The notes below the pieces were generated by a model. The model worked only from the letters and a program-made list of their open reading frames with translations. It ran no database searches and had not been told where the DNA came from. Below are positions 1 through 64,000 of a stretch of 64,000 nt of DNA, in pieces. How positions within the stretch are numbered: position 1 is the stretch's first letter; every line of letters begins with the position of its first letter. The position numbers were made by a program, and so were the translations under genes. The DNA is from Dehalobacterium formicoaceticum (GTDB taxonomy: Bacteria > Bacillota > Dehalobacteriia > Dehalobacteriales > Dehalobacteriaceae): assembly GCF_002224645.1 (NCBI RefSeq), contig NZ_CP022121.1, positions 1,618,501-1,682,500 of the forward strand. The letters are read 5' to 3'.

Positions 1-2
1 TA

Positions 3-665
3 AATGTCAGCGATATCCTTCGGTTATTTACTATTAAGTGGATATTGGATCAAATCTGGGCGACAATTTTCGTAGCTTTGGCTGTTATTTTTCAGCCTGA
101 ATTAAGAAGAGCTTTGGAACAGCTGGGCCGGGGGCAATTTTTTCTGCGCACCAATTCAGAAATGGGCACCGGGGACCGCCTGCGTCTTGTGGATGAATTG
201 ACCCGCTGCGCTTTGAAATTGGCGAAAACAAAGACAGGTACTTTAATTGTAGTGGAACGGGAAACAGGAATCAATGATTACATAGAAACAGGCATTAAAG
301 TAGAAGGCATCGTTTCTGCCGAATTATTAATGAACATTTTTGTCCCCAATACCCCCCTCCATGATGGTGCTGTGATCATTCGCGGGGATCGGGTGGTGGC
401 AGCAGGATGTTTTCTACCCTTAAGTGATAATCCTTACCTAGACAGCAGTTTAGGAACCAGGCATCGGGCGGCCTTGGGGATTTCAGAGATTTCTGATGCG
501 GTGGTGTTGATTGTTTCTGAAGAAACCGGTACCATCTCTGTTGCTTATGGGGGGAAACTGGTGCGCTACCTGGAAGAAAAAACTCTGCGAGACAAGCTGC
601 AGGATCTTCTCATTCCCAAACCTGCCGACAATTCCCGCTTTTGGAGTAGGAGGGTACCATCATGA
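3..665 (+). CDS. cdaA: Diadenylate cyclase CdaA (5' end outside window)
   Basis: Membrane-associated DisA_N-type cyclase that makes c-di-AMP from two ATP. The frame is open to the left edge, so the N-terminal membrane helices lie outside the window; a TTG at 45 is internal, because residues before it already match CdaA. Seen here: the FQPELRRALEQLGRG linker, then the catalytic LHDGAV (DGA) motif and the GTRHRAALG (RHR) motif, both typical of active enzymes. The stop overlaps the ATG of cdaR (ATGA), so the two are translationally coupled. With cdaR and glmM downstream this is the classic Firmicute c-di-AMP/cell-wall operon. Identification is firm; only the start is missing. Confidence 0.95.
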   Translation, partial: NVSDILRLFTIKWILDQIWATIFVALAVIFQPELRRALEQLGRGQFFLRTNSEMGTGDRLRLVDELTRCALKLAKTKTGTLIVVERETGINDYIETGIKVEGIVSAELLMNIFVPNTPLHDGAVIIRGDRVVAAGCFLPLSDNPYLDSSLGTRHRAALGISEISDAVVLIVSEETGTISVAYGGKLVRYLEEKTLRDKLQDLLIPKPADNSRFWSRRVPS

Positions 666-1864
666 AGAGACTACTGACAGTAAATAATCTCCTTTATAAA
701 ATTATTGCCGTTGTTCTGGCTCTTCTGCTTTGGCTATATGTAAACCATCAGGAAAATCCTGTGACCGACCAAATTTTTACCATCCCCCTGGAGGTGCGAG
801 GCCTGGAACAAAATTTGACCATTTCGGAACGACCTTCTTTTGTGAAGGTCCGCTTACAGGGTCAAAGAAGGCTCCTCGATGAGGTGACAGCTCGAGACAT
901 CCAGGCATTTCTTGAAATGAGCGGCTTGGATGTAGGGCAGCATATGGCGGAGGTGCATGTTTCAGTTCCGCAAAAAACACAGCTGGTTTCTGTGACACCC
1001 GGCAGCGTAAATTTGGATGTTGAGGTACTGACAACAAGTCAATTTTCCGTTAATGTGACCTATAAGGATAATACACCGGCCGCAGGATTTATGGCCTTAG
1101 AACCGGTGCTCACCCCTTCCCAGGTCATTCTTTCCGGACCGGAAGAAAAATTAAAAGAAGTGAAACAAGTGTATGTAGAGGTTGATTTGGGGGATTATAC
1201 CTTTAATTATAATCAGAAACTCCCGGTTAAAATTGAGGATGATAAGGGCAATCTATTGCTGGATTGGATTACAGTGACCCCTTCACAGGTGGATGTTTTG
1301 GTGCCGGTAATTTCCGAGCTTCCTACGAAAACCGTTCCGGTCAAGGTTCCTATTGAAGGAGAGGTCGCCCTCGGCTATGTGATGGCCAGAACCGTGACAG
1401 CACCGGAATTAATTGGCATCATGGGTGATGAAAAAGTCCTGCAAGGCATTCAAAGCCTGACCACCCAGCCCGTAAGAATAAACGGTGCGACTCAGGATGT
1501 GGTGAAAACAGTGGAACTGATTCTCCCGGAGGGTGTTCGCCTGACCCAGGGAGCAAAGGTGACCGCCATTGTACGTGTTGAAAAAATTATGGAGAAGACC
1601 TTTACCGGACCAATGGTGGTACCCCATAACCTGGGGGAGAACTTAACCATGGAAATCCTTGATCCTGCAATGGAACTCACTGTCTCCGGGGCAGAGTCCC
1701 TGATGGAAAAATTATTGACAGCAGACATAACTGTATCTGTAGATTTATCAGGTTTAACTGCCGGGGAGCATCAGGTGCCGGTACAGTTGAATTTGCCCCC
1801 CGGTGTGAACTTGGGAGAGGTGAATCCTTCTGAAATAAAAGTTTTATTAAAACAGGAGCCGTAA
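662..1864 (+). CDS. cdaR: CdaA regulator CdaR (YbbR-domain protein)
   Basis: 400 residues with one N-terminal membrane anchor (about residues 10-27, rich in V/A/L) followed by repeated extracellular YbbR domains; the recurring 'V.V.VPV' and 'LTVSG' strands show this repeat. In the family, CdaR binds CdaA and tunes its cyclase activity from outside the membrane. The ATG overlaps the cdaA stop and is preceded by AGGAGG, so start and coupling are clear. Length fits a protein with about four YbbR repeats. Assignment rests on domain pattern plus operon position. Confidence 0.9.
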   Translation: MKRLLTVNNLLYKIIAVVLALLLWLYVNHQENPVTDQIFTIPLEVRGLEQNLTISERPSFVKVRLQGQRRLLDEVTARDIQAFLEMSGLDVGQHMAEVHVSVPQKTQLVSVTPGSVNLDVEVLTTSQFSVNVTYKDNTPAAGFMALEPVLTPSQVILSGPEEKLKEVKQVYVEVDLGDYTFNYNQKLPVKIEDDKGNLLLDWITVTPSQVDVLVPVISELPTKTVPVKVPIEGEVALGYVMARTVTAPELIGIMGDEKVLQGIQSLTTQPVRINGATQDVVKTVELILPEGVRLTQGAKVTAIVRVEKIMEKTFTGPMVVPHNLGENLTMEILDPAMELTVSGAESLMEKLLTADITVSVDLSGLTAGEHQVPVQLNLPPGVNLGEVNPSEIKVLLKQEP

Positions 1865-1867
1865 TAC

Positions 1868-3514
1868 ATGAAATTAAGATTAACGAATTTGCGCTTAGAT
1901 CTGAATATGAATGAGGAAGCATTGGCTACCCTTGCAGCCAGGAAAATTAGGGTCGCCCCAGGGAAAATCACTTCTTTACATATTATCAAAAAGGCACTGG
2001 ATGCCCGGAAAAATGAAAGGGTGGAATTTGTTTATTCTGTTGATATCCAGGTGGGTGATATTAAGGGGATTAAAATGAATCCCCCTTTTGTCCAGCCTGC
2101 TCCGGAGCCTTTCCGGGAACAACTGAAAAGGGGCGACGCATTGCTTTCTTGTCCTCCTGTAGTGGTGGGCAGCGGCCCCGCCGGTCTTTTTTGTGCTTTA
2201 AAATTGGCAGCCTGGGGTTATCGCCCTCTGGTATTGGAACGAGGCTTTGATGTGGACCGCCGCTTTCAGGAAATTGAGCGGTTTTGGCAGACCGGGGTTT
2301 TGAATCCGGATTGTAATGTGCAGTTTGGTGAAGGCGGTGCCGGCACTTTTTCCGACGGCAAACTGACGACCCGGGTGAAAGATCCCCGGGTAAGGAGCAT
2401 CCTGGAGCAACTGGCAGAAGCTGGAGCTCCCGAGGAAATTCTTTATCTCAATAAACCTCATATCGGGACAGACGTGCTGCGCGGGGTGATGAAGAATCTG
2501 CGCCGGAAGTTAATCTCCTTGGGCGGTCAGGTGATTTTTGGCTGCCGGGTAACGGGACTGAAGCTTTCCCCGGAGGGCTCCCTGGCCGGATTGGAGGTAG
2601 GACAAGGGGAAATCCCTGCCTCTGTCGGTGTTTTTGCCATTGGCCATAGTGCTCGGGACACCTATCAAATGCTCTTTGATCAGGGCGTGCTCATGGAAGC
2701 CAAACCCTTTGCCATGGGCCTCCGGGTGGAACATCCCCAGAGTTTTATTGACCAAAATCAATATGGCAAAAATGCAGGTCATCCTAAGCTGGGCGCGGCG
2801 GACTATGCCTTATCTTTTCAAGACAAAGAACGCGGCCGCAGTGCCTACAGCTTTTGCATGTGCCCCGGAGGGGTTGTGGTGGGGGCAGCGTCGGAAACGG
2901 GCGGGGTGGTAACCAATGGCATGAGCGAACATGCCCGAGCTTCGGGGCGGGCCAACGCTGCCATCGTGGCAACGGTGGATATTCCTGATTTTGGGGATGG
3001 TTGTTTAAAAGGGATGGAATTTCAGCGCAAGTGGGAACAAATTGCCTCTTATAGGGGTGGTGGCAACTATTATGCCCCGGCTCAAAAGCTGGAAGATTTT
3101 CTGCAAAACCGGCCTTCCGCTGATTTAGCAGGAACCATCGGATCTTCTTATCGGCCGGGAGTAACCCCAGGGAACCTGCGTGATTGCCTGCCCCAAGAGG
3201 TGGGGGAAACCATCGCCGCTGCAATCAAGCACTGGGATCGACAAATCAAAGGCTTTATCCATCCCCAAGCTGTGGTAACAGGAGTAGAAACCAGAACCTC
3301 AGCTCCTGTGCGCATCCTGCGTAATGAAAGATTAGTATCGATGAATACCCCCGGATTATACCCGGCAGGGGAAGGGGCAGGATATGCAGGGGGCATTATC
3401 AGTGCTGCTGTTGATGGGTTAAAGGCGGCGGAAGCTATTATATCACACTATGAAAAGCCGAAGGAATTTTTTCCCTCCGCTTTAATAGATAAATTGACTT
3501 CGAGGAGAGATTAA
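1868..3514 (+). CDS. FAD-dependent oxidoreductase (COG2509-type)
   Basis: 548 residues. After an N-terminal domain of about 90 residues comes a Rossmann FAD site ([15 protein letters not shown], about residues 98-112). A mid-region [14 protein letters not shown] motif and a C-terminal [10 protein letters not shown] flavin-contact motif are typical of the uncharacterised FAD-dependent dehydrogenase family COG2509. The substrate is unknown. It starts three bases after the cdaR stop and ends two bases before glmM, so it is cotranscribed with the c-di-AMP operon, where cdaR and glmM are usually adjacent. Family is clear; function is not, and the link to c-di-AMP or cell-wall synthesis is only positional. 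Confidence 0.85.
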
Positions 3515-3516
3515 GC

Positions 3517-4854
3517 ATGGGTATATATTTTGGCACAGATGGTGTCAGAGGCTTGGCCAATCGGGAGTTGACGCCCAATCTGGCTTTTCAGCTGGGCCGG
3601 GCCGGGGCATATTGTTTGGCACGAGAGCATCAAAGACCAACGATTGTGATCGGCAAGGATTCCCGCCTTTCCGGTGATATGCTGGAAAGCGCTTTGGCGG
3701 CGGGCATTTGCTCAGTTGGGGCGGATGTGATCCGTTTGGGGGTGATTCCCACACCTGGGGTGGCATATTTGACCAGACATATGGGGGCTCAAGCCGGAGT
3801 CGTGATTTCGGCCTCCCATAATCCCATGGAGGATAACGGAATAAAATTTTTTGGCAGTACCGGATTTAAATTGCCGGATGCAATGGAAGATGAAATCGAA
3901 GAAATTATCACTTCCGGAAAGGAATTGCCTTCTCCTGTGGGAAAAGATGTGGGAAGAATCAAGTATCAGCATCAGGCAGGAGCAATTTATATCGACTATC
4001 TAAAAAAGACATTGGGTTCGGACCTGTCCGGCTTAAAAATTGTGGTGGATTGTGCCCATGGTGCCGCATCTCATATCGCACCTGTTATTTTAAAGGATTT
4101 AGGGGCGGAGGTAATTCCTCTTTTCAATCATCCTACCGGCAGCAACATCAATGATGGATGCGGCAGCACCCATCCGGAACAACTGATGGCAGCAGTAAAA
4201 GACCATGGAGCTCATTTGGGCATTGCCCATGATGGAGATGCCGACCGCATGCTGGCGGTAGATGAAAAGGGTGCCTTAGTGGATGGGGATAGAATCATGG
4301 TAATTTGCGCCATTGATCTCTTCCAAAAGGAAAAACTTCCCGGCAATCGCATCGTGGTTACGGTGATGAGTAATCTGGGCTTGCATCTGGCCTTGAAAAA
4401 AATTGGCATTGATGTTTTGGAAACCAAAGTGGGGGACCGTTATGTGCTGGAGAAAATGTTGGAAACAGGTACGATTATAGGGGGAGAACAGTCCGGGCAT
4501 GTCATTTTTAGCGATTATAATACCACCGGAGACGGCATCGCCACCGCACTGCAATTATTAAAGGTGATGACGGAAACCGGAAAACCCCTTTCGGAGTTGG
4601 CCGCCCAAATGGAACTATTACCCCAGCTATTGGTAAATGTCAGGGTAAAATCAAAGGACGGCTGGGAAGTAAATCCTGGGATTCAGGCAGCTATTGAACA
4701 AGGGAAAAAATCTTTGGAAGGGCGCGGCCGGATTTTGGTGCGTCCTTCGGGAACGGAACCTTTGATTCGGGTCATGGCGGAAGGCCCGGAAGAACAGGAA
4801 TTAAAAGAGATAGTCCATGGCATTGTGGATGTGATCAAAAAAGAGTTAGATTAA
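3517..4854 (+). CDS. glmM: Phosphoglucosamine mutase GlmM
   Basis: 445 residues, the usual GlmM length. Converts glucosamine-6-phosphate to glucosamine-1-phosphate for UDP-GlcNAc and peptidoglycan. Visible: N-terminal FGTDGVRG, the phosphoserine loop [12 protein letters not shown] with Ser100, the metal-binding HDGDADR near residue 240, and the C-terminal phosphate-binding [12 protein letters not shown] near residue 408. It ends the cdaA-cdaR-FAD protein operon; in other Firmicutes GlmM is bound and inhibited by the cyclase CdaA. ATG preceded by GAGGAGA. Confidence 0.97.
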
Positions 4855-4887
4855 GCGGAAAATCGGTGGGGAAAGGAGTCTTGCCCC

Positions 4888-5636
4888 TTGAAGAAACAGG
4901 AAGAATCAATCATATTACAAGATGAAATTACCCTGGGGGGCAGACGATTTCCTACCGGATGAGAAAAAGTGTCCGGGCCAAAAATCTTCGTTTAAGCATC
5001 AGTGAGGAAAATGGCCTGGAGGTGGTGCTGCCGCATCAATACTCCCTGGGGGAGATCAGCCAAATTGAGGATTTTTTAAGGCAAAAGGAAGTATGGATTC
5101 TGGACAAGATGAAGCTGATGGCGGAACAAACTGCCCTTAAGGAGGCAGCAGAAGGGAATTTCTTGTCCAGAATTCGCTATTTAGACCAGGAATACCCTAT
5201 TGTGGTCATTTTGGACTCTGATGCCCCGATTCGAGTAGAACTTAACGGCGACAAGGCTCTTTTCACCTTACCGGAAAACCGGGAGGAGCTTCTCCAGCAG
5301 GTGATTCAGGCTTGGTATCCTTGGGCCGCAAAGCAGTTCATTGAGGAAAGATGCCCACACTGGGCGGAAAAAATGCGGGTTTCTTATCAGCGCATTTACA
5401 TAAAAAATCAAAAAAGCCGCTGGGGCAGCTGTTCCGGGAGCAAGAATCTCAGTTTTAATATGCGCCTGATCATGGCTCCTATAGAGGTGGTCGACTATGT
5501 TATTATCCATGAACTGGCTCATTTGAAGGAGATGAATCATTCCGCCGTATTTTGGCAGATGGTGGCGGATTTTTGTCCGAGCTATCAGGAGCATCGGGAT
5601 TGGTTAAAGAAATACGGCGCCGGTTTAATTCTGTAG
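4888..5636 (+). pseudogene. YgjP-like zinc metallopeptidase, single-base frameshift near N-terminus
   Basis: YgjP/DUF45 family protein with the zinc site HELAHL and downstream NHS..FW near the C-terminus, plus the family motif SRWGSCS. An intact frame exists from ATG 4959 (225 aa), but its first residues begin inside the conserved core. An upstream frame opens at TTG 4888 behind AAAGGAG and reads into a six-G run at 4935-4940. One more G there would join it to the downstream frame, giving ...LGGQTISYRMRKS..., which matches the family N-terminus; without it the upstream frame stops at 4962-4964. So the gene is either truly frameshifted or the G run is under-called. The shortened protein from 4959 might still be made. 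Family is sure; intactness is not. Confidence 0.75.
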
Positions 5637-5657
5637 GTGGAAAGAAAAACAAAGAAA

Positions 5658-5684
5658 ACCGTGCTGAAAGCGCGGTATTTTTTT
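5658..5684 (+). terminator. Rho-independent terminator after YgjP-like gene
   Basis: Seven-base stem ACCGTGC/GCGCGGT (one G-T pair) with loop TGAAA, followed by a run of seven T. It lies 22 bases after the stop. Confidence 0.8.
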
Positions 5685-5686
5685 GC

Positions 5687-5709
5687 GCGCTAAGCCTTCG
5701 GCTTGGCGC
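5687..5709 (+). terminator. Second hairpin with TTCG loop
   Basis: Stem GCGCTAAGC/GCTTGGCGC (one G-T pair) closed by a CTTCGG-type loop. No T run follows directly, so it may be a back-up terminator or an RNA-stabilising hairpin in the leader of the adenine deaminase gene. Confidence 0.5.
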
Positions 5710-5773
5710 AAGCCAGGTTTTCTTTAGACGGGATATCAGGATAATTAGGATCCAGGAATAGGAGGGGGTTTTC

Positions 5774-7492
5774 ATGTTATACGATATGATCCGGGCAGCA
5801 AGGGGGGAAATCAAACCGGCGCTGGTATTAAAAAACGCTAAACTGATCAATGTTTTTTCCGGAGAAATATATCCGGCGGATATTGCCGTGGATCAGGGCC
5901 GGATTGTAGGCATCGGCAGTTATTCCGGTGTTGAGGAAAAGGATCTTGCCGGGTGCTGCCTCTGTCCGGGGCTGATTGACGGGCACATCCATTTGGAAAG
6001 CACCATGGTCACGCCGGGGGAATTTGCCAAAACAGTTTTACCACGGGGCACCACCTCGGTGGTAACAGATCCCCATGAGATTGCCAATGTCTGCGGCCTG
6101 GATGGTATCACTTATATGCTGGACAGTACCGAAAACCTGCCCCTGAATGTATTTTTTATGGTGCCTTCCTGTGTACCGGCCACCAGTCTTGAGGATAATG
6201 GTGCGGAAATCACTGCCGAGAATGTTCTGGAACTTTTAGACCGGGAGCGAATTTTGGGTTTGGCGGAAATGATGAATTACCCGGGGGTTCTCACCGGCGA
6301 CCCCCATGTGCTGGCCAAGCTGGACGCTGCCAAAAGAAAAGGGAAAATCATTGACGGCCATGCCCCGGGACTTTCCGGCAAGGATCTATGTGCTTATGTG
6401 GCGGCAGGTATCACCTCGGATCATGAATGCACTACATATTCGGAAGGACTGGAAAAAATCCGTCTGGGCCAATGGGTGATGGTGCGGGAAGGAACGGCGG
6501 GCAAAAACATGCAGGATCTTTTGCCCTTGCTTTTATCGGAAAAATCCCGGCGCTCAATGCTGGTCACGGATGATAAGCATCCCGGCGATCTTTTGCGTGA
6601 AGGTCATTTGGATGGTATGATCCGGACCCTGATTGCCCAAGGGGTGCGTCCTCTGGAGGCCATCCGCATGGCTACCCTTAATCCGGCCCAGTATTTTGGC
6701 TTGAGTGATCTGGGTGCCATAGCACCTGGCTATCGGGCTGATTTTCTGGTGCTTTCGGATCTGGAAAGTTTTAAGATAAAAGAGGTCTACAAAGACGGCC
6801 GGCTGGCGGCGCAAAAGGGCAAAGCCTTGCCCTTTGAGATACCGGCGGTGTCTGCGCCGACAGTCTTAAATTCTTTTCATATCCAAGAAGTAAAGCCGGA
6901 ACAGTTGATCCTTTCCGGTTCGGGCACCAAGATGCGCGTCATCGGTCTGGTGCCCGGACAGATTCTTACCCGGGAGATCATTGTTGATTTGCCTCATCAA
7001 CCCGGGGAGATCATTGCCTGGGATCCTGAACAGGATCTGGTGAAGCTGGTTATGGCTGAACGCCATAAAAATACAGGGCTGACAGCAGCAGCCCTGGTCC
7101 AGGGCTTTGGCTTAAAAAAAGGCGCCATTGCCTCCTCCGTTTCCCATGACTCCCACAATCTGGTGGCAATCGGCACAGAAGATCAGGCTATCTGCCGGGC
7201 CGCCAATGCCGTAGCCGCTCATCAGGGGGGGCTTGCCATTGCCGATGGGGATCAGGTGCTGGCGATCCTGCCTCTGCCGATAGCCGGACTGATGAGTACC
7301 GACGGAGTGGAAAAAGTGGACCTTAAGCTTCAGGCTATGAAAGAACTGGCCTGGACCATGGGCGTGCCCAGAGATCTGGATCCTTTTATGATGCTTTCTT
7401 TTTTGGCTTTGCCTGTGATCCCGGAACTGAAGCTTACCCCCCGGGGACTGATCAAGGTTGATGAACAGAAATTAGTACCGGCTGTTTTTTGA
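5774..7492 (+). CDS. ade: Adenine deaminase
   Basis: 572 residues, full length for the AdeC family of amidohydrolases. Deaminates adenine to hypoxanthine in purine salvage. Visible: the metal-binding DGHIHLEST motif near residue 70, TDPHEIANV about 30 residues later, the HAPGLSG and SDHE motifs mid-protein, and a C-terminal half with SVSHDSHNL typical of this family. ATG preceded by AGGAGGGGG. It stands alone after two hairpins, with the XRE regulator gene starting 24 bases after its stop. Confidence 0.95.
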   Translation: MLYDMIRAARGEIKPALVLKNAKLINVFSGEIYPADIAVDQGRIVGIGSYSGVEEKDLAGCCLCPGLIDGHIHLESTMVTPGEFAKTVLPRGTTSVVTDPHEIANVCGLDGITYMLDSTENLPLNVFFMVPSCVPATSLEDNGAEITAENVLELLDRERILGLAEMMNYPGVLTGDPHVLAKLDAAKRKGKIIDGHAPGLSGKDLCAYVAAGITSDHECTTYSEGLEKIRLGQWVMVREGTAGKNMQDLLPLLLSEKSRRSMLVTDDKHPGDLLREGHLDGMIRTLIAQGVRPLEAIRMATLNPAQYFGLSDLGAIAPGYRADFLVLSDLESFKIKEVYKDGRLAAQKGKALPFEIPAVSAPTVLNSFHIQEVKPEQLILSGSGTKMRVIGLVPGQILTREIIVDLPHQPGEIIAWDPEQDLVKLVMAERHKNTGLTAAALVQGFGLKKGAIASSVSHDSHNLVAIGTEDQAICRAANAVAAHQGGLAIADGDQVLAILPLPIAGLMSTDGVEKVDLKLQAMKELAWTMGVPRDLDPFMMLSFLALPVIPELKLTPRGLIKVDEQKLVPAVF

Positions 7493-7515
7493 AATTGCGA
7501 GGAGGTGTGGTGCCG

Positions 7516-8190
7516 ATGAACAGATTAGCTGAAACAATCAGCGCGGCCAGAAAAAAGGCCGGGCTTTCGGAGAAAGAGCTGGCGCAAAAATGCGGTCTGA
7601 CCGTAAGCTATCTCATGCAAATAGAATCCGGCAAGAAAATTATCAATGAAAAAGCAGGAGAAAAGATTCTTAAGGTGTTGGGTGTTCAGGGGAAATTTTT
7701 TGATGAGGAAAAGCCGGCAGAAGAACCAAAAAAAACTGAGCACAAGCCAAAACCCGTTCCGCAGGAAACCATTTCGGTGGAACCCACCGAATCCTGGATG
7801 GATGCTTTGGCGGGCGTCATCAAGAAATATCCTGTATATGATATGCAAAGCGGCAAAGGGGTGGATTTCAGGGAACTTCCCCTGATTAATAAAAAAGTTG
7901 CCGGTCTTCATCCGGACAAAATTCTCTTTATCAAAGTTTCCGATAACGACATGTCTGCCTGCCGTATCGAAAAAGGTGATGTATTGACCGTTAATCTGAC
8001 CAAAGAAATCATGAACGGCGGGATTTACCTCTTGGAATGGAAAGGACAAAAGCTGATCAGACTCATGAAAAAAGAAGGAAACAAGCTGTCGATGGGTAAA
8101 AGCATGAACGATGGTTCCGTCGATACAGCGGAGCTTAGCCAGGTCGAAGTAATCGGCCGGGTCGTGCGCAACGAAATTGTCATCAAGTGA
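7516..8190 (+). CDS. XRE-type regulator with an apparently inactive S24/LexA-like C-domain
   Basis: 224 residues from ATG 7516, placed after the AGGAGGTG at 7500-7507; a TTG at 7489 would overlap the adenine deaminase stop and has no site. Residues 1-60 are a helix-turn-helix of Cro/C1 type (LAETISAARKKAGLSEKELA). A charged, proline-rich linker follows (about 65-95), then a LexA/S24-like beta domain (about 110-224). In active S24 peptidases a Ser-Met pair begins this domain and a Lys follows about 40 residues later. Here the Ser position reads NDM and the Lys region reads IRLMKK, so self-cleavage is unlikely. Target and signal are unknown. Confidence 0.8.
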   Translation: MNRLAETISAARKKAGLSEKELAQKCGLTVSYLMQIESGKKIINEKAGEKILKVLGVQGKFFDEEKPAEEPKKTEHKPKPVPQETISVEPTESWMDALAGVIKKYPVYDMQSGKGVDFRELPLINKKVAGLHPDKILFIKVSDNDMSACRIEKGDVLTVNLTKEIMNGGIYLLEWKGQKLIRLMKKEGNKLSMGKSMNDGSVDTAELSQVEVIGRVVRNEIVIK

Positions 8191-8277
8191 TTTTCCCAAA
8201 AAAAACTTGCTTTTTCTGTCAATAATGTATAGAATTTTTCTGTGTTATTTAATCTGGATGGGGAGATGAAACTCACA

Positions 8278-9093
8278 GTGGATATTTTAATCAGAAAAGA
8301 CTATAATGAAATGAGTAAGACGGCAGCCGGATTTATTGCCCAATTGGTGCAATCAAAACCGGATTGTGTATTGGGTCTGGCTACAGGAAGTACCCCTATT
8401 GGCACATACCGGGAGCTGATCAGATGCCATCGGGAGGAGGGATTGGACTTTTCTCAGGTGACAACTTTTAATCTTGATGAGTATTTGGGACTGGGCGTGC
8501 ATCTGGATCAGCCTTACAGTCTGGATCAAAGTTATGCCCGTTTTATGTATGAAGAATTAATCAAGCATATTAACATTAAAAAAGAAAACACCCATGTGCC
8601 GGACGGCTTGGCTACAGATCCAGGGAGGTTTTGCCAGGAATATGAAGCAGCCATTAAGGATGCGGGCGGTATTGATTTGCAGCTCCTGGGCATTGGCGGC
8701 GACGGTCACTGGGCATTCAACGAACCGGGATCTTCCTTGGGCTCCAGAACCCGGGTGCAGGCTTTAATGAAACAGACCCTGGATGATAATTATAAAAGCT
8801 TCTACGCCAAAGCCGGATTCGAAAGAAAGGATATGCCTCATTTTGCCATTACCATGGGTGTGGGCACCATTCTGGAGGCCAGAAACATCATAATGATCGC
8901 CAACGGGCTGAAAAAAGCGAATGTAGTCGCCCAAGGGATCGAAGGGCCGGTCACGGCGCAGATTACGGCTTCGGCCATCCAATTGCACAGCGGGGGTATT
9001 ACTGTGGTACTGGATGAAGATGCAGCTTCAAAATTAAAGCATAAGGAGCATTATATCCACGTGGAGCGAATGAAAAAGGAATATAACTTATAA
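8278..9093 (+). CDS. nagB: Glucosamine-6-phosphate deaminase NagB
   Basis: 271 residues from GTG 8278. Converts glucosamine-6-phosphate to fructose-6-phosphate and ammonia. Motifs: LGLATGSTPIGTY, NLDEYLG, and LGIGGDGHWAFNEPGS, where most relatives have LGIGxNGHIGFNEPG. The start is chosen by alignment to the known N-terminus (MDILIRKDY matches the usual M-x-hydrophobic pattern) with GGGGAG about 12 bases upstream; ATG 8266 would add only four residues. It runs opposite in metabolism to the GlmM branch upstream. Not obviously in an operon: a terminator follows it. Confidence 0.93.
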   Translation: MDILIRKDYNEMSKTAAGFIAQLVQSKPDCVLGLATGSTPIGTYRELIRCHREEGLDFSQVTTFNLDEYLGLGVHLDQPYSLDQSYARFMYEELIKHINIKKENTHVPDGLATDPGRFCQEYEAAIKDAGGIDLQLLGIGGDGHWAFNEPGSSLGSRTRVQALMKQTLDDNYKSFYAKAGFERKDMPHFAITMGVGTILEARNIIMIANGLKKANVVAQGIEGPVTAQITASAIQLHSGGITVVLDEDAASKLKHKEHYIHVERMKKEYNL

Positions 9094-9121
9094 AATTATT
9101 TTTTAGGCAATGGGAAAAGAG

Positions 9122-9148
9122 TCAGGGACACCTCCCTGAACTTTTTTT
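9122..9148 (+). terminator. Terminator after nagB
   Basis: Perfect seven-base stem TCAGGGA/TCCCTGA, loop CACC, then AC and seven T. Confidence 0.85.
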
Positions 9149-9240
9149 CATTCTTCTGTTTTTTTAGGGAACAAATTTGAAACAAATTCCGTCTAATGAA
9201 TAATTGCCTAAAATTGCTTAAAATGGAGGAATGGTTTACT

Positions 9241-10530
9241 GTGCTTTCATTCATCGAGCACTTTAATGTGTTAATCTTTTTGTTTTTTAGCGTAGCATAT
9301 TCTTATCGCATTGTTTATGTACTAATCGGTCTTTATTCCAAAAAGAAGAAAAGGGACGCACTGAAACCTGTGAAACTACATAAATATGCTGTCCTGATCG
9401 CGGCCAGAAACGAACAGGCTGTAATTGGGGAACTGATCAAGAGTCTTAAAAATCAAAAATATCCCGAGGAACTGCTGGATATTTTTGTCGTGGCTGATAA
9501 TTGCACGGATCAAACGGCCCAAAGGGCGCGGGAAATGGGCGCGATTGTGTACGAACGCTTTCATCGTGACCTTGTGGGAAAAGGGTATGCCTTACATTTC
9601 CTCTTCGGGAAAATTGCGAAACAGTGCGGCTTAAAGCATTATGCAGGGTACTTTGTTTTTGACGCCGATAATCTGCTGGAGGAAAATTATATTGCGGAAA
9701 TGAATCGGGTTTTTGACAAAGGTTATCGGGTCCTTACCAGCTACCGAAATTCCAAAAATTATGGACATAATTGGATTTCCGCCGGATACGCTCTGTGGTT
9801 TCTTCATGAAGCAGAATATCTCAATAATCCTAGAATGATTTTGGGAAAAAGCTGTGCCATCTCGGGGACGGGATTCCTAGTTCATCAGGATATCATTCTT
9901 AGAAACGGCGGATGGAAACATTATCTTTTAACAGAAGATATTGAATTTTCCGTAAGTGAAGTGATCAAAGGGGAAACCATCGGATATTGCGGCAGCGCCG
10001 TACTTTATGATGAACAGCCCGGAACCTTTAAGCAAGCCTGGAACCAGAGAATGCGCTGGGCCAAAGGATTCTATCAGGTTTTTCATCGCTACGGCAAAAA
10101 TCTTCTTCAATGCAGTCTTCAAGGGAAGAAACAAAGTTTCTCCTGCTATGATTTGATGATGACCATCATGCCGGCCTTGCTGCTCTCGATCACCAGTTTT
10201 GTTGTCAATGGTTTATTTTTCCTTATGGGTTTGATCAATCCCAATTTTGGCGATCAGATCTTGCAGGTTACGTTTATTGCCATCCTTTCGTCCTTTGGAA
10301 TTTATTACACCATCCTGTTTACCTTGGGGACGATCACGACCATAACTGAATGGCATAGGATTCATTGTTTTGCCTGGCAGAAAATCATTTATCTTTTTAC
10401 CTTTCCTCTTTTTATGTTTACCTATGTTCCTATCGCTTTGGCGGCTTTATTTAAGAAGGTGGAATGGAAACCGATTCAACATACCTGCGTTAAATCTTTG
10501 CAGGATATCCGGGAGCAACAGTCCGCTTGA
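9241..10530 (+). CDS. Membrane-bound family 2 glycosyltransferase
   Basis: 429 residues from GTG 9241, which has GGAGGA ten bases upstream; ATG 9196 and 9223 are in frame but lack a site. One N-terminal membrane helix is followed by a GT-A domain with AARNEQAVIGELIKSL, the FDADN (DxD-type) motif and the acceptor/processivity motif QRMRWAKG. Two or three membrane segments close the C-terminus. This layout matches processive-type GT2 enzymes related to hyaluronan/cellulose synthases. The sugar and product are not predictable. Single gene between two strong terminators. Confidence 0.85.
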   Translation: MLSFIEHFNVLIFLFFSVAYSYRIVYVLIGLYSKKKKRDALKPVKLHKYAVLIAARNEQAVIGELIKSLKNQKYPEELLDIFVVADNCTDQTAQRAREMGAIVYERFHRDLVGKGYALHFLFGKIAKQCGLKHYAGYFVFDADNLLEENYIAEMNRVFDKGYRVLTSYRNSKNYGHNWISAGYALWFLHEAEYLNNPRMILGKSCAISGTGFLVHQDIILRNGGWKHYLLTEDIEFSVSEVIKGETIGYCGSAVLYDEQPGTFKQAWNQRMRWAKGFYQVFHRYGKNLLQCSLQGKKQSFSCYDLMMTIMPALLLSITSFVVNGLFFLMGLINPNFGDQILQVTFIAILSSFGIYYTILFTLGTITTITEWHRIHCFAWQKIIYLFTFPLFMFTYVPIALAALFKKVEWKPIQHTCVKSLQDIREQQSA

Positions 10531-10559
10531 GGAATTGAATTTTTAACCTTTAATAAGCG

Positions 10560-10593
10560 CGGCAGAGGTTTTGATACCTCTGCCGTTTTTTTT
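10560..10593 (+). terminator. Strong terminator after glycosyltransferase
   Basis: Perfect ten-base stem CGGCAGAGGT/ACCTCTGCCG, loop TTTGAT, then eight T. Confidence 0.95.
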
Positions 10594-10741
10594 ACATTTT
10601 TATCAAATTCCAAGCCCCCACTTCAATAAGTTTGGGTTCCTTTTTTATTTCGCTTAATTTTTAAAAGCCGGTTTGGAAAACAGGACTGAGATGATCATTT
10701 ATAGTATAATTAATAGAAGCGGTTTGAAAGGGGATGGGGAA

Positions 10742-11554
10742 ATGATTCAATTTGACCAGGAAAAATGTATCGGTTGTGGTCTGTGCGTAAGAGACTGCTT
10801 ACCTCAAGTAATTGGAATTAAAAATGAAAAAGCATATTTTAAAGCTGATCAATGTTTTAGGTGCGGTCATTGTATTGCAATTTGTCCTAAAAATGCTGTC
10901 TCCATGGATGATTATGATATGAGAGATGTCTTGTCTTACCAGAAAGATCAGTTTACCATCGAACCCGAGCGCCTTCTAAATTTTATTAAGTATCGCCGCT
11001 CCATCCGTCATTTTTTACCCAAGCAGGTTGAACGGGAAAAATTGCTGAAAATTATTGAAGCAGGAAGATATACCCCCACGGCAAGCAATTTGCAAGGGGT
11101 TTCTTATATCGTGGTTCAAGAAAATATTGCCCTGGTCAAAGAGCTAGCCTTTAAGCGTCTGCAGGAAATGGCTGATCAGGTGCTTCAGGATGAAGCACAG
11201 CCGGAAGATTTAAAGAATTATGCCCGGCGCTGGATGAAATTGAGTCAGGAATATTATCAGGAAGGCAAAGACGGTTTGTTTTTTAATGCCCCTGCCCTGG
11301 TACTGAACATTGCCCGCTCCCCTGTTGATGCTGCTTTAGCGGCATCAAATATGGAATTAATGACCTTCACCTTAGGGTTGGGCTGCTTTTATTGCGGGTA
11401 TTTTGTCCGGGCAGCCGTCAATAATTCTGAAATAAAAGAGGTTTTAGGGCTGGATCAAACCCAAGAAGTAATCACCTGTCTGGTCATTGGTTATCCCGAT
11501 GTCCGCTATTTAAGAACTGCCCCCCGCAAAAAGGCGAAAATCAGCTGGAAGTGA
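10742..11554 (+). CDS. Ferredoxin-nitroreductase fusion protein
   Basis: 270 residues from ATG 10742 (AAAGGGG and GGGG just upstream). Residues 1-55 carry two 4Fe-4S motifs, CIGCGLCVRDC and CFRCGHCIAICP. From about residue 75 a nitroreductase-fold FMN domain follows, with RRSIRHF and the PTASNLQG stretch. Such proteins are found widely in anaerobes and probably pass electrons from ferredoxin-type clusters to FMN and an unknown acceptor. The TGA stop at 11552-11554 lies within the first bases of the dispersed 114-bp repeat, so the last residue or two may have been set by its insertion. Confidence 0.9.
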   Translation: MIQFDQEKCIGCGLCVRDCLPQVIGIKNEKAYFKADQCFRCGHCIAICPKNAVSMDDYDMRDVLSYQKDQFTIEPERLLNFIKYRRSIRHFLPKQVEREKLLKIIEAGRYTPTASNLQGVSYIVVQENIALVKELAFKRLQEMADQVLQDEAQPEDLKNYARRWMKLSQEYYQEGKDGLFFNAPALVLNIARSPVDAALAASNMELMTFTLGLGCFYCGYFVRAAVNNSEIKEVLGLDQTQEVITCLVIGYPDVRYLRTAPRKKAKISWK

Positions 11555-11664
11555 ACTCGTTCAGCTTAAGCTGAACATCGGGGCTTCAGATGGGGAATCT
11601 ACCCCACCTGAAGTAAAATATGAGCTCCCACTTATAGAAGTGGGAGTCTTGGAATTTGATAAAA
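11551..11664 (+). repeat. Dispersed 114-bp three-hairpin repeat, copy 1
   Basis: Begins GTGAACTCGTTCAGC and ends GTCTTGGAATTTGATAAA. Contains three hairpins in order: TTCAGCT/AGCTGAA, CTTCAGATGGGG/CCCCACCTGAAG, and CTCCCACTT/AAGTGGGAG. Two more copies lie at 18199-18312 (same strand) and 55802-55914 (opposite strand), differing at a handful of positions, mostly between the hairpins. No ORF is inside. The structure resembles a palindrome-rich non-autonomous element of the IS200/IS605 kind or a solitary transposon-end RNA, but that is inference; no transposase lies in the window. Confidence 0.85.
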
Positions 11665-11710
11665 CTTTTGAAAAGGTAATATATGGGGATTAATGGAGGT
11701 GGTAAGTCGT

Positions 11711-12790
11711 ATGATGAAATCAAGAAGGGAACAGGTATTAAAGATTTTGGAGAAAACCGGGGGTGAAGCTCTTTTTCTGCTGGGGCAGGCCAATATTCGA
11801 TACCTTAGTGGATTCATGGGTACCGATGCTTATGTTCTTTTATCCCGGGCAGCCCGGATTCTCTTAACGGATTCCCGCTATACGGAACAGGCGGAGGCGG
11901 AGTGCCCGGAATTTGAAATTGTTGATTATCGCAGCTCTTTTTCCGGTCTGGAAGAAGCACTGGCCTATTTTTGCACCAAATATCAGATCAGGCAATTGGG
12001 CTTTGAAGAAGATATCATCACCTTTGCCAGGTATCAAAAATTACAAGATCAGCTGAAGGATGTAACGCTGGTTCCCACTGCCGGGATCGTACTGATGGTA
12101 CGTCGTAAAAAGGATGATCTGGAAATTGAGCTGCTCAAAAAAGCTGCTCAAATTGGGGATGAAGCTTTTGCCGAGGTCCTGCCGTTGATTAAACCGGGTG
12201 TGACGGAAAAGGATCTTGAAAGAGAACTGGAATACCTGATGAAAAAGAAAGGGGCCCTCTCTGCCTCTTTTCCCATTATTGCGGCTTCCGGACCCAGAAG
12301 TTCCCTGCCCCATGCCATTCCCACGGAGCGAAAAGTAAGCAAGGGGGATTTTATCACCCTGGATTTTGGGGCTCTTTACGAGGGCTATTGTTCCGATATG
12401 ACCCGGACGGTGGTAGTGGGGCAGCCGGATCAGAAACAGCGGGATATTTATCGGCTGGTCAAAGAAGCCCAGGAAAGGGGAGTGGAAGCCGTCCGGGCGG
12501 GTGTCATGGGGAAAGAAGTGGATCAAGCGGCTCGGCATGTGATCACAAAGGCCGGATATGGCAAGTATTTTGGTCATGGCCTGGGTCATGGCATCGGTTT
12601 GGAAATTCACGAGGAGCCGGTTTTGAATCCCCGCTCCGACCATCTCCTAACTGCCGGGTCCGTGGTAACTGTAGAGCCGGGTATTTATCTGCCTGATTGG
12701 GGCGGCGTACGTATTGAGGACAGTGTGGTAGTAAGGCCGGAAGGTTGTGAGATTATTACCCATACTACCAAGGATTTGATTATTCTTTAG
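11711..12790 (+). CDS. M24 family aminopeptidase (Xaa-Pro peptidase type)
   Basis: 359 residues from ATG 11711, eight bases after GGAGGTGG; the earlier ATG 11693 lies within the ribosome site. N-terminal creatinase-like domain (residues 1-125) precedes a pita-bread catalytic domain with metal ligands in TLDFGALYEGYCSDMTRT (two Asp), GHGLGHGIGLEIHE (His), VEPGIY (Glu) and RIEDSVV (Glu). Cleaves Xaa-Pro N-terminal bonds in peptide turnover. The oligopeptide-type ATPase genes follow 40 bases later, consistent with a peptide-use operon. Confidence 0.93.
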   Translation: MMKSRREQVLKILEKTGGEALFLLGQANIRYLSGFMGTDAYVLLSRAARILLTDSRYTEQAEAECPEFEIVDYRSSFSGLEEALAYFCTKYQIRQLGFEEDIITFARYQKLQDQLKDVTLVPTAGIVLMVRRKKDDLEIELLKKAAQIGDEAFAEVLPLIKPGVTEKDLERELEYLMKKKGALSASFPIIAASGPRSSLPHAIPTERKVSKGDFITLDFGALYEGYCSDMTRTVVVGQPDQKQRDIYRLVKEAQERGVEAVRAGVMGKEVDQAARHVITKAGYGKYFGHGLGHGIGLEIHEEPVLNPRSDHLLTAGSVVTVEPGIYLPDWGGVRIEDSVVVRPEGCEIITHTTKDLIIL

Positions 12791-12830
12791 TCAATCATCA
12801 AGGGACAGCTAGGGGGAAGGGGGTGGTTTC

Positions 12831-13865
12831 ATGGTCAACCTGCTGGAGGTAAAAAATCTGGAGGTATCGTTCAACACGTATGGTGGTACGGTACAAGCGG
12901 TACGAGGCGTAAGCTTTACCGTTAAACCCGGTGAAACCGTGGCCATCGTTGGAGAATCAGGCTCAGGGAAAAGCGTCACCGCGACAACCCTGATGGGCCT
13001 AATTCCTGTACCCCCTGGAGAGATTAAGGGGGGAGAAATCCTGTTTAACGGAGTGGATCTGACGAGGCTCACGGATCGGCAGATGGAAAATTATCGAGGG
13101 GCAGAAATGGGAATTGTTTTTCAGGATCCCGGGACATCCCTTAATCCCACCATGAAGATTGGCAGGCAAATCGGAGAATCCTTCCTTTACAGGGAAAATA
13201 TCAGCAAAAAAGCGGCCCGGAAGAAAGTCCTGGATCTTTTGGATTTAGTCGGTATCCCCCAAGGTGAAGTACGCATTGATCAATACCCTCATCAATTCAG
13301 CGGCGGGATGAAACAACGGGTGATGCTGGCCATGGCTCTGGCCGGCCGCCCCAAGCTTTTGATTGCAGACGAACCCACCACCGCTCTGGATGTAACGATT
13401 CAGGCCCAGATTATTGATTTGCTGCGCCATTTAAAGGAGCAGCTGCAGATGGGTCTGCTCTTGATCACCCACGATTTTGGCGTAGCAGATCAATTGGCGG
13501 ATCAGGTACTGGTCATGTACGCCGGGAGAATCATGGAAGCCGGAAGGAAAGAGGATATTTTTGATCATGCCCAGCATCCTTACACCCGGGGTCTTTTAAA
13601 ATCCCGTCCTCAAATAAATCCGGAAGATGGTGAGAGATTATTTATCATTCCCGGCCAGCCTCCTGATTTATTTCTCCCGCCCCCAGGCTGTCCTTTTGCC
13701 TCTCGATGCCCTGATGTCATGAAGGTTTGTGTTCAGACTGCCCCTCATGAGGTTCACCTCAGGGTTACGAAAGGGGCAGAACACCGGGTGGCCTGCTGGC
13801 AGTATCATCCCCAATCAAAAAGGGATCAGAGCAGAGACGGGGGAGGAGAAAATCATGAAAGCTGA
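12831..13865 (+). CDS. Oligopeptide/dipeptide ABC transporter ATPase (OppD/DppD type)
   Basis: 344 residues. Walker A GESGSGKS near residue 42, Q-loop FQDPGTSLNP, signature FSGGMKQRV, Walker B LLIADEPTTALD, and the C-terminal Cys-rich oligopeptide-type extension PGCPFASRCP. Supplies energy for peptide import with the OppF-type partner that overlaps its end by 11 bases. No permease or binding-protein gene lies nearby, so the partners must be encoded elsewhere. The Xaa-Pro peptidase just upstream supports a peptide role. Confidence 0.92.
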   Translation: MVNLLEVKNLEVSFNTYGGTVQAVRGVSFTVKPGETVAIVGESGSGKSVTATTLMGLIPVPPGEIKGGEILFNGVDLTRLTDRQMENYRGAEMGIVFQDPGTSLNPTMKIGRQIGESFLYRENISKKAARKKVLDLLDLVGIPQGEVRIDQYPHQFSGGMKQRVMLAMALAGRPKLLIADEPTTALDVTIQAQIIDLLRHLKEQLQMGLLLITHDFGVADQLADQVLVMYAGRIMEAGRKEDIFDHAQHPYTRGLLKSRPQINPEDGERLFIIPGQPPDLFLPPPGCPFASRCPDVMKVCVQTAPHEVHLRVTKGAEHRVACWQYHPQSKRDQSRDGGGENHES

Positions 13866-14823
13866 GCAGGAAGCCCTGATCCGGGTGGAAAATCTTAAAA
13901 AATATTTTTATCCCAAAAGAAATTCTGTCTTAAAAGCATTGGACGGGGTTTCCTTCTCCATTTACCCAGGAGAGACCTTGGGCTTGGTAGGGGAAAGCGG
14001 CTGCGGCAAATCTACTGCGGGCAAGACCATAGTGCGTCTTTTTGAACCCACGGATGGTCAGGTGTGGTATCGGAAACGGCATGTTCATCAACTGAAGGGC
14101 GGGGAACTGAAAAATTTCCGGAAAAAGGTACAAATTATTTTTCAAAATGCTTATGCCTCCCTGAACCCCAAGATGACAGTGGAATGGATCGTAGGGGAGG
14201 GCATGGATATCCATCACCTCTATCCGGGGAAGGCGCGGCGGGAAAGAATTCGGGAATTATTACATTTGGTCGGACTGAACCAGGAGGATGGCCGGCGCTA
14301 CCCCCATGAATTCAGCGGCGGCCAAAGACAGCGTATTGGCATTGCCCGTGCCCTTGCCCTGGAACCGGAATGCATCATCTGTGATGAGCCGGTCTCGGCC
14401 TTGGATATGTCCATGCAGGCCCAAATCGTCAACCTGCTGCAAGACTTGCAGGAAAAGATGAGAACATCCTATTTGTTTATTTCTCATGACTTGGGGCTGG
14501 TGCGCTATCTAGCCCGGCGCATCGCCGTGATGTATTTAGGCAATCTGGTGGAGCTGGCCGGTGCCGCAGACCTTTATCAGCATCCTCTCCATCCATATAC
14601 CCAGGCACTTTTGGCCGCGGTACCTTATCTTGATGTTCAACAAGAAGGGAAGAAAAAAAGAATGGTGCTTTCCGGGGAGGTGCCCAGCCCTTTTAATCCT
14701 CCTTTTGGCTGCCCTTTTGTAACAAGATGCTCTTATGGAACAGAAATTTGCCGTCAGGAAAAACCCCTTTTAAAGGAAGCAGCACCGGGGCATTTTGTGG
14801 CTTGCCATGGACACTTTTCTTGA
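13855..14823 (+). CDS. Oligopeptide/dipeptide ABC transporter ATPase (OppF/DppF type)
   Basis: 322 residues from ATG 13855 with GGGGGAGGAG just upstream; the open frame extends back to 13729 but inside the preceding gene. Walker [11 protein letters not shown]-loop [10 protein letters not shown], signature [15 protein letters not shown], Walker [12 protein letters not shown], and C-terminal Cys-rich motif FGCPFVTRC. Pairs with the upstream ATPase as the second nucleotide-binding subunit. Overlap with the upstream gene indicates coupled translation. Confidence 0.92.
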
Positions 14824-14885
14824 CAAGGATTTTATCATCAAATAAAATGAATTTATATTCATTATATAAAAAGAAGGTGCGCTTT

Positions 14886-15503
14886 TTGGCTTATCGTGAG
14901 ACAGAACGAACCCAAGAGAAAATGGCCCGGAAAAAAAGAGACATTATCAAGGCGGCTCGTGAAATCTTTGCGGAAAAAGGTTATCAGGGAACCTCCATGA
15001 AAGCATTGGCACAAAAAGCGAAGATCGCTACGGGCACGGTTTATTTATATTTCTCCAACAAAGAAGTCCTGATGAGTAGTATTGTGGATGAAATGTTTCG
15101 GGAACTTTTGACCATCATTAAAAATGAACGGGAAAAATATTGCGATGGTTTTGATAAACTGCAAGCTTCTATGGATGCCTGCTTTCGGGTTTTTATGAAA
15201 GAAAAAACTATGGCTAGAATTTTTTTGGTGCAGGTTCCCGGGGTTAATAGCGCCTTTCAAAAAAAACTGCATCAAATTGAAAATGAGTTAGTTCTTTGGA
15301 CACAAAAGGATCTGGAAGAGTTGAAGGCGGAAGGACGTTTGCCGGAAAAGGATACTTTGGTGAGCGCCCTGGCTTTTGTGGGCAGCTTTCGTCAAGTGCT
15401 CTTCCATTATCTGATGGAAGGCGAACCCCAAGACTTAGAGACAGCCTATATCGATTTAAAAAAATATAATTTACGAGGACTAGGACATGGCCATGAAAGC
15501 TGA
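14886..15503 (+). CDS. TetR/AcrR family transcription regulator
   Basis: 205 residues from TTG 14886, chosen because AAGAAGGTG lies seven bases upstream; ATG 14847 in frame has no site. Residues 15-60 are the TetR helix-turn-helix (IIKAAREIFAEKGYQGTSMKAL...IATGTVYLYFSNKE). The helical C-domain would bind an unknown ligand. It overlaps the start of the NitT/TauT-type ATPase gene by 17 bases, so it probably controls its own operon with that transporter. Confidence 0.9.
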   Translation: MAYRETERTQEKMARKKRDIIKAAREIFAEKGYQGTSMKALAQKAKIATGTVYLYFSNKEVLMSSIVDEMFRELLTIIKNEREKYCDGFDKLQASMDACFRVFMKEKTMARIFLVQVPGVNSAFQKKLHQIENELVLWTQKDLEELKAEGRLPEKDTLVSALAFVGSFRQVLFHYLMEGEPQDLETAYIDLKKYNLRGLGHGHES

Positions 15504-16275
15504 GCATTACCTGGAAATTAAGGATCTGAAAGTAGATTATCTTCATCAGGGGAAAGGGGTTTCCGCCTTAGCTGGGGTGCATCTTTTTCTTGATCAGGGA
15601 GAAATGGGTGTGCTCATCGGTCCTTCCGGCTGTGGTAAGAGTACCTTGATGACCGTTTTAGCCGGTCTCAATCCTCATTACGCGGGCAAGGCGGAGATTG
15701 CTGGCAAGACACCGGTGAGTGGGGGAGAAACTTCATTAATTCTGCAGGATTATGGACTCTTACCCTGGAAAAACGTGCGGGAAAATGTCATCCTGGGGCT
15801 TCGCTTCAGGAAGAAAAGTCTTGGGGAGATTAAACAAAGAGTGGAATCCATATTAAGGAAGATGAACTTAATTAATTTGGCAGAGCGTTTCCCCAGTCAG
15901 TTAAGCGGCGGTCAACGGCAGCGGGTAGCCATTGCCCGTTCTTTGGTTTTGGAGCCGAAGCTGCTCTTGATGGACGAACCCTTTTCTTCTTTAGATGCGC
16001 TGACACGGGAAGAAATTCAGGACTTTTTGTTGACCATCTGGCAAGAAACTCATTTAACTACCCTCCTCATCACCCACAATATTGAAGAAGCTGTTTTTTT
16101 AGGACAAAAAATATTTGTCATGTCATCTTGTCCGGGCCGGATTTTGGAAAAGGTGGAAAATCCATTGGCCGGGAATCACGACTTAAGGGGTAAGGTGCAG
16201 TTTTTAGAAATGAGTACCTATCTTCGTTCTTTGCTCCATCAGCCGGGGAAAGGCAGGTGCAGCCGGGATGATTAA
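15487..16275 (+). CDS. ABC transporter ATPase, NitT/TauT (SsuB-like) type
   Basis: 262 residues. Walker A GPSGCGKST (about residue 43), short Q-loop ILQDYGLLPWKNVRENV typical of the nitrate/sulfonate/taurine group, signature LSGGQRQRVAIARSL, Walker B LLLMDEPFSSLDALTRE. Overlaps the permease gene by eight bases. Substrate cannot be read from the ATPase; the group also moves pyrimidine precursors, aliphatic sulfonates and others. No substrate-binding protein is encoded nearby. Confidence 0.9.
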   Translation: MAMKAEHYLEIKDLKVDYLHQGKGVSALAGVHLFLDQGEMGVLIGPSGCGKSTLMTVLAGLNPHYAGKAEIAGKTPVSGGETSLILQDYGLLPWKNVRENVILGLRFRKKSLGEIKQRVESILRKMNLINLAERFPSQLSGGQRQRVAIARSLVLEPKLLLMDEPFSSLDALTREEIQDFLLTIWQETHLTTLLITHNIEEAVFLGQKIFVMSSCPGRILEKVENPLAGNHDLRGKVQFLEMSTYLRSLLHQPGKGRCSRDD

Positions 16276-17017
16276 AAAAAACACAAGGATATTCTCTTTT
16301 ATCTATAGCGGAGCAGCACTGATTGCGCTGTGGTGGCTTTTGGCCTTCGCCTTGGACAGCCCGGCTGTTCCTTTGCCCCAGGAAGCGCTTAAAAGCTTGG
16401 GGCAAAGTATGCAGGGAGATTTGCTCATTCATTTGGGGGTAAGTTTGTACCGAGTGCTGGTGAGTTTGTTCCTGGCAACAGCACTGGCAGTACCTTTAGG
16501 CTTATTCTTAGGGAAAAACCCTGAGATTGATGAGAAAGCAGCCCCCTTTATCTATCTTACTTATCCCATTCCCAAAGTAGTGTTGATGCCTGTTTTTTTA
16601 ATACTTTTGGGCATGGGAGATCTGTCAAAAATTGTGCTCATTACCCTGATCATTTTTTATCAAATCCTGGTAACAACCCGGGACGGCGCCAAAAATCTGG
16701 ATCAAGGCTATGTTTCCTCTGTAAGATCTTTAGGAGCAAGTACTTTCGACTTGTATTATCATGTTTATTTTCCTGCTTGTCTCCCAGTGATCTTAACCTC
16801 TCTCCGACTGGGCTTAGGCACAGCTCTGGCCGTGCTTTTTCTGGCGGAAACCTATGCCACGCAAAAAGGGATTGGCTTCTTCATTATGGATAGTTTAAGC
16901 CGCATGAATTATGAGGAGATGTTTGCAGGCATTATTGCCATGAGCCTGATGGGCTTTTTGCTCTATCTGCTGTTGGATCTGGCCGAAAAAAAACTTTGCA
17001 CCTGGAAGCATTTGTAA
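16268..17017 (+). CDS. ABC transporter permease, NitT/TauT (SsuC-like) type
   Basis: 249 residues with about six membrane segments and the EAA-type loop RSLGASTFDLYYHVYFPACLP, which contacts the ATPase. Family length. Forms the membrane channel for the ATPase encoded just upstream. The operon TetR-ATPase-permease ends here against the convergent menA gene; no convincing terminator is seen in the 27-base gap. Confidence 0.9.
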   Translation: MIKKNTRIFSFIYSGAALIALWWLLAFALDSPAVPLPQEALKSLGQSMQGDLLIHLGVSLYRVLVSLFLATALAVPLGLFLGKNPEIDEKAAPFIYLTYPIPKVVLMPVFLILLGMGDLSKIVLITLIIFYQILVTTRDGAKNLDQGYVSSVRSLGASTFDLYYHVYFPACLPVILTSLRLGLGTALAVLFLAETYATQKGIGFFIMDSLSRMNYEEMFAGIIAMSLMGFLLYLLLDLAEKKLCTWKHL

Positions 17018-17044
17018 GATCATTTATGAGTAGCCAAAACTCTC

Positions 17045-17944
17045 TTAGCCCATGATATACCCCAGGGAGAACAGCAACCCAAAAACCAGGGACAAACGGG
17101 CGGTGCCGGCTAAGGTGGCATTTAATGGTACACCTTGTTTGGTTTGGAGATCCTTGATTAAGGGAAAAGCCAGGGGAAGGGCAAGCCAGGACAAAAAAAT
17201 CCATCCGGAGGTCAGGTCCAGAAACCACATCACCAAAGGAATGATCATGGCCGCCGCCAGCAGCAGATAATATTCCATCCTGGCCCCAAAGGGTCCTAAG
17301 CGAACGGCCAGAGTTCTCTTGCCCGCTTTCCGGTCCGTTTCCAAATCCCGATAATTATTCACCACGTTGATGGCGCTGATTAATAGGCCCATTGGGATGG
17401 AAGCCCACCAGGCAGCGGGAACGACCACCCCGGCTTGAACATAATAGGTGCCGCATAGGGCGACCGGGCCAAAAAAGATAAAAACAAAGACCTCCCCCAA
17501 ACCAAGGTAGCCTAAGGGAAAAGGGCCTCCCGTATAGGCAATGGCACAGATGATCGAGGCGACCCCAATGGCCAGTACCGGCCATCCTCCCACCCAAATC
17601 AGATATAAACCTATCAGTATCGCGAGAGCAAAAATGACTGCCATGCCCATCATTACCTGGCGGGGGGTTAGGAGTCCCGCTTGGGTGACTCTTAAAGGGC
17701 CGGTTCTTTCTTCGGTATCGGTGCCTTTTTTAAAATCAAAGACATCGTTGGCCAGATTGGAGCCAATCTGGAGTAAGAGGGCGCCCAGAAGGGCGGCAAA
17801 GGCCGGGCCGAAACGAAAAGCTTGATCACCAAAGGCCAATGCCGTTCCCACAATGACCGGGCCCATGGCCGCCGGTAAGGTTTTGGGCCGAATCGCCAGG
17901 AACCAAATTTTTAAATAACTGTATGTTTTTACGGATGATGTCAT
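17045..17944 (-). CDS. menA: 1,4-dihydroxy-2-naphthoate polyprenyltransferase MenA
   Basis: 299 residues from ATG at 17944 (GGGGGAGGG upstream); the open frame extends back to 18022 without support. UbiA-family integral membrane enzyme with about eight or nine helices and the two Asp-rich motifs NLANDVFDFKKGTD and NNYRDLETDRKAGKRT that bind Mg2+ and the prenyl diphosphate. Attaches the polyprenyl tail in menaquinone synthesis, so the host probably has anaerobic respiration. N-terminal WFLAIRPKTLPAA is typical of MenA rather than UbiA. Confidence 0.9.
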   Translation of the reverse strand: MTSSVKTYSYLKIWFLAIRPKTLPAAMGPVIVGTALAFGDQAFRFGPAFAALLGALLLQIGSNLANDVFDFKKGTDTEERTGPLRVTQAGLLTPRQVMMGMAVIFALAILIGLYLIWVGGWPVLAIGVASIICAIAYTGGPFPLGYLGLGEVFVFIFFGPVALCGTYYVQAGVVVPAAWWASIPMGLLISAINVVNNYRDLETDRKAGKRTLAVRLGPFGARMEYYLLLAAAMIIPLVMWFLDLTSGWIFLSWLALPLAFPLIKDLQTKQGVPLNATLAGTARLSLVFGLLFSLGYIMG

Positions 17945-18330
17945 ATACTGAAACCCTCCCCCATACCTCCTCCATAGGGTATGGTTTTTTCTTTTTCTAT
18001 GGTATTCGAGTTTTTGCACCATTTTCCTGCTGTCAAAAAAATCATCTTTGGTTCATCGAAACCAGAGCAAGGGATGTATTTATATCGGTTCATTCTTACG
18101 GGATGTGCCGGAACGATGGTTCTGCATAAAATAAATCAAGGGGTGACATATTAAAACGGGATTTCCAACATAAAAAACGACACACAAGAAAACTGCAAGT
18201 GAACTCGTTCAGCTAAAGCTGAACATCGGGGCTTCAGATGGGGAATCTACCCCACCTGAAGTTAAAATAGGAGCTCCCACTTATAGAAGTGGGAGTCTTG
18301 GAATTTGATAAACATATTTGGGGTGAGACC
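17945..18330. other. Gene-free region between menA and the small membrane protein
   Basis: 386 bases. Holds the start region of menA, about 200 bases with no ORF or clear promoter, and copy 2 of the 114-bp repeat (18199-18312). The repeat ends 18 bases before the next ATG, so any promoter of that gene must lie in or upstream of the repeat. Confidence 0.6.
18199..18312 (+). repeat. Dispersed 114-bp three-hairpin repeat, copy 2
   Basis: Same ends and same three hairpins as the copy at 11551; the first stem reads TTCAGCTAAAGCTGAA and the spacer before the last hairpin differs slightly. Its 3' end abuts the ribosome site of the following membrane-protein gene. Confidence 0.85.
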
Positions 18331-18786
18331 ATGGACAGAACAATTTGTGGACTACTGGCCGGAATAATTGCCGGTATTGCGATGAATACCTGGAATCTTT
18401 TTGACTACTATGTTCTGCATTTAACAGAAATTAGGTTTTTAGATTGGTTTTCAGTTTTACAAACATGGGCTAAACCGGAAAACGGTCTGCAAGCCGTTAT
18501 CTCCCTGATTTTACAGACGATGGTATGGGATGGATTTCTCGGTATCGTTTTTGCTCATCTAGTTGTTTTAATTACTTCGAAAGCTATTGTTTATAAATCA
18601 GCATTATATAGTGCGCTTCTTTGGTTTACTTTTAAAGTTATTATTAATATTTGTCAGGTTCCATTTTTATCCGGTCCCGGTGAGCAGCCTTTTTCAGGTC
18701 GTATGTCTAACCTGTTGGCGATATTCATATGGGGCATTGTATTGGGGCTTGTGCTCAAAAAACTAGATCAAAAAAATGAATCATAA
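18331..18786 (+). CDS. Small four-helix membrane protein, function unknown
   Basis: 151 residues from ATG 18331 with GGGGTGAG upstream; an in-frame GTG farther upstream starts inside the repeat. Four hydrophobic segments (about residues 5-27, 58-82, 90-108, 125-146) joined by short loops; the protein ends in KKLDQKNES. I do not recognise a named family. It is monocistronic, with a terminator at 18912. Coding is supported by the site and by a membrane-protein composition that runs right to the stop. Confidence 0.7.
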   Translation: MDRTICGLLAGIIAGIAMNTWNLFDYYVLHLTEIRFLDWFSVLQTWAKPENGLQAVISLILQTMVWDGFLGIVFAHLVVLITSKAIVYKSALYSALLWFTFKVIINICQVPFLSGPGEQPFSGRMSNLLAIFIWGIVLGLVLKKLDQKNES

Positions 18787-19123
18787 AGGCGATAAAATGA
18801 GAAATACCTCGATTCATCAATTATCAATTTTGAATGATTTTCCAGATGGGCATCTCAGGATATAACCGGACATCTCCGGAAAAAGAAGACAAAGGGAAAA
18901 ATGAGGATAATAAACTACCCGCGGCGGTAGTTTTTTTAGGTGCCAGAAGTTACATAATTATTATTCTATAGATAAAGTGAGAAAGAAAGAGCGTAATGAA
19001 ATAATATGGGGAATTTTATCATTTTTTACCTAATTATAGGGAGTAAGATAATGGAAATATTTTTTGTTTGATTTTATAATACTAATAACATGAGTAAAAT
19101 AATTAGGTCCGGGGGTGATTTTT
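18787..19123. other. Gene-free region before cyclopropane fatty acid synthase
   Basis: 337 bases. Contains the terminator at 18912-18937 and an AT-rich stretch with a TATAAT at 19075-19080, 44 bases before the next start, preceded by a poor -35 (TGGAAA). Nothing else is visible. Confidence 0.5.
18912..18937 (+). terminator. Terminator after small membrane protein gene
   Basis: Stem AAACTACC/GGTAGTTT with loop CGCGGC and a T run. Confidence 0.8.
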
Positions 19124-20305
19124 ATGGAAAAAAAGATTTTCCATAACTTTTTCCAAGGGATGCAGACAGAGCCGTTTGCAATTCGGTACTGGGATGGTAC
19201 GGAGGAAAAATACGGTCAGGGAGAGCCGGGGATTAAAGTTATTTTCCATGATAAGATTCCTGAAACTAAACTTTTAAAAGATGTTTCCTTAGCTTTTGGG
19301 GAGGCTTACATGGATGGGGTGATCGATTTTGAAGGTGACTTGCAGGAAATTATTGAAGCGGTCTATCAAGGAAGCAATTCTTTTTTAGAAAAGAAAACAT
19401 TTAAGGAGCTTAAAGGTTTTTTTCGTCCAAAAGGGACTTCCCTTAAGCAGCAGGAAAAGGACATTCAACATCATTATGATTTAGGAAATGATTTTTATGC
19501 TCTTTGGCTGGATGAAACCATGAGTTATTCCTGTGCTTACTTTGAGACCCCAGAGGATACTTTATACCAGGCTCAACTAAATAAGATTGGCTATATTTTA
19601 AAAAAACTCCAGCTCCATCCCGGGGAAAAAATCTTGGACATTGGGAGCGGCTGGGGCTGGTTAATTATCCGGGCGGCCCAGCAATATGGGGTTGAGGCAT
19701 TGGGTATTACCTTGAGTAAGGAGCAGCATCAAAAAACTAAGGAGCGTATTGAGGAACTGGGTTTAACAAGTCAGGTAGATGTACGACTTATGGACTTCCG
19801 TGATTTGGCGAAAAGCGGAGAAAAATTTGACAAGGTGGTGAGTGTAGGCATGATCGAGCATGTGGGTCATGTAAATTTACCTAAATACTTTGCCGCGGTA
19901 GATAAGCTTTTGGCGCCTCATGGATTATCCATGTTACATAGCATTACCGGTCTGATTGAAGGCCCCGTCGATAAATGGATAATTAAATATATTTTCCCGG
20001 GGGGCTATATTCCTTCAATTCGTGAATTAATCGGGCAGCTTCCGGATTATAATTTTCACTTGCTGGATGTGGAAAGTTTGCGTTTGCACTATGCCCAGAC
20101 TCTTGATCATTGGTCAAAAAACTTTGAAAAGCATGTGGATTTTGTCCAGGAAAAATACGGAGAACGCTTTGTACGTATGTGGCGCTTATATTTAAATGCC
20201 TGTGCCGCTTCTTTCCGGAAATCAGGATTAAATATTCATCAGATCATCTTTTCTAAAGGATTGAATAATAGTCTGGAAATGACCAGGTCCTTTCTTTATA
20301 AATAA
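19124..20305 (+). CDS. cfa: Cyclopropane-fatty-acyl-phospholipid synthase
   Basis: 393 residues from ATG 19124 (GGGGGTG nine bases upstream). SAM-dependent enzyme that adds a methylene bridge to unsaturated phospholipid chains at the membrane. Visible: N-terminal lipid-associating domain (1-110), the QHHYDLGNDFYALWLD motif, SAM site LDIGSGWGWL, and catalytic-region motifs SVGMIEHVGH and FPGGYIPS. Length is normal. Single gene; membrane hardening under stress is the usual role. Confidence 0.95.
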   Translation: MEKKIFHNFFQGMQTEPFAIRYWDGTEEKYGQGEPGIKVIFHDKIPETKLLKDVSLAFGEAYMDGVIDFEGDLQEIIEAVYQGSNSFLEKKTFKELKGFFRPKGTSLKQQEKDIQHHYDLGNDFYALWLDETMSYSCAYFETPEDTLYQAQLNKIGYILKKLQLHPGEKILDIGSGWGWLIIRAAQQYGVEALGITLSKEQHQKTKERIEELGLTSQVDVRLMDFRDLAKSGEKFDKVVSVGMIEHVGHVNLPKYFAAVDKLLAPHGLSMLHSITGLIEGPVDKWIIKYIFPGGYIPSIRELIGQLPDYNFHLLDVESLRLHYAQTLDHWSKNFEKHVDFVQEKYGERFVRMWRLYLNACAASFRKSGLNIHQIIFSKGLNNSLEMTRSFLYK

Positions 20306-20420
20306 CTTAATAACTTAAATTTCGGTGCAGCCAAGTAGAGGTTGTGGAGGGATATGAGTTATAACTTCTGGGTTCGATGATATTGTTGTCTTCTGCATTG
20401 AAAGCAATCAAATAGAAAAA

Positions 20421-20467
20421 ACCAGCCACACCAAGCAATTTTGCCTGTGCATGACTGGTCTTTTTTT
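20421..20467. terminator. Long imperfect hairpin, likely bidirectional terminator
   Basis: ACCAG/CTGGT outer stem with inner CACA/TGTG and GCAA/TTGC pairing, flanked by A on the left and seven T on the right. Lies between convergent genes (cfa and the nitroreductase). Confidence 0.65.
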
Positions 20468-20541
20468 GTCACTGTTTGAAGAGTGTCGGTCAAAAATTTA
20501 ATTGTTTATGATCCATAGGATCTTTTATTCATATGGTTCAT

Positions 20542-21102
20542 CTACACGAAATTATTTGACGTAATTGACGACGCCTTTTTTCTCTCTGGTGGGTGAGGTA
20601 AAAGCTTCTCCCCCGAGTAACCGACAATGACAGCGCAGGTAACGGCATAGCCTTCTTGAATGCCTGCTTCTTTCGCCAGGGCGCCTGTTTTATCTCCGGC
20701 GAAGGCTAATGTGGGGGTAAAGAGGTAGCAGCTTGCCAGACCAAGACCAGTTGCTGCTAAAAGCATATTTTCAGCAGCTAAAGCGGTATTTACGCCGCTA
20801 AAGGGGCTGCCTATGGGTTCAGACAAGAGGATCACGGTAGGAGCTCCATAAAGGGGTTCGTATCCAGGGAGGGAAATTCTGCTGATAAAAAACTCATTAC
20901 CGGAATTACGCATAGCATCAGCCGTTAAGTTGTTCAGCTTTTTGATAAATTCAGAGTTCTGCAAAACAGAAATCTGATATGGCCCGGCATTGGGCGGGCA
21001 TTGACCGGCGTCAACGATTTTGGTCAAAGCCTCCTGGGAAATTTGCTCCGGCGTATAAGCACGGACGCTTTTTCTTTTTTCAATGGCTTCAAATACATCC
21101 AT
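20542..21102 (-). CDS. Nitroreductase family protein
   Basis: 186 residues; ATG preceded by AAGGAG. FMN-dependent nitroreductase fold: N-terminal IEKRKSVRAYTPEQI, QCPPNAGPYQ flavin contact, and a C-terminal AVIVGYSGE before the Lys-rich tail. Uses NAD(P)H or another donor to reduce unknown nitro or quinone-like substrates. Monocistronic on the minus strand. The family is safe, the substrate unknown. Confidence 0.88.
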   Translation of the reverse strand: MDVFEAIEKRKSVRAYTPEQISQEALTKIVDAGQCPPNAGPYQISVLQNSEFIKKLNNLTADAMRNSGNEFFISRISLPGYEPLYGAPTVILLSEPIGSPFSGVNTALAAENMLLAATGLGLASCYLFTPTLAFAGDKTGALAKEAGIQEGYAVTCAVIVGYSGEKLLPHPPERKKASSITSNNFV

Positions 21103-21322
21103 ATAGTTCAGCTCCTTATTAAGAATATTTTGGCATATATTAATCTTAAGACAATTTTATCCAAAATGCAAGTGATTCTGCAGATAAGAACCATGCAAGG
21201 GAGCAATGCAAGGCAAAAATGGCAAAAATGATATTTTAAAGACAAGTCAGGAGTCTTTGTGATAAAATAACATCTAATAAATGGTTTTAGATATCAGCAT
21301 AATGCAGAATGGAGAAGAGTAG

Positions 21323-21757
21323 ATGTATTTTGAGGATCTGATTATTGGACAAAAGTTTTCCTTGGGAGAGATTACTTTGACTGAGGAAGAAATTCACAGA
21401 TTTGCCGAGGAGTTTGACCCCTTACCCATTCATGTGGATCCGGAATTTGCCAAGGAATCCATTTACGGAGGGATTATTGCTTCCGGTTTTCATACCTTGT
21501 GTGTACTCTACGGTAAATGGGTAAAAACGAAAATGATTTCCGGGGAAATTATCGGCGGACTGGGTTTTGATTATCTGAAATGGACAGCCCCGGTGCGGGC
21601 TAATGATATTTTGCACGGTGAGTGGGAGATTGTCGACAAAATTCCCTCTTCAAAAAAAGGACGTGGCATCTTTGGCATGAAGATTACCGCTTGGAATCAG
21701 GAAAATCAGATGGTGATCACTTGTCAGATTAAGGCGTTAATCAAAAGCCGGTCATAA
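21323..21757 (+). CDS. MaoC-like acyl dehydratase
   Basis: 144 residues with a single hot-dog fold. The hydratase motif FAEEFDPLPIHVDPEFA (Asp, His and neighbours) and GFHTLCVLYGKW are typical of R-specific enoyl-CoA hydratase/MaoC proteins. Would hydrate or dehydrate a CoA thioester; the pathway is not shown by its neighbours. Start by GAGAAGAG nearby. Followed by a strong terminator. Confidence 0.88.
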   Translation: MYFEDLIIGQKFSLGEITLTEEEIHRFAEEFDPLPIHVDPEFAKESIYGGIIASGFHTLCVLYGKWVKTKMISGEIIGGLGFDYLKWTAPVRANDILHGEWEIVDKIPSSKKGRGIFGMKITAWNQENQMVITCQIKALIKSRS

Positions 21758-21797
21758 ACTAAGAAGCGTAATAAAAAAACATAAGATTAACCATACT

Positions 21798-21835
21798 AAT
21801 CGGGTAAAGGTATTAAAAACACCCGATTTTTTTTT
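21798..21835 (+). terminator. Terminator after MaoC-like gene
   Basis: Perfect eight-base stem AATCGGGT/ACCCGATT with a 15-base loop and a run of nine T. Confidence 0.85.
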
Positions 21836-21884
21836 GCTCATTGAGCGGAATCGAAAATGGGAAGCTGTTACAAGGAGGAAAATA

Positions 21885-23435
21885 ATGGAGATCGATAGAA
21901 AAATGATCAAGGAGACGTTTATCAAGTCACCTCAATCCTATTGGTTGGATTCAACTCCAACAACGAATTATTCCCGTTTAGAAGAAGATATCAAGGTTGA
22001 TGTGGCGATTATCGGGGGAGGTATGGCGGGAATTTCCTGCGCCTATTTTCTCAAAAAAGAAGGTCTGAAGGTAGCTGTTCTGGAGGGAGATCATGTTCTC
22101 ACGGGAACAACAGGCCATACCACAGCCAAAATCACTTCACAGCATCATCTGATTTACGCTAAGATCAAGAATCAAATGGGTAAAGAGCTGGCCCGTCAGT
22201 ATGGGGAGGCCAATGAAACAGCGATCCGCATGATCGAAACCATCATTCGGGAACATCATATTGACTGTGATTTTGTGCCCCAGCCTGCCTTTATATATAC
22301 TCAACAGGATCAATATGTAGAGCAAATTCAGGATGAAGTTGATGCGGCTTCCGGTATAGGGATAGAAGCTTCCTATGTGGAGGATATCCCCTTCCCCTCC
22401 ATCCCCATCAAAGCTGGAATACGTTTTGACGGTCAAGCTCAATTCCATCCCCGGAAGTACCTCCTTCCTTTAGCAGAAAGTATTCCCGGAGGGGGAAGTC
22501 ATATCTTTGAGCAAAGCAGAGTGGTGGATATCGATGGGGGAAAACCTTATGTGATCATCACCGATCAGGGAAAACGGGTGACGGCAGAAAAGCTGATTAT
22601 TGCTTCCCATTATCCTTGTTACAATAAAGCCGGCTTATATATGACCCGTATTTACCAGGATCGTTCCTATGTGATAGCCATCAAATCCCGGGACCAATTT
22701 CCCGGGGGTATGTACATTTCAGCAGAGGATCCGGCACGTTCTCTCCGTGCTCAAAGAACAGACTTGGGTGAGCTGATTTTGGTAGGGGGAGAATCCCATA
22801 AGACCGGCCAAGGGGTGGATACCCAAGGACATTATGGTGCCTTGATTCAATTTGCCGGGGATCATTTTCAGGTGGAAGGGATTCCTTATCGATGGTCGGC
22901 CCAGGATTGCATGACCCTGGATGGGATCTCATATATCGGGCAATTTACGTCCAAGACGCCAAATATGTATCTTGCCACCGGTTTTGCCAAATGGGGAATG
23001 ACCAACAGTACCGTTGCAGCAATGCTGCTGCGGGATTTAATTATCACCGGAAAGAGTCCCTGGCAGGATGTGTATCATCCTAGCAGAGGGACGATTACAT
23101 CTTCTGCTAAAAATTTTATTGTGGAAAATTTCGATGTTGCCAAGCATTTCATCGGAGGAAAAACAGCTCCTTTACCCCAGGATGTGGAAATCGAAGCGGG
23201 GGAAGGAAAAATCATCGAAAAAAATGGGCAGAGGACCGGTGCTTATCGGGATGAAGAGGGAGTTCTCCATCTGGTGGATACCACCTGCACCCACTTAGGT
23301 TGCGAATTAAACTGGAATTCAGCGGAAAAATCATGGGATTGTCCTTGCCATGGTTCCAGATTCTCGTATCAGGGAGCAATTATTGACGGACCTACCGTGA
23401 AGCCATTGGAACCATTGGAACCACAGGAACCATAA
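21885..23435 (+). CDS. FAD-dependent oxidoreductase with C-terminal Rieske domain
   Basis: 516 residues from ATG 21885 (AAGGAGG eight bases upstream); a TTG at 21834 sits in the preceding terminator. A DadA-like flavin oxidoreductase (Rossmann site IIGGGMAGISCAYFL near residue 45, ending about residue 410) is fused to a Rieske [2Fe-2S] domain. Its ligands are in CTHLGC and CPCHGSRF (about residues 470-495). Such fusions occur in many Firmicutes; substrate unknown. The last residues are a short PLEPLEPQEP repeat. Monocistronic. Confidence 0.92.
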   Translation: MEIDRKMIKETFIKSPQSYWLDSTPTTNYSRLEEDIKVDVAIIGGGMAGISCAYFLKKEGLKVAVLEGDHVLTGTTGHTTAKITSQHHLIYAKIKNQMGKELARQYGEANETAIRMIETIIREHHIDCDFVPQPAFIYTQQDQYVEQIQDEVDAASGIGIEASYVEDIPFPSIPIKAGIRFDGQAQFHPRKYLLPLAESIPGGGSHIFEQSRVVDIDGGKPYVIITDQGKRVTAEKLIIASHYPCYNKAGLYMTRIYQDRSYVIAIKSRDQFPGGMYISAEDPARSLRAQRTDLGELILVGGESHKTGQGVDTQGHYGALIQFAGDHFQVEGIPYRWSAQDCMTLDGISYIGQFTSKTPNMYLATGFAKWGMTNSTVAAMLLRDLIITGKSPWQDVYHPSRGTITSSAKNFIVENFDVAKHFIGGKTAPLPQDVEIEAGEGKIIEKNGQRTGAYRDEEGVLHLVDTTCTHLGCELNWNSAEKSWDCPCHGSRFSYQGAIIDGPTVKPLEPLEPQEP

Positions 23436-23515
23436 TAGGATCATTTCTAGCCGTAATACCTGTTTAAATAAGGAAGGCCATAAAATATGTCATAAATATA
23501 AGCCATAAGCATAAA

Positions 23516-23558
23516 AGGAACAAAGAGGAAATATAAACCTCTCTGTTCCTTTTTTTTT
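23516..23558 (+). terminator. Terminator after FAD/Rieske gene
   Basis: Thirteen-base imperfect stem AGGAACAAAGAGG/CCTCTCTGTTCCT, loop AAATATAAA, then eight T. It could serve the minus-strand zinc-ribbon gene only weakly. Confidence 0.85.
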
Positions 23559-23580
23559 AGCTCAGAATATAAAAACAGAT

Positions 23581-23751
23581 TTAGTAACCTTCATTGGAAC
23601 TATTGATTAATTCGCAGGAATCCGGAGTACAGGAATTACCGCAAAGGGGGCAATTTGATGGGCCCTTTTTTTGCGGTTCAAACATATTACCGCATTGGGC
23701 ACATTTAAAAAACAACTCCGCATTATCAGGGCTGCCATTATTATGGGTCAT
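23581..23751 (-). CDS. Small zinc-ribbon (rubredoxin-like) protein
   Basis: 56 residues, on the minus strand, with GGAGGT nine bases before the ATG. The sequence has two CxxC knuckles, KCAQCGN and CPLCGN, 13 residues apart, then two further Cys and an acidic tail. This pattern fits a single zinc- or iron-binding ribbon, like the C-terminal part of rubrerythrins. The competing plus-strand frame over the same bases has no ribosome site. Function unknown; a redox or metal-carrier role is a guess. Confidence 0.75.
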   Translation of the reverse strand: MTHNNGSPDNAELFFKCAQCGNMFEPQKKGPSNCPLCGNSCTPDSCELINSSNEGY

Positions 23752-23918
23752 TGCTAATAACCTCCAATCTCTTCCGTTTTGATGATAATGGTAATTTTCC
23801 TCATTTTTTTCTCTTTTCTCATTGGGGTGCTATCTTTAGTTTGACCGATTTAAAAGAAATCATTTCCGATCAAACAATCCAATTTATGGATAAGTAAATT
23901 GATAATTGGATTCCTCCT

Positions 23919-23972
23919 GATAAACAGGGTTCTTGGCGCGTGGGTATTAGTGGCAGCTAGTTATCAGATAAA
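23919..23972 (+). repeat. Degenerate paired repeat, copy A
   Basis: Two blocks, GATAAACAGGGTTCTTGGC and TTAGTGGCAGCTAGTTATC with the AGATAAA that follows. They recur at 59116-59134 and 59185-59210 with two and three mismatches. The spacer differs: here nine bases, there about 50 with a hairpin. Origin unknown. Confidence 0.6.
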
Positions 23973-24042
23973 GTGCCGTAATCTCAAGATATTCAGGGCA
24001 GAAAACTAAATATTCTTAAAAATAACACTTTCATTCTAATAA

Positions 24043-24051
24043 TGCTATAAT
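24043..24051 (+). promoter_or_regulatory. Extended -10 promoter for the polyferredoxin/Nuo/CODH cluster
   Basis: TGCTATAAT matches the extended -10 consensus TGnTATAAT; no good -35 lies 17 bases upstream. It is the best promoter-like site in the 425-base gap and sits 126 bases before the first gene. Confidence 0.5.
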
Positions 24052-24176
24052 TAAAGCAAAATCAAATCTTAAAAAAGAAGATACTTATGAAGATGATGAA
24101 AGGGGGAAAGGATCTTAATAATAACCTTGTTCTGAACTCTCCGAAAGAAAAATAAAGGGGGAAAAGAGGTTTTAGA

Positions 24177-24677
24177 ATGAAGAATATTATTGTTGTTGAT
24201 GCCCAAAAGTGTGTCAGCTGCCATAGCTGTGAGATTAGCTGCTGTATAGCTCATTCCCAGTCAAAGAATATTTATCAGGCTATTTTTGAAAAACCCTTAG
24301 CCAAAAAGCGGGTCGTAGTTGAGAAGTATGGCGCATTCAGCGTGCCTCTTCAATGTCGTCATTGTGAGGATGCACCCTGCGTACAAATTTGTCCCACCAA
24401 AGCGATGCATAGGGAAGCAGGAGCCGATGCTGTTTTAATCAATGAAGAACTGTGCATCGGCTGTAAATGGTGCCTTCAGGCTTGCCCTTTTGGTGCCATT
24501 ACTTTAGGAGATGGGGAAAAGGCGATTTTAAAATGTGACCTGTGTATTATTAGAACGGAACAAGGGTTGCAGCCTGCTTGTGTGGACGCATGCCCAACTA
24601 AAGCCTTAAAATATTTATCAGTTGATCAGTTTACCAAGGAGAAGAGGAGGGGATTTCTGGTAGACTTTTTTGGTTGA
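24177..24677 (+). CDS. Four-cluster ferredoxin-type electron carrier (HycB/CooF-like)
   Basis: 166 residues, with four Cys-rich motifs: CVSCHSCEISC near the start, CRHCEDAPCVQICP, CIGCKWCLQACP, and CDLCIIR...CVDACP. This arrangement is that of the small Fe-S subunits of formate, hydrogenase and CO dehydrogenase complexes (HycB, HydN, CooF). CooF in other organisms takes electrons directly from CooS, and a cooS gene ends this cluster, so a CooF role is likely but inferred. It reads into the NuoE-like gene with a short gap. Confidence 0.88.
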   Translation: MKNIIVVDAQKCVSCHSCEISCCIAHSQSKNIYQAIFEKPLAKKRVVVEKYGAFSVPLQCRHCEDAPCVQICPTKAMHREAGADAVLINEELCIGCKWCLQACPFGAITLGDGEKAILKCDLCIIRTEQGLQPACVDACPTKALKYLSVDQFTKEKRRGFLVDFFG

Positions 24678-24705
24678 TGAAATCAAAAAAGGTCTCCAGG
24701 TTACG

Positions 24706-25185
24706 ATGCAGATAAACATCGAAAAAGTAGATCAAATCATCGGCAAATACCAAGAAGATTCCTCCGCTTTGATCCGGTTGCTCCAGGAAATTAACCGGGA
24801 GTTCCGTTACCTTCCTAAGGAAGCTTTGCTACGGGTAGCGGAGAAACTAGACATTCCCTTAAGTCAGCTTTACAGTATGGCGACCTTTTATAAGAGCTTC
24901 AAACTGACACCCAGCGGGCAGCATGAAATCCATGTTTGTATGGGTACGGCCTGCCATGTACGAGGCGCCCAGAAGATCCTGGATACCTTGACTCAAAAAC
25001 TGCACATCCTGCCCGGGGAAACAACTGCCGACGGACAATACACTCTTGAAACGGTGAATTGCCTGGGTGCCTGTGCCTTAGGTCCTCTGGTGACCATTGA
25101 CGGCAAATATACCGGAAAACTAAAGCCTAAGGATGCAGAAAAGCTGGTGGGAGGTCTTTATGAAAAAAATTCAGAATCTTCATGA
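24706..25185 (+). CDS. NuoE-like [2Fe-2S] subunit
   Basis: 159 residues from ATG 24706; a TTG at 24670 overlapping the previous gene is an alternative. Helical N-terminus (IIGKYQEDSSALIRLLQEINREF) then a thioredoxin-fold [2Fe-2S] domain with ligands CMGTACHV and CLGACALGP. Equivalent to the 24-kDa subunit of complex I and HydC/HndA of bifurcating hydrogenases; it relays electrons to the flavin subunit. The end overlaps the NuoF-like gene by 26 bases. Confidence 0.92.
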   Translation: MQINIEKVDQIIGKYQEDSSALIRLLQEINREFRYLPKEALLRVAEKLDIPLSQLYSMATFYKSFKLTPSGQHEIHVCMGTACHVRGAQKILDTLTQKLHILPGETTADGQYTLETVNCLGACALGPLVTIDGKYTGKLKPKDAEKLVGGLYEKNSESS

Positions 25186-27018
25186 GCTGAACGACTTTAG
25201 AACACAGCTCTCCCAAGAGAATTCGGACCAGGATCACCACATCAATATCTGCTGCGGCACCGGGTGCCGGGCAGGAGGAGCCTTGGAAGTGGTGGAAGAG
25301 CTGAAAAAAATAAAAGAGAAATATCAGCTGAAGATTAAGCTTTCCACGAAAATGACAGGCTGCCATGGATTTTGCGAACAAGGCCCCTTAATGACCATTG
25401 ATCCCGGTCATATCCTTTACTGTAAGGTGCAGCCTGGGGATGTACAGGAGATATTTGACAAAACCCTGCTCCGGGGGGAAGTCATTGAAAGATTGCTTTA
25501 TACAGATCCCGCCACAGGGAAAAAAATTGCCCGGGAAGGTGAAATCCCCTTTTATCAAAAACAAACCCGGGTTCTCCTGGCCCAAAATGGAACCATTTCC
25601 CCGATCAGTATTGAAGATTATCTCGCTCAGGGGGGTTTGCCGCTCTGGGGAAAGCTTTAACGCAGTTCACCCCGGAGAGCATTATCGCTGAGGTGAAAAG
25701 CGCCGGCCTTAGAGGACGGGGCGGCGGAGGTTTTCCCACCGGGCTGAAATGGGAGGCTTGCAGAAAGGCCCAAAGGGGACAAAAATATCTTATCTGTAAT
25801 GCCGATGAAGGGGATCCCGGTTGTTTTCAGGATCGCAGTATCCTGGAAGGAAATCCCTATAGTGTCTTAGAGGGAATGATCATCGGGGCTTTTGCCATGG
25901 GTGCCGACACGGGCTATATTTATGTGCGGGATGAATATCCTTTAGCGATTGAACATTTACAGCAGGCTTTGAAACAAGCCCAGTCCTATGGGTTTTTGGG
26001 AGAAAATATCTTAGGCAGTGGATTTTCTTTTGAGATTAAAATCAGCCGGGGGGGCGGTGCTTTTGTTTGCGGTGAAGAAACGGCCTTAATCAGTTCCATT
26101 GAAGGGCTTTCCGGTGAGCCTAACCCCCGTTCCAGACCACCTTATCCGGCTCAAAAGGGTTTGTGGGGCCAGCCTACGGTGATTAATAATGTAAAAACCT
26201 GGGCTTTTATTCCCCATATCATTGAAAAGGGTGCTCTTTGGTTTTCCCGTCAGGGGACAGAAAAAAGCAAGGGTACCATGGTCTTTTCTCTCACGGGCAA
26301 GGTTCATAATACCGGTCTGGTAGAAGTGCCTATGGGCATCACCCTAAGGGAACTGATTTATGAAATCGGAGGCGGCATTTCAAACAATCGAAGGTTTAAA
26401 GCAGTGCAAACAGGGGGACCGGCCGGGGGATGTATCCCGGAGGAATTTCTGGATTTGAACATCGATTATGAGCGTTTGGCTGAGGCAGGAACCATCATGG
26501 GCTCCGGCGGGATGATCGTCATGGATGAATCTACCTGCATGGTAGATGTGGCCAGATATTTTTTGTCCTTCACCATGGATGAATCCTGTGGTAAATGTAC
26601 CCCCTGCCGGGAAGGGGGCAAGCAGATGCTTCATGTGCTGACCAGGATTACCCAGGGGGAAGGAACCCTGGAGGATCTGGACTTTTTAAAACATATGGCT
26701 CAGGTGATGAAGGATGCTTCTTTATGCGGATTGGGAAAAATGGCCGGGAACCCGGTGCTCACCACCATGAAGTATTTTCCGGAGGAATACCTGAGTCATG
26801 TCCGGGACAAAAAATGTCCTGCCGGGGTCTGTAAAGCATTGATAACCTATCATATCGACAAAGATTTATGCACAGGCTGCGGCAGATGCCTGAAAAATTG
26901 TCCGGTGTCGGCCATTATCGGCATGAAAAAAGAAAGCCACACCATCGATCAGACAAAATGTACCAAATGCGGTACCTGCCTGGAGGTATGTAAATTTGAT
27001 GCCGTCAAGCTGGAATAG
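25160..27018 (+). pseudogene. NuoF/HydB-like NAD(P)-binding flavoprotein, one-base frameshift
   Basis: The start ATG 25160 follows GGGAGG. The first frame encodes the thioredoxin-like [2Fe-2S] domain (CCGTGC, GCHGFC) and stops at 25660. A second frame, from before 25693 to 27018, encodes the FMN/NADH domain (RGRGGGGFPTGLKW, GADTGYIYVRDEYP), the CGKCTPCREG 4Fe-4S site, and two C-terminal ferredoxin motifs (CTGCGRCLKNCP, CTKCGTCLEVC). One extra G in the six-G run at 25630-25635 would join them without a gap, giving a 619-residue protein of normal HydB type. The breakpoint is in the conserved linker, so a sequencing error or slippage is more likely than decay. Role: exchange of electrons with NAD(P). 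Confidence 0.85.
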
Positions 27019-27028
27019 AGGTGATTAG

Positions 27029-27808
27029 ATGATGCAATTAACAATAGACGGTCAGGTGCTCGATGCAAAGGAGGACATGACCATCCTGGAACTGGCAAAT
27101 CGGCAGGGTATCTATATTCCCCAGCTTTGTTACCATCCCGCCTTAAGTAATTTTGGGGCCTGCCGCATCTGTATCGTTGAGATTGAAAAAGACGGAAAAA
27201 CCAAGATAGAGGCAGCCTGTACCTATCCGGCAGAGGAAGGTGTGGTGGTACGCACCAATTCTCCACGGCTTCAAGATCTGCGTAAGACTATCCTGGAGCT
27301 GCTCATTGCCAGATGTCCGGAAGTAATGGTTTTAAAGGATATCGCCCGTAAGCTGGGCATCAAACCAGGAGGGATGCCGGTCATGGATCAGGACAAAAAA
27401 CGGTGTATTCTTTGCGGCAAATGTGTCCGGGTATGCAAAGAAGTGATCAGGAAAAGCGCCGTCAGCTTTGTCTACCGGGGGAATGAACGTAAAGTTTCCG
27501 CCCCTTTCGACATGCAGTCGGAGGATTGCATCGGCTGTACATCATGCAGCTTTATTTGTCCTGCCTGGGCCATAAAGGTAGAGACGCACAAGGATCAAAA
27601 ATATCTGGTGCCCTGGAAAACTGCCGTTGACCTGGCTCATTGTACCGAGTGCGGGGTTTCCTATATTCCTCAGAAGGTAAAATCTTATTTAATGAAAGGA
27701 AAGCCGGGTATTCCGGAGGATTACCAGACCCTTTGTCCTGATTGCCGCCGCAAACATACGGGGGAGCGTGTGCTCAGGAAGGGGCAAAACTTTTGGAGGC
27801 ATCTTTGA
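27029..27808 (+). CDS. NuoG/HydA N-terminal-like Fe-S subunit without catalytic domain
   Basis: 259 residues. N-terminal plant-type [2Fe-2S] domain (CYHPALSNFGACRICI then C about 14 residues on), followed by two 4Fe-4S motifs, CILCGKCVRVC and CIGCTSCSFICP. It stops where HydA would begin its H-cluster domain or NuoG its molybdopterin-like part. Instead it has a tail with two CxxC pairs (CTECG, CPDCRR) that looks like a zinc ribbon. It probably bridges the flavin subunit and the ferredoxin carrier. ATG at 27029 or 27032 (AGGTGA upstream). Confidence 0.85.
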   Translation: MMQLTIDGQVLDAKEDMTILELANRQGIYIPQLCYHPALSNFGACRICIVEIEKDGKTKIEAACTYPAEEGVVVRTNSPRLQDLRKTILELLIARCPEVMVLKDIARKLGIKPGGMPVMDQDKKRCILCGKCVRVCKEVIRKSAVSFVYRGNERKVSAPFDMQSEDCIGCTSCSFICPAWAIKVETHKDQKYLVPWKTAVDLAHCTECGVSYIPQKVKSYLMKGKPGIPEDYQTLCPDCRRKHTGERVLRKGQNFWRHL

Positions 27809-27909
27809 TCTTTAAAAAATAGGAAAGCAGCAGATTGCAAATAGAAACTTGCAAGGGAAAAATCAAGATCCAAATAGTTCGCAATCAAAGGAATAAAGGG
27901 GGAGAAACC

Positions 27910-29820
27910 GTGGATATTGATAGATTAAATCAAAGAAGTACGGACCCGGCGGTTCAGGAGATGATTCAAAAGGCAGAAAAGGATGGGATTGAAACGGTTT
28001 GGGATCGTTTTGAAAGTCAAGAACCTCAGTGCGGTTTTGGTAATCTGGGTTTGTGCTGCCGCCATTGTCTCCAGGGGCCATGCCGCATTAATCCCTTTGG
28101 TGAGGAACCTAAGGCCGGTATTTGCGGAGCGACCGCAGATACCATGGTGGCCCGGGGTCTCGACCGGGCCATTGCTGCCGGCACTGCCGCCCACTCCGGT
28201 CATGCCAAGCATCTGGCCCATACCTTAAAGAAAATGGCTAAAGGAGAGGTCAAGGATTACCGCATTAAAGATGAGGGAAAACTTCTTGGTGTAGCCCAGA
28301 GAATGGGCATTGAAACAAAGGAACGGCCAGCTCAGGAGATCGCTTTGGACTTAGCAGAAGCAGCTTTGGCAGATTTCCATGAAAAGGATACCCCGGTGAT
28401 GTGGGCGGCCACGACGGTAACAGAAAAAAGGGTACAGGTGCTGAAAGACCTGGATCTGGTACCTAAGGGGATTGATCATGAGATTTCGGAGATTATGCAC
28501 CGTACCCTTTATGGCGTGGATGCGGATCCCTTGAATCTTCTTATGGGCGGTATAAGATGCGCCGTGGCGGATTTGGCCGGCAGTTATATGGGCACGGATT
28601 TGTCGGATATCCTGTTTGGCACGCCCACACCGGTGGTTACAGAGGCAAATCTGGGTACTATCAAAGAGGATCAGGTAAATATTGCCGTCCACGGACATAA
28701 TCCGGTGCTGTCGGATATTTTAGTGACTGTTGCCCGGGAAATGGCAGATGAGGCCGGGGCAGCTGGGGCCAAAGGAGTCAATCTGGTGGGTATTTGCTGT
28801 ACGGGGAATGAAATCATGATGCGTCACGGTATCCCTTCCTGTACGCATTCCGTCAGTTCGGAAATGGCGCTGATTACCGGTGCGGTGGATGCCATGGTGG
28901 TTGATTATCAATGTATTATGCCATCACTAGCAACAGTGGCGGAATGTATGGGCACAACTTTGATCACTACCATGGATATTTGTAAAATTCCCGGAGCCAC
29001 GCATCTGGAGTTCAAAGAGGAAACGGCGGCAGAGAATGCCCGGGAAGTCATTCGCATCGGCATAAAGAATTTTCAGCGCCGTCAAGGGAAAAAGACCAGT
29101 ATTCCCACAAAAAAAGAAACGGTGGCGGCTGGTTTCTCCACCGAAGCCATTATTGGTGCTCTGGCTAAATTAGACGGGGAAAATCCTTTAAAACCTTTGG
29201 TAGACAATATTGTCTCCGGCAATATCAGAGGGGTATGTTTGTTTGCCGGATGTAATAATGCCAAGGTGCCTCAGGATCATAATTTTATTACTATCGCCAA
29301 AAGAATGCTCAGGGAAAATGTTTTGGTGCTGGCCACAGGTTGCGGTGCCGGAGCCTTAATGCGCCATGGTTTTATGGATCCGGCCAATGTGGACCAGCTT
29401 TGCGGCGACAAAATTAAAGGGGTGCTGACCGCGATTGGTGAGGCCAATGGCTTGGGCGGTCCTTTGCCTCCCGTATTACACATGGGATCCTGTGTGGATA
29501 ATTCTCGCCCGGTTGCGGTGGCGGTAGCCGTGGCTAATTATCTGGGGGTAGATACAGATAAATTGCCCGTGGTGGCATCGGCTGCGGAAGCAGTTTCGGA
29601 AAAGGCCGTCTCCATTGGTTGTTATGCTGTGGCCGCAGGTCTGCCTACTCATGTAGGGGTGATGCTTCCGGTATTAGGCAGTCCCTTGGTGACCAAAGTG
29701 TTGACGGAGAAAATCGGGGATCTTACCGGCGGATATTTTATTGTTGATTTGGATCCTGAATCCGCCGCCGAGAAGTTACTGGCGGCCATTGACGAAAGGC
29801 GCATTGGTCTGGGAATCTAA
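27910..29820 (+). CDS. cooS: Anaerobic carbon-monoxide dehydrogenase catalytic subunit CooS
   Basis: 636 residues from GTG 27910 (AAAGGGGGAG upstream), the typical CooS length; the open frame back to 27835 is unsupported. Interconverts CO and CO2 at a Ni-Fe-S C-cluster. The N-terminal Cys set for the B and D clusters is seen in CGFGNLGLCCRHCLQGPC and GICGAT. C-cluster ligand regions include LFAGCNNAKVPQD, ATGCGAGAL, MGSCVDNSR and SIGCYAVAAG. No acetyl-CoA synthase genes are present here, so this looks like a stand-alone CODH tied to the polyferredoxin/Nuo-like genes upstream. Confidence 0.96.
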   Translation: MDIDRLNQRSTDPAVQEMIQKAEKDGIETVWDRFESQEPQCGFGNLGLCCRHCLQGPCRINPFGEEPKAGICGATADTMVARGLDRAIAAGTAAHSGHAKHLAHTLKKMAKGEVKDYRIKDEGKLLGVAQRMGIETKERPAQEIALDLAEAALADFHEKDTPVMWAATTVTEKRVQVLKDLDLVPKGIDHEISEIMHRTLYGVDADPLNLLMGGIRCAVADLAGSYMGTDLSDILFGTPTPVVTEANLGTIKEDQVNIAVHGHNPVLSDILVTVAREMADEAGAAGAKGVNLVGICCTGNEIMMRHGIPSCTHSVSSEMALITGAVDAMVVDYQCIMPSLATVAECMGTTLITTMDICKIPGATHLEFKEETAAENAREVIRIGIKNFQRRQGKKTSIPTKKETVAAGFSTEAIIGALAKLDGENPLKPLVDNIVSGNIRGVCLFAGCNNAKVPQDHNFITIAKRMLRENVLVLATGCGAGALMRHGFMDPANVDQLCGDKIKGVLTAIGEANGLGGPLPPVLHMGSCVDNSRPVAVAVAVANYLGVDTDKLPVVASAAEAVSEKAVSIGCYAVAAGLPTHVGVMLPVLGSPLVTKVLTEKIGDLTGGYFIVDLDPESAAEKLLAAIDERRIGLGI

Positions 29821-29842
29821 GGAGTTGTCCCTCTTTTTACTA

Positions 29843-29871
29843 TTTGCATCGGATTTCAATCATACTATAAT
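29843..29871 (+). promoter_or_regulatory. Probable promoter of the CGGC-domain gene
   Basis: TTTGCA, 17 bases, then TATAAT at 29866-29871, 60 bases before the next ATG. Confidence 0.5.
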
Positions 29872-29930
29872 AGAAACGTCGAAAAGGATGAACATCAAAA
29901 ATAATTAAAATCATTGATCTGAGGTGCAGC

Positions 29931-30293
29931 ATGAAAATTGGAATTTTAGTACGTGAGGAAACGATGCAAAAATGTACAGGCAAGGGCTGTTTAAGTGCTT
30001 TTCAGAAAAGAAAGGATTCCTTTGCCCGTTATGATGAGCCTTTGGAGCTTTTGGCTTTTACCCATGTGGGCGGAGAGTTGGAGCATAAAATAACAAGAAT
30101 GATTAATAATGAGATCTCGGTGGTACATTTATCTTCCTGTCTCAGAACTAAATCACCGGACTATGAGGCTTTGGCCGAGCGCTTGGCTGAGCATTTTGAT
30201 GTTGTTGGTTACACACATGGTTCAGCTGAGGGGAAGAAGAGAGAGACGATAATGCGCACAAAAAAACCTAAAGTGCAAACATCAGAAGGATAA
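29931..30293 (+). CDS. CGGC-domain protein
   Basis: 120 residues. Matches the small CGGC family: an N-terminal IGILVREETMQKCTGKGCL segment, TH.GGELE, and a central SSCLR. Conserved Cys (CTGKGC, SSC) suggest a metal- or thiol-binding role, but no function is established. The tail is basic. It has its own promoter after cooS. Confidence 0.75.
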   Translation: MKIGILVREETMQKCTGKGCLSAFQKRKDSFARYDEPLELLAFTHVGGELEHKITRMINNEISVVHLSSCLRTKSPDYEALAERLAEHFDVVGYTHGSAEGKKRETIMRTKKPKVQTSEG

Positions 30294-30409
30294 ATGCACC
30301 AGAATAAATGCTCTATTTGATGCCAAGAACTATGTTTATGCATGGAGGCCCAATCGCTGTTGTCATCTTGAGGGAGGAACGACCTGTTGGGTAGAAAGGG
30401 GGGAGTCTT

Positions 30410-31249
30410 GTGAAAACAATTGAATACCAAACCATTGTGGATGAGGTAGCCAGGCTCTGTCAGGAAGCGAATTTCTATTTAGGTGAGGATGTTTTAACTG
30501 CTTTTAAAAAAGGACTGGAGGAAGAAATATCACCTGCCGGCAAAGATGTATTAAACCAATTAATCCAGAATGCAAATATTGCCCGGACGGAACAAGTGCC
30601 CATGTGTCAGGACTGCGGTGTGGCCGTGGTGTTTGTAGAGTTAGGCCAGGATGTTAATATTACCGGCGGTTTTATTAATAATGCCATTACTGAAGGCGTG
30701 ATCAAGGGATATGGAGAAGGCTATTTAAGAAAATCCATCTGTGACCTTTTAAGCAGAAAAAATACCGGCAACAATGCTCCCGCCATTATTCACACGGAAA
30801 TGATTCCGGGGGAGGATTTAAAAATTACGGTGGCACCTAAAGGAGGCGGCAGTGAGAATATGAGCGGTATTGCCATGCTGCCTCCTTCCGCCGGAATCGA
30901 AGGGGCCAAGAGATTCGTCATTGAAAAAGTAAAGCAGGCAGGGCCTAATCCTTGTCCCCCGATTGTGGTAGGGGTGGGTATGGGCGGGAATTTTGAACTA
31001 TCTGCTCTTTTAGCGAAAAAGGCTTTATTAAGAACCCTTGGCGAACCCCATCCTTTTGCCGAGGTGGCCGAGATAGAACAAGACCTGCTGGCCAGGATTA
31101 ATAAGCTGGGCATCGGTCCTGCCGGCCTGGGCGGAAAGGTGACCGCTTTAGGCGTAGCTGTGGAGATGCACCCCTGCCACATTGCCAGTTTACCGGTAGC
31201 GGTAAACATCAACTGCCATGCTGCCCGGCATAAAAGTGTAATATTATAG
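30410..31249 (+). CDS. Fumarate hydratase class I, alpha subunit
   Basis: 279 residues from GTG 30410 (AAAGGGGGGAG upstream). Iron-sulfur dehydratase of the two-subunit FumA/TtdA type: QDCGVAVVF near residue 65, KGGGSENMS, and VGVGMGGNFE. The Cys ligands of the [4Fe-4S] cluster include CQDCG. Tartrate dehydratase is a close relative, but the malic enzyme gene two genes on favours fumarase. The beta-subunit gene follows after 12 bases. Confidence 0.9.
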   Translation: MKTIEYQTIVDEVARLCQEANFYLGEDVLTAFKKGLEEEISPAGKDVLNQLIQNANIARTEQVPMCQDCGVAVVFVELGQDVNITGGFINNAITEGVIKGYGEGYLRKSICDLLSRKNTGNNAPAIIHTEMIPGEDLKITVAPKGGGSENMSGIAMLPPSAGIEGAKRFVIEKVKQAGPNPCPPIVVGVGMGGNFELSALLAKKALLRTLGEPHPFAEVAEIEQDLLARINKLGIGPAGLGGKVTALGVAVEMHPCHIASLPVAVNINCHAARHKSVIL

Positions 31250-31261
31250 GGAGGGAAGCAG

Positions 31262-31819
31262 ATGACGACACATCATTTAACCACTCCCTTGACGGATGAC
31301 GATTTAAGCCGGTTGAAAATTGGGGATCTGGTTTATATGAACGGAGTGATTTACACCGGCAGAGATGCAGCTCATAAACGATTAGTCGATTTAATCAATC
31401 AAGGGCAGGAACTTCCGGTTGATTTGAAGGGCCAGGTGATTTATTATGTGGGACCGGCTCCGGCAAAACCGGGGCAGGTGATCGGTTCTGCCGGACCCAC
31501 TACCAGTTACCGGATGGATGCTTATGCTCCGGTATTGATGGAAAAAAAAGGCCTCAAAGGCATGATTGGTAAGGGACTTCGAAATAATGAGGTCAAAGAG
31601 GCAATTAAGAAATACCAGGCTGTTTATTTTGGCGCCACGGGAGGCGCCGGCGCCCTTTTGGCCAAATGCATTAAGTCCTCAGAGGTAATCGCATATCCGG
31701 AACTGGGACCGGAAGCGATCCGCAGACTGGAGGTGGAGAATCTACCCCTTACTGTGATCAATGATATTTATGGGGGAGATCTCTATGAGGAAGGCGTAAA
31801 AAAATACCGGGTTGAGTAA
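31262..31819 (+). CDS. Fumarate hydratase class I, beta subunit
   Basis: 185 residues, the usual size of the separate C-terminal (swivelling) subunit of class I fumarase. Motifs: YYVGPAPAKPGQVIGSAGPTT, GKG, FGATGGAGALLAKCI and YPELGPEAI. Works with the alpha subunit just upstream; ATG follows GGGAGGGAAGCAG. Confidence 0.92.
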   Translation: MTTHHLTTPLTDDDLSRLKIGDLVYMNGVIYTGRDAAHKRLVDLINQGQELPVDLKGQVIYYVGPAPAKPGQVIGSAGPTTSYRMDAYAPVLMEKKGLKGMIGKGLRNNEVKEAIKKYQAVYFGATGGAGALLAKCIKSSEVIAYPELGPEAIRRLEVENLPLTVINDIYGGDLYEEGVKKYRVE

Positions 31820-31891
31820 AAGCGGGGGTATTGTTGTATATTAATCAAAAATAATAAAATCATAATCAGAGCATAAGGAAGGGGAAGTTCC

Positions 31892-33124
31892 ATGGATATT
31901 TTTCAGGAATCCTTGCAGTTTCATGAAGAGAAAAGAGGCAAGATTGAAGTAGCTCCCTTGGTACCGGTGTCCAATGAAAAAGAACTGAGTCTGGCCTATA
32001 CCCCTGGAGTCTCAGAACCCTGCATGGTAATCAGCAAGGATGTAAAAGCCGTTAACAAATATACCCGCCGCTGGAATCTGGTAGCGATCGTATCCGATGG
32101 CTCTGCTGTTTTGGGCTTGGGGGATATCGGTCCCGAAGCCGGTCTCCCTGTTATGGAAGGAAAAGCTCTTTTATTTAAGGCCTTCGGTGGAGTTGATGCT
32201 TTTCCCCTTTGTATTAATACCAAAGATGTAAACGAGATTGTGGAATTTATCAAACGCCTGGAGCCTACCTTTGCCGGGATTAATTTAGAGGATATCTCCG
32301 CACCCCGGTGTTTTGAGATCGAGGAGCGTTTAAAGAAAGAAACGAAAATGGCGATTTTTCATGATGACCAGCATGGTACCGCTATTGTTACCATGGCAGG
32401 TTTGATTAATGCCTTAAAAATTGTCAATAAAAAAATTGAAGCAATCAAAGTCATCACCTGCGGTGCGGGAGCAGCCGGAATTGCTGTCATTAAGCTTCTC
32501 ATGAATATGGGGGTTAAAAACGTCATTATGTGTGATCGGCGGGGTGCGATTTATGAGGGACGTCAAGATGACATGAACCCGATCAAAGAGGAAATTGCCC
32601 GTATCACCAATCGGGATATGATCAAAGGCTCATTGGCGGATGCATTTGTCGGAGCGGATGTTTTCATCGGCGTTTCCGGGCCTGGTCTCGTTACCAAAGA
32701 AATGATTGCTTCCATGAATCCGGGAGCCATTGTCATGGCCATGGCCAATCCCACACCGGAAATCATGCCGGATGAAGCCAAGGAAGCGGGAGCGGCCATT
32801 GTGTGCACCGGTCGGTCGGACTATCCCAACCAGGTGAATAATGTCCTGGCTTTTCCCGGTTTATTCCGGGGGGCATTCGATGTGGAGGCTTCCGAAATTA
32901 ATGAAGCGATGAAGATTGCGGCAGCTTATGCCATTGCCTCCCAAATCTCTCCGGAAGAATTATCACCGGAATATGTCATTCCCAAAGTTTTTAATCCCCA
33001 TGTGGGGCCTGCCGTGGCCAAAGCTGTGGCAAAAGCTGCCATGACAAGCGGAGTGGCGGGAAAACAGGTGGATCCGGAGTGGGTGGTAAAGCACTGTCAG
33101 GAAATGTGCACCATCGTAAAATAA
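31892..33124 (+). CDS. NAD(P)-dependent malic enzyme
   Basis: 410 residues, the short bacterial form. Converts malate to pyruvate and CO2 with NAD(P)H. Motifs: AYTPGVSEPC, GDIGPEAGLPVMEGKA, FHDDQHGTAIV (metal/malate site) and a dinucleotide site GAGAAGIAVIKLL near residue 195. With the fumarase genes it gives a route from fumarate to pyruvate. ATG follows AAGGAAGGGG. A hairpin terminator lies about 40 bases after the stop. Confidence 0.94.
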   Translation: MDIFQESLQFHEEKRGKIEVAPLVPVSNEKELSLAYTPGVSEPCMVISKDVKAVNKYTRRWNLVAIVSDGSAVLGLGDIGPEAGLPVMEGKALLFKAFGGVDAFPLCINTKDVNEIVEFIKRLEPTFAGINLEDISAPRCFEIEERLKKETKMAIFHDDQHGTAIVTMAGLINALKIVNKKIEAIKVITCGAGAAGIAVIKLLMNMGVKNVIMCDRRGAIYEGRQDDMNPIKEEIARITNRDMIKGSLADAFVGADVFIGVSGPGLVTKEMIASMNPGAIVMAMANPTPEIMPDEAKEAGAAIVCTGRSDYPNQVNNVLAFPGLFRGAFDVEASEINEAMKIAAAYAIASQISPEELSPEYVIPKVFNPHVGPAVAKAVAKAAMTSGVAGKQVDPEWVVKHCQEMCTIVK

Positions 33125-33162
33125 CCATCCCCTAATCGGTTACAGATGAGCTACTATTCAGC

Positions 33163-33207
33163 AAACACGCTGCGGTTCACTCAGGTGCGCCGGGCGTGTT
33201 TATTTTC
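33163..33207 (+). terminator. Terminator after malic enzyme
   Basis: Eight-base stem AAACACGC/GCGTGTTT with a 23-base loop followed by ATTTTC. Confidence 0.65.
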
Positions 33208-33250
33208 TTAAAGCCATGTATAAATAGCTTTAAGGTATACATGTCACTTG

Positions 33251-33544
33251 ATGGTTTTATTATTATTTATTTTTACATCTGTCTTGGGGATCCATCCCAT
33301 CGCCAGCGGTACGATCTTGATGACGGCCATTGATCCTGTTTCCAGTGGTTTATCCACCCTTAGTTTTGCCATGCTGATTCTGTGTGGCTGGGGTCTGGGT
33401 GTTTCTGTATCACCCGTTTCAGTAACCAATGTGATCACAGCCCATCGCCTGCACAGTGAAACCGGGGTGATCGGCACCATGTGGAATCTACCTTATGCAT
33501 TGGGGACAGCATTGATGGTAGCAGCCATATTAAGCATCCTTTAA
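33251..33544 (+). pseudogene. C-terminal remnant of a membrane permease
   Basis: 97 codons with three hydrophobic segments and no convincing ribosome site. The stretch LGIHPIASGTIL and the Gly/Ser-rich VSVSPVSVTNVIT look like the last part of a larger ion or organic-acid permease rather than a complete protein; a stop at 33221 blocks the frame upstream. Followed by a good terminator, as the end of a real gene would be. Family not identified. Confidence 0.5.
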
Positions 33545-33558
33545 AGAATAAAAAAAAG

Positions 33559-33585
33559 AGCCTGCATAAGCAGGTTCCTTTTTCC
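33559..33585 (+). terminator. Terminator after permease remnant
   Basis: Stem AGCCTGC/GCAGGTT (one G-T pair), loop ATAA, then CCTTTTT. Confidence 0.75.
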
Positions 33586-33607
33586 GTGTCAGTTGAGTTA
33601 ACGTTCT

Positions 33608-33745
33608 CTATCGGGAAAAACAAGTTAAGAACTTTACGAGTTCGCGTTTAGATCTATGAAGAAGGGATGTATACTTCTCTCCAGCATCCTGGGCTGAATA
33701 ATCAACCATCACCCAATTGTAGCACGCATAATCTTCAATTCTCAT
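33608..33745 (-). CDS. 45-residue hypothetical protein
   Basis: A minus-strand ATG eight bases after a perfect AAGGAGG opens a 45-codon frame, starting MRIEDYACYNWVMVDYSAQD and ending in LTCFSR. It has three aromatic-rich turns, two Cys and a basic C-terminal half, with no membrane segment. No family recognised. The ribosome site is as good as any in the window, which is the main reason to call it. Confidence 0.5.
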   Translation of the reverse strand: MRIEDYACYNWVMVDYSAQDAGEKYTSLLHRSKRELVKFLTCFSR

Positions 33746-34014
33746 GATAAAATCCTCCTTATGAAAGTTATATAAAAAAATGCTAATGAATATATAAAAT
33801 TTACCTTGATTACATTATAATTGATTACTCTGGGAATTGCAATATTTACATCATGTTTCAAATATTGTAGTTTGAAAGGCTAATGATAAGAAAAGACTAA
33901 TATACGTTTTTTTAAAATCGGAATATCGGCAGGGTGATTAGGGATGGAACTTTTCCGTCCCTTCATAGTATAATGAGACTGTTGTGAGTTACAAAAAAGC
34001 AAAATTTTTATTAT

Positions 34015-34710
34015 ATGCAGGTGAAAAAGGTGAAGCATTGTAATATTGAAGAATTTTCGGAGTTGTTTTCGGAACCTTCGGATATCATGTTTCGGGAACG
34101 CTATTTAAACTCAGCGATTTTATTGTTGTTGGTTTTTCGCTGCGGGGAATATCATTTTGTTTTTGAGAAAAGAAGTTCTCAGATCAGGCAGGGGGGCGAA
34201 GTATGTTTTCCCGGCGGTCGATTTGATTCGGCTCTTGACCGGAATTTTCAACAGACAGCAATAAGGGAAACCGCAGAGGAATTAGGCATTACAGATGATA
34301 AAATTCGGGTAATGGGTAAATTGGGTACGCTGATTACACCCCACAGTGTTTTAGTGGAAGGATTTTTGGGGTTGGCGGAGATTTCTTTTGAGGAGATCAT
34401 CACGGATCCCCAAGAGGTGGAATATGTATTTTCGGTGCCGGTTTCATTTTTCGAAAAACAGGTGCCGGAAGAGTATCTATTGGATATTACGATTAATCCT
34501 TCCCGCATTGATGACAATGGACAAAAGGAGATATTGTTTCCCGCAGAGGAGCTTCAGGTGCCCGGCAAATATCACGGACCCTGGCAAGGTCGTAAACATA
34601 AGGTCTTTGTGTATCGTTACCAGGGGGAGGTTATTTGGGGGATTACCGCTGCTTTTGTTTATGGTTTTATCCAAAAATGTCAAGCGCAAAAAAATGCAGA
34701 AAGGATCTAA
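34015..34710 (+). CDS. NUDIX hydrolase, CoA-pyrophosphatase type
   Basis: 231 residues from ATG 34015; GTG 34030 has a better ribosome site (AGGTG six bases upstream) and may be the true start. The NUDIX box lies about residues 63-88 (FPGGRFD...AIRETAEELGI). The preceding LLLVF.CGEYHFVFEKRSS fits the NudL/CoA-diphosphatase branch, which cleaves CoA to phosphopantetheine and 3',5'-ADP. The usual box Glu before the x7 spacer is not conserved. The MFS gene starts five bases after the stop. Confidence 0.85.
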   Translation: MQVKKVKHCNIEEFSELFSEPSDIMFRERYLNSAILLLLVFRCGEYHFVFEKRSSQIRQGGEVCFPGGRFDSALDRNFQQTAIRETAEELGITDDKIRVMGKLGTLITPHSVLVEGFLGLAEISFEEIITDPQEVEYVFSVPVSFFEKQVPEEYLLDITINPSRIDDNGQKEILFPAEELQVPGKYHGPWQGRKHKVFVYRYQGEVIWGITAAFVYGFIQKCQAQKNAERI

Positions 34711-34714
34711 GTAA

Positions 34715-35905
34715 GTGCAGTATAAAATTCTTTTTCTCTTATTTGCCGGCCATTTAATCACTGACGTGACCCAGGGAATGGTGCCGGCCTTGTTACCTCA
34801 CTTTATTGCAGAATACGGTTTGAACTATTCCGCAGCTGGGTTTTTAATTCTGGCTCTGACGATTTCCTCATCTATCGTGCAGCCTGTATTTGGCTATTTG
34901 GCAGATAAAAAGTCTCTTCCCTGGTTTGTGGCCTTAGGACCTCTGTTGGCGGGGATAGGCATTGCCATTGCCGGGTTGTTTCATCAATACTATATCATTG
35001 TAGCGGGAATTTTTATCTGCGGCCTAGGCGTGGCGGCTTTTCATCCGGAAGGAGCCCGCATCGCCGGTAAGGTGGCCGGAGAGAAAAAGGCTTCCGGCAT
35101 GAGTTTCTTTTCCGTGGGAGGGAATGCCGGTTTTGCTTTAGGCCCCATGGTCACCACGGGACTTATCTTACTCTTGGGTTTAAAAGGTATTTCTTTATAT
35201 TTGGTTCCGGCTGTGATCATGTCTTTGATTTTATTTCAAGCCGTAGGCAGATTATCCCGGTTTTCGCCTCAAGGAAATCAAAATGGGGAGGAGTTGCGGG
35301 CTGATCAGAATAAGCCTGATGAGGATGATGGACTTCATGACGCCTGGGGTGCTTTTGTTTTATTAACCTTGGCCATTATTTGCCGTTCCATCATTCATCA
35401 GGGGATGAATACCTTTCTTCCTTCCTATTGGATCGAGGTCTTTCATGCTTCTAAAGAAGGAGCCAGCCTTGCTTTAACCATTATGCTGGGTATGGGTGTA
35501 TTAGGCAATTTGGCAGGAGGCCGGCTGGGAGATCGTTTTGGTTATCAAAGGACTGTCTTGGTGGCTTTTTTACTGCTCATTCCCCAATTGTTTATTTTCT
35601 CAAATTTGACCAATGCTAGCGCAGCCACGATCTTATTAATGACCATTGGTTTTACCGTCTTTGTTTCCTTCAGTCCAATGATTGTCATGGGACAGTTATT
35701 TTTGCCCAAGAGGGCGGGCTTTGCCTCAGGGATCACAATCGGGTTAGCGGTCAGTGTCGGCGGTTTTGTTGCCCCCCTTTGGGGTAAACTGGCGGATTTC
35801 GCGGGGGTAGCGGCGGTCTTTCATTTTTTGCCTGTTTTTCCCGTTTTGGCGGTTATCTTGATGTATTTTGTACCTAAGCTGCTGGGACAACAGGCTGTGC
35901 AATAA
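34715..35905 (+). CDS. MFS exporter, fosmidomycin-resistance (Fsr) type
   Basis: 396 residues, twelve membrane helices. The N-terminal GHLITDVTQGMVPALLP and GVAAFHPEGARIAGKVAG motifs are characteristic of the Fsr subfamily, and an acidic loop (about residues 190-210) separates the two halves. Probably a drug/proton antiporter; the natural substrate is unknown. GTG start with AAAGGATC upstream, close behind the NUDIX gene. Confidence 0.85.
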   Translation: MQYKILFLLFAGHLITDVTQGMVPALLPHFIAEYGLNYSAAGFLILALTISSSIVQPVFGYLADKKSLPWFVALGPLLAGIGIAIAGLFHQYYIIVAGIFICGLGVAAFHPEGARIAGKVAGEKKASGMSFFSVGGNAGFALGPMVTTGLILLLGLKGISLYLVPAVIMSLILFQAVGRLSRFSPQGNQNGEELRADQNKPDEDDGLHDAWGAFVLLTLAIICRSIIHQGMNTFLPSYWIEVFHASKEGASLALTIMLGMGVLGNLAGGRLGDRFGYQRTVLVAFLLLIPQLFIFSNLTNASAATILLMTIGFTVFVSFSPMIVMGQLFLPKRAGFASGITIGLAVSVGGFVAPLWGKLADFAGVAAVFHFLPVFPVLAVILMYFVPKLLGQQAVQ

Positions 35906-35932
35906 TAAAAACTTATTCCTTTTACAAGTATG

Positions 35933-35960
35933 AATAAACCGCCTTTATAGGCGGTTTATT
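35933..35960. terminator. Bidirectional terminator between convergent genes
   Basis: Perfect 11-base stem AATAAACCGCC/GGCGGTTTATT with loop TTTATA. The TAA stop of the minus-strand radical SAM gene lies in the right arm. Confidence 0.85.
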
Positions 35961-36678
35961 TGCGATTAACGATTTCTACCTGACCCAATTTTTGAGCAAT
36001 TTCATCTTTGTACTCTTGGGAGACAGGCTTCAGCTCTTCGACGGCTCCCGGGCGATCCAGGGTATTCAGCTGCACTTTTTTGATACCTAATTTTTCGATG
36101 GTTTCTTTAAAAAGGGCCAGTTCTTCCTCACTGTCGTTGATCTCAGGAATAATGAAGATCTCCAGCCAAATTTCACCGGAGAAATTTTCCTTTAAATTCT
36201 TGATGCCTGAAATAATGGTCTCCGGTGTGATATTGGCAGCCGGGCGGTTCATTTTTTCGAATGCCTGAGTCGATACGCCATCCAGGGAAGGAACGACGAG
36301 ATCGGCTTTCTGAAGATCATCAATTACCATAGGATCATTGAGCAATGTGGCATTCGTCAGTACGGCCACCTTAAATTGAGGATATTTTTCTTTTAAGAAA
36401 TTAATGATTTTCCCCAGCCCGCTATGGAGGGTGGGTTCACCGGATCCGGCAAAAGTGATGTAGTCCAGTTCCGGCCCTTTTTTTAAATACTGATCCAAAT
36501 CATCAATGATTTCCTGAGTAGGCAAGTATTCTTTGCGTTCCAGGGTGAGCAGACTGGTGGCGCCGCATTCGCAATATATACAATCCAGGCTGCAGGTTTT
36601 GTGCGGCATCACATCCACACCTAGGGAACGCCCCAAGCGACGGGAACGGACAGGACCATAATGATATCGTTGTTTCAT
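35956..36678 (-). CDS. Radical SAM protein (COG0731-like)
   Basis: 240 residues from ATG at 36678, with AAAGGAGG before it; the open frame extends to 36705 without a site. Radical SAM Cys motif CSLDCIYC (CX3CX2C) near residue 30 and the SAM-binding FAGSGEPTLH. The N-terminal YGPVRSRRLGRSLGVD is typical of COG0731 proteins related to the TYW1 core. No SPASM-type Cys cluster follows. Substrate unknown. Confidence 0.85.
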   Translation of the reverse strand: MKQRYHYGPVRSRRLGRSLGVDVMPHKTCSLDCIYCECGATSLLTLERKEYLPTQEIIDDLDQYLKKGPELDYITFAGSGEPTLHSGLGKIINFLKEKYPQFKVAVLTNATLLNDPMVIDDLQKADLVVPSLDGVSTQAFEKMNRPAANITPETIISGIKNLKENFSGEIWLEIFIIPEINDSEEELALFKETIEKLGIKKVQLNTLDRPGAVEELKPVSQEYKDEIAQKLGQVEIVNRK

Positions 36679-36859
36679 AGAAAAACCTCCTTTGTCTGAG
36701 TGCATTTATTCAGTCTTATTTATTATGTGGAGTTATTACCTTATTCTATCATGAAATAGCATAAATCAGGCTAATATTTTGTGATTAAATCATCAGAAAT
36801 GAATAGAAGACAATCCTGTCCCCTTGTCTGCCGAATTCAGGATGAATATTTAATTGACA

Positions 36860-36875
36860 AAGTCTATAAAGACTT
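36860..36875. promoter_or_regulatory. Inverted repeat upstream of the BREX operon
   Basis: AAGTCT-ATAA-AGACTT, directly downstream of a TTGACA at 36854-36859 and 33 bases before the -10. Could be an operator; no BREX regulator gene is present here. Confidence 0.35.
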
Positions 36876-36904
36876 ACCCCTTTCAGGTATTTTGAAGAAA
36901 AAGG

Positions 36905-36913
36905 TGGTATAAT
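36905..36913 (+). promoter_or_regulatory. Extended -10 promoter of the BREX operon
   Basis: TGGTATAAT fits TGnTATAAT. It lies about 49 bases before the brxA ATG. The TTGACA at 36854 is too far (48 bases) to be its -35. Confidence 0.6.
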
Positions 36914-36961
36914 ATGCATAATAGCAAAAGTGGCCAGTAAGATGGGGTGAATTTTTTAATC

Positions 36962-37558
36962 ATGCAAAATTATAGTACCATACTTAAGACAAGATCTTTT
37001 CTGTATCTGGAGCTAAAAAAAGCCGCATCACTTAGATTGCAGGGGATTTCAGGAGAAGAAATCAAGCAGAAGGCACTGGACGAAAACTTATTCTTATTAA
37101 AAACAGAAAAACGAATCAAGGAAATTGCTTCAACAATTACTGAAAGGTTAGAGGTTTTAGATCGGCCCTTGCTCCAAAAAATCACAATGGGCAGCTTGGA
37201 AACGAGCAAGCAGTTAGCTCTTTATGCTATCTTAAAGACGGACAGGCTGTTTTTTGAATTTATGCAGGAAGTATTCCGGGAGAAGTATCTTCTCAGGGAC
37301 TATATCATTACAGATAAAGACTTTAATATTTTCTTTCAAAGAAAGGCAGAACAAAGCCAAACGGTGGCTTCATGGACAGATTATACTTATTACAAGCTGC
37401 AGCAAGTGTACAAAAGAATCCTAATGGAAGCAGGACTAGCGAAAAAGCAAAAAAAGAATATTGAAATCATCAGGCCGATGGTGGAAAAGGATGTAATTGA
37501 ACACCTAAAAAATAAAGGTGATGAGATCTACCTGAAAGCCATGTTAGGAGATATATAG
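36962..37558 (+). CDS. brxA: BREX protein BrxA (DUF1819)
   Basis: 198 residues from ATG 36962; GTG 36947 is a possible longer start. Small helical protein that opens type 1 BREX loci and is known in the family to bind DNA. Seen: YSTILKTRSFLYLELKKAA at the N-terminus and FREKYLLRDYIITDKDF in the middle, both fitting the DUF1819 pattern. The brxB ATG overlaps its TAG stop region (one base), so they are coupled. Identification rests on sequence plus perfect gene order. Confidence 0.88.
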   Translation: MQNYSTILKTRSFLYLELKKAASLRLQGISGEEIKQKALDENLFLLKTEKRIKEIASTITERLEVLDRPLLQKITMGSLETSKQLALYAILKTDRLFFEFMQEVFREKYLLRDYIITDKDFNIFFQRKAEQSQTVASWTDYTYYKLQQVYKRILMEAGLAKKQKKNIEIIRPMVEKDVIEHLKNKGDEIYLKAMLGDI

Positions 37559-38137
37559 ATGAGTAATATTTACGAAAGATTAGATAGAATTCTCTCTATT
37601 ATTATGGACAAAAGGTTTCGGGAGAACAAAGGCTTGGGAAACGAAATCGGTTTTTATATTTTTGATTATGACCCCAGAGATGAGATGGTGGTCCGGGAGC
37701 ATATGGGGTTTTTAAAGGAAAAAACAAGTGATCATACAAGTGTTAAAATCAAAGAATTTGACCTGTATGAGATTATGTTGGAAATATTGGCTGGGAAGGG
37801 CTACCTGGAAAAGGTTTTTGACATGGAGGAAAAGAAAGGGACCTCTCAGATTTTAAAGCCGATAAAAAATACCCTCCGGCTCACCCAGGAGAATGACCTG
37901 GTGGTGGCATATATCCGGGAGCGGGTAGAAGACAATGATATCGTTTTTTTAACCGGGGTCGGGAAAATTTGGCCTATTATCCGCTCCCATACCATATTGA
38001 ACGTCTTGCATGCTGTAATTGACCAGGTGCCTTTAATCATGTTTTATCCCGGTACTTATTCCGGTCAGGAACTGCATCTCTTTGATGATATTTCGGACCA
38101 AAACTACTACAGGGCTTTTAAACTGGTAGAAAGATAG
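37559..38137 (+). CDS. brxB: BREX protein BrxB (DUF1788)
   Basis: 192 residues, the usual DUF1788 length. Motifs seen: FYIFDYDPRDEMVVREH near residue 30, VFLTGVGKIWPIIRSH near 120, and PLIMFYPGTYSGQEL near the C-terminus. Required for BREX methylation in studied type 1 systems; molecular role unclear. Adjacent to brxA and 29 bases before brxC. Confidence 0.9.
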   Translation: MSNIYERLDRILSIIMDKRFRENKGLGNEIGFYIFDYDPRDEMVVREHMGFLKEKTSDHTSVKIKEFDLYEIMLEILAGKGYLEKVFDMEEKKGTSQILKPIKNTLRLTQENDLVVAYIRERVEDNDIVFLTGVGKIWPIIRSHTILNVLHAVIDQVPLIMFYPGTYSGQELHLFDDISDQNYYRAFKLVER

Positions 38138-38166
38138 AAAGATAGAAAAAGGGGAGGTTATTTTGG

Positions 38167-41100
38167 ATGATGAAGCTAAGGGATATGTTTGCCAAAGAAA
38201 TTGACAGGGATATCAAGGGTGTAATTAAAATTGGCCAGAATGACGATACAAATGTTTATCAGGAACTGGAGGAATATGTTGTTACTAAAGAGCTGAGTAA
38301 GCATTTCAGTACTTTTTTTGATGCTTACAAAGGTAGTATAGATACATATACAGATAAAATGGGTGTCTGGATTTCCGGCTTCTTCGGCAGTGGTAAATCC
38401 CACTTTTTAAAGATCTTATCTTATTTATTGTCTAACAAAGAAATTAAGGATAAAAAAGCCATATCCTACTTCGATGATAAAATAAAAGACTCCATAGTGC
38501 GTGCCGACATGAAAAAGGCAGGGGATGTCAGTGCCGATGTGATTCTATTTAACATTGATTCCAAATCCGATACTGATTCCAAGACCAGCAAGGAGTCCAT
38601 TGTCAAAGTATTCAACAAGGTTTTCAATGAAATGCAGGGCTTCTCTAGTTCTTTGCCCTGGCTTGCCGAGTTGGAAGGACAATTGGTTAAAGAAGGTTCT
38701 TATGGAGCTTTTAAGGCCAGGTTTCAAGAACTGGAGGGAAACCCCTGGGAGGATAAGAGAGAGGATTTCTATTTTGTAGAGGATAATCTGGTCCAGGCCC
38801 TGGCTGATACCACAAAAATGAGCATTGACGCCGCCCGCAACTGGTATCAAAAGGCGGAAGAGAATTATTCTTTAAGTATTGAGAAGTTCGCTAATAAGGT
38901 GAAAGAGTATGTGGAATCCAAAGGAAAGGAGCATCGTGTAATTTTCCTGGCGGATGAAATGGGACAGTATATTGGGGACGATGTAGGCTTAATGCTCAAC
39001 CTACAAACAGTGGTGGAGGATTTAGGCACTTTTTGCGGGGGAAAGGCTTGGGTGATTGTCACCTCACAGCAGGATATTGATTCCATTACCAGGGTAAAAG
39101 GCAATGACTTTTCTAAAATTCAAGGCAGGTTTAATACCAGGCTTAGTCTGTCCAGCGCTAACGTGGACGAAGTCATTAACAAGAGAATCCTGGATAAAAA
39201 GGAAGTAGCCAAAGATACTTTGAAGCTTCTCTATTTTGAAAAAGAGGCCATTCTAAAAAATCTGATTACTTTTTCCACGGATACTCCGGAAATGAAGACA
39301 TATAAGACAGTCGAGGACTTTATCCAGGTCTATCCTTTTATTCCCTATCAGTTTAGACTGCTCCAGGCGGTTTTTACGGCCATTCGGCAGCATGGTGCCA
39401 GCGGCAAGCACCTTTCCGAAGGAGAACGATCTCTTTTGAGTGCTTTTCAGGAGGCCGCTGTGCAATATGCGGAGCAGGAAGCGGGAGCTCTCATTCCTTT
39501 TTCCGCTTTCTACGAAACCATTGAAACCTTCCTGGACCATAACATTCGGGGCGTCTTTATTTATGGGGAAAGCAACGAGAAACTATTGCCCAATGATTTA
39601 GAAGTCTTAAAGGTGCTCTTCTTGATTAAATGGGTGAAAATCATGCCCGGTAATTTGGAAAACATCGCCACACTACTGGTCAAGCATATTGATGAGGATA
39701 AGATAGAATTGAAGACGGAGATTGAGAAATCCCTGGCGAGACTCCTGAAAGAAACTCTGATTCAGAAAAACGGCAATGAATATATTTTCCTAACGGATGA
39801 AGAACAGGATGTAAATAAAGAGATTCAAAATATTTCTATTGATATGGGGGAAATCATTCTCAAAATCGGGGAAGAAATCTATAATGGCATTTATAACGAA
39901 AAGAAATTTCGCTACAATGCCCGGTATCATTTTGATTTTAACAAAATCATTGATGATAGATTCTTATCCTTCCAAAAATATGAAATAGGGGTAAAAGTGA
40001 TTACTCCCTATTTTGATGCCGGGGTGGATCTTTCAGAACATGAATTGAAAATGATGTCTGCCCGAGAAAGGAACCTGATTATTCAGCTGCCTTCAGACAC
40101 CACCATTATGGAGGAAATGGAAGATATCTTAAAAATCCAAACCTATCTGTTAAGAAAGGGCGGGGTAGCTTCCACTGAGGTGATTGAAGAGATAAAAATC
40201 AGAAAATCACGGGAAGTAGGAGAAAGAAAAGACAGAGTAAAAAATCTGCTGATTGAAGGATTAAAGGAAGCAGACTGCTATGTAAACATGCAAAAAATTG
40301 AGCTGAAATCAAAAAACCCGGTGGAGAAGATTAACAGTGGGTTGATGGTGCTGATAGACAATATCTATAATAAGCTCTCTTACATTACCGAGTTTCTGGA
40401 AAGCACTAAGGATCTCCATGACCTGTTTTTTCGCGAGGACAACCAGATAAAGATTTTTAATGAAAACGAGGATGTGCCCAATAAACTGGCTTTGGGGGAA
40501 TTAATGGACTTTATTGACCGGAATACTCAAAGGCATATTCCCCTTACTTTAAAAACTATTTTAGATTTATATGCTAAGCCCCCCTATGGCTGGCTGCCTG
40601 ATGATATCAGAGGCCTGATCATCCGGCTTTTTAAGGCTCAGGAAATAAAAATCCAGTTAGGCAATGATTATCTAAGTAGTGGAGATAAAAACCTGATTCA
40701 GTATCTGACCAAGAAGGATTATGCAGACAGACTACTTATCAAAAAAAGAGCAAAAACTCCGGAAAAATATTTAAAAAATGCCCGGGAACTAATTAAAGAG
40801 GTCTTTAATTATGCCGCCGTACCTAGTGATGAAGACGGGCTGATGAACCGCTTTAAAGAATTAACTGGCTTCGAGCTGTCGGTGGTGCGGGAGCTTTTAG
40901 TGCGCTATGAAAAAAGCAATTATCCGGGGAAAGATGTATTAGACAGAGGCAAAGCCGTTTTTGCAGAAATCCTAGAGATAAAGGATGGGCTGGTATTCTT
41001 TGAAAAGCTTTATCAGGTAAAGGATCAGCTCTTGGATTACGAAGAAGCAGTTTTTGATGTGAAGAAATTCTTTGAAAACCAGCGGGAACAGTTTGACCGG

Positions 41101-41745
41101 GCGATAGAACAGCTGAAGATCTATGAAAAAAATAAGACTTATATATTAGACAGTGAAACTATCCAGATGGTGCTCACGATAGAGAAAATAGTTAAATCCC
41201 CGAAACCATATTCAGAAATCGCAAAACTACCCCATTTCATTAATAATTTTAACGAAAGGTTTGTCCGGCTTCTACAGGAAGAGTGCCGGCCGGTGCGCGC
41301 CGTTATTGAAAATGATCGGCAAAAGGTAAGGGATGAAGTGTCTCTCTATGATTTTAAAGATGAATTGTCCGGCAAGTTTAACGAAAAATTTCAGGATCTT
41401 TTAAATAGATTGGACCATTCTCATAACTTCTATGAGGCCATTGCCATGAAAGAAGAATCTGACCGCTTGAAAATGCGCTGTTTTGAGGAAATCAGGAAAT
41501 TAAAGGAATTAAAGGAGTTAAAGGATAGGGAAAAGGCAAAAAAGGATGAAAAGCCGGATATCATTGGCGGGGGAAACGATCAGCCTATATATAAGATGCG
41601 AAAAACTGTCAATGTGAGCATTGCCCATATCTTCCATGGAGCAAAGACCATCGAAAAAGAGGAAGATATTGAAGAACTCCTTGATTACCTGAGGCATAAG
41701 TTGAAAAAAGAACTCAATGAAAATACCATCCTGAAGTTGATCTAA
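38167..41745 (+). CDS. brxC: BREX ATPase BrxC
   Basis: 1192 residues, full length for BrxC/PglY. P-loop GFFGSGKS at residues 71-78 near the N-terminus, an acidic Walker B-like FLADEMGQYI near residue 262, and long helical regions after that. Large AAA-type ATPase that works with BrxB, PglX and PglZ in host methylation and phage exclusion. Intact over its whole length, with normal codon use relative to brxA and brxB. Confidence 0.94.
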   Translation: MMKLRDMFAKEIDRDIKGVIKIGQNDDTNVYQELEEYVVTKELSKHFSTFFDAYKGSIDTYTDKMGVWISGFFGSGKSHFLKILSYLLSNKEIKDKKAISYFDDKIKDSIVRADMKKAGDVSADVILFNIDSKSDTDSKTSKESIVKVFNKVFNEMQGFSSSLPWLAELEGQLVKEGSYGAFKARFQELEGNPWEDKREDFYFVEDNLVQALADTTKMSIDAARNWYQKAEENYSLSIEKFANKVKEYVESKGKEHRVIFLADEMGQYIGDDVGLMLNLQTVVEDLGTFCGGKAWVIVTSQQDIDSITRVKGNDFSKIQGRFNTRLSLSSANVDEVINKRILDKKEVAKDTLKLLYFEKEAILKNLITFSTDTPEMKTYKTVEDFIQVYPFIPYQFRLLQAVFTAIRQHGASGKHLSEGERSLLSAFQEAAVQYAEQEAGALIPFSAFYETIETFLDHNIRGVFIYGESNEKLLPNDLEVLKVLFLIKWVKIMPGNLENIATLLVKHIDEDKIELKTEIEKSLARLLKETLIQKNGNEYIFLTDEEQDVNKEIQNISIDMGEIILKIGEEIYNGIYNEKKFRYNARYHFDFNKIIDDRFLSFQKYEIGVKVITPYFDAGVDLSEHELKMMSARERNLIIQLPSDTTIMEEMEDILKIQTYLLRKGGVASTEVIEEIKIRKSREVGERKDRVKNLLIEGLKEADCYVNMQKIELKSKNPVEKINSGLMVLIDNIYNKLSYITEFLESTKDLHDLFFREDNQIKIFNENEDVPNKLALGELMDFIDRNTQRHIPLTLKTILDLYAKPPYGWLPDDIRGLIIRLFKAQEIKIQLGNDYLSSGDKNLIQYLTKKDYADRLLIKKRAKTPEKYLKNARELIKEVFNYAAVPSDEDGLMNRFKELTGFELSVVRELLVRYEKSNYPGKDVLDRGKAVFAEILEIKDGLVFFEKLYQVKDQLLDYEEAVFDVKKFFENQREQFDRAIEQLKIYEKNKTYILDSETIQMVLTIEKIVKSPKPYSEIAKLPHFINNFNERFVRLLQEECRPVRAVIENDRQKVRDEVSLYDFKDELSGKFNEKFQDLLNRLDHSHNFYEAIAMKEESDRLKMRCFEEIRKLKELKELKDREKAKKDEKPDIIGGGNDQPIYKMRKTVNVSIAHIFHGAKTIEKEEDIEELLDYLRHKLKKELNENTILKLI

Positions 41746-41764
41746 ATGATAGGGAGAGGGAAAA

Positions 41765-44700
41765 GTGGACAAAACAAGGATTAAAAACTTTGCGGTGCGG
41801 ACAAGAAGAAAGCTCATTGAAGAAGTGACCCATAAAGCTTATGAAACCGGGATAACAAAAGAAACCCCCCGGGGATTGGACATAGAAATATTTGCCGGGG
41901 GCTTTAAGGTAAAAGGCTGGGAAAAGGGTCGGACCTTTAAGAAATACGAAATTAAACAGCGGGAAAAGCTGATCCAGATTATCCAGGCTAAAGGTTTTGA
42001 CCAGGTAATGGAGGAGGTTGCCTACACCTGGTTTAACCGCTTTATTGCTCTTAGGTTTATGGAGGTAAATGATTACCTGCCCACAGGGGTACGGGTGTTG
42101 TCCTCAACGGAATCTGGAAAGACAGAGCCGGATTTGATCCGGGAGGCACTTAATGTTGATCTGGAAGTTGACCGGGAAATTATCTTTCGATTGCAAGACA
42201 GCCATGATACGGAAGATCTCTATAAATACCTGCTGGTGAAGCAATGCAACCAGCTGGGGAAAATCATGCCCAGTGTTTTCGAGGAAATAGCCGACTATAC
42301 GGAGCTGCTTTTACCGGATCGGCTGCTGGCGGAAGGTTCTGTTATCCGGGATCTGGTGGAAAGTATCGAGGAATATGACTGGAAAATTGAATTAAGTGAT
42401 GAAGAAAAGGAAAGGGAAGAGGAAAAGGGTGAGCACGGTATTGAAATAATCGGCTGGCTCTATCAATACTATATTTCGGAAAAGAAGGACGAAGTATTTG
42501 CCGGGCTGAAGCAAAACAAAAAGATTACCAAAGAAAATATTCCTGCCGCCACCCAGCTGTTTACTCCCAAGTGGATTGTCAAATATATGGTGGAAAACTC
42601 TTTAGGCAGACTTTGGCTGGAATCCCATCCCAATGAGGAATTAAAGGCCGGATGGAAGTATTTCCTGGAGGAAGCGGAGCAGGAACCAGAAGTACAAAAG
42701 GAGTTAGAGGCATTAAAAAATCCGAACTTAAACCCGGAAGAAATCAAAATTCTGGATCCGGCTATGGGAAGCGGCCATATTCTTGTATATGCCTTTGATG
42801 TGCTTTATGAAATCTATCTTAGTGCCGGGTATGCGGAAAGGGAGATTCCCAGATTAATTTTGGAAAAAAATCTTTTTGGATTGGATATTGATGACCGGGC
42901 GGGACAACTGGCATCTTTCGCTCTCTTGATGAAAGCCAGGAGTAAAAACAGGAGGATATTTAAGAATAGACCGAAGTTGAATCTTTGTGCCATTCAGGAA
43001 AGCAATGGCATTCTTAAAGAAGCTATTGATTATTTAGTTGATCCGGAAGAAATGGAAATAGAACAGGTGGTGCATAGAGAACAGGCTGAGTATTTAATTA
43101 ATGTATTTAATGATGCCAAAGAATATGGATCAATTCTAGATGTTGAAGAGATTGATTTTAATGCTTTGGAGAAAAGGATTGAGAAGATCAGGAACGGAGG
43201 TTTAACGGATTTATTTCAGTATCCTTATGTTGATGGTATCTTGGAAAAAGTACCAGCATTGATTCAACAGGGAAGAATTATGAGTCAGAGGTATGATGTT
43301 GTTTGTACTAATCCACCGTATATGGGGAGAAATGGAATGGATATAAATCTACTTGATTTTACAAAAGATTATTACCCTAAATCAAAAGGTGATTTATTTT
43401 CTGTTTTCATTGAAAAATCTTTTAAGTTTGCTAAGAGTTATAAATATATATCAATGATTACTATGCAATCTTGGATGTACTTACCAATGTTTAAGAACTT
43501 AAGAAAATTTATATTTAAAAATTATCAAGTAAAGTCTGTTCTGCATTTAGGCAGTAGAGCATTTGAGGAAATAAAAGGTGAAAAGGTTAAGACTGTAGCA
43601 TATGTAGCCAAAAAAATAGCAAATATTAAAAATAGACCTGTGTTTGTTAAATTAATACAATATGATAATCATAATTTAAAACATAAGGGGTTTTTTAATA
43701 AGAATAACTATTTTAGTTCAATCACACAAAATTTCATATTGAACTCTAAGAAAATATTGCCTTCGTATGAAATAAATGAAAGAATAATGGGATTAGTAAA
43801 TTGTAAAAATTTAAGTCAAGTAGTTGATGTAAAAAGATGCTTAGCAACTGGAAAAGACGAATGGTTTATAAGGTATTGGCCGGAAATTGTCTATAAAAAA
43901 ATATGGTTTAAAAAACATAGTATCAAAAAGAATGATTTTAAATGGTTTCCGGTAGTTAACGGGGGCGAATTTAGAAAGTGGTATGGTAATACTGGGGATG
44001 TATTGAACTGGGAAAATAATGGTGAATTAATAAAGAAATATCATAATCAGAACATCATTCATGCGACACTTAGGAATTTGGATTACTTCTTTCTTGAATC
44101 TCTGACTTATACATATACATCAATGGGTAGTGGTAAATTTAATGCACGATACATTGGAGATGGTTTTACGAGTTTGGGAGTAGGTCCAATAATAGCACTA
44201 AAAAAGAATAAAATTGGGTTACTTGGTTTTTTAAACTCAAGAGTTTTTAGTTATTTATACGAGGTAATGTTTGGTAAAGTTTCAACCTTCGAGACAGGAA
44301 ATGTCGGTTTTATATCATTTATAAATGAGCACCCAAAATCCGCTGATAAGATGACTGAGGAGGCTATTCAATGTGCCAAAACTGATTGGGATTCCTTCGA
44401 AACATCATGGGACTTTCAAAAGCATCCACTTTTAACCCATAAAGGTAACGCAACTACAATAGAAAAATCTTTTACCAACTGGTCAAATTTTGCGGAACAA
44501 CAATTCTACCAACTTAAACAAAATGAAGAAGAACTAAACCGCATCTTCATCGAAATATATGGTTTGCAGGACGAACTAACACCCGAGGTTGAGGACAAAG
44601 ATATTACCATCAGCAAAGCCGATCGGGAGCGGGATATAAAATCATTTATTTCCTATGCTGTAGGTTGTATGTTTGGCCGCTATTCCCTGGATGAGGAAGG

Positions 44701-45433
44701 GTTAATCTATGCAGGTGGCGATTTTAAGGAAAAATTCCTTCTTGACAATGGACAATGGAAAATCAACACAAAATTAGGCTGGGTTGATTCTACTATTAAG
44801 ATATCAACGGACAATGTGATTCCCATTGCTGATGATGATTATTTTGAGGACGACATCCTTGAGCGGTTTATCCAATTTATGCAGGCAGCATTCAGCTCGG
44901 AAACATTGGAAGAGAATCTAGATTACATAGCAGAAACCTTGGGCAAAAAGAACAATGAAACCTCACGCCAGGCCATTAGAAGATACTTCTTAAAAGATTT
45001 TTATCCGAATCATGTAAAAACCTATAAGAAGCGGCCTATTTACTGGCTTTTTGAGAGCGGCAAACAAAACGGCTTTAAAGCCCTAATTTATCTGCATCGT
45101 TACGACCCCTTTATCGTTGCAAGGGTAAGGACGGATTATCTCCACAAGCTGCAGAAAAAATATGAGGCGGAGGTTAACCATTTAGATATTCTCATAGATT
45201 CTAATGTATCAGACAGGGAAAAAGCTCTGGCCAGAAAAAGAAAAGAAAATATTATGAAACAGATTCAGGAGTGCCGTACCTATGACCAGGCAATTGCCCA
45301 TGTGGCAAATCAGAAGATAGAGCTGGATTTAGATGACGGAGTAGTGACTAATTACGCTAAGTTCCAAGGGGTTGAAATTCCTCAAGGGGAAGGGAAAAAA
45401 CCTTTTAAAGCAGATTTGCTGGCGAAGATATAA
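41765..45433 (+). CDS. pglX: BREX adenine-specific DNA methyltransferase PglX
   Basis: 1222 residues from GTG 41765. N6-adenine methyltransferase that marks the host BREX site. SAM motif LDPAMGSGHILVYAFD near residue 330 and catalytic NPPY near residue 515 are both present. From about 43,050 to 44,560 (residues about 430-930) the codons turn AT-rich, with many Lys, Asn, Ile and Phe, unlike the two ends. That region holds the likely target-recognition domain, so it looks like a swapped specificity block. No stop or frameshift is seen; the gene appears functional. Confidence 0.94.
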   Translation: MDKTRIKNFAVRTRRKLIEEVTHKAYETGITKETPRGLDIEIFAGGFKVKGWEKGRTFKKYEIKQREKLIQIIQAKGFDQVMEEVAYTWFNRFIALRFMEVNDYLPTGVRVLSSTESGKTEPDLIREALNVDLEVDREIIFRLQDSHDTEDLYKYLLVKQCNQLGKIMPSVFEEIADYTELLLPDRLLAEGSVIRDLVESIEEYDWKIELSDEEKEREEEKGEHGIEIIGWLYQYYISEKKDEVFAGLKQNKKITKENIPAATQLFTPKWIVKYMVENSLGRLWLESHPNEELKAGWKYFLEEAEQEPEVQKELEALKNPNLNPEEIKILDPAMGSGHILVYAFDVLYEIYLSAGYAEREIPRLILEKNLFGLDIDDRAGQLASFALLMKARSKNRRIFKNRPKLNLCAIQESNGILKEAIDYLVDPEEMEIEQVVHREQAEYLINVFNDAKEYGSILDVEEIDFNALEKRIEKIRNGGLTDLFQYPYVDGILEKVPALIQQGRIMSQRYDVVCTNPPYMGRNGMDINLLDFTKDYYPKSKGDLFSVFIEKSFKFAKSYKYISMITMQSWMYLPMFKNLRKFIFKNYQVKSVLHLGSRAFEEIKGEKVKTVAYVAKKIANIKNRPVFVKLIQYDNHNLKHKGFFNKNNYFSSITQNFILNSKKILPSYEINERIMGLVNCKNLSQVVDVKRCLATGKDEWFIRYWPEIVYKKIWFKKHSIKKNDFKWFPVVNGGEFRKWYGNTGDVLNWENNGELIKKYHNQNIIHATLRNLDYFFLESLTYTYTSMGSGKFNARYIGDGFTSLGVGPIIALKKNKIGLLGFLNSRVFSYLYEVMFGKVSTFETGNVGFISFINEHPKSADKMTEEAIQCAKTDWDSFETSWDFQKHPLLTHKGNATTIEKSFTNWSNFAEQQFYQLKQNEEELNRIFIEIYGLQDELTPEVEDKDITISKADRERDIKSFISYAVGCMFGRYSLDEEGLIYAGGDFKEKFLLDNGQWKINTKLGWVDSTIKISTDNVIPIADDDYFEDDILERFIQFMQAAFSSETLEENLDYIAETLGKKNNETSRQAIRRYFLKDFYPNHVKTYKKRPIYWLFESGKQNGFKALIYLHRYDPFIVARVRTDYLHKLQKKYEAEVNHLDILIDSNVSDREKALARKRKENIMKQIQECRTYDQAIAHVANQKIELDLDDGVVTNYAKFQGVEIPQGEGKKPFKADLLAKI

Positions 45434-45460
45434 GAGAATACCTAAGAAAGGATGTTTTAA

Positions 45461-45817
45461 ATGAGTAGAATGATAGGTAGCGGAAAAATTGGGTTAGACG
45501 ATCTTTTATATGAATTGAACTAAGAATTAAAGGATATTTTTGGAAATAAACTTAAAAAAATCATTTTATATGGATCATATGCCACGAAGAAGAATGTTGA
45601 GGGCTCAGATTTGGATATTATGGTATTGGTTGATATGGATCAAAAAGAACTTAAAAAGGTACACGATCAGGTTTTGGATGTAACTATTACATTAACAACT
45701 AGATATGGCATAGTCTTATCCATCATAGAAAATAATTATAATTATTTCTACGAGTGGGTAGATGTACTTCCTTTTTTCAAGAATGTGGAGAGAGAAGGGA
45801 TTGAGATTTATGGATGA
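45461..45817 (+). pseudogene. MNT-type nucleotidyltransferase (antitoxin) with internal stop
   Basis: From ATG 45461 (AAAGGA upstream) 20 codons run to an in-frame TAA at 45521-45523, then the same frame continues to 45817. The continuation holds the minimal nucleotidyltransferase motif YGSYA...GSDLDIMV. One base change would restore about 118 residues. It overlaps the following HEPN remnant exactly as MNT and HEPN antitoxin/toxin genes overlap in intact pairs. Confidence 0.8.
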
Positions 45818-45893
45818 AAAAATAAAAGCCTTGTCAAACTACCGGCTGGAAAAAGCAAAGCAAGACCTGGAGACAGCAAGGATATGTAAATAA
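45810..45893 (+). pseudogene. HEPN-domain toxin remnant
   Basis: 27 codons beginning MDEKIKALSNYRLEKAKQDL, matching the first helix of HEPN proteins, which usually continues for about 100 more residues with an RxxxxH motif. Here it ends at a TAA and the rest is gone. It starts within the last codons of the nucleotidyltransferase remnant. Confidence 0.7.
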
Positions 45894-45947
45894 GATCTGC
45901 ACTGGGGAATAAAATAAGACAATTATTTGAAAATGCAGGTGACTAAT

Positions 45948-48530
45948 ATGGATTTAATTCAAGTAAAAAAAATACTGGAAGAGAATTTTAATAATGAACC
46001 CCGGGAGGGGCAAAGAAGACATATCATATTTTGGTACGATGGTGAAGGGGAATTTGTTGAAGACATTGATGAGCTGAAGTTAGATAATGCCAAAATATTA
46101 AAACTCACCGAGCATAATGCTTTCTATACCAAATACCGATTGGAAAAGGAAGACACTAATTCTAATTACCTGGTTTATTCTTCTTTTGCCAAGCCCATGT
46201 CCCGAGATAATTGGCTGCTGGATATTTTAAAATACAGCATGGAATTTTCCACCGATAAGGCGGAGCTGATTATGAGGGATTTTGGCGTTTCTGATGTTTC
46301 TTTGAAAAATGTCTTTAAAAAATATCTTAGGTTCTTTAATCATAAGGAAAGATATAAAAAATTTGCCTCTTATCATATAGAAAATTTTACGGAAGAAAAG
46401 GTGGATATGGCTGTCCTATCCGCCTTATGCAAGCTGCCCGTGGTGGACTTGGAACAGGTGGTGAAAAAGGTCCTGATGGGAGAGGCAGAAGGGGAGAATA
46501 AGTGGTATCGGGAAATCTCTCTCAATGGAGATCTAGGGGCCTTTTGGAATCTGATAGAAAAAAGATACGGCTATACTTATGAGGATAAATCCTTGCAGAA
46601 ACTGATGGTAATGTTTCTCACCACCCATTTAAGCTATACGCTGGAGGAGAGTTTACCAAAAACGTGGCAGGAATACATCTCTCCGAAAAAATCTGATTGT
46701 GTAGTCTTTGTCAGTAACTTTATGAACCATGGCTTGGACGGAGAGGTTTATGATGCCTGGGCAGATATGGGGGAAGGAATATTAAATGTAGAAGGCTATC
46801 TTGCCAAGTGGGATCTGGATAAGTATATTTTTTCCGATACCTTCCGGGCTTTTGATAAGAAAATTATCCAGAGTTTAATTAATCATCTATTAGAAAATAT
46901 CGGGGAGTTTGACCAATACCGTAAAGTCATCAATGCCAGAAGGACAAGCCATTGGTTTAAAAGTTATGAAAATGAATATGAAGCGGTTTATTTTGCCATG
47001 GCACTCTTGGAAAAGGAAAAAAGTATGGAGGGAGTAATCCGGGGTCAATCTGCCTTTGAATTGGTGGAAAACTACACTAAAGAATACTACTTACTAGACC
47101 GGTTTTACCGGAAGTTTTATTTTTATTATGACCAGATAGTGGAAAAGGAGAAATTTTCAAAGCTGGTGGAACGTGTGGAAAATACCTATACCCACTGGTT
47201 TTTAAATGAACTGTCTGTTAAATGGTCAGGCGTGGCCTCAGAAGAATTACAAGAGGACTATCCTGTGCCTGGGGTTCCTCAGCAAAAAGATTTTTACCGG
47301 GATTATATCTCCCATTTTATCAAAAACAAGGACCGGGTCTTTGTCATTATTTCCGATGCTTTACGATACGAGGCCGGGAAAGAATTGGGGGAACTATTAA
47401 ACAAGGAAGTGCGCGGAGCGGTGGAAATTGGCTTTATGCAGGGGGTAGTCCCATCGACTACTAAGTTTGGCATGGCAAGCCTCCTGCCCCGAAGGTCCAT
47501 AGAAATTGGGGATAAGGGCGAAATAGCAGTGGACGGGCTCAATACCCAGGGCACGGAAAATAGGGGGAAGATCCTGAGAAATTTTAGCCAAGATGCTTTA
47601 GCTATTTCCTACCAGGATATGGTGGATATGAAGAGGCCGGACTATAAAGAGACATTTGAAGGCCGAAAGCTTGTTTATATTTACCATAATGTCATTGACG
47701 CCGTGGGAGACAACAGGCTAACGGAAAGAGAGGTTTTTTCCGCAGTAGGAAAAGCCTTTGAAGACTTAAGGCTATTAGTAAAGAACCTGGTGAATCATGT
47801 TAGCGCCACTAATATTATGATCACGGCGGATCATGGGTTTCTCTACCGACGCTCTCCTTTAAAATTAATCGATAAAATAGGAAAGCATGATTCTGGAATT
47901 TCTGGGGCAGGGGATACGGTAGAAGCAGGGAGAAGATATATCCTAGGCAGGGGTGAATCCCCCACCCATGAATTATCAGGCACATTAGCAATTAACATGT
48001 CATATTTGCAGGGTAAAAAGAACGACTTAAGAGCCTATCTCCCCAAAGGTGTGATTAGATATAAGCTGCCGGGGTCCGGGGCAAATTACGTGCACGGGGG
48101 GCTGTCCTTGGAGGAAGTAATCATTCCGATAATTAAGTTTAAAAATATCCGGAAAGATGAGTATAAAGCTGCCAAGGTGGAAGTGAAGCTAACCAATATT
48201 TCTCGGAAAATCACTAACCGGATCACATTTTTGGAGTTCTTTCAAACCGATATCGTGGAAAATAAAAAACTTCCGTTACGGCTGAAATTGTATTTTGTAG
48301 ATGAAGAGGGAAAGCGCATTTCCAATGAAAATGTCATTATTGCGGACAGTAAATCGAAAAACCCCCAGGAGCGAACCTATAGAGAGAAATTTACCTTACT
48401 AGACATGGCCTATGATAAAAACCAAAAATACTATTTAATCCTGGAAGACGAGGAAGAGCCAGTGGAAAAAATCTATGAAAGAATCCCCTTTACCATTGAT
48501 TTATTAATTAGTGATGATTTTGGTTTGTAA
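45948..48530 (+). CDS. pglZ: BREX protein PglZ (alkaline-phosphatase superfamily)
   Basis: 860 residues from ATG 45948 (AGGTGA upstream); a TTG at 45927 is less likely. The phosphatase-like domain is recognised by VFVIISDALRYEAGKELG near residue 463 and ITADHGFLYRR near 624, which are metal-binding regions of the superfamily. Essential for BREX defence and methylation in known type 1 systems. It follows the decayed MNT-HEPN pair and precedes the brxL stub, whose start lies 25 bases after its stop. Confidence 0.93.
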   Translation: MDLIQVKKILEENFNNEPREGQRRHIIFWYDGEGEFVEDIDELKLDNAKILKLTEHNAFYTKYRLEKEDTNSNYLVYSSFAKPMSRDNWLLDILKYSMEFSTDKAELIMRDFGVSDVSLKNVFKKYLRFFNHKERYKKFASYHIENFTEEKVDMAVLSALCKLPVVDLEQVVKKVLMGEAEGENKWYREISLNGDLGAFWNLIEKRYGYTYEDKSLQKLMVMFLTTHLSYTLEESLPKTWQEYISPKKSDCVVFVSNFMNHGLDGEVYDAWADMGEGILNVEGYLAKWDLDKYIFSDTFRAFDKKIIQSLINHLLENIGEFDQYRKVINARRTSHWFKSYENEYEAVYFAMALLEKEKSMEGVIRGQSAFELVENYTKEYYLLDRFYRKFYFYYDQIVEKEKFSKLVERVENTYTHWFLNELSVKWSGVASEELQEDYPVPGVPQQKDFYRDYISHFIKNKDRVFVIISDALRYEAGKELGELLNKEVRGAVEIGFMQGVVPSTTKFGMASLLPRRSIEIGDKGEIAVDGLNTQGTENRGKILRNFSQDALAISYQDMVDMKRPDYKETFEGRKLVYIYHNVIDAVGDNRLTEREVFSAVGKAFEDLRLLVKNLVNHVSATNIMITADHGFLYRRSPLKLIDKIGKHDSGISGAGDTVEAGRRYILGRGESPTHELSGTLAINMSYLQGKKNDLRAYLPKGVIRYKLPGSGANYVHGGLSLEEVIIPIIKFKNIRKDEYKAAKVEVKLTNISRKITNRITFLEFFQTDIVENKKLPLRLKLYFVDEEGKRISNENVIIADSKSKNPQERTYREKFTLLDMAYDKNQKYYLILEDEEEPVEKIYERIPFTIDLLISDDFGL

Positions 48531-48555
48531 AATAGTGGGGGAAGGTGAACTAGGT

Positions 48556-48753
48556 ATGGATGAAATGGGTCAAATGGACCAAAATGTGGGTTTGAATGAA
48601 AAATTAAATACCTATTTTCCTGGCAGGGTGGTACGCAAGGATTTAACCATAAAAATTAAAGAAGGGGCTAATGTACCCGTTTTTATTATTGACAGCCTGA
48701 AACCTATTCAAATGCCAAATTTGGATTTGGCAGAAATCTTTCGCGGTGTTTAA
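48556..48753 (+). pseudogene. brxL: BrxL (Lon-like BREX protein) remnant
   Basis: 65 codons from ATG 48556. Residues 11-42 (LNEKLNTYFPGRVVRKDLT...EGANVPV) match the N-terminus of BrxL. Then, after a join, KPIQMPNLDLAEIFRG matches, as I recall the family, a segment that in full proteins lies more than 100 residues further on. The frame then stops. So the gene has lost an internal block and everything downstream, including the AAA+ ATPase and Lon-type protease domains (full length about 680-700 residues). No more brxL is found before the next gene at 48987. Confidence 0.75.
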
Positions 48754-48904
48754 GGCGTTGGGGGTAGAGTAAGGATACTTATGTTACGGAAGAATGGAAA
48801 GGGGATTGAAGGAGAACCACATGTATTACATGTTAACTAAATGACATTGGGGTGTGAACAGTAACAATGGTTGACAGAAATGAATAATCTGATCATATTT
48901 ATGG

Positions 48905-48933
48905 TTGACCTATGGTAAATTTATCTATATAAT
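48905..48933 (+). promoter_or_regulatory. Promoter of the selenocysteine peroxiredoxin gene
   Basis: TTGACC, exactly 17 bases, then TATAAT: close to the sigma-A consensus. It lies 54 bases before the GTG start. Confidence 0.8.
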
Positions 48934-48986
48934 TACCTTATCAGGAATAAATCCTAATAAAAATATTTTATGAAGGAGGGAGTAGC

Positions 48987-49700
48987 GTGCCTGAGGAATT
49001 TGCAGGATGCAGTAGAGCCAAATTAATTAAAAAGGCGACTGAGGAAAAAAACACGACTGATTGTATTTCAGTAAAGGAGAAGACAGCCATGGTGACAGTG
49101 GGAAAACCGGCTCCCGATTTTACAGCAGCGGGATTTCATGAAGGAAAATTCAAGAAGTTTACCTTATCCGAGAATCTGGGTAAATGGGTATTATTATGTT
49201 TTTACCCTGGTGATTTTACTTTTGTCTGAGCGACGGAGGTTTCAGCAGTTGCTGAAAAATATCAGGATTTTCAGGATTTAGGGGTTGAAGTATTTTCATG
49301 CAGCGTGGACAGCACCTTTGTACATAAAATATGGAATGATTTTGAGTTATCAAAGATGATCGGTAAAGATATCCCATATCCCATGCTTTCCGATCCGGAT
49401 GGAAGCATCGCAAAAACGTATGGTATTTATGATGAAGAAGGCGGGACAGCAACAAGAGGCCGATTTATTATTGATCCTGACGGAAATATTCAGGCTTTTG
49501 AAGTGCTGACACCTCCGGTAGGCAGGAATGTCAGTGAAGCCTTGAGACAAATAAAAGCATACCAGCTGGTACGAGCTACCAAAGGGGCTGAAGTGACTCC
49601 TTCCGGTTGGAAACCGGGCAAACAAACGTTGAAACCCGGTATCGATTTAGTAGGAAATGTATGGAAGACATGGAAAGTAAGCCAGGCTTTTGAAGACTAA
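48987..49700 (+). CDS. Selenocysteine-containing AhpC-type peroxiredoxin
   Basis: 237 residues if the in-frame TGA at 49227-49229 is read as selenocysteine. Around it the protein reads GDFTFV-U-ATEVS, where AhpC proteins have DFTFVCPTE, so Sec replaces the peroxidatic Cys. Homology continues in frame to the end (SVDSTFVHKIW, SKMIGKDIPYPMLSDP, LKPGIDLVGNV). A SECIS-type hairpin follows: stem TTTCAGC/GCTGAAA with loop AGTT at 49240-49257, its loop G about 19 bases after the TGA. The C-terminal resolving Cys of AhpC (EVCP) is EVTP here, suggesting a one-Sec mechanism. GTG start with GAAGGAGGGAG upstream; the first 35 residues are an unusual extension. Confidence 0.92.
49240..49257 (+). promoter_or_regulatory. 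SECIS-like hairpin of the peroxiredoxin gene
   Basis: Seven-base perfect stem TTTCAGC/GCTGAAA with loop AGTT, starting 11 bases after the TGA. Fits the bacterial SECIS rule of a G near the start of a small apical loop 16-37 bases from the UGA. Confidence 0.75.
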
Positions 49701-49762
49701 ACCGAAACTTACCAACTTACTCATATTACTTTCATATTATTAATGTAACAACAATATATTTG

Positions 49763-49798
49763 AAAGAGCCATGGAATCAGATCCAGGGCTCTTTTGTT
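49763..49798 (+). terminator. Terminator after peroxiredoxin gene
   Basis: AAAGAGCCATGGA pairs with TCCAGGGCTCTTT (one mismatch), loop ATCAGA, followed by T. Confidence 0.8.
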
Positions 49799-49892
49799 GT
49801 GCGCTGCCTGATGAAAAAACTATCACCCCAAGTAATTGACTCTATCAATCTGAATATTATACACTAAGGTAAGAAATAATGGGGGGAAGATT

Positions 49893-51629
49893 GTGCTGCA
49901 GCTGATAAAATACTTAAAACCTTATTGGAAAACTGCCTTGGCCGCTCCTCTGGTGATGATGGTGGAAGTGGTTTCGGAATTACTTTTGCCCTTATTGATG
50001 GCGCGTATTGTGGATCAGGGGATTGCTCTGGGCAACATTCCTCTGATTGTGCAAACGGGGCTGATGATGATTGCCGTCACCATCGTCGGCATGCTGGGGG
50101 GCTTTGGCTGTTCGGCATTTTCCAGCATCAGTGCCCAGAACTTTGGTGCTGACTTACGTGTCCATGTTTTTCGTAAGGTCCAATCCTTTTCTTTTGCCGA
50201 ACTGGATTACTTTGATACCAGTTCTTTGATTACTCGCCTGACCAATGATGCGGGACAGGTGCAAACCTTTGTGATGATGCTTTTACGGGTGATGATTAAA
50301 GCCCCTTTGCTGTTCACTGGTGGTATCATCATGGCGATCCTAGTGAATCCCGGTTTATCCAAAATTTTATTGGGATCCATTCCTTTTTTGGCGCTGATTT
50401 TATTTTATGTTATCAGAAAAGGAATTCCATTATATACAGCGGTGCAAAAGGCCTTAGACCGAGTCAATGCTGTGGTGCGGGAAAACCTGGCCGGAATCAG
50501 GGTGGTGAAAGCCTTTGTGCGGGGTAACTTTGAGAAACAGCGTTTCAACCAATCCAATCAACAATTGATTGATTCCGGTGTAAGGGCGGCACGGGTCATG
50601 GGTCTGATTATGCCTTCCGTCACTTTGATTATCAATCTCAGCGTCCTCGCGGTCATTTGGTTTGGGGGGATTCGGGTTAATCGGGGAAATATGCAGGTGG
50701 GGGAAGTTATGGCCTTCATCAATTATATGACTCAAATTATGTTTTCCTTGATGATGGCCGGATTTATGCTGATGATGACCTCCCGGGCCAAGGTTTCCGG
50801 GGATCGCATTCAAGAGGTTTTAAGCAGGGAGCCATCGATCCAGGATAGCCAGAATGCAGCAGAAGCTCCGATCAGAGCAGGAAGAATCGACTTTGAAAAG
50901 GTAGATTTTCGTTATCCCCAGGGCAGCGGAGCACCGGTCCTCAAGGATTTGACTTTTACGGCTTTCCCCGGCGAAAGGGTGGCCATACTGGGGTCAACCG
51001 GTTCCGGCAAGAGCACACTGATTAATTTGATCTCCCGGTTTTATGATGTATCATCGGGAAGGGTTTTGGTCGATGGCCGGGATGTGCGGGATATCCCCCT
51101 TGAAGTGTTGCGTCATGGTATTGGTCTGGTTGACCAGAAATCCCTGCTTTTCTCCGGTACAGTTTGGGAAAATATCCGGTGGGGCAAAGGGGAAGCAAGC
51201 AATGATGAGGTGATTGCCGCTGCCCAAATGGCCCAGGCCCATGATTTTATCCTGGCCCTCCCCGACGGCTATGATACCCTTTTAGGACAAAGGGGAGTCA
51301 ATTTGTCCGGCGGGCAAAAGCAGCGTATCGCTATCGCCCGAGCCATTATCAGAAAAGCTCCGATCTTGATCCTGGATGACAGTACCAGCGCTGTAGATGC
51401 CGCTACCGAACAATTAATCCGTAATGGAATGAAGGAAGGTTTGCCCGGCACCACCTTTTTGATCATTGCCCAAAGGATTTCCAGTGTAATGGATGCCGAT
51501 AAAATTTTAGTCTTGGAGGATGGAGAACTGGTGGCATCCGGCAGTCATGATGAGCTCTTGGCCTGCTGCCCGGTGTATCAGGATATTTATGATTCCCAAA
51601 TGGGTGGGGAGGAAATCACTCATGAGTAA
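49893..51629 (+). CDS. ABC exporter subunit with degenerate catalytic site
   Basis: 578 residues, six membrane helices then an ATPase domain. Walker A GSTGSGKST, signature LSGGQKQR. The catalytic Glu after Walker B is Asp (LILDDSTSAVD), the mark of the degenerate partner in heterodimeric exporters such as BmrCD or TM287/288. GTG start with GGGGGGAAG upstream. Its end overlaps the start of the partner gene. Likely exports drugs or lipids; substrate unknown. Confidence 0.92.
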   Translation: MLQLIKYLKPYWKTALAAPLVMMVEVVSELLLPLLMARIVDQGIALGNIPLIVQTGLMMIAVTIVGMLGGFGCSAFSSISAQNFGADLRVHVFRKVQSFSFAELDYFDTSSLITRLTNDAGQVQTFVMMLLRVMIKAPLLFTGGIIMAILVNPGLSKILLGSIPFLALILFYVIRKGIPLYTAVQKALDRVNAVVRENLAGIRVVKAFVRGNFEKQRFNQSNQQLIDSGVRAARVMGLIMPSVTLIINLSVLAVIWFGGIRVNRGNMQVGEVMAFINYMTQIMFSLMMAGFMLMMTSRAKVSGDRIQEVLSREPSIQDSQNAAEAPIRAGRIDFEKVDFRYPQGSGAPVLKDLTFTAFPGERVAILGSTGSGKSTLINLISRFYDVSSGRVLVDGRDVRDIPLEVLRHGIGLVDQKSLLFSGTVWENIRWGKGEASNDEVIAAAQMAQAHDFILALPDGYDTLLGQRGVNLSGGQKQRIAIARAIIRKAPILILDDSTSAVDAATEQLIRNGMKEGLPGTTFLIIAQRISSVMDADKILVLEDGELVASGSHDELLACCPVYQDIYDSQMGGEEITHE

Positions 51630-53520
51630 GGATGAAATCTTGAAAAATAATCAGGGAAAAAATCAAGGGGTTGGTATACCGGCCAGAAAAGCAGGTCTCT
51701 TAGGCCCCGGAGAACGCCCCAAGGATCGTATGGGTACCATGAAACGAATATGGGATTATCTAGGTCGGCGTCGGGTTAGCTTAGCGGCCGTATTTTTTCT
51801 GATTCTTGTTGTGACACTTTTATCTTTGCTGGGCCCTTTGTTGATTGGCCGCGGGGTGGATTTGATGGTCAAGGGTCCGGGTCAGGTGGATTTTATGGCC
51901 CTGGGGAAAATCGTTTTAACTCTTTTTATCATATACCTGGCCGCTTCCTTCATGCAATGGCTGCAAATCTATTTCATTTCCGGGATTGCCCAGGAAACAG
52001 TAGGGGATATGCGGAATGATTTATTCAGTCAAATGCAGGTGCTTCCCCTCAGGTTTTTTGACAGTCATTCCCATGGTAATCTTATGAGCCGGTTTACCAA
52101 TGATGTGGAAAATGTCAGCACCAGTTTGTCCCAGGGACTCGCCCAGATATTTTCCTCGGTGCTGACCATTTTGGGCACACTCACGATGATGCTTTACTTA
52201 AGTCCCTTACTAACCTTGGTCAGTCTCCTAACCATACCCCTGGGGATTTTTGCGACAGGGAAAATTGCCGCCCAAACCCGAAAACATTTTTCTCAGCAGC
52301 AAAAGGAATTGGGGGCACTCAACGGCTTTATTGAAGAAACCATCACCGGACAAAGGGTGGTCAAAGCCTTTGGCCGGGAAGAGCATGTTCTGACCCATTT
52401 TGATCAGGTCAATACCCAATTAAAAAAAGTGGGGTTAAAAGCGCAGATCCTGTCCGGGTTAGTGCATCCGATTATGAATGTGGTTAATAATATGAGTTTT
52501 GCCATCGCCGCTTTCGGCGGGGGTTTGCTGGCAGTACAAGGAGCCATTACCGTGGGGGCGATTGCCAGCTTCCTTAGCTATTCCCGCCAATTTGCCCGCC
52601 CCATTAACGAATTGGCCAATCAATTTAATATCATTCAATCTGCTTTGGCGGGAGCGGAACGGGTTTTTGAGCTGATGGATGAAATCCCGGAGTTAGCTGA
52701 TGAAAAAGATGCCCGGGTGCTTTCCGGGACAGCCGGTGAGGTGGATTTTCATCATGTGACCTTTGGTTATGATAAAGAACGTCCTGTTCTAAAAAATATT
52801 AGTATCCATGCCCATCCTGGGCAATCCATCGCTTTGGTGGGGCCGACCGGTGCCGGTAAAACCACCATTGTTAATCTGCTCACCCGCTTTTACGAAATTG
52901 ATCAAGGAGAAATTTTAATTGATGGGGTGGATATCAGGCATATTGCCAAAGATAGTCTGCGCTCTGCACTAGGTATTGTGCTTCAGGATACTTATCTTTT
53001 CTCTGATACGGTGCGGGAAAATATTCGTTATGGGCGATTGGATGCCTCTGACCAAGAGGTGGAAAAAGCGGCGCAAATAGCCAATGCGGAATCCTTTATT
53101 TTACGTTTACCCCAGGGTTATGATACCATTCTTTCCGGCGAAGGGGGTCGTCTCAGTGGAGGCCAAAAACAGCTTCTGACCATTGCCCGGGCTGTTTTGG
53201 CGGATCCTTCCATTCTGATTTTGGATGAAGCCACCAGCAGCGTAGACACCAGGACGGAAGTGCAGATTCAGCGGGGGATGTTAACGATGATGAAAGGGCG
53301 CACCAGCTTTGTTATCGCTCATCGCTTAAGTACGATTCGTAAAGTCGATCTGATATTGGTGCTGAAGGACGGGGAGATTATCGAACGGGGCAGCCATGAA
53401 GAACTTCTTCAGTCCCAAGGCTTCTATGCTCAGCTTTATCACAGCCAGGCCGGAAAACTCCCCGGGATAAGAAGTACTTCCGGTCAGGAAAAAGGAAGTT
53501 GCCGCCCTTGTATCGAATAA
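51622..53520 (+). CDS. ABC exporter subunit, partner of the preceding gene
   Basis: 632 residues from ATG 51622 with GGGGAGG upstream, overlapping the previous stop; the frame is open back to 51520. A hydrophilic N-terminal leader of about 50 residues precedes six membrane helices and an ATPase domain with Walker A GPTGAGKTT, signature LSGGQKQL, and a normal catalytic Glu (LILDEATSSVD). Forms the active half of the heterodimer. The C-terminus adds about 20 residues after the ATPase core. Confidence 0.92.
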   Translation: MSKDEILKNNQGKNQGVGIPARKAGLLGPGERPKDRMGTMKRIWDYLGRRRVSLAAVFFLILVVTLLSLLGPLLIGRGVDLMVKGPGQVDFMALGKIVLTLFIIYLAASFMQWLQIYFISGIAQETVGDMRNDLFSQMQVLPLRFFDSHSHGNLMSRFTNDVENVSTSLSQGLAQIFSSVLTILGTLTMMLYLSPLLTLVSLLTIPLGIFATGKIAAQTRKHFSQQQKELGALNGFIEETITGQRVVKAFGREEHVLTHFDQVNTQLKKVGLKAQILSGLVHPIMNVVNNMSFAIAAFGGGLLAVQGAITVGAIASFLSYSRQFARPINELANQFNIIQSALAGAERVFELMDEIPELADEKDARVLSGTAGEVDFHHVTFGYDKERPVLKNISIHAHPGQSIALVGPTGAGKTTIVNLLTRFYEIDQGEILIDGVDIRHIAKDSLRSALGIVLQDTYLFSDTVRENIRYGRLDASDQEVEKAAQIANAESFILRLPQGYDTILSGEGGRLSGGQKQLLTIARAVLADPSILILDEATSSVDTRTEVQIQRGMLTMMKGRTSFVIAHRLSTIRKVDLILVLKDGEIIERGSHEELLQSQGFYAQLYHSQAGKLPGIRSTSGQEKGSCRPCIE

Positions 53521-53592
53521 AACAAATAGTGTGTGACAAACTTATGATAGAGATGAAGCAATGAACTGAAATTATAAAAAAAGGAGCGATGA

Positions 53593-53844
53593 ATGATGGT
53601 CAAGGTATATGCATTAACAACCTGTCCCTGGTGCAAAAAAGTGAAAGCTTTGCTAAAAGAAGAAGGCATTCCCTACGAAGTGCTGGATGTGGATATTATG
53701 ACAGGACAAGAACAGGAAGATGCTTTGGCAGAGGTGGAAAAATTAACAGGGAAAAGGGCTTTTCCTGTAACGGTGATTAATGATTTGGTGATACAGGGGT
53801 ATAAACCGGAAGAGCTTAAAGAGGCAATCCAAAATGAAAGATAA
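53593..53844 (+). CDS. Glutaredoxin-like (NrdH-type) redox protein
   Basis: 83 residues with a thioredoxin fold and active site TTCPWCKKVK (CPWC) near residue 12, and the cis-Pro AFPVTVIND. Small thiol-disulfide carrier. It overlaps by 11 bases the next gene, a ferredoxin-thioredoxin-reductase-like protein, so the two are almost certainly a reductase-substrate pair. ATG ATG start behind AAAGGAG. Confidence 0.9.
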   Translation: MMVKVYALTTCPWCKKVKALLKEEGIPYEVLDVDIMTGQEQEDALAEVEKLTGKRAFPVTVINDLVIQGYKPEELKEAIQNER

Positions 53845-54229
53845 ATTATTTTGCCCCGTCTGTGAGGTTAGCTTTATCCTCAAAAATCCGCTCAAAAAAG
53901 GCGATACGGTAGTGTGCCCCGTGTGCGGTGCAAAACTGGTAGTTGATGGGGAAGAGCCTCTTAGCGCATCGCGTTTTCCCCAACCGCCCTTGAATGAGAT
54001 TGTAGAGCGCATAGACAATTATGCCCAATTAAAAGGTTATATTTTTAAGGAAAACAAGCAAGAGATTATCGACGGCTTATTAGCAAAGAATGAACGTTAC
54101 GGGGATTTTTTCTGCCCTTGCCGCTTTGATAATATCCAGGAGAATGTCTGCCCCTGTAAGGAAACGAGGCAGGGCTATGTCAACAGAGAGGGCAGTTGTT
54201 TGTGAGGCCTTTTTTATAAAGCGGAATAG
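53834..54229 (+). CDS. Ferredoxin-thioredoxin reductase catalytic subunit, candidate selenoprotein
   Basis: Residues 1-40 form a zinc-ribbon-like domain (FCPVC...VCPVCG). Residues 50-131 match the FTR catalytic subunit, with CPCRF and CPCK supplying most of the [4Fe-4S] and active-site Cys. The frame then reads EGSCL, a TGA at 54203-54205, and GLFYKAE before a TAG at 54227. Relatives end in GxCxCGLxV, so the TGA sits exactly at the last active-site Cys and the conserved GLF follows it. A SECIS-like hairpin at 54220-54240 supports read-through as selenocysteine (131 aa); otherwise the protein ends at 123 aa without that Cys. No FTR alpha subunit is encoded nearby. Confidence 0.75.
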
Positions 54230-54240
54230 GTGATTTCGCT
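54220..54240 (+). promoter_or_regulatory. SECIS-like hairpin after the FTR-like UGA
   Basis: Eight-base stem AGCGGAAT/ATTTCGCT (one G-T pair) with loop AGGTG; the first loop G is about 24 bases after the TGA. Geometry matches bacterial SECIS elements. It overlaps the TAG stop, which is allowed for UGA codons near a gene's end. Confidence 0.55.
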
Positions 54241-54267
54241 AGGGTAGAAGGATAGAGAGTAGGATGT

Positions 54268-54295
54268 ACGGGGGGAGATGATCCTCCCGTTTTTC
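54268..54295 (+). terminator. Terminator after the FTR-like gene
   Basis: Nine-base stem ACGGGGGGA/TCCTCCCGT (one G-T pair), loop GATGA, then five T. Confidence 0.85.
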
Positions 54296-54362
54296 CTTCT
54301 TTAACATCAGACCTCCTGAACGCATATACTGAAAAAAGTAATGTTTCAAGGAGGCCAGGGAA

Positions 54363-55730
54363 TTGGGTAGTTTAAAGGAATGTATTTTTCGCCAGTATGA
54401 TATCAGGGGCATCTATGAAAAGGATTTTACCGATCAGGATGCAGAACTAATTGGCAAGGCCTTTGGTACCATGGTTCAGGAAAAAGGAGAAACCTGGGTG
54501 GTTGTCGGGAGGGATAATCGAAAATCTTCTCCTGCTTTATATCAAACTCTGATCCGAGGACTCCTATCCACCGGGGTCAATGTTCTGGATATCGGCGTTG
54601 TAATTTCTCCGATTTTTTATTATGCAACTCTTCTTTTTCAGATCCCTTCCGGATTAATGATTACGGCCAGTCATAATCCGGCATCCTACAATGGTTTGAA
54701 AATCCAGTTGGAGGGAGAATCCATCTTCGGTGATACCATCCAACTCCTTCGTGAGAAAGCCGTAGCTGGGAATTTCCTGTGCGGCTCAGGAATTTTGGAT
54801 CATCGTTCTCCTGTTAAAGCTTATGGGGAGATGATAAATAACAAAATTCAATTAAAGGGAGAGAAATTAAAGGTGGTGGTGGATTGCGGCAACGGGACGG
54901 CAGGAATGTTTGCCCCCGGCATTTTGCAAGAGTTGGGTTGTGAGGTGATTCCGCTTTTTTGTGAATCAGATCCGAACTTTCCCCATCATTTTCCGGATCC
55001 AGTGTGCCGGGAAAATCTAAAGGATTTAATTCATCGGGTGCGGGAAGAAAAGGCAGACTTGGGGCTGGGTTTTGACGGGGATGGAGACCGGTTGGGCGTA
55101 GTGGATGATCAGGGTCATGTTGTTTGGGGTGATATGTTGATGATTCTTTTTTGGCGGGAAATCCTCCCTCAATATCCGGGCAGCACCGGCATTGTGGAAG
55201 TGAAATGCTCTGATTTATTGGTGCAAGAGATTTCCAGACTTGGAGGTCATCCTCAATTTTACAAAACCGGACACTCATTAATCAAAGCAAAAATGAAGGA
55301 GCTCAACACCGTATTTACCGGGGAAATGTCCGGACACATGTTTTTTGCTGATGAGTATTATGGTTTTGATGATGCCATTTACGCCGCCGGCAGGTTACTG
55401 AGAATTATTGCTTCCTGCGGTCAACCATTAAGCAAGCTATTATCTGATCTTCCTCAGGTATATACCACTCCGGAACTGAGGATTTCCTGTCCGGAAGAAT
55501 TAAAAGCTTCTTACGTGGCCAAGGCCAGGGCTTATTTTAAAGAACAGGATGTGGAGCTGATTGAGGTGGATGGGGTCAGAGCCAAATTTCCGGAAGGATG
55601 GGGGTTGGTCCGGGCTTCCAATACCGGGCCGGAGCTGATTGTACGCTGTGAAGGGGTACGACAGGAAGTGCTGGCCGATATCAAGGGACAAATCGCAGAG
55701 GCCATTTATCCTCTGGTTCTGAAGGAATAG
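54363..55730 (+). CDS. Phosphomannomutase/phosphoglucomutase
   Basis: 455 residues from TTG 54363, eight bases after AGGAGG. Alpha-D-phosphohexomutase with IFRQYDIRGI at the N-terminus, phosphoserine loop ITASHNPASYNG, metal site GFDGDGDRLG, sugar-binding TGEMSGHMFF, and C-terminal ASNTGPELIVRCE. This set fits the bifunctional PMM/PGM (AlgC-like) branch rather than GlmM. Makes sugar-1-phosphates for surface polysaccharides. Single gene. Confidence 0.92.
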   Translation: MGSLKECIFRQYDIRGIYEKDFTDQDAELIGKAFGTMVQEKGETWVVVGRDNRKSSPALYQTLIRGLLSTGVNVLDIGVVISPIFYYATLLFQIPSGLMITASHNPASYNGLKIQLEGESIFGDTIQLLREKAVAGNFLCGSGILDHRSPVKAYGEMINNKIQLKGEKLKVVVDCGNGTAGMFAPGILQELGCEVIPLFCESDPNFPHHFPDPVCRENLKDLIHRVREEKADLGLGFDGDGDRLGVVDDQGHVVWGDMLMILFWREILPQYPGSTGIVEVKCSDLLVQEISRLGGHPQFYKTGHSLIKAKMKELNTVFTGEMSGHMFFADEYYGFDDAIYAAGRLLRIIASCGQPLSKLLSDLPQVYTTPELRISCPEELKASYVAKARAYFKEQDVELIEVDGVRAKFPEGWGLVRASNTGPELIVRCEGVRQEVLADIKGQIAEAIYPLVLKE

Positions 55731-55763
55731 AAAGTCAAATACATAGTTTTGCTTAAAGATAAA

Positions 55764-55799
55764 AGCCAGGTGAGGGACAGTGATCTGCTCCACCTGGCT
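55764..55799. terminator. Hairpin downstream of the hexomutase gene
   Basis: AGCCAGGTGAG pairs with CTCCACCTGGCT (one bulged base). No T run follows; the 114-bp repeat begins right after it at 55802, perhaps having replaced the T tract. Confidence 0.6.
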
Positions 55800-55801
55800 G
55801 A

Positions 55802-55914
55802 TTTATAAAATTCCAAGACTCCCACTTCTATAAGTGGGAGCTCCTATTTTCACTTCAGGTGGGGTAGATTCCCCATCTGAAGCCCCGATGTTCAGCTTTA
55901 GCTGAACGAGTTCA
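55802..55914 (-). repeat. Dispersed 114-bp three-hairpin repeat, copy 3 (reverse)
   Basis: Reverse-strand copy of the elements at 11551 and 18199, ending GAACGAGTTCAC seven bases from the stop of the minus-strand gene at 55921. All three hairpins are kept. Confidence 0.85.
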
Positions 55915-55920
55915 CTACTA

Positions 55921-56544
55921 TTAGAAGGAACCCAACATCAGGCCTAAAGGCCCCTCTTCGTCCAGAATATCTTCAATTTCATAGACGGAGATGGGGAAAA
56001 AGGGAAAGCCGTAGGCATAAGGGGTAAGTTCATAGAGTTGGTAATAAAGCACCAATGCTTTATCCCCTATGTAGAAATATTGATCCGGGTTGATTTGGTC
56101 AAATTCTTCAAATACAGGAATGTCGCGCGCTTCAATTTGTGCTTTGACGATTTCTGATAAGCGGCCCACGTAGTCCGCATTGGGTTGAAAGAGATCCTCT
56201 AAGCGGTAGAGAGTACCCGTTTCAACATTATAAGTCAGAGAGCGGAGCAGGGTTAATCCATGAGCACCTCCAGAAAAGGCATAATTGATAAAGGTGAGGC
56301 TTAAAATGCCCCGTTGGTTGGTCTTGATTTCATAAGAGGCGGTAACGGTGGTAAGGGGATTTTCAAAATAACCTTGCTCCTGTAATAAATCATATACGGT
56401 TTGCAAGATCTCTTGGTTGATGGTTTGCTGGATTCCTTTATCCTGGAGACCGCTGATAATCGGGTAATAAAGATCTAATCTCTGACTTTTTAAATGCACG
56501 GTGCGCACGCAGACCGGCAGCTTGGTAATGTTATTCGTCGCCAT
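55921..56544 (-). CDS. DUF3298/DUF4163-like protein
   Basis: 207 residues from ATG at 56544; an upstream TTG at 56589 would overlap the previous gene by 43 bases. The order LPVCVRTVHLKSQRLDLYYPIISGL... then INYAFSGGAHG and LFQPNADY fits the DUF4163-DUF3298 pair found in RsiV-like anti-sigma factors and related envelope proteins, but there is no membrane helix or signal peptide here. Probably cotranscribed with the unknown gene upstream (57161). Function unknown. Confidence 0.75.
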   Translation of the reverse strand: MATNNITKLPVCVRTVHLKSQRLDLYYPIISGLQDKGIQQTINQEILQTVYDLLQEQGYFENPLTTVTASYEIKTNQRGILSLTFINYAFSGGAHGLTLLRSLTYNVETGTLYRLEDLFQPNADYVGRLSEIVKAQIEARDIPVFEEFDQINPDQYFYIGDKALVLYYQLYELTPYAYGFPFFPISVYEIEDILDEEGPLGLMLGSF

Positions 56545-56546
56545 GG

Positions 56547-57161
56547 CTAGACAATAAACCGGAGTTCCATCCAATCCAGGGCAATCCAATCATTGGCGCC
56601 AACATTGGAGGTGTTACGGATGACTACTCTGTTGTTCAGACGAGCTAAACGGGGATTAATATTCAACACCAATTCATTCCAGTTGGTGAACTGTTGTCCG
56701 GCAGGTCTGCCATGGACAAAGGGCAGTTGACCCACATTTTGCCGTTGCCCGTTAAAGGTAACTGTGGCGCTGTAACGGTTTTCCGCTACATTGTAATGGT
56801 CGTCTAAAGCACCCCGAATGACCAATTCAATTCTTTGGGTATTATTCAGGAGAACGGCCATTAATGGAGGCATGTTAAAGGTCCAGGTTCCTTGGGTGCC
56901 GGTATACAGAATGTCGGCATTTCCGCTGGGATTGCCATAGTTGGGGTAACCGGTAAGTTCTTTTCTGAACACCAATACACGGGAAGGGTTCTGGTTGCTG
57001 AGGATCGGCTGAGGACCCTGGCGCATTAATTGGAGGTTTTCCTCTTCTTCTTCCTCCTCTAATAATCTTACTTCGTTGCTTTCCTGAATTAATTGCATGC
57101 CTTGCATTCCTTGCATTCCTTGGCTATAGGGACACATTCCATACCAGTGGCAGGGCATCAT
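56547..57161 (-). CDS. Unknown protein with GMQ repeat and acidic stretch
   Basis: 204 residues from ATG-ATG at 57161 (AGAGGTG upstream). N-terminus MMPCHWYGMCPYSQ leads into a tandem QGMQGMQGMQ repeat, also visible as a DNA repeat, and a seven-Glu run (LLEEEEEEE, about residues 34-43). The rest is predicted beta-rich (TGTQGTWTFNMPP, IELVIRGALDDHYNV, NELVLNINPRL), like a carbohydrate-binding sandwich. I do not recognise the family. Its Cys/Met-rich N-terminus and its neighbour suggest a spore or surface protein, as a guess. Confidence 0.65.
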   Translation of the reverse strand: MMPCHWYGMCPYSQGMQGMQGMQLIQESNEVRLLEEEEEEENLQLMRQGPQPILSNQNPSRVLVFRKELTGYPNYGNPSGNADILYTGTQGTWTFNMPPLMAVLLNNTQRIELVIRGALDDHYNVAENRYSATVTFNGQRQNVGQLPFVHGRPAGQQFTNWNELVLNINPRLARLNNRVVIRNTSNVGANDWIALDWMELRFIV

Positions 57162-57496
57162 AAATATTCACCTCTTATCATTTTTTTTATTATATGATTC
57201 TCCAGCTTGGTCAAGTGACAGGTGCTTCTTAAGAAATCAAAGCTGGGAGAGAAAATTCACTGAGAAAATTTAACAATATTTTGGAAATTAAGGTGTTAAA
57301 TAACAAGGAATTGGGGAAGAAATGTCGAAATCAGCGTTAATAGCAATTATCTGTAATCGTGATCGAGGTGGTTAATGAGCCAAGGATTAAATTGGGCATA
57401 AGAAGATTTTTTAAGCAAAATACTTGAAATGATAAAGATTATTTTTGAGAGAAAGAAAAGTTGAGTGGACATATTGAGCGCAAAGGGGGAAACAGG
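57162..57496. other. Gene-free region before serine dehydratase
   Basis: 335 bases, AT-rich, between divergent genes. It should hold both promoters, but no site near consensus is clear, and I see no hairpin or riboswitch. Confidence 0.5.
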
Positions 57497-58165
57497 GTGA
57501 AAGAGTACGGTATTTTTGATATTATTGGGCCGGTGATGATTGGTCCTTCCAGCTCACATACAGCAGGAGCTGCTAGACTCGGGTATATGGCACGGAAAAT
57601 CGCGGGTGATGAAATCAAAGAGGTGGTTTTTTACCTCCATGGTTCTTTTGCCAAAACCTATGCCGGTCACGGTACGGACAAAGCATTATTGGCTGGAGTC
57701 ATGGGCTTTATGCCGGATGATGAGGAAATCAGGGAAGCCTTTACCATAGCACGGGAGCGTGGTCTGACCTATCGGTTTGAAGAGAGAGATTTAGGGGAAG
57801 TTCATCCTAATACGGTAAAAATCGTCATGTACACCCAGGAAGGTGCCAGGTGGGAGATTACCGGCTCATCAATTGGGGGAGGAAAGGTAAAAATTATTCG
57901 TATTAATGAGTTGGAGGTGGATTTTGCAGGGGAGTACACCACTTTAATCACCTATCATCGGGACCGTCCAGGGGTGATTGCATTTATTTCCTCTATTTTA
58001 GCCAACTATAGGATCAACGTTGCTTTTATGAGAGTTTTTCGGGAAAATAAATGGGACAATGCGGTATTAATTGCGGAAACGGATGAGGATATTTCACCCT
58101 TAGTCCTTTCTGAGATCGCCCAAAACCCACATATTTTTCAGGTCAAGGTATTACAGGCAATTTAG
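57497..58165 (+). CDS. sdaAB: L-serine dehydratase, iron-sulfur, beta subunit
   Basis: 222 residues from GTG 57497 (AAAGGGGGA upstream); the frame extends back to 57461 without support. N-terminal substrate domain with GPVMIGPSSSHTAGAARLG and GHGTDKALLAG, and a C-terminal ACT domain (TTLITYHRDRPGVIAFIS) typical of the two-subunit Firmicute enzyme. With the alpha subunit it deaminates serine to pyruvate and ammonia. Confidence 0.94.
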   Translation: MKEYGIFDIIGPVMIGPSSSHTAGAARLGYMARKIAGDEIKEVVFYLHGSFAKTYAGHGTDKALLAGVMGFMPDDEEIREAFTIARERGLTYRFEERDLGEVHPNTVKIVMYTQEGARWEITGSSIGGGKVKIIRINELEVDFAGEYTTLITYHRDRPGVIAFISSILANYRINVAFMRVFRENKWDNAVLIAETDEDISPLVLSEIAQNPHIFQVKVLQAI

Positions 58166-58228
58166 TGAACTATTTCTGTTAAACTGAATAACTAGATTTT
58201 AAGAACAAGACTGAAGGAGGTAAGGGAA

Positions 58229-59113
58229 GTGAAGATTAGAAACGGCGCCGATCTTTTAGCCCTTTGTGACGAGGAAAATCTGTCTTTGCACCAGTTAATG
58301 CTCTTATATGAAAGCGATAAAACCGGAAAAACACCGGAGGAAATAAAAGGTACCATGGCAGTAAACCTGCAAGTGATGAAAAGGAGTGCCTATCAAGGAT
58401 TAGAGGAAGACGCAGCTTTCGCTGGGAAAATCATCGGCGGACAAGGGAAAAAAATGCGGCAACGCTATGAAACGGTACAACCCGTCTGCGGCGCTACGAT
58501 GGCGCGGGCAGTCAGCTTTGCCCTCAGCGTGACGGAGGTGAATGCCTCCATGGGACGGATTGTAGCGGCGCCCACGGCCGGTTCCTGCGGTGTATTGCCG
58601 GGGGTTTTATTCAGTCTGGCAGAATCTCATCAGATTGGTGATGAACAGTTGGTCGAGGGGCTTTTTACAGCGGGAACCATCGGGTTGGTGATTGCTAAAA
58701 ATGCTTCCCTTTCCGGCGCGGAAGGAGGATGTCAGGCTGAGGTCGGCTCTGCCTCTGCCATGGGGGCAGGGGCAGCAGTGGAAATCATGGGCGGTTCTCC
58801 AGCGCAAGCCCTGCATGCCGGAGCTATTGCCTTAAAAAATCTCTTAGGTCTTGTCTGCGATCCCATTGCCGGATTGGTGGAAGCCCCCTGTTCTAAAAGA
58901 AATGCCGTCGGTACGGCGAATGCCTTGGTAGCAGCGGAAATGGCCTTAGCGGGGATCGAGAGTATCATTCCTTTTGATGAGGTGGTAGAGGCTATGCACC
59001 AGGTGGGTCGTGCCATGCCCTGCGCCCTAAGGGAAACTGCCGAAGGGGGTTTAGCGGCAACACCCACAGGACAGAGATTAAAACTGGAGATTTTCCATAA
59101 GCCTATGAATTAA
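58229..59113 (+). CDS. sdaAA: L-serine dehydratase, iron-sulfur, alpha subunit
   Basis: 294 residues from GTG 58229 (AAGGAGGTAAGGGA upstream). Carries the [4Fe-4S] Cys ligands in APTAGSCGVLPG, CDPIAGLVEAPCSKRN and the conserved C-terminal PCALRETAEGGLAATPTG. Normal length. Follows sdaAB by 63 bases in the usual order. The cluster is oxygen-sensitive, in line with an anaerobic host. Confidence 0.95.
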   Translation: MKIRNGADLLALCDEENLSLHQLMLLYESDKTGKTPEEIKGTMAVNLQVMKRSAYQGLEEDAAFAGKIIGGQGKKMRQRYETVQPVCGATMARAVSFALSVTEVNASMGRIVAAPTAGSCGVLPGVLFSLAESHQIGDEQLVEGLFTAGTIGLVIAKNASLSGAEGGCQAEVGSASAMGAGAAVEIMGGSPAQALHAGAIALKNLLGLVCDPIAGLVEAPCSKRNAVGTANALVAAEMALAGIESIIPFDEVVEAMHQVGRAMPCALRETAEGGLAATPTGQRLKLEIFHKPMN

Positions 59114-59115
59114 AG

Positions 59116-59210
59116 GATAAACAGAATTCTTGGCATCAGGTGGAGTTTCTACTCTATCTGATGCCGAGAAAGTTATCCAGGAACTTAGTGGCAGTTAGTT
59201 ATCGGACAAA
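59116..59210 (+). repeat. Degenerate paired repeat, copy B, with internal hairpin
   Basis: Two blocks similar to those at 23919-23972. Between them lies a hairpin GGCATCAG/CTGATGCC (59132-59165) without a T run. The pair occupies the gap between sdaAA and the sigma-54 activator gene. Confidence 0.55.
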
Positions 59211-59264
59211 ATAGGGAATATGTTCTGTGAAGAATTTAATATCTGCTTGCAAGGAGGTGGATAA

Positions 59265-60686
59265 TTGATAATGGATAATGATTTATTAATTGGCGCAATG
59301 GATTCATCATCAGATGGGATTTTAATTTCTGATGCCCATGGTATGGTTGTGTACATCAACGAGGCTTATGAAGAAATCACCGGACTTGAGAGCAAAGAAA
59401 TGATTGGTAAAAATCTTAAAGATTTATTAGAAAAAGGTGTCATCAACAAAGCATTATCACTCGAAGTTATCAAGGATAAAAAACGTGTATCAACGATCCA
59501 TAAATATGTCTCAGGAAAGACCGCCCTGTCCACTGCAAGCCCTATTAACAATGCCAATGATGAATTAATCGGAGTTGTCAACAATACAAGAAATATATCG
59601 GAGTTAATTCATTTAAAAAATGATTTAACCAATACCAAGAAATTGACCCTTAAATATTCTGAGGAAATAAAACGACTTCGCCAGCATCTCGTAAAAGATA
59701 AAGATTTTGTTTACCGCAGCAGGGTCATGGAAGAAACGATAGAACTGGCATCAAAAGTATCAGGTTATGATTCTACTGTTTTGATTCAGGGTGAATCCGG
59801 AACGGGAAAAGAGATATTATCAAAATTTATTCATTCAGAAAGCCCAAGAAAGGAAGAAGCATTTATCAAGGTGAACTGTGCTGCGATCCCAAAGGACTTA
59901 TTTGAAAGCGAACTATTTGGATATAGTGAAGGTGCCTTTACCGGTGCGAAGAAAGAGGGCAAACCCGGCATGTTTGAGCTGGCAAACAATGGGACAATCC
60001 TGTTGGATGAAGTAGGAGAATTGCCTTTACCGATCCAATCAAAGCTGCTTCGGGTTATTCAAGAAAGGGAAGTATATCGAGTAGGCGGGAAAATTCCTGT
60101 GCATCTTGATGTCAGAATAATTGCCGCTACCAATCGGGACTTAAAACAGGAAGTAAAGGATGGGAATTTTAGAGAGGATTTATACTTCAGATTGAATGTG
60201 ATCCCGATAACGATCCCTCCCCTTAGAGAAAGGAGAGAGGATATACCAGAACTGATAATCCATTTTTTGGAGAAATTGAACCGGAAATATAAGAGAACCG
60301 TAACGATTTCCCAAAAAGCAATTGAGGCTTTGGCATCTCACTCCTGGCCTGGTAACGTTAGAGAACTGGAAAATATCATTGAGTATTTGTTTATCATGGC
60401 AAATAAGGAAGAAGTTCAGATCGAGGATCTGCCGACAAGGATTTTATCCAAGCAAATTATCAATAATTATGAGAGAACTGAAGATGAAAATGATGAGGTG
60501 CCAAAGCTAACCTATCTCTTAGAACTATATGAAAAGTATATCATTAAGGAGGCGATGGAAAGCTTCCCATCTCTTCGTAAGGCGGCTCAGGCTTTAGGGA
60601 TTAGTCCATCGACTTTATGCAGAAGACTAAAAAAATTTGAGATAGAAATTGAAAATAACCAGGAAATTAAAAATAACCGGGAATAA
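59265..60686 (+). CDS. Sigma-54-dependent transcription activator (PAS-AAA-HTH)
   Basis: 473 residues from TTG 59265, eight bases after AAGGAGGTGG; ATG 59271 is close. Domains: PAS (about 5-110, VYINEAYEEITGLESKEMIG), a coiled linker, AAA+ domain (about 145-390) with Walker A GESGTGKE, the sigma-54 contact GAFTGAKKEG (GAFTGA) and LLDEVGELP, then a Fis-type helix-turn-helix (LRKAAQALGISPSTLCRRLKKF, about 433-455). A small molecule sensed by the PAS domain would switch it on. The sigma-54 promoter 158 bases after its stop is the obvious target. Confidence 0.95.
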   Translation: MIMDNDLLIGAMDSSSDGILISDAHGMVVYINEAYEEITGLESKEMIGKNLKDLLEKGVINKALSLEVIKDKKRVSTIHKYVSGKTALSTASPINNANDELIGVVNNTRNISELIHLKNDLTNTKKLTLKYSEEIKRLRQHLVKDKDFVYRSRVMEETIELASKVSGYDSTVLIQGESGTGKEILSKFIHSESPRKEEAFIKVNCAAIPKDLFESELFGYSEGAFTGAKKEGKPGMFELANNGTILLDEVGELPLPIQSKLLRVIQEREVYRVGGKIPVHLDVRIIAATNRDLKQEVKDGNFREDLYFRLNVIPITIPPLRERREDIPELIIHFLEKLNRKYKRTVTISQKAIEALASHSWPGNVRELENIIEYLFIMANKEEVQIEDLPTRILSKQIINNYERTEDENDEVPKLTYLLELYEKYIIKEAMESFPSLRKAAQALGISPSTLCRRLKKFEIEIENNQEIKNNRE

Positions 60687-60717
60687 TTCTGCGCCAGGAT
60701 TAAAACAGTAAGCAAAA

Positions 60718-60782
60718 GTGTTTCATTTCTGCAAAAGTATATTTATCTAGGTAAATCCATGCATGACAAGTAAGGTGTTTCA
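60718..60782 (+). promoter_or_regulatory. Possible upstream activator sites (GTGTTTCA direct repeats)
   Basis: GTGTTTCA occurs at 60718-60725 and 60775-60782, 57 bases apart and 63-127 bases upstream of the -24/-12 promoter. This is where a sigma-54 activator would bind. Assignment is positional. Confidence 0.35.
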
Positions 60783-60844
60783 AAATTTCAACATATCAGA
60801 AATTAATAATTTTAAAAAAACAAGCAACATAGCCCTTTCGAAGT

Positions 60845-60862
60845 TTGGCATGTAATTTGCTA
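60845..60862 (+). promoter_or_regulatory. Sigma-54 (-24/-12) promoter
   Basis: TTGGCATGTAATTTGCTA keeps the invariant GG and GC with exactly ten bases between them (consensus TGGCAC-N5-TTGCW). It lies 59 bases before the GTG of the hydrolase gene and right after the sigma-54 activator gene. Confidence 0.85.
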
Positions 60863-60920
60863 TATATATTGGCAAGTAACTAAACAGATTGTTAAATAAA
60901 AATCGAAAGGGTGGATTCTA

Positions 60921-61637
60921 GTGGTAGATAGCAGATATGTAGACAAAGGTGGAAATTATGCATTTGATCAGGAGTTGTTAAAAAAGGCTTTTGAAGAAGC
61001 AAGCAAGATTTACAAAGAAAGAGGATTTCAAAGAAGAATGGGCTATGGGAAGGTCCCTGCTGTAACGACTGTTGATATGGCTAAAGCTTGGATGTCAGAT
61101 GGTCACCCATTTACTTGTGAAAATAACAATGAAATTTGCGCTAATGCACTTAAGGTTTTAAATGCTGCCAGAAAATCAGGTGTTCCTATTTTCCATACAA
61201 CCACCGGTTATACGGGAAAAGAACAATGGGATATGACTAAGTGGGATGAAAAAATTCCGATGCATACATTGGATATCAATTCAGAGTGGATGGATATCGA
61301 TCCGAAGCTTGAGCCAAGAGCGGAAGAACCTGTGATCCACAAAAAATATGCAAGTAACTTCTTCGGAACTCATCTGGCGGTAACCTTAAACAAATTAGGT
61401 GTAGATACTGTTATCGTAATGGGAGCAACTGCTTGTGCATGTGTCAGACATACTGTAATGGATTCAACCGGATATGGCTTTAAAACTATCGTTCCTATTG
61501 GAACAATTGGCGATAGAGTACCGGGTGTTATTGAATGGAACTTATTCGATATGGACGCTAAATTCGCTGACGTGGAACCTTTAGAAAATGTTGTTAAATA
61601 TTTAGAAGGAATCGATGCCAGCCTATACAGAAGATAG
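60921..61637 (+). CDS. Isochorismatase-like cysteine hydrolase (N-carbamoylsarcosine amidase type)
   Basis: 238 residues from GTG 60921 (AAAGGGTGG upstream). Cysteine-hydrolase triad seen as VDMAKAW (Asp), HKKYASNFFGT (Lys) and GATACACVRHTVMDS (Cys). The longer N-terminal part (SKIYKERGFQRRMGYGKVPAV) fits the N-carbamoylsarcosine/N-carbamoyl-amino-acid amidase branch, which cleaves ureido compounds from creatinine or hydantoin breakdown. The hydantoinase remnant next door supports this. Expressed from the sigma-54 promoter, so it is probably induced by its substrate or by nitrogen need. Confidence 0.85.
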   Translation: MVDSRYVDKGGNYAFDQELLKKAFEEASKIYKERGFQRRMGYGKVPAVTTVDMAKAWMSDGHPFTCENNNEICANALKVLNAARKSGVPIFHTTTGYTGKEQWDMTKWDEKIPMHTLDINSEWMDIDPKLEPRAEEPVIHKKYASNFFGTHLAVTLNKLGVDTVIVMGATACACVRHTVMDSTGYGFKTIVPIGTIGDRVPGVIEWNLFDMDAKFADVEPLENVVKYLEGIDASLYRR

Positions 61638-61656
61638 ATTTAAATTTGATTAAAGG

Positions 61657-61700
61657 AAGGGAATACTTACTAATTTTAAGTGGTATTCCCTTCGGTTCTC
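61657..61700 (+). terminator. Hairpin after the hydrolase gene
   Basis: Perfect ten-base stem AAGGGAATAC/GTATTCCCTT with a 16-base loop; only scattered T follow. Confidence 0.55.
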
Positions 61701-61739
61701 TTTATCCGATTTCAGCTTGAATCTTAAGGGGGATGGATA

Positions 61740-61835
61740 TGGGTATATTAATCAGAAATGGAAATATCCTAACATCCGAAAATGAGTATGTGGCAGATGT
61801 TCTCGTAGAAGGAGAGAAGATCGGTCTTAACTGAA
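61740..61835 (+). pseudogene. N-terminal remnant of a dihydropyrimidinase/hydantoinase
   Basis: 31 codons starting MGILIRNGNILTSENEYVAD and ending VLVEGEKIGLN before a TAA. This is the highly conserved start of D-hydantoinase/dihydropyrimidinase, normally about 460 residues. GGGGGATGGAT precedes the ATG. Nothing more of it is found before the transporter gene 53 bases later, so the rest was deleted. It points to a former hydantoin or creatinine-type pathway with the neighbouring amidase. Confidence 0.7.
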
Positions 61836-61888
61836 ACTGAGGCTACATCCAGAGCATTTTTTATTACTAAGTTCAGGAGGGAGTATTT

Positions 61889-63159
61889 ATGGGAAAGAAA
61901 AGAAACATAGTGTTAGCGATATTGTTTTTAACCTGGACAATAAGTTATATGGATAGAATGGTAATGACGGTTGCTATACCATACATTTCCAAGGAATTTA
62001 ATCTTACATCGGTGCAAATGGGTGTTGTGATGAGTGCTTTTTTATGGGCTATACGTTTTTCCAGCTTCCAGGAGGTATGTTAAGCGACAAATTTGGTGCT
62101 AGAAAAGTTATGACTTTTGCTATTGCATGGTGGTCAGCATTCACCGCTTTTACAGGTATGATCACATCCTATACAAGCTTGTTGGTTGTTCGTGTCTTGT
62201 TTGGATTAGGTGAAGCTAGCTTCCCTTCCGGTTCATGGAAAACTATTTCAACCTGGTTCCCGAAGAAGGAAAGGGCAACTGCAAATTCAATGATGATGGC
62301 GGCAAGTGCTATAGGGCCTGCAATTGCACCTTTGTTTGTGGTTGGAATCATGTCATATTTTGGCTGGCGCAGCGTTTTACTTTTCCTATTTATTCCAGGC
62401 ATAATAATTGCTGCGTTAATCTGGGTCTTTGTTAGGGATAACCCTGCACAAAGTAAAATGATCACACCTGAGGAACTAAGTGTGATTCAAGAAGATAATT
62501 CTATTAATGAACAAGATGCAGCCAATAAAGGAGCAGTCAATAAATTATCTTTTAAAGATATTATTAAACTTCCTGTTATGTGGAAATTATTCTTTCTATG
62601 GCTGACATTCGACATTGTTTTCTGGGGCTTCGGTTCATGGATACCGTCCTATCTGGTGAATGAACGTCATTTTGTAATGGTCAAGATGGGAATAATTGCA
62701 TCATTGCCTTATTTTGCAGGCACAATTGGAACTTGGGTAAGCGGATATATCTCAGATAAGTTTTTTGTTGGTAAACGCCGAAATTTTATAATTATTTGCG
62801 AGGTAGCAGCAGCCCTTTTCCTATTCTTAACTTACAACGCTCCTTCTGAAGTGTTGGCAATAACTTTCCTGACTGTAGCCGGATTCTTTGTATGTGCTAC
62901 AATGGGAGCCTTCTGGGCAATACCAATGGATATTTTACCTGCTGAAGTTATGGGTTCAGGTTCTGGATTTATTAATACAGGCGGTCAAATTGCAGGGATT
63001 ATTTCTCCAATAATTATGGGATTTCTGATTCAAGCATCAGGAGGATCCTATAAAACTGCTTTCACATTCCTTGCTATTTCCAGTCTTGTTTCTGCTGGTT
63101 TTGCATTGTCAATAAATGAGAAGGGAAAAGAGTCTTCTCCCAAATCTATAACAACTTAA
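61889..63159 (+). pseudogene. MFS transporter (anion/organic acid:cation symporter type), one-base frameshift
   Basis: The first frame (ATG 61889, AGGAGGGAG upstream) encodes helix 1, YMDRMVMTVAIPYI, and runs to MSAFLWAI before leaving the family sequence. The second frame, to 63159, resumes at GYTFFQLPGGMLSDKFGARK. One extra G at the GGG of 62046-62048 turns this into MSAFLWGYTFFQLPGG, the exact family motif, giving 423 residues and twelve helices. So the gene is either broken by one base or mis-read there. The family takes up carboxylates such as glucarate or phthalate; here it probably brings in the substrate of the neighbouring hydrolase. Confidence 0.85.
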
Positions 63160-63217
63160 ATAATAGGTGAATAGACATAGAAAGATTTCAAAAATCTTAA
63201 TAAAATAAGAATCTAAA

Positions 63218-63250
63218 ACTGGCGGACAATATTTTACCGTCAGTTTGTTC
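63218..63250 (+). terminator. Terminator after the MFS gene
   Basis: Stem ACTGGCGG/CCGTCAGT (one G-T pair), 11-base loop, followed by TTGTTCTTTT. Confidence 0.7.
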
Positions 63251-63361
63251 TTTTGAGCTAAGAAAATAATAATTTGAGAGTATTAACCAAATTATTCCCC
63301 TAATGGTAAATATATTGCAATGCTTATAGTGCGGGATTGTAAATCTTAGTTTAAAAAAATA

Positions 63362-63406
63362 AACTTGTTGGATCAGTGTTGTTCTTGATCTCAACAAGTT
63401 TTTTAT
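63362..63406. terminator. Bidirectional terminator before the PHP-family gene
   Basis: AACTTGTTG-GATCA pairs with TGATC-T-CAACAAGTT; T runs lie on both sides when read on each strand. It contains the stop codon of the minus-strand gene. Confidence 0.75.
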
Positions 63407-63999
63407 GCAATATTGGAGTGTTCTTTGGGAAGCTTATCGATTTTAATGAAAGATGGTTTTCTTTCTTTAAATTGGGTGATATAGTTAAAATCGGCGGCCT
63501 TTAATAATTGATAGGCTAAATTGAAATTGGCCCCAATATGCTCCGGTGCATGGGCATCCGAGCCCACAGTGATGATTTCTCCCCCTAGTGCCCGGTATCT
63601 TTGTAGCACATCAAGAGAAGGGTGGGTACGATTCAAGCCATAAAGATAACCGGCGGTATTTAGTTCGATGCCGTGTCCTGTCTCGATAATAGTTTTTAGG
63701 ATCGTGTCCAGAATTTCTGCGAAATCATGGGGAAAAAGTTCTTTGCTGCCCCGGGGATTATAACGGGCAATAAAATCCAAATGGCCGCAGACATCATAAT
63801 TGTTCAGATGTTTAATATTTGACAAAAGCCCCTCGAAATATCTGAGATAAGCTGTCCGGGTCAAAGTCTGGTCAAAAAATTCATTACTGCTGCAACTGAT
63901 GCCGTAAACGGTATGGGTGGAACCGATCACAAAATCAAAGGGAAACTTCTCCAAAACCTGGTTAATGAGATGGGTGACGTGGGACTGGATGCCGATTTC
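63403..63999 (-). CDS. PHP-domain histidinol-phosphatase (HisJ-type), 5' end outside window
   Basis: The C-terminal 198 residues of a PHP-family phosphohydrolase. The frame is open to the right edge, so the start lies outside. Visible metal-site motifs: FDFVIGSTH, CGHLDFIARY, IELNTAG, and ITVGSDAH near the C-terminus. The closest family is HisJ/HisK histidinol phosphatase, the last phosphatase step of histidine synthesis, but PHP proteins of other function look similar. The ATG at 63954 is internal. Confidence 0.85.
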   Translation of the reverse strand, partial: EIGIQSHVTHLINQVLEKFPFDFVIGSTHTVYGISCSSNEFFDQTLTRTAYLRYFEGLLSNIKHLNNYDVCGHLDFIARYNPRGSKELFPHDFAEILDTILKTIIETGHGIELNTAGYLYGLNRTHPSLDVLQRYRALGGEIITVGSDAHAPEHIGANFNLAYQLLKAADFNYITQFKERKPSFIKIDKLPKEHSNIA

Positions 64000-64000
64000 A

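Follow-up and report, generated by a model that had tools for sequence, protein, structure and literature searches.

A predicted selenocysteine form of a ferredoxin-dependent disulfide reductase with a LysW-like zinc ribbon in Dehalobacterium formicoaceticum and its relatives

Does the gene for a ferredoxin-thioredoxin reductase (FTR)-like protein of D. formicoaceticum end at its first stop codon, or is that codon read as selenocysteine (Sec)? In the 64,000-nt stretch of DNA analysed here (the window), the reading frame opens with ATG at 53834 and runs into TGA at 54203-54205. The initial annotation had noticed that the codons beyond this apparent end continue the C-terminus of the family, and this holds: with TGA taken as Sec, the frame proceeds through GLFYKAE to TAG at 54227-54229 (Table 1). 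We propose, with a probability of roughly 0.93, that the gene encodes the Sec form of a stand-alone ferredoxin-dependent disulfide reductase of the FTR/FDR fold that bears an N-terminal LysW-like zinc ribbon.

The reading frame and the predicted protein

The 131-aa protein matches the FTR catalytic domain PF02943 at 5.1e-10 (39.8 bits against a curated cut-off of 22) and the zinc-ribbon family PF21344 at 1.9e-7, and it is the sole PF02943 match in the D. formicoaceticum genome. For the N-terminal part PF21344 alone matches, since the LysW amino-group carrier equivalog TIGR01206 gave 20.5 bits against a cut-off of 53.2. An AlphaFold2 model of the protein reached a pLDDT of 93.9 and was matched by the solved chains 7pwe, 4tpu, 2pu9 and 1dj7, each with a probability of 1.00, the first two being the best; its N-terminus was matched by Foldseek to LysW (3wwn_B). 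Based on the sequence and this confident model, the protein is predicted to adopt the FTR fold.

The cysteines follow the pattern CPC-x9-CPC-x13-CxU, with a spacing unlike that of plant-type FTR. In alignments with solved FTR chains, residue 124 falls on the second cysteine of CHC, in agreement with the earlier placement of the TGA on the last, redox-active Cys of the CxC motif. By homology, C94, C106, C108 and C122 are the presumed ligands of a [4Fe-4S] cluster and C96 is probably redox-active. We take position 124 to be the cluster-proximal member of the FTR redox pair, and C96 to be the equivalent of its exposed nucleophile. If UGA were instead a true stop, the product would be a 123-residue truncated FTR and the codons beyond it leftovers. 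Standard ORF calling does stop at this UGA, and the shorter product would keep all four presumed cluster ligands but just one member of the redox-active pair.

Table 1. Features of the locus, in positions of the window
Feature	Position	Strand	Remarks
Glutaredoxin-like protein, predicted redox partner	53593..53844	+	83 aa, CPWC; PF00462 2.1e-15; 3' end overlaps FTR gene by 11 nt
LysW-like zinc ribbon + ferredoxin-thioredoxin/disulfide reductase, predicted selenoprotein	53834..54229	+	131 aa including Sec124, stop TAG 54227-54229; PF02943, PF21344
N-terminal LysW-like zinc-ribbon domain	53852..53980	+	Residues 7-49, CPVC...CPVC; PF21344, Foldseek match to LysW 3wwn_B
C94-P-C96 ... C106-P-C108	54113..54157	+	Invariant columns; aligned with solved FTR chains
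UGA codon for predicted Sec124, last position of C122-L-U124	54203..54205	+	UGA in 38 orthologues, Cys in 5
Candidate bacterial SECIS hairpin	54220..54240	+	8-bp stem, loop AGGUG, holds TAG stop; six pairs kept in 38/38, compensatory changes
Likely intrinsic terminator	54268..54294	+	ACGGGGGGAGATGATCCTCCCGT then T-run; read from sequence

Codon 124 and the downstream hairpin among orthologues

Orthologues were sought in the window's own family and class, in four other classes of the phylum and in a phylum-wide sample for PF02943. Codon 124 was read in 43 LysW-FTR fusion genes, four further listed genes with one TGA being left out of the count. It was TGA in 38 (the window included) and TGT or TGC in five, with UAA, UAG or any third state seen in none. 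UGA together with the same RNA hairpin was thus present in 37 genomes besides that of D. formicoaceticum. The UGA-form genes span nine family-level groups, and one family (f91) holds one Sec and one Cys form; within the family of D. formicoaceticum, G002 is the sole other genome found with a LysW-FTR gene. Class-level searches around G273 and G408 returned no orthologues besides those two, a scan of genome contigs with a single protein query gave two distant archaeal FTR loci and nothing else, and the one match in a scan of viral contigs was spurious. In 41 aligned sequences, the five cysteines C94, C96, C106, C108 and C122 do not vary, and residue 124 is either Sec or Cys; since C96 is Cys in every one of them, the UGA forms would carry a single Sec. 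PF02943 matches all 41 members at E <= 0.001, and PF21344 is present in 37 of them.

The truncation reading fares poorly against these alignments, as the codon in question is UGA in 38 genes and Cys in five, never UAA or UAG. Codons +1 to +5 after the UGA keep the residues [GN]-L-F-[YH]-L while using many synonymous codons, and heterozygosity after the UGA is 0.36, 0.21 and 0.56 at the first, second and third codon positions, the third being the most variable, compared with 0.73 past the hairpin. This bias, kept along [GN]LF[YH], indicates at the sequence level that the codons 3' of the UGA stay under protein-level constraint. Close relatives with a true stop and nothing conserved after it, which the initial annotation had named as evidence that would count against Sec, were not found; the relatives carry either UGA with conserved codons or Cys. 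Adding the covarying hairpin 3' of the UGA described below, we regard a truncated FTR as very improbable, and the suggested Sec form of an FTR catalytic subunit is supported by 38 UGA and five Cys orthologues and by the candidate SECIS.

In a tree of 38 Sec rows and four Cys rows, the Cys rows stand apart on long branches and four changes are needed. This suggests that Sec is the older state and was repeatedly lost to Cys, a direction of change that stays a suggestion given weak support for the deep forks, an arbitrary root and uneven sampling.

By consensus, a bacterial SECIS is a hairpin that closely follows the UGA and has a G near the start of its apical loop. An eight-base hairpin with loop AGGTG had been reported 15 bases after the TGA, and it was recovered here with arms AGCGGAAU (54220-54227) and AUUUCGCU (54233-54240) around the loop at 54228-54232. 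Its geometry recurs in the 38 UGA-bearing orthologues, all of which have the loop 22-24 nt after the UGA and a G within the first two loop bases. The six pairs counted out from the loop are formed in 38/38, with 3-6 pair types per position. Pairing among 17 distinct arm sets was 100%, a percentage inflated by the choice of the best stem for each sequence, against a mean of 68% (sd 4.5%, maximum 88% in 5000) for an arm-swapped null in which 3' arms were exchanged between sequences and relatedness was left uncorrected. When the position was left free, the same hairpin ranked best in 36 of the 38 genes, each with p <= 0.037 against shuffles preserving base composition and not dinucleotides; in loci L054 and L086 another hairpin outscored the SECIS candidate. 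Folding of the single D. formicoaceticum sequence was unremarkable (z = -1.3), and the case for the hairpin therefore rests on the comparison among orthologues. An Rfam scan of the whole window gave no matches, so the hairpin draws no support from any Rfam family. Judged by position and early loop G, the element has the make-up of a bacterial SECIS. Three of the five Cys-form genes are without a notable hairpin, and the other two (L081 and L089) have a strong downstream hairpin, in L081 with a loop that has no early G, which may represent a terminator or the remnant of a SECIS.

The means to insert Sec are present in D. formicoaceticum, as had been expected of a host that reads UGA in this way. 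Its genome, a single contig of 3,766,545 bp, contains adjacent selA and selB genes, a tRNA-Sec gene (selC) with anticodon TCA, and a selD gene (L021) with an in-frame UGA of its own (AAGUAAKIGPG), the Sec form of selenophosphate synthetase. SelB scored above the cut-off in 28 of 29 genomes tested, and its absence above the cut-off in G452, a genome with the UGA form, is probably a gap in the draft. SelB presence does not separate Sec and Cys forms, because Cys-form genomes also have SelB.

The UGA-coded peroxiredoxin mentioned in the initial annotation is real. This gene, at 49089-49700 on the forward strand, belongs to a known type of selenoprotein; its in-frame UGA (FTFVUATE) occupies 49227-49229 and precedes the hairpin UUUCAGC-AGUU-GCUGAAA.

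If an ordinary tRNA decoded the UGA, inserting Trp or Cys for instance, the frame would likewise stay open and the protein layout would be the same; we consider this hardly credible, less so even than truncation, as Sec is favoured by the geometry of the SECIS candidate, by the presence of sel genes and by a second gene of the window with an in-frame UGA, that of the peroxiredoxin.

A stop codon within the hairpin

Under the proposed Sec reading, SelB would recognise the hairpin, which begins 15 nt downstream of the UGA at 54203-54205, and deliver Sec to residue 124, and translation would then end at the TAG inside the same hairpin. Since the D. formicoaceticum hairpin spans the true stop, its 3' arm is non-coding. 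The arrangement is common, with the true stop at codon +8 and inside the hairpin in 35 of the 38 UGA-form genes (UGA in 23, UAA in seven and UAG in five). Within the stem, the second base of the stop codon is paired with the 3' arm, typically as G-C for UGA (UGA-GUU-UCA) and as A-U for UAA, so that a change of stop codon goes with a change of stem.

In the 23 loci that end in UGA (for example L051, L052, L054, L059 and L086), a Sec-UGA would be followed eight codons (24 nt) later by a stop-UGA. As this second UGA must terminate translation, UGA is not generally read through in these genomes. General readthrough, sequencing error and truncation were rejected as explanations on the same codon in 38 genomes, the covarying RNA and the second, terminating UGA in 23.

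A SECIS element must unwind to enter the mRNA tunnel of the ribosome (PMC4513850), from which we infer that the hairpin would be gone by the time the second UGA is decoded. One element may then give two meanings to UGA, being intact at the first and melted by the ribosome at the second. The clade in which a predicted Sec-UGA and a stop-UGA lie eight codons apart in one hairpin offers a natural setting for testing how UGA is divided between SelB and release factor.

The predicted redox path and its relation to known systems

C94, C106, C108 and C122 are predicted to hold the [4Fe-4S] cluster, and C96 with Sec124 to form an active-site selenenylsulfide. Electrons may pass from reduced ferredoxin through the cluster to C96/Sec124, and from there to the CPWC glutaredoxin encoded just upstream, a path proposed from the overlap with the glutaredoxin gene and from the best fold match to the glutaredoxin (Grx)/FDR fusion 7pwe. 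Almost every locus has a CPWC glutaredoxin gene whose 3' end either reaches 11 nt into the FTR gene or falls a few bases from its start, the exceptions being a contig edge, loci with broken frames and two Cys-form loci. We think it probable that C96/Sec124 reduces this glutaredoxin, which would pass electrons on to downstream enzymes. The D. formicoaceticum genome contains NrdD, and to name this class III ribonucleotide reductase as the end user is a guess.

It is also conceivable, and in our judgement unlikely, that the Sec reading is right and the protein reduces another partner or serves as a thiol-based sensor, the zinc ribbon then being used for docking. No biochemistry was found for the LysW-FTR subfamily, a LysW-like domain occurs in none of the matched solved FTR chains, and the cysteine spacing departs from that of plant FTR, all of which would suit such a role; the conserved 11-nt overlap with the CPWC glutaredoxin gene and the natural Grx/FDR fusion as nearest fold match argue against it and for the glutaredoxin as partner.

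In one locus (L066 of G480), the upstream glutaredoxin has UPWC in place of CPWC. Its gene contains an in-frame UGA (oriented position 1290) that precedes a short hairpin with loop AGUU, and both members of the pair therefore appear to be selenoproteins there. Like the (seleno)proteins of the Uxx-star/YruB type (NF041212, TIGR02196), the upstream partner is small and glutaredoxin-like; the D. formicoaceticum glutaredoxin is a Cys form that falls below the cut-offs of both models.

The best sequence and fold matches come from Methanosarcina acetivorans (the ferredoxin disulfide reductase 4tpu) and Desulfotalea psychrophila (the Grx/FDR fusion 7pwe), both with an FTR-type catalytic domain. In these two the last position is Cys and the additional domain is rubredoxin-like or a glutaredoxin, whereas the D. 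formicoaceticum protein has predicted Sec and a LysW-like zinc ribbon; the link to glutaredoxin, a fusion in 7pwe, takes the form of overlapping genes in D. formicoaceticum. The plant and cyanobacterial FTR catalytic subunit (1dj7, 2pu9) shares the CPC...CPC...CxC pattern and the fold of the C-terminal half, and differs in Cys spacing, in having Cys87 where Sec is predicted here, and in the N-terminal zinc ribbon of our protein.

The initial annotation did not regard this as a standard selenoprotein, which stands for the fusion and not for Sec-FTR as such. Zhang and Gladyshev 2008 (PMC2398784) describe two marine metagenome sequences of Sec-FTR, one with Sec at both redox positions, and reviews of 2022 and 2026 list Sec-FTR as CxU, the latter as NF041072 (FtrB family double-selenoprotein). 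Those proteins likewise have an FTR domain with Sec for redox Cys, the CxU position included. NF041072 (FtrB_double_U) is defined by Sec at both redox positions, whereas the D. formicoaceticum protein would have one, at CxU; one of the two sequences of 2008 may be single-Sec too. Unlike NF041072, the D. formicoaceticum protein has a fused LysW-like zinc ribbon and an upstream glutaredoxin gene, and comes from a different group of organisms. It scored 24.4 bits against the NF041072 equivalog cut-off of 160, and seven members scanned with this model gave weak matches (best E 8.8e-6). A single-Sec LysW-FTR fusion is absent from the 2026 selenoprotein list, and no paper linking LysW and FTR was found in literature lying mostly outside subscription journals. 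Given the score below the cut-off, the one predicted Sec and the lack of a LysW-FTR paper in that literature, we regard the single-Sec LysW-FTR fusion subfamily as an unlisted variant of the known Sec-FTR.

Taken together, it is reasonably likely that relatives of Dehalobacterium widely share a mostly Sec-containing FDR family paired with a glutaredoxin of its own, that its Cys forms are later replacements, and that one hairpin, which recodes a UGA and contains the real stop (UGA in 23 genomes), could give one codon two meanings. With the UGA eight codons before the end of the gene, annotation easily overlooks the family, and many genomes probably carry its members annotated as truncated FTR. 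The residue replaced is, by homology, the active-site Cys beside the iron-sulfur cluster, which would put a selenolate at the point where two single-electron steps are combined into the two-electron reduction of a disulfide. As natural Sec and Cys members exist in one family, this selenolate chemistry is directly testable, and the short gene is open to study together with its glutaredoxin partner.
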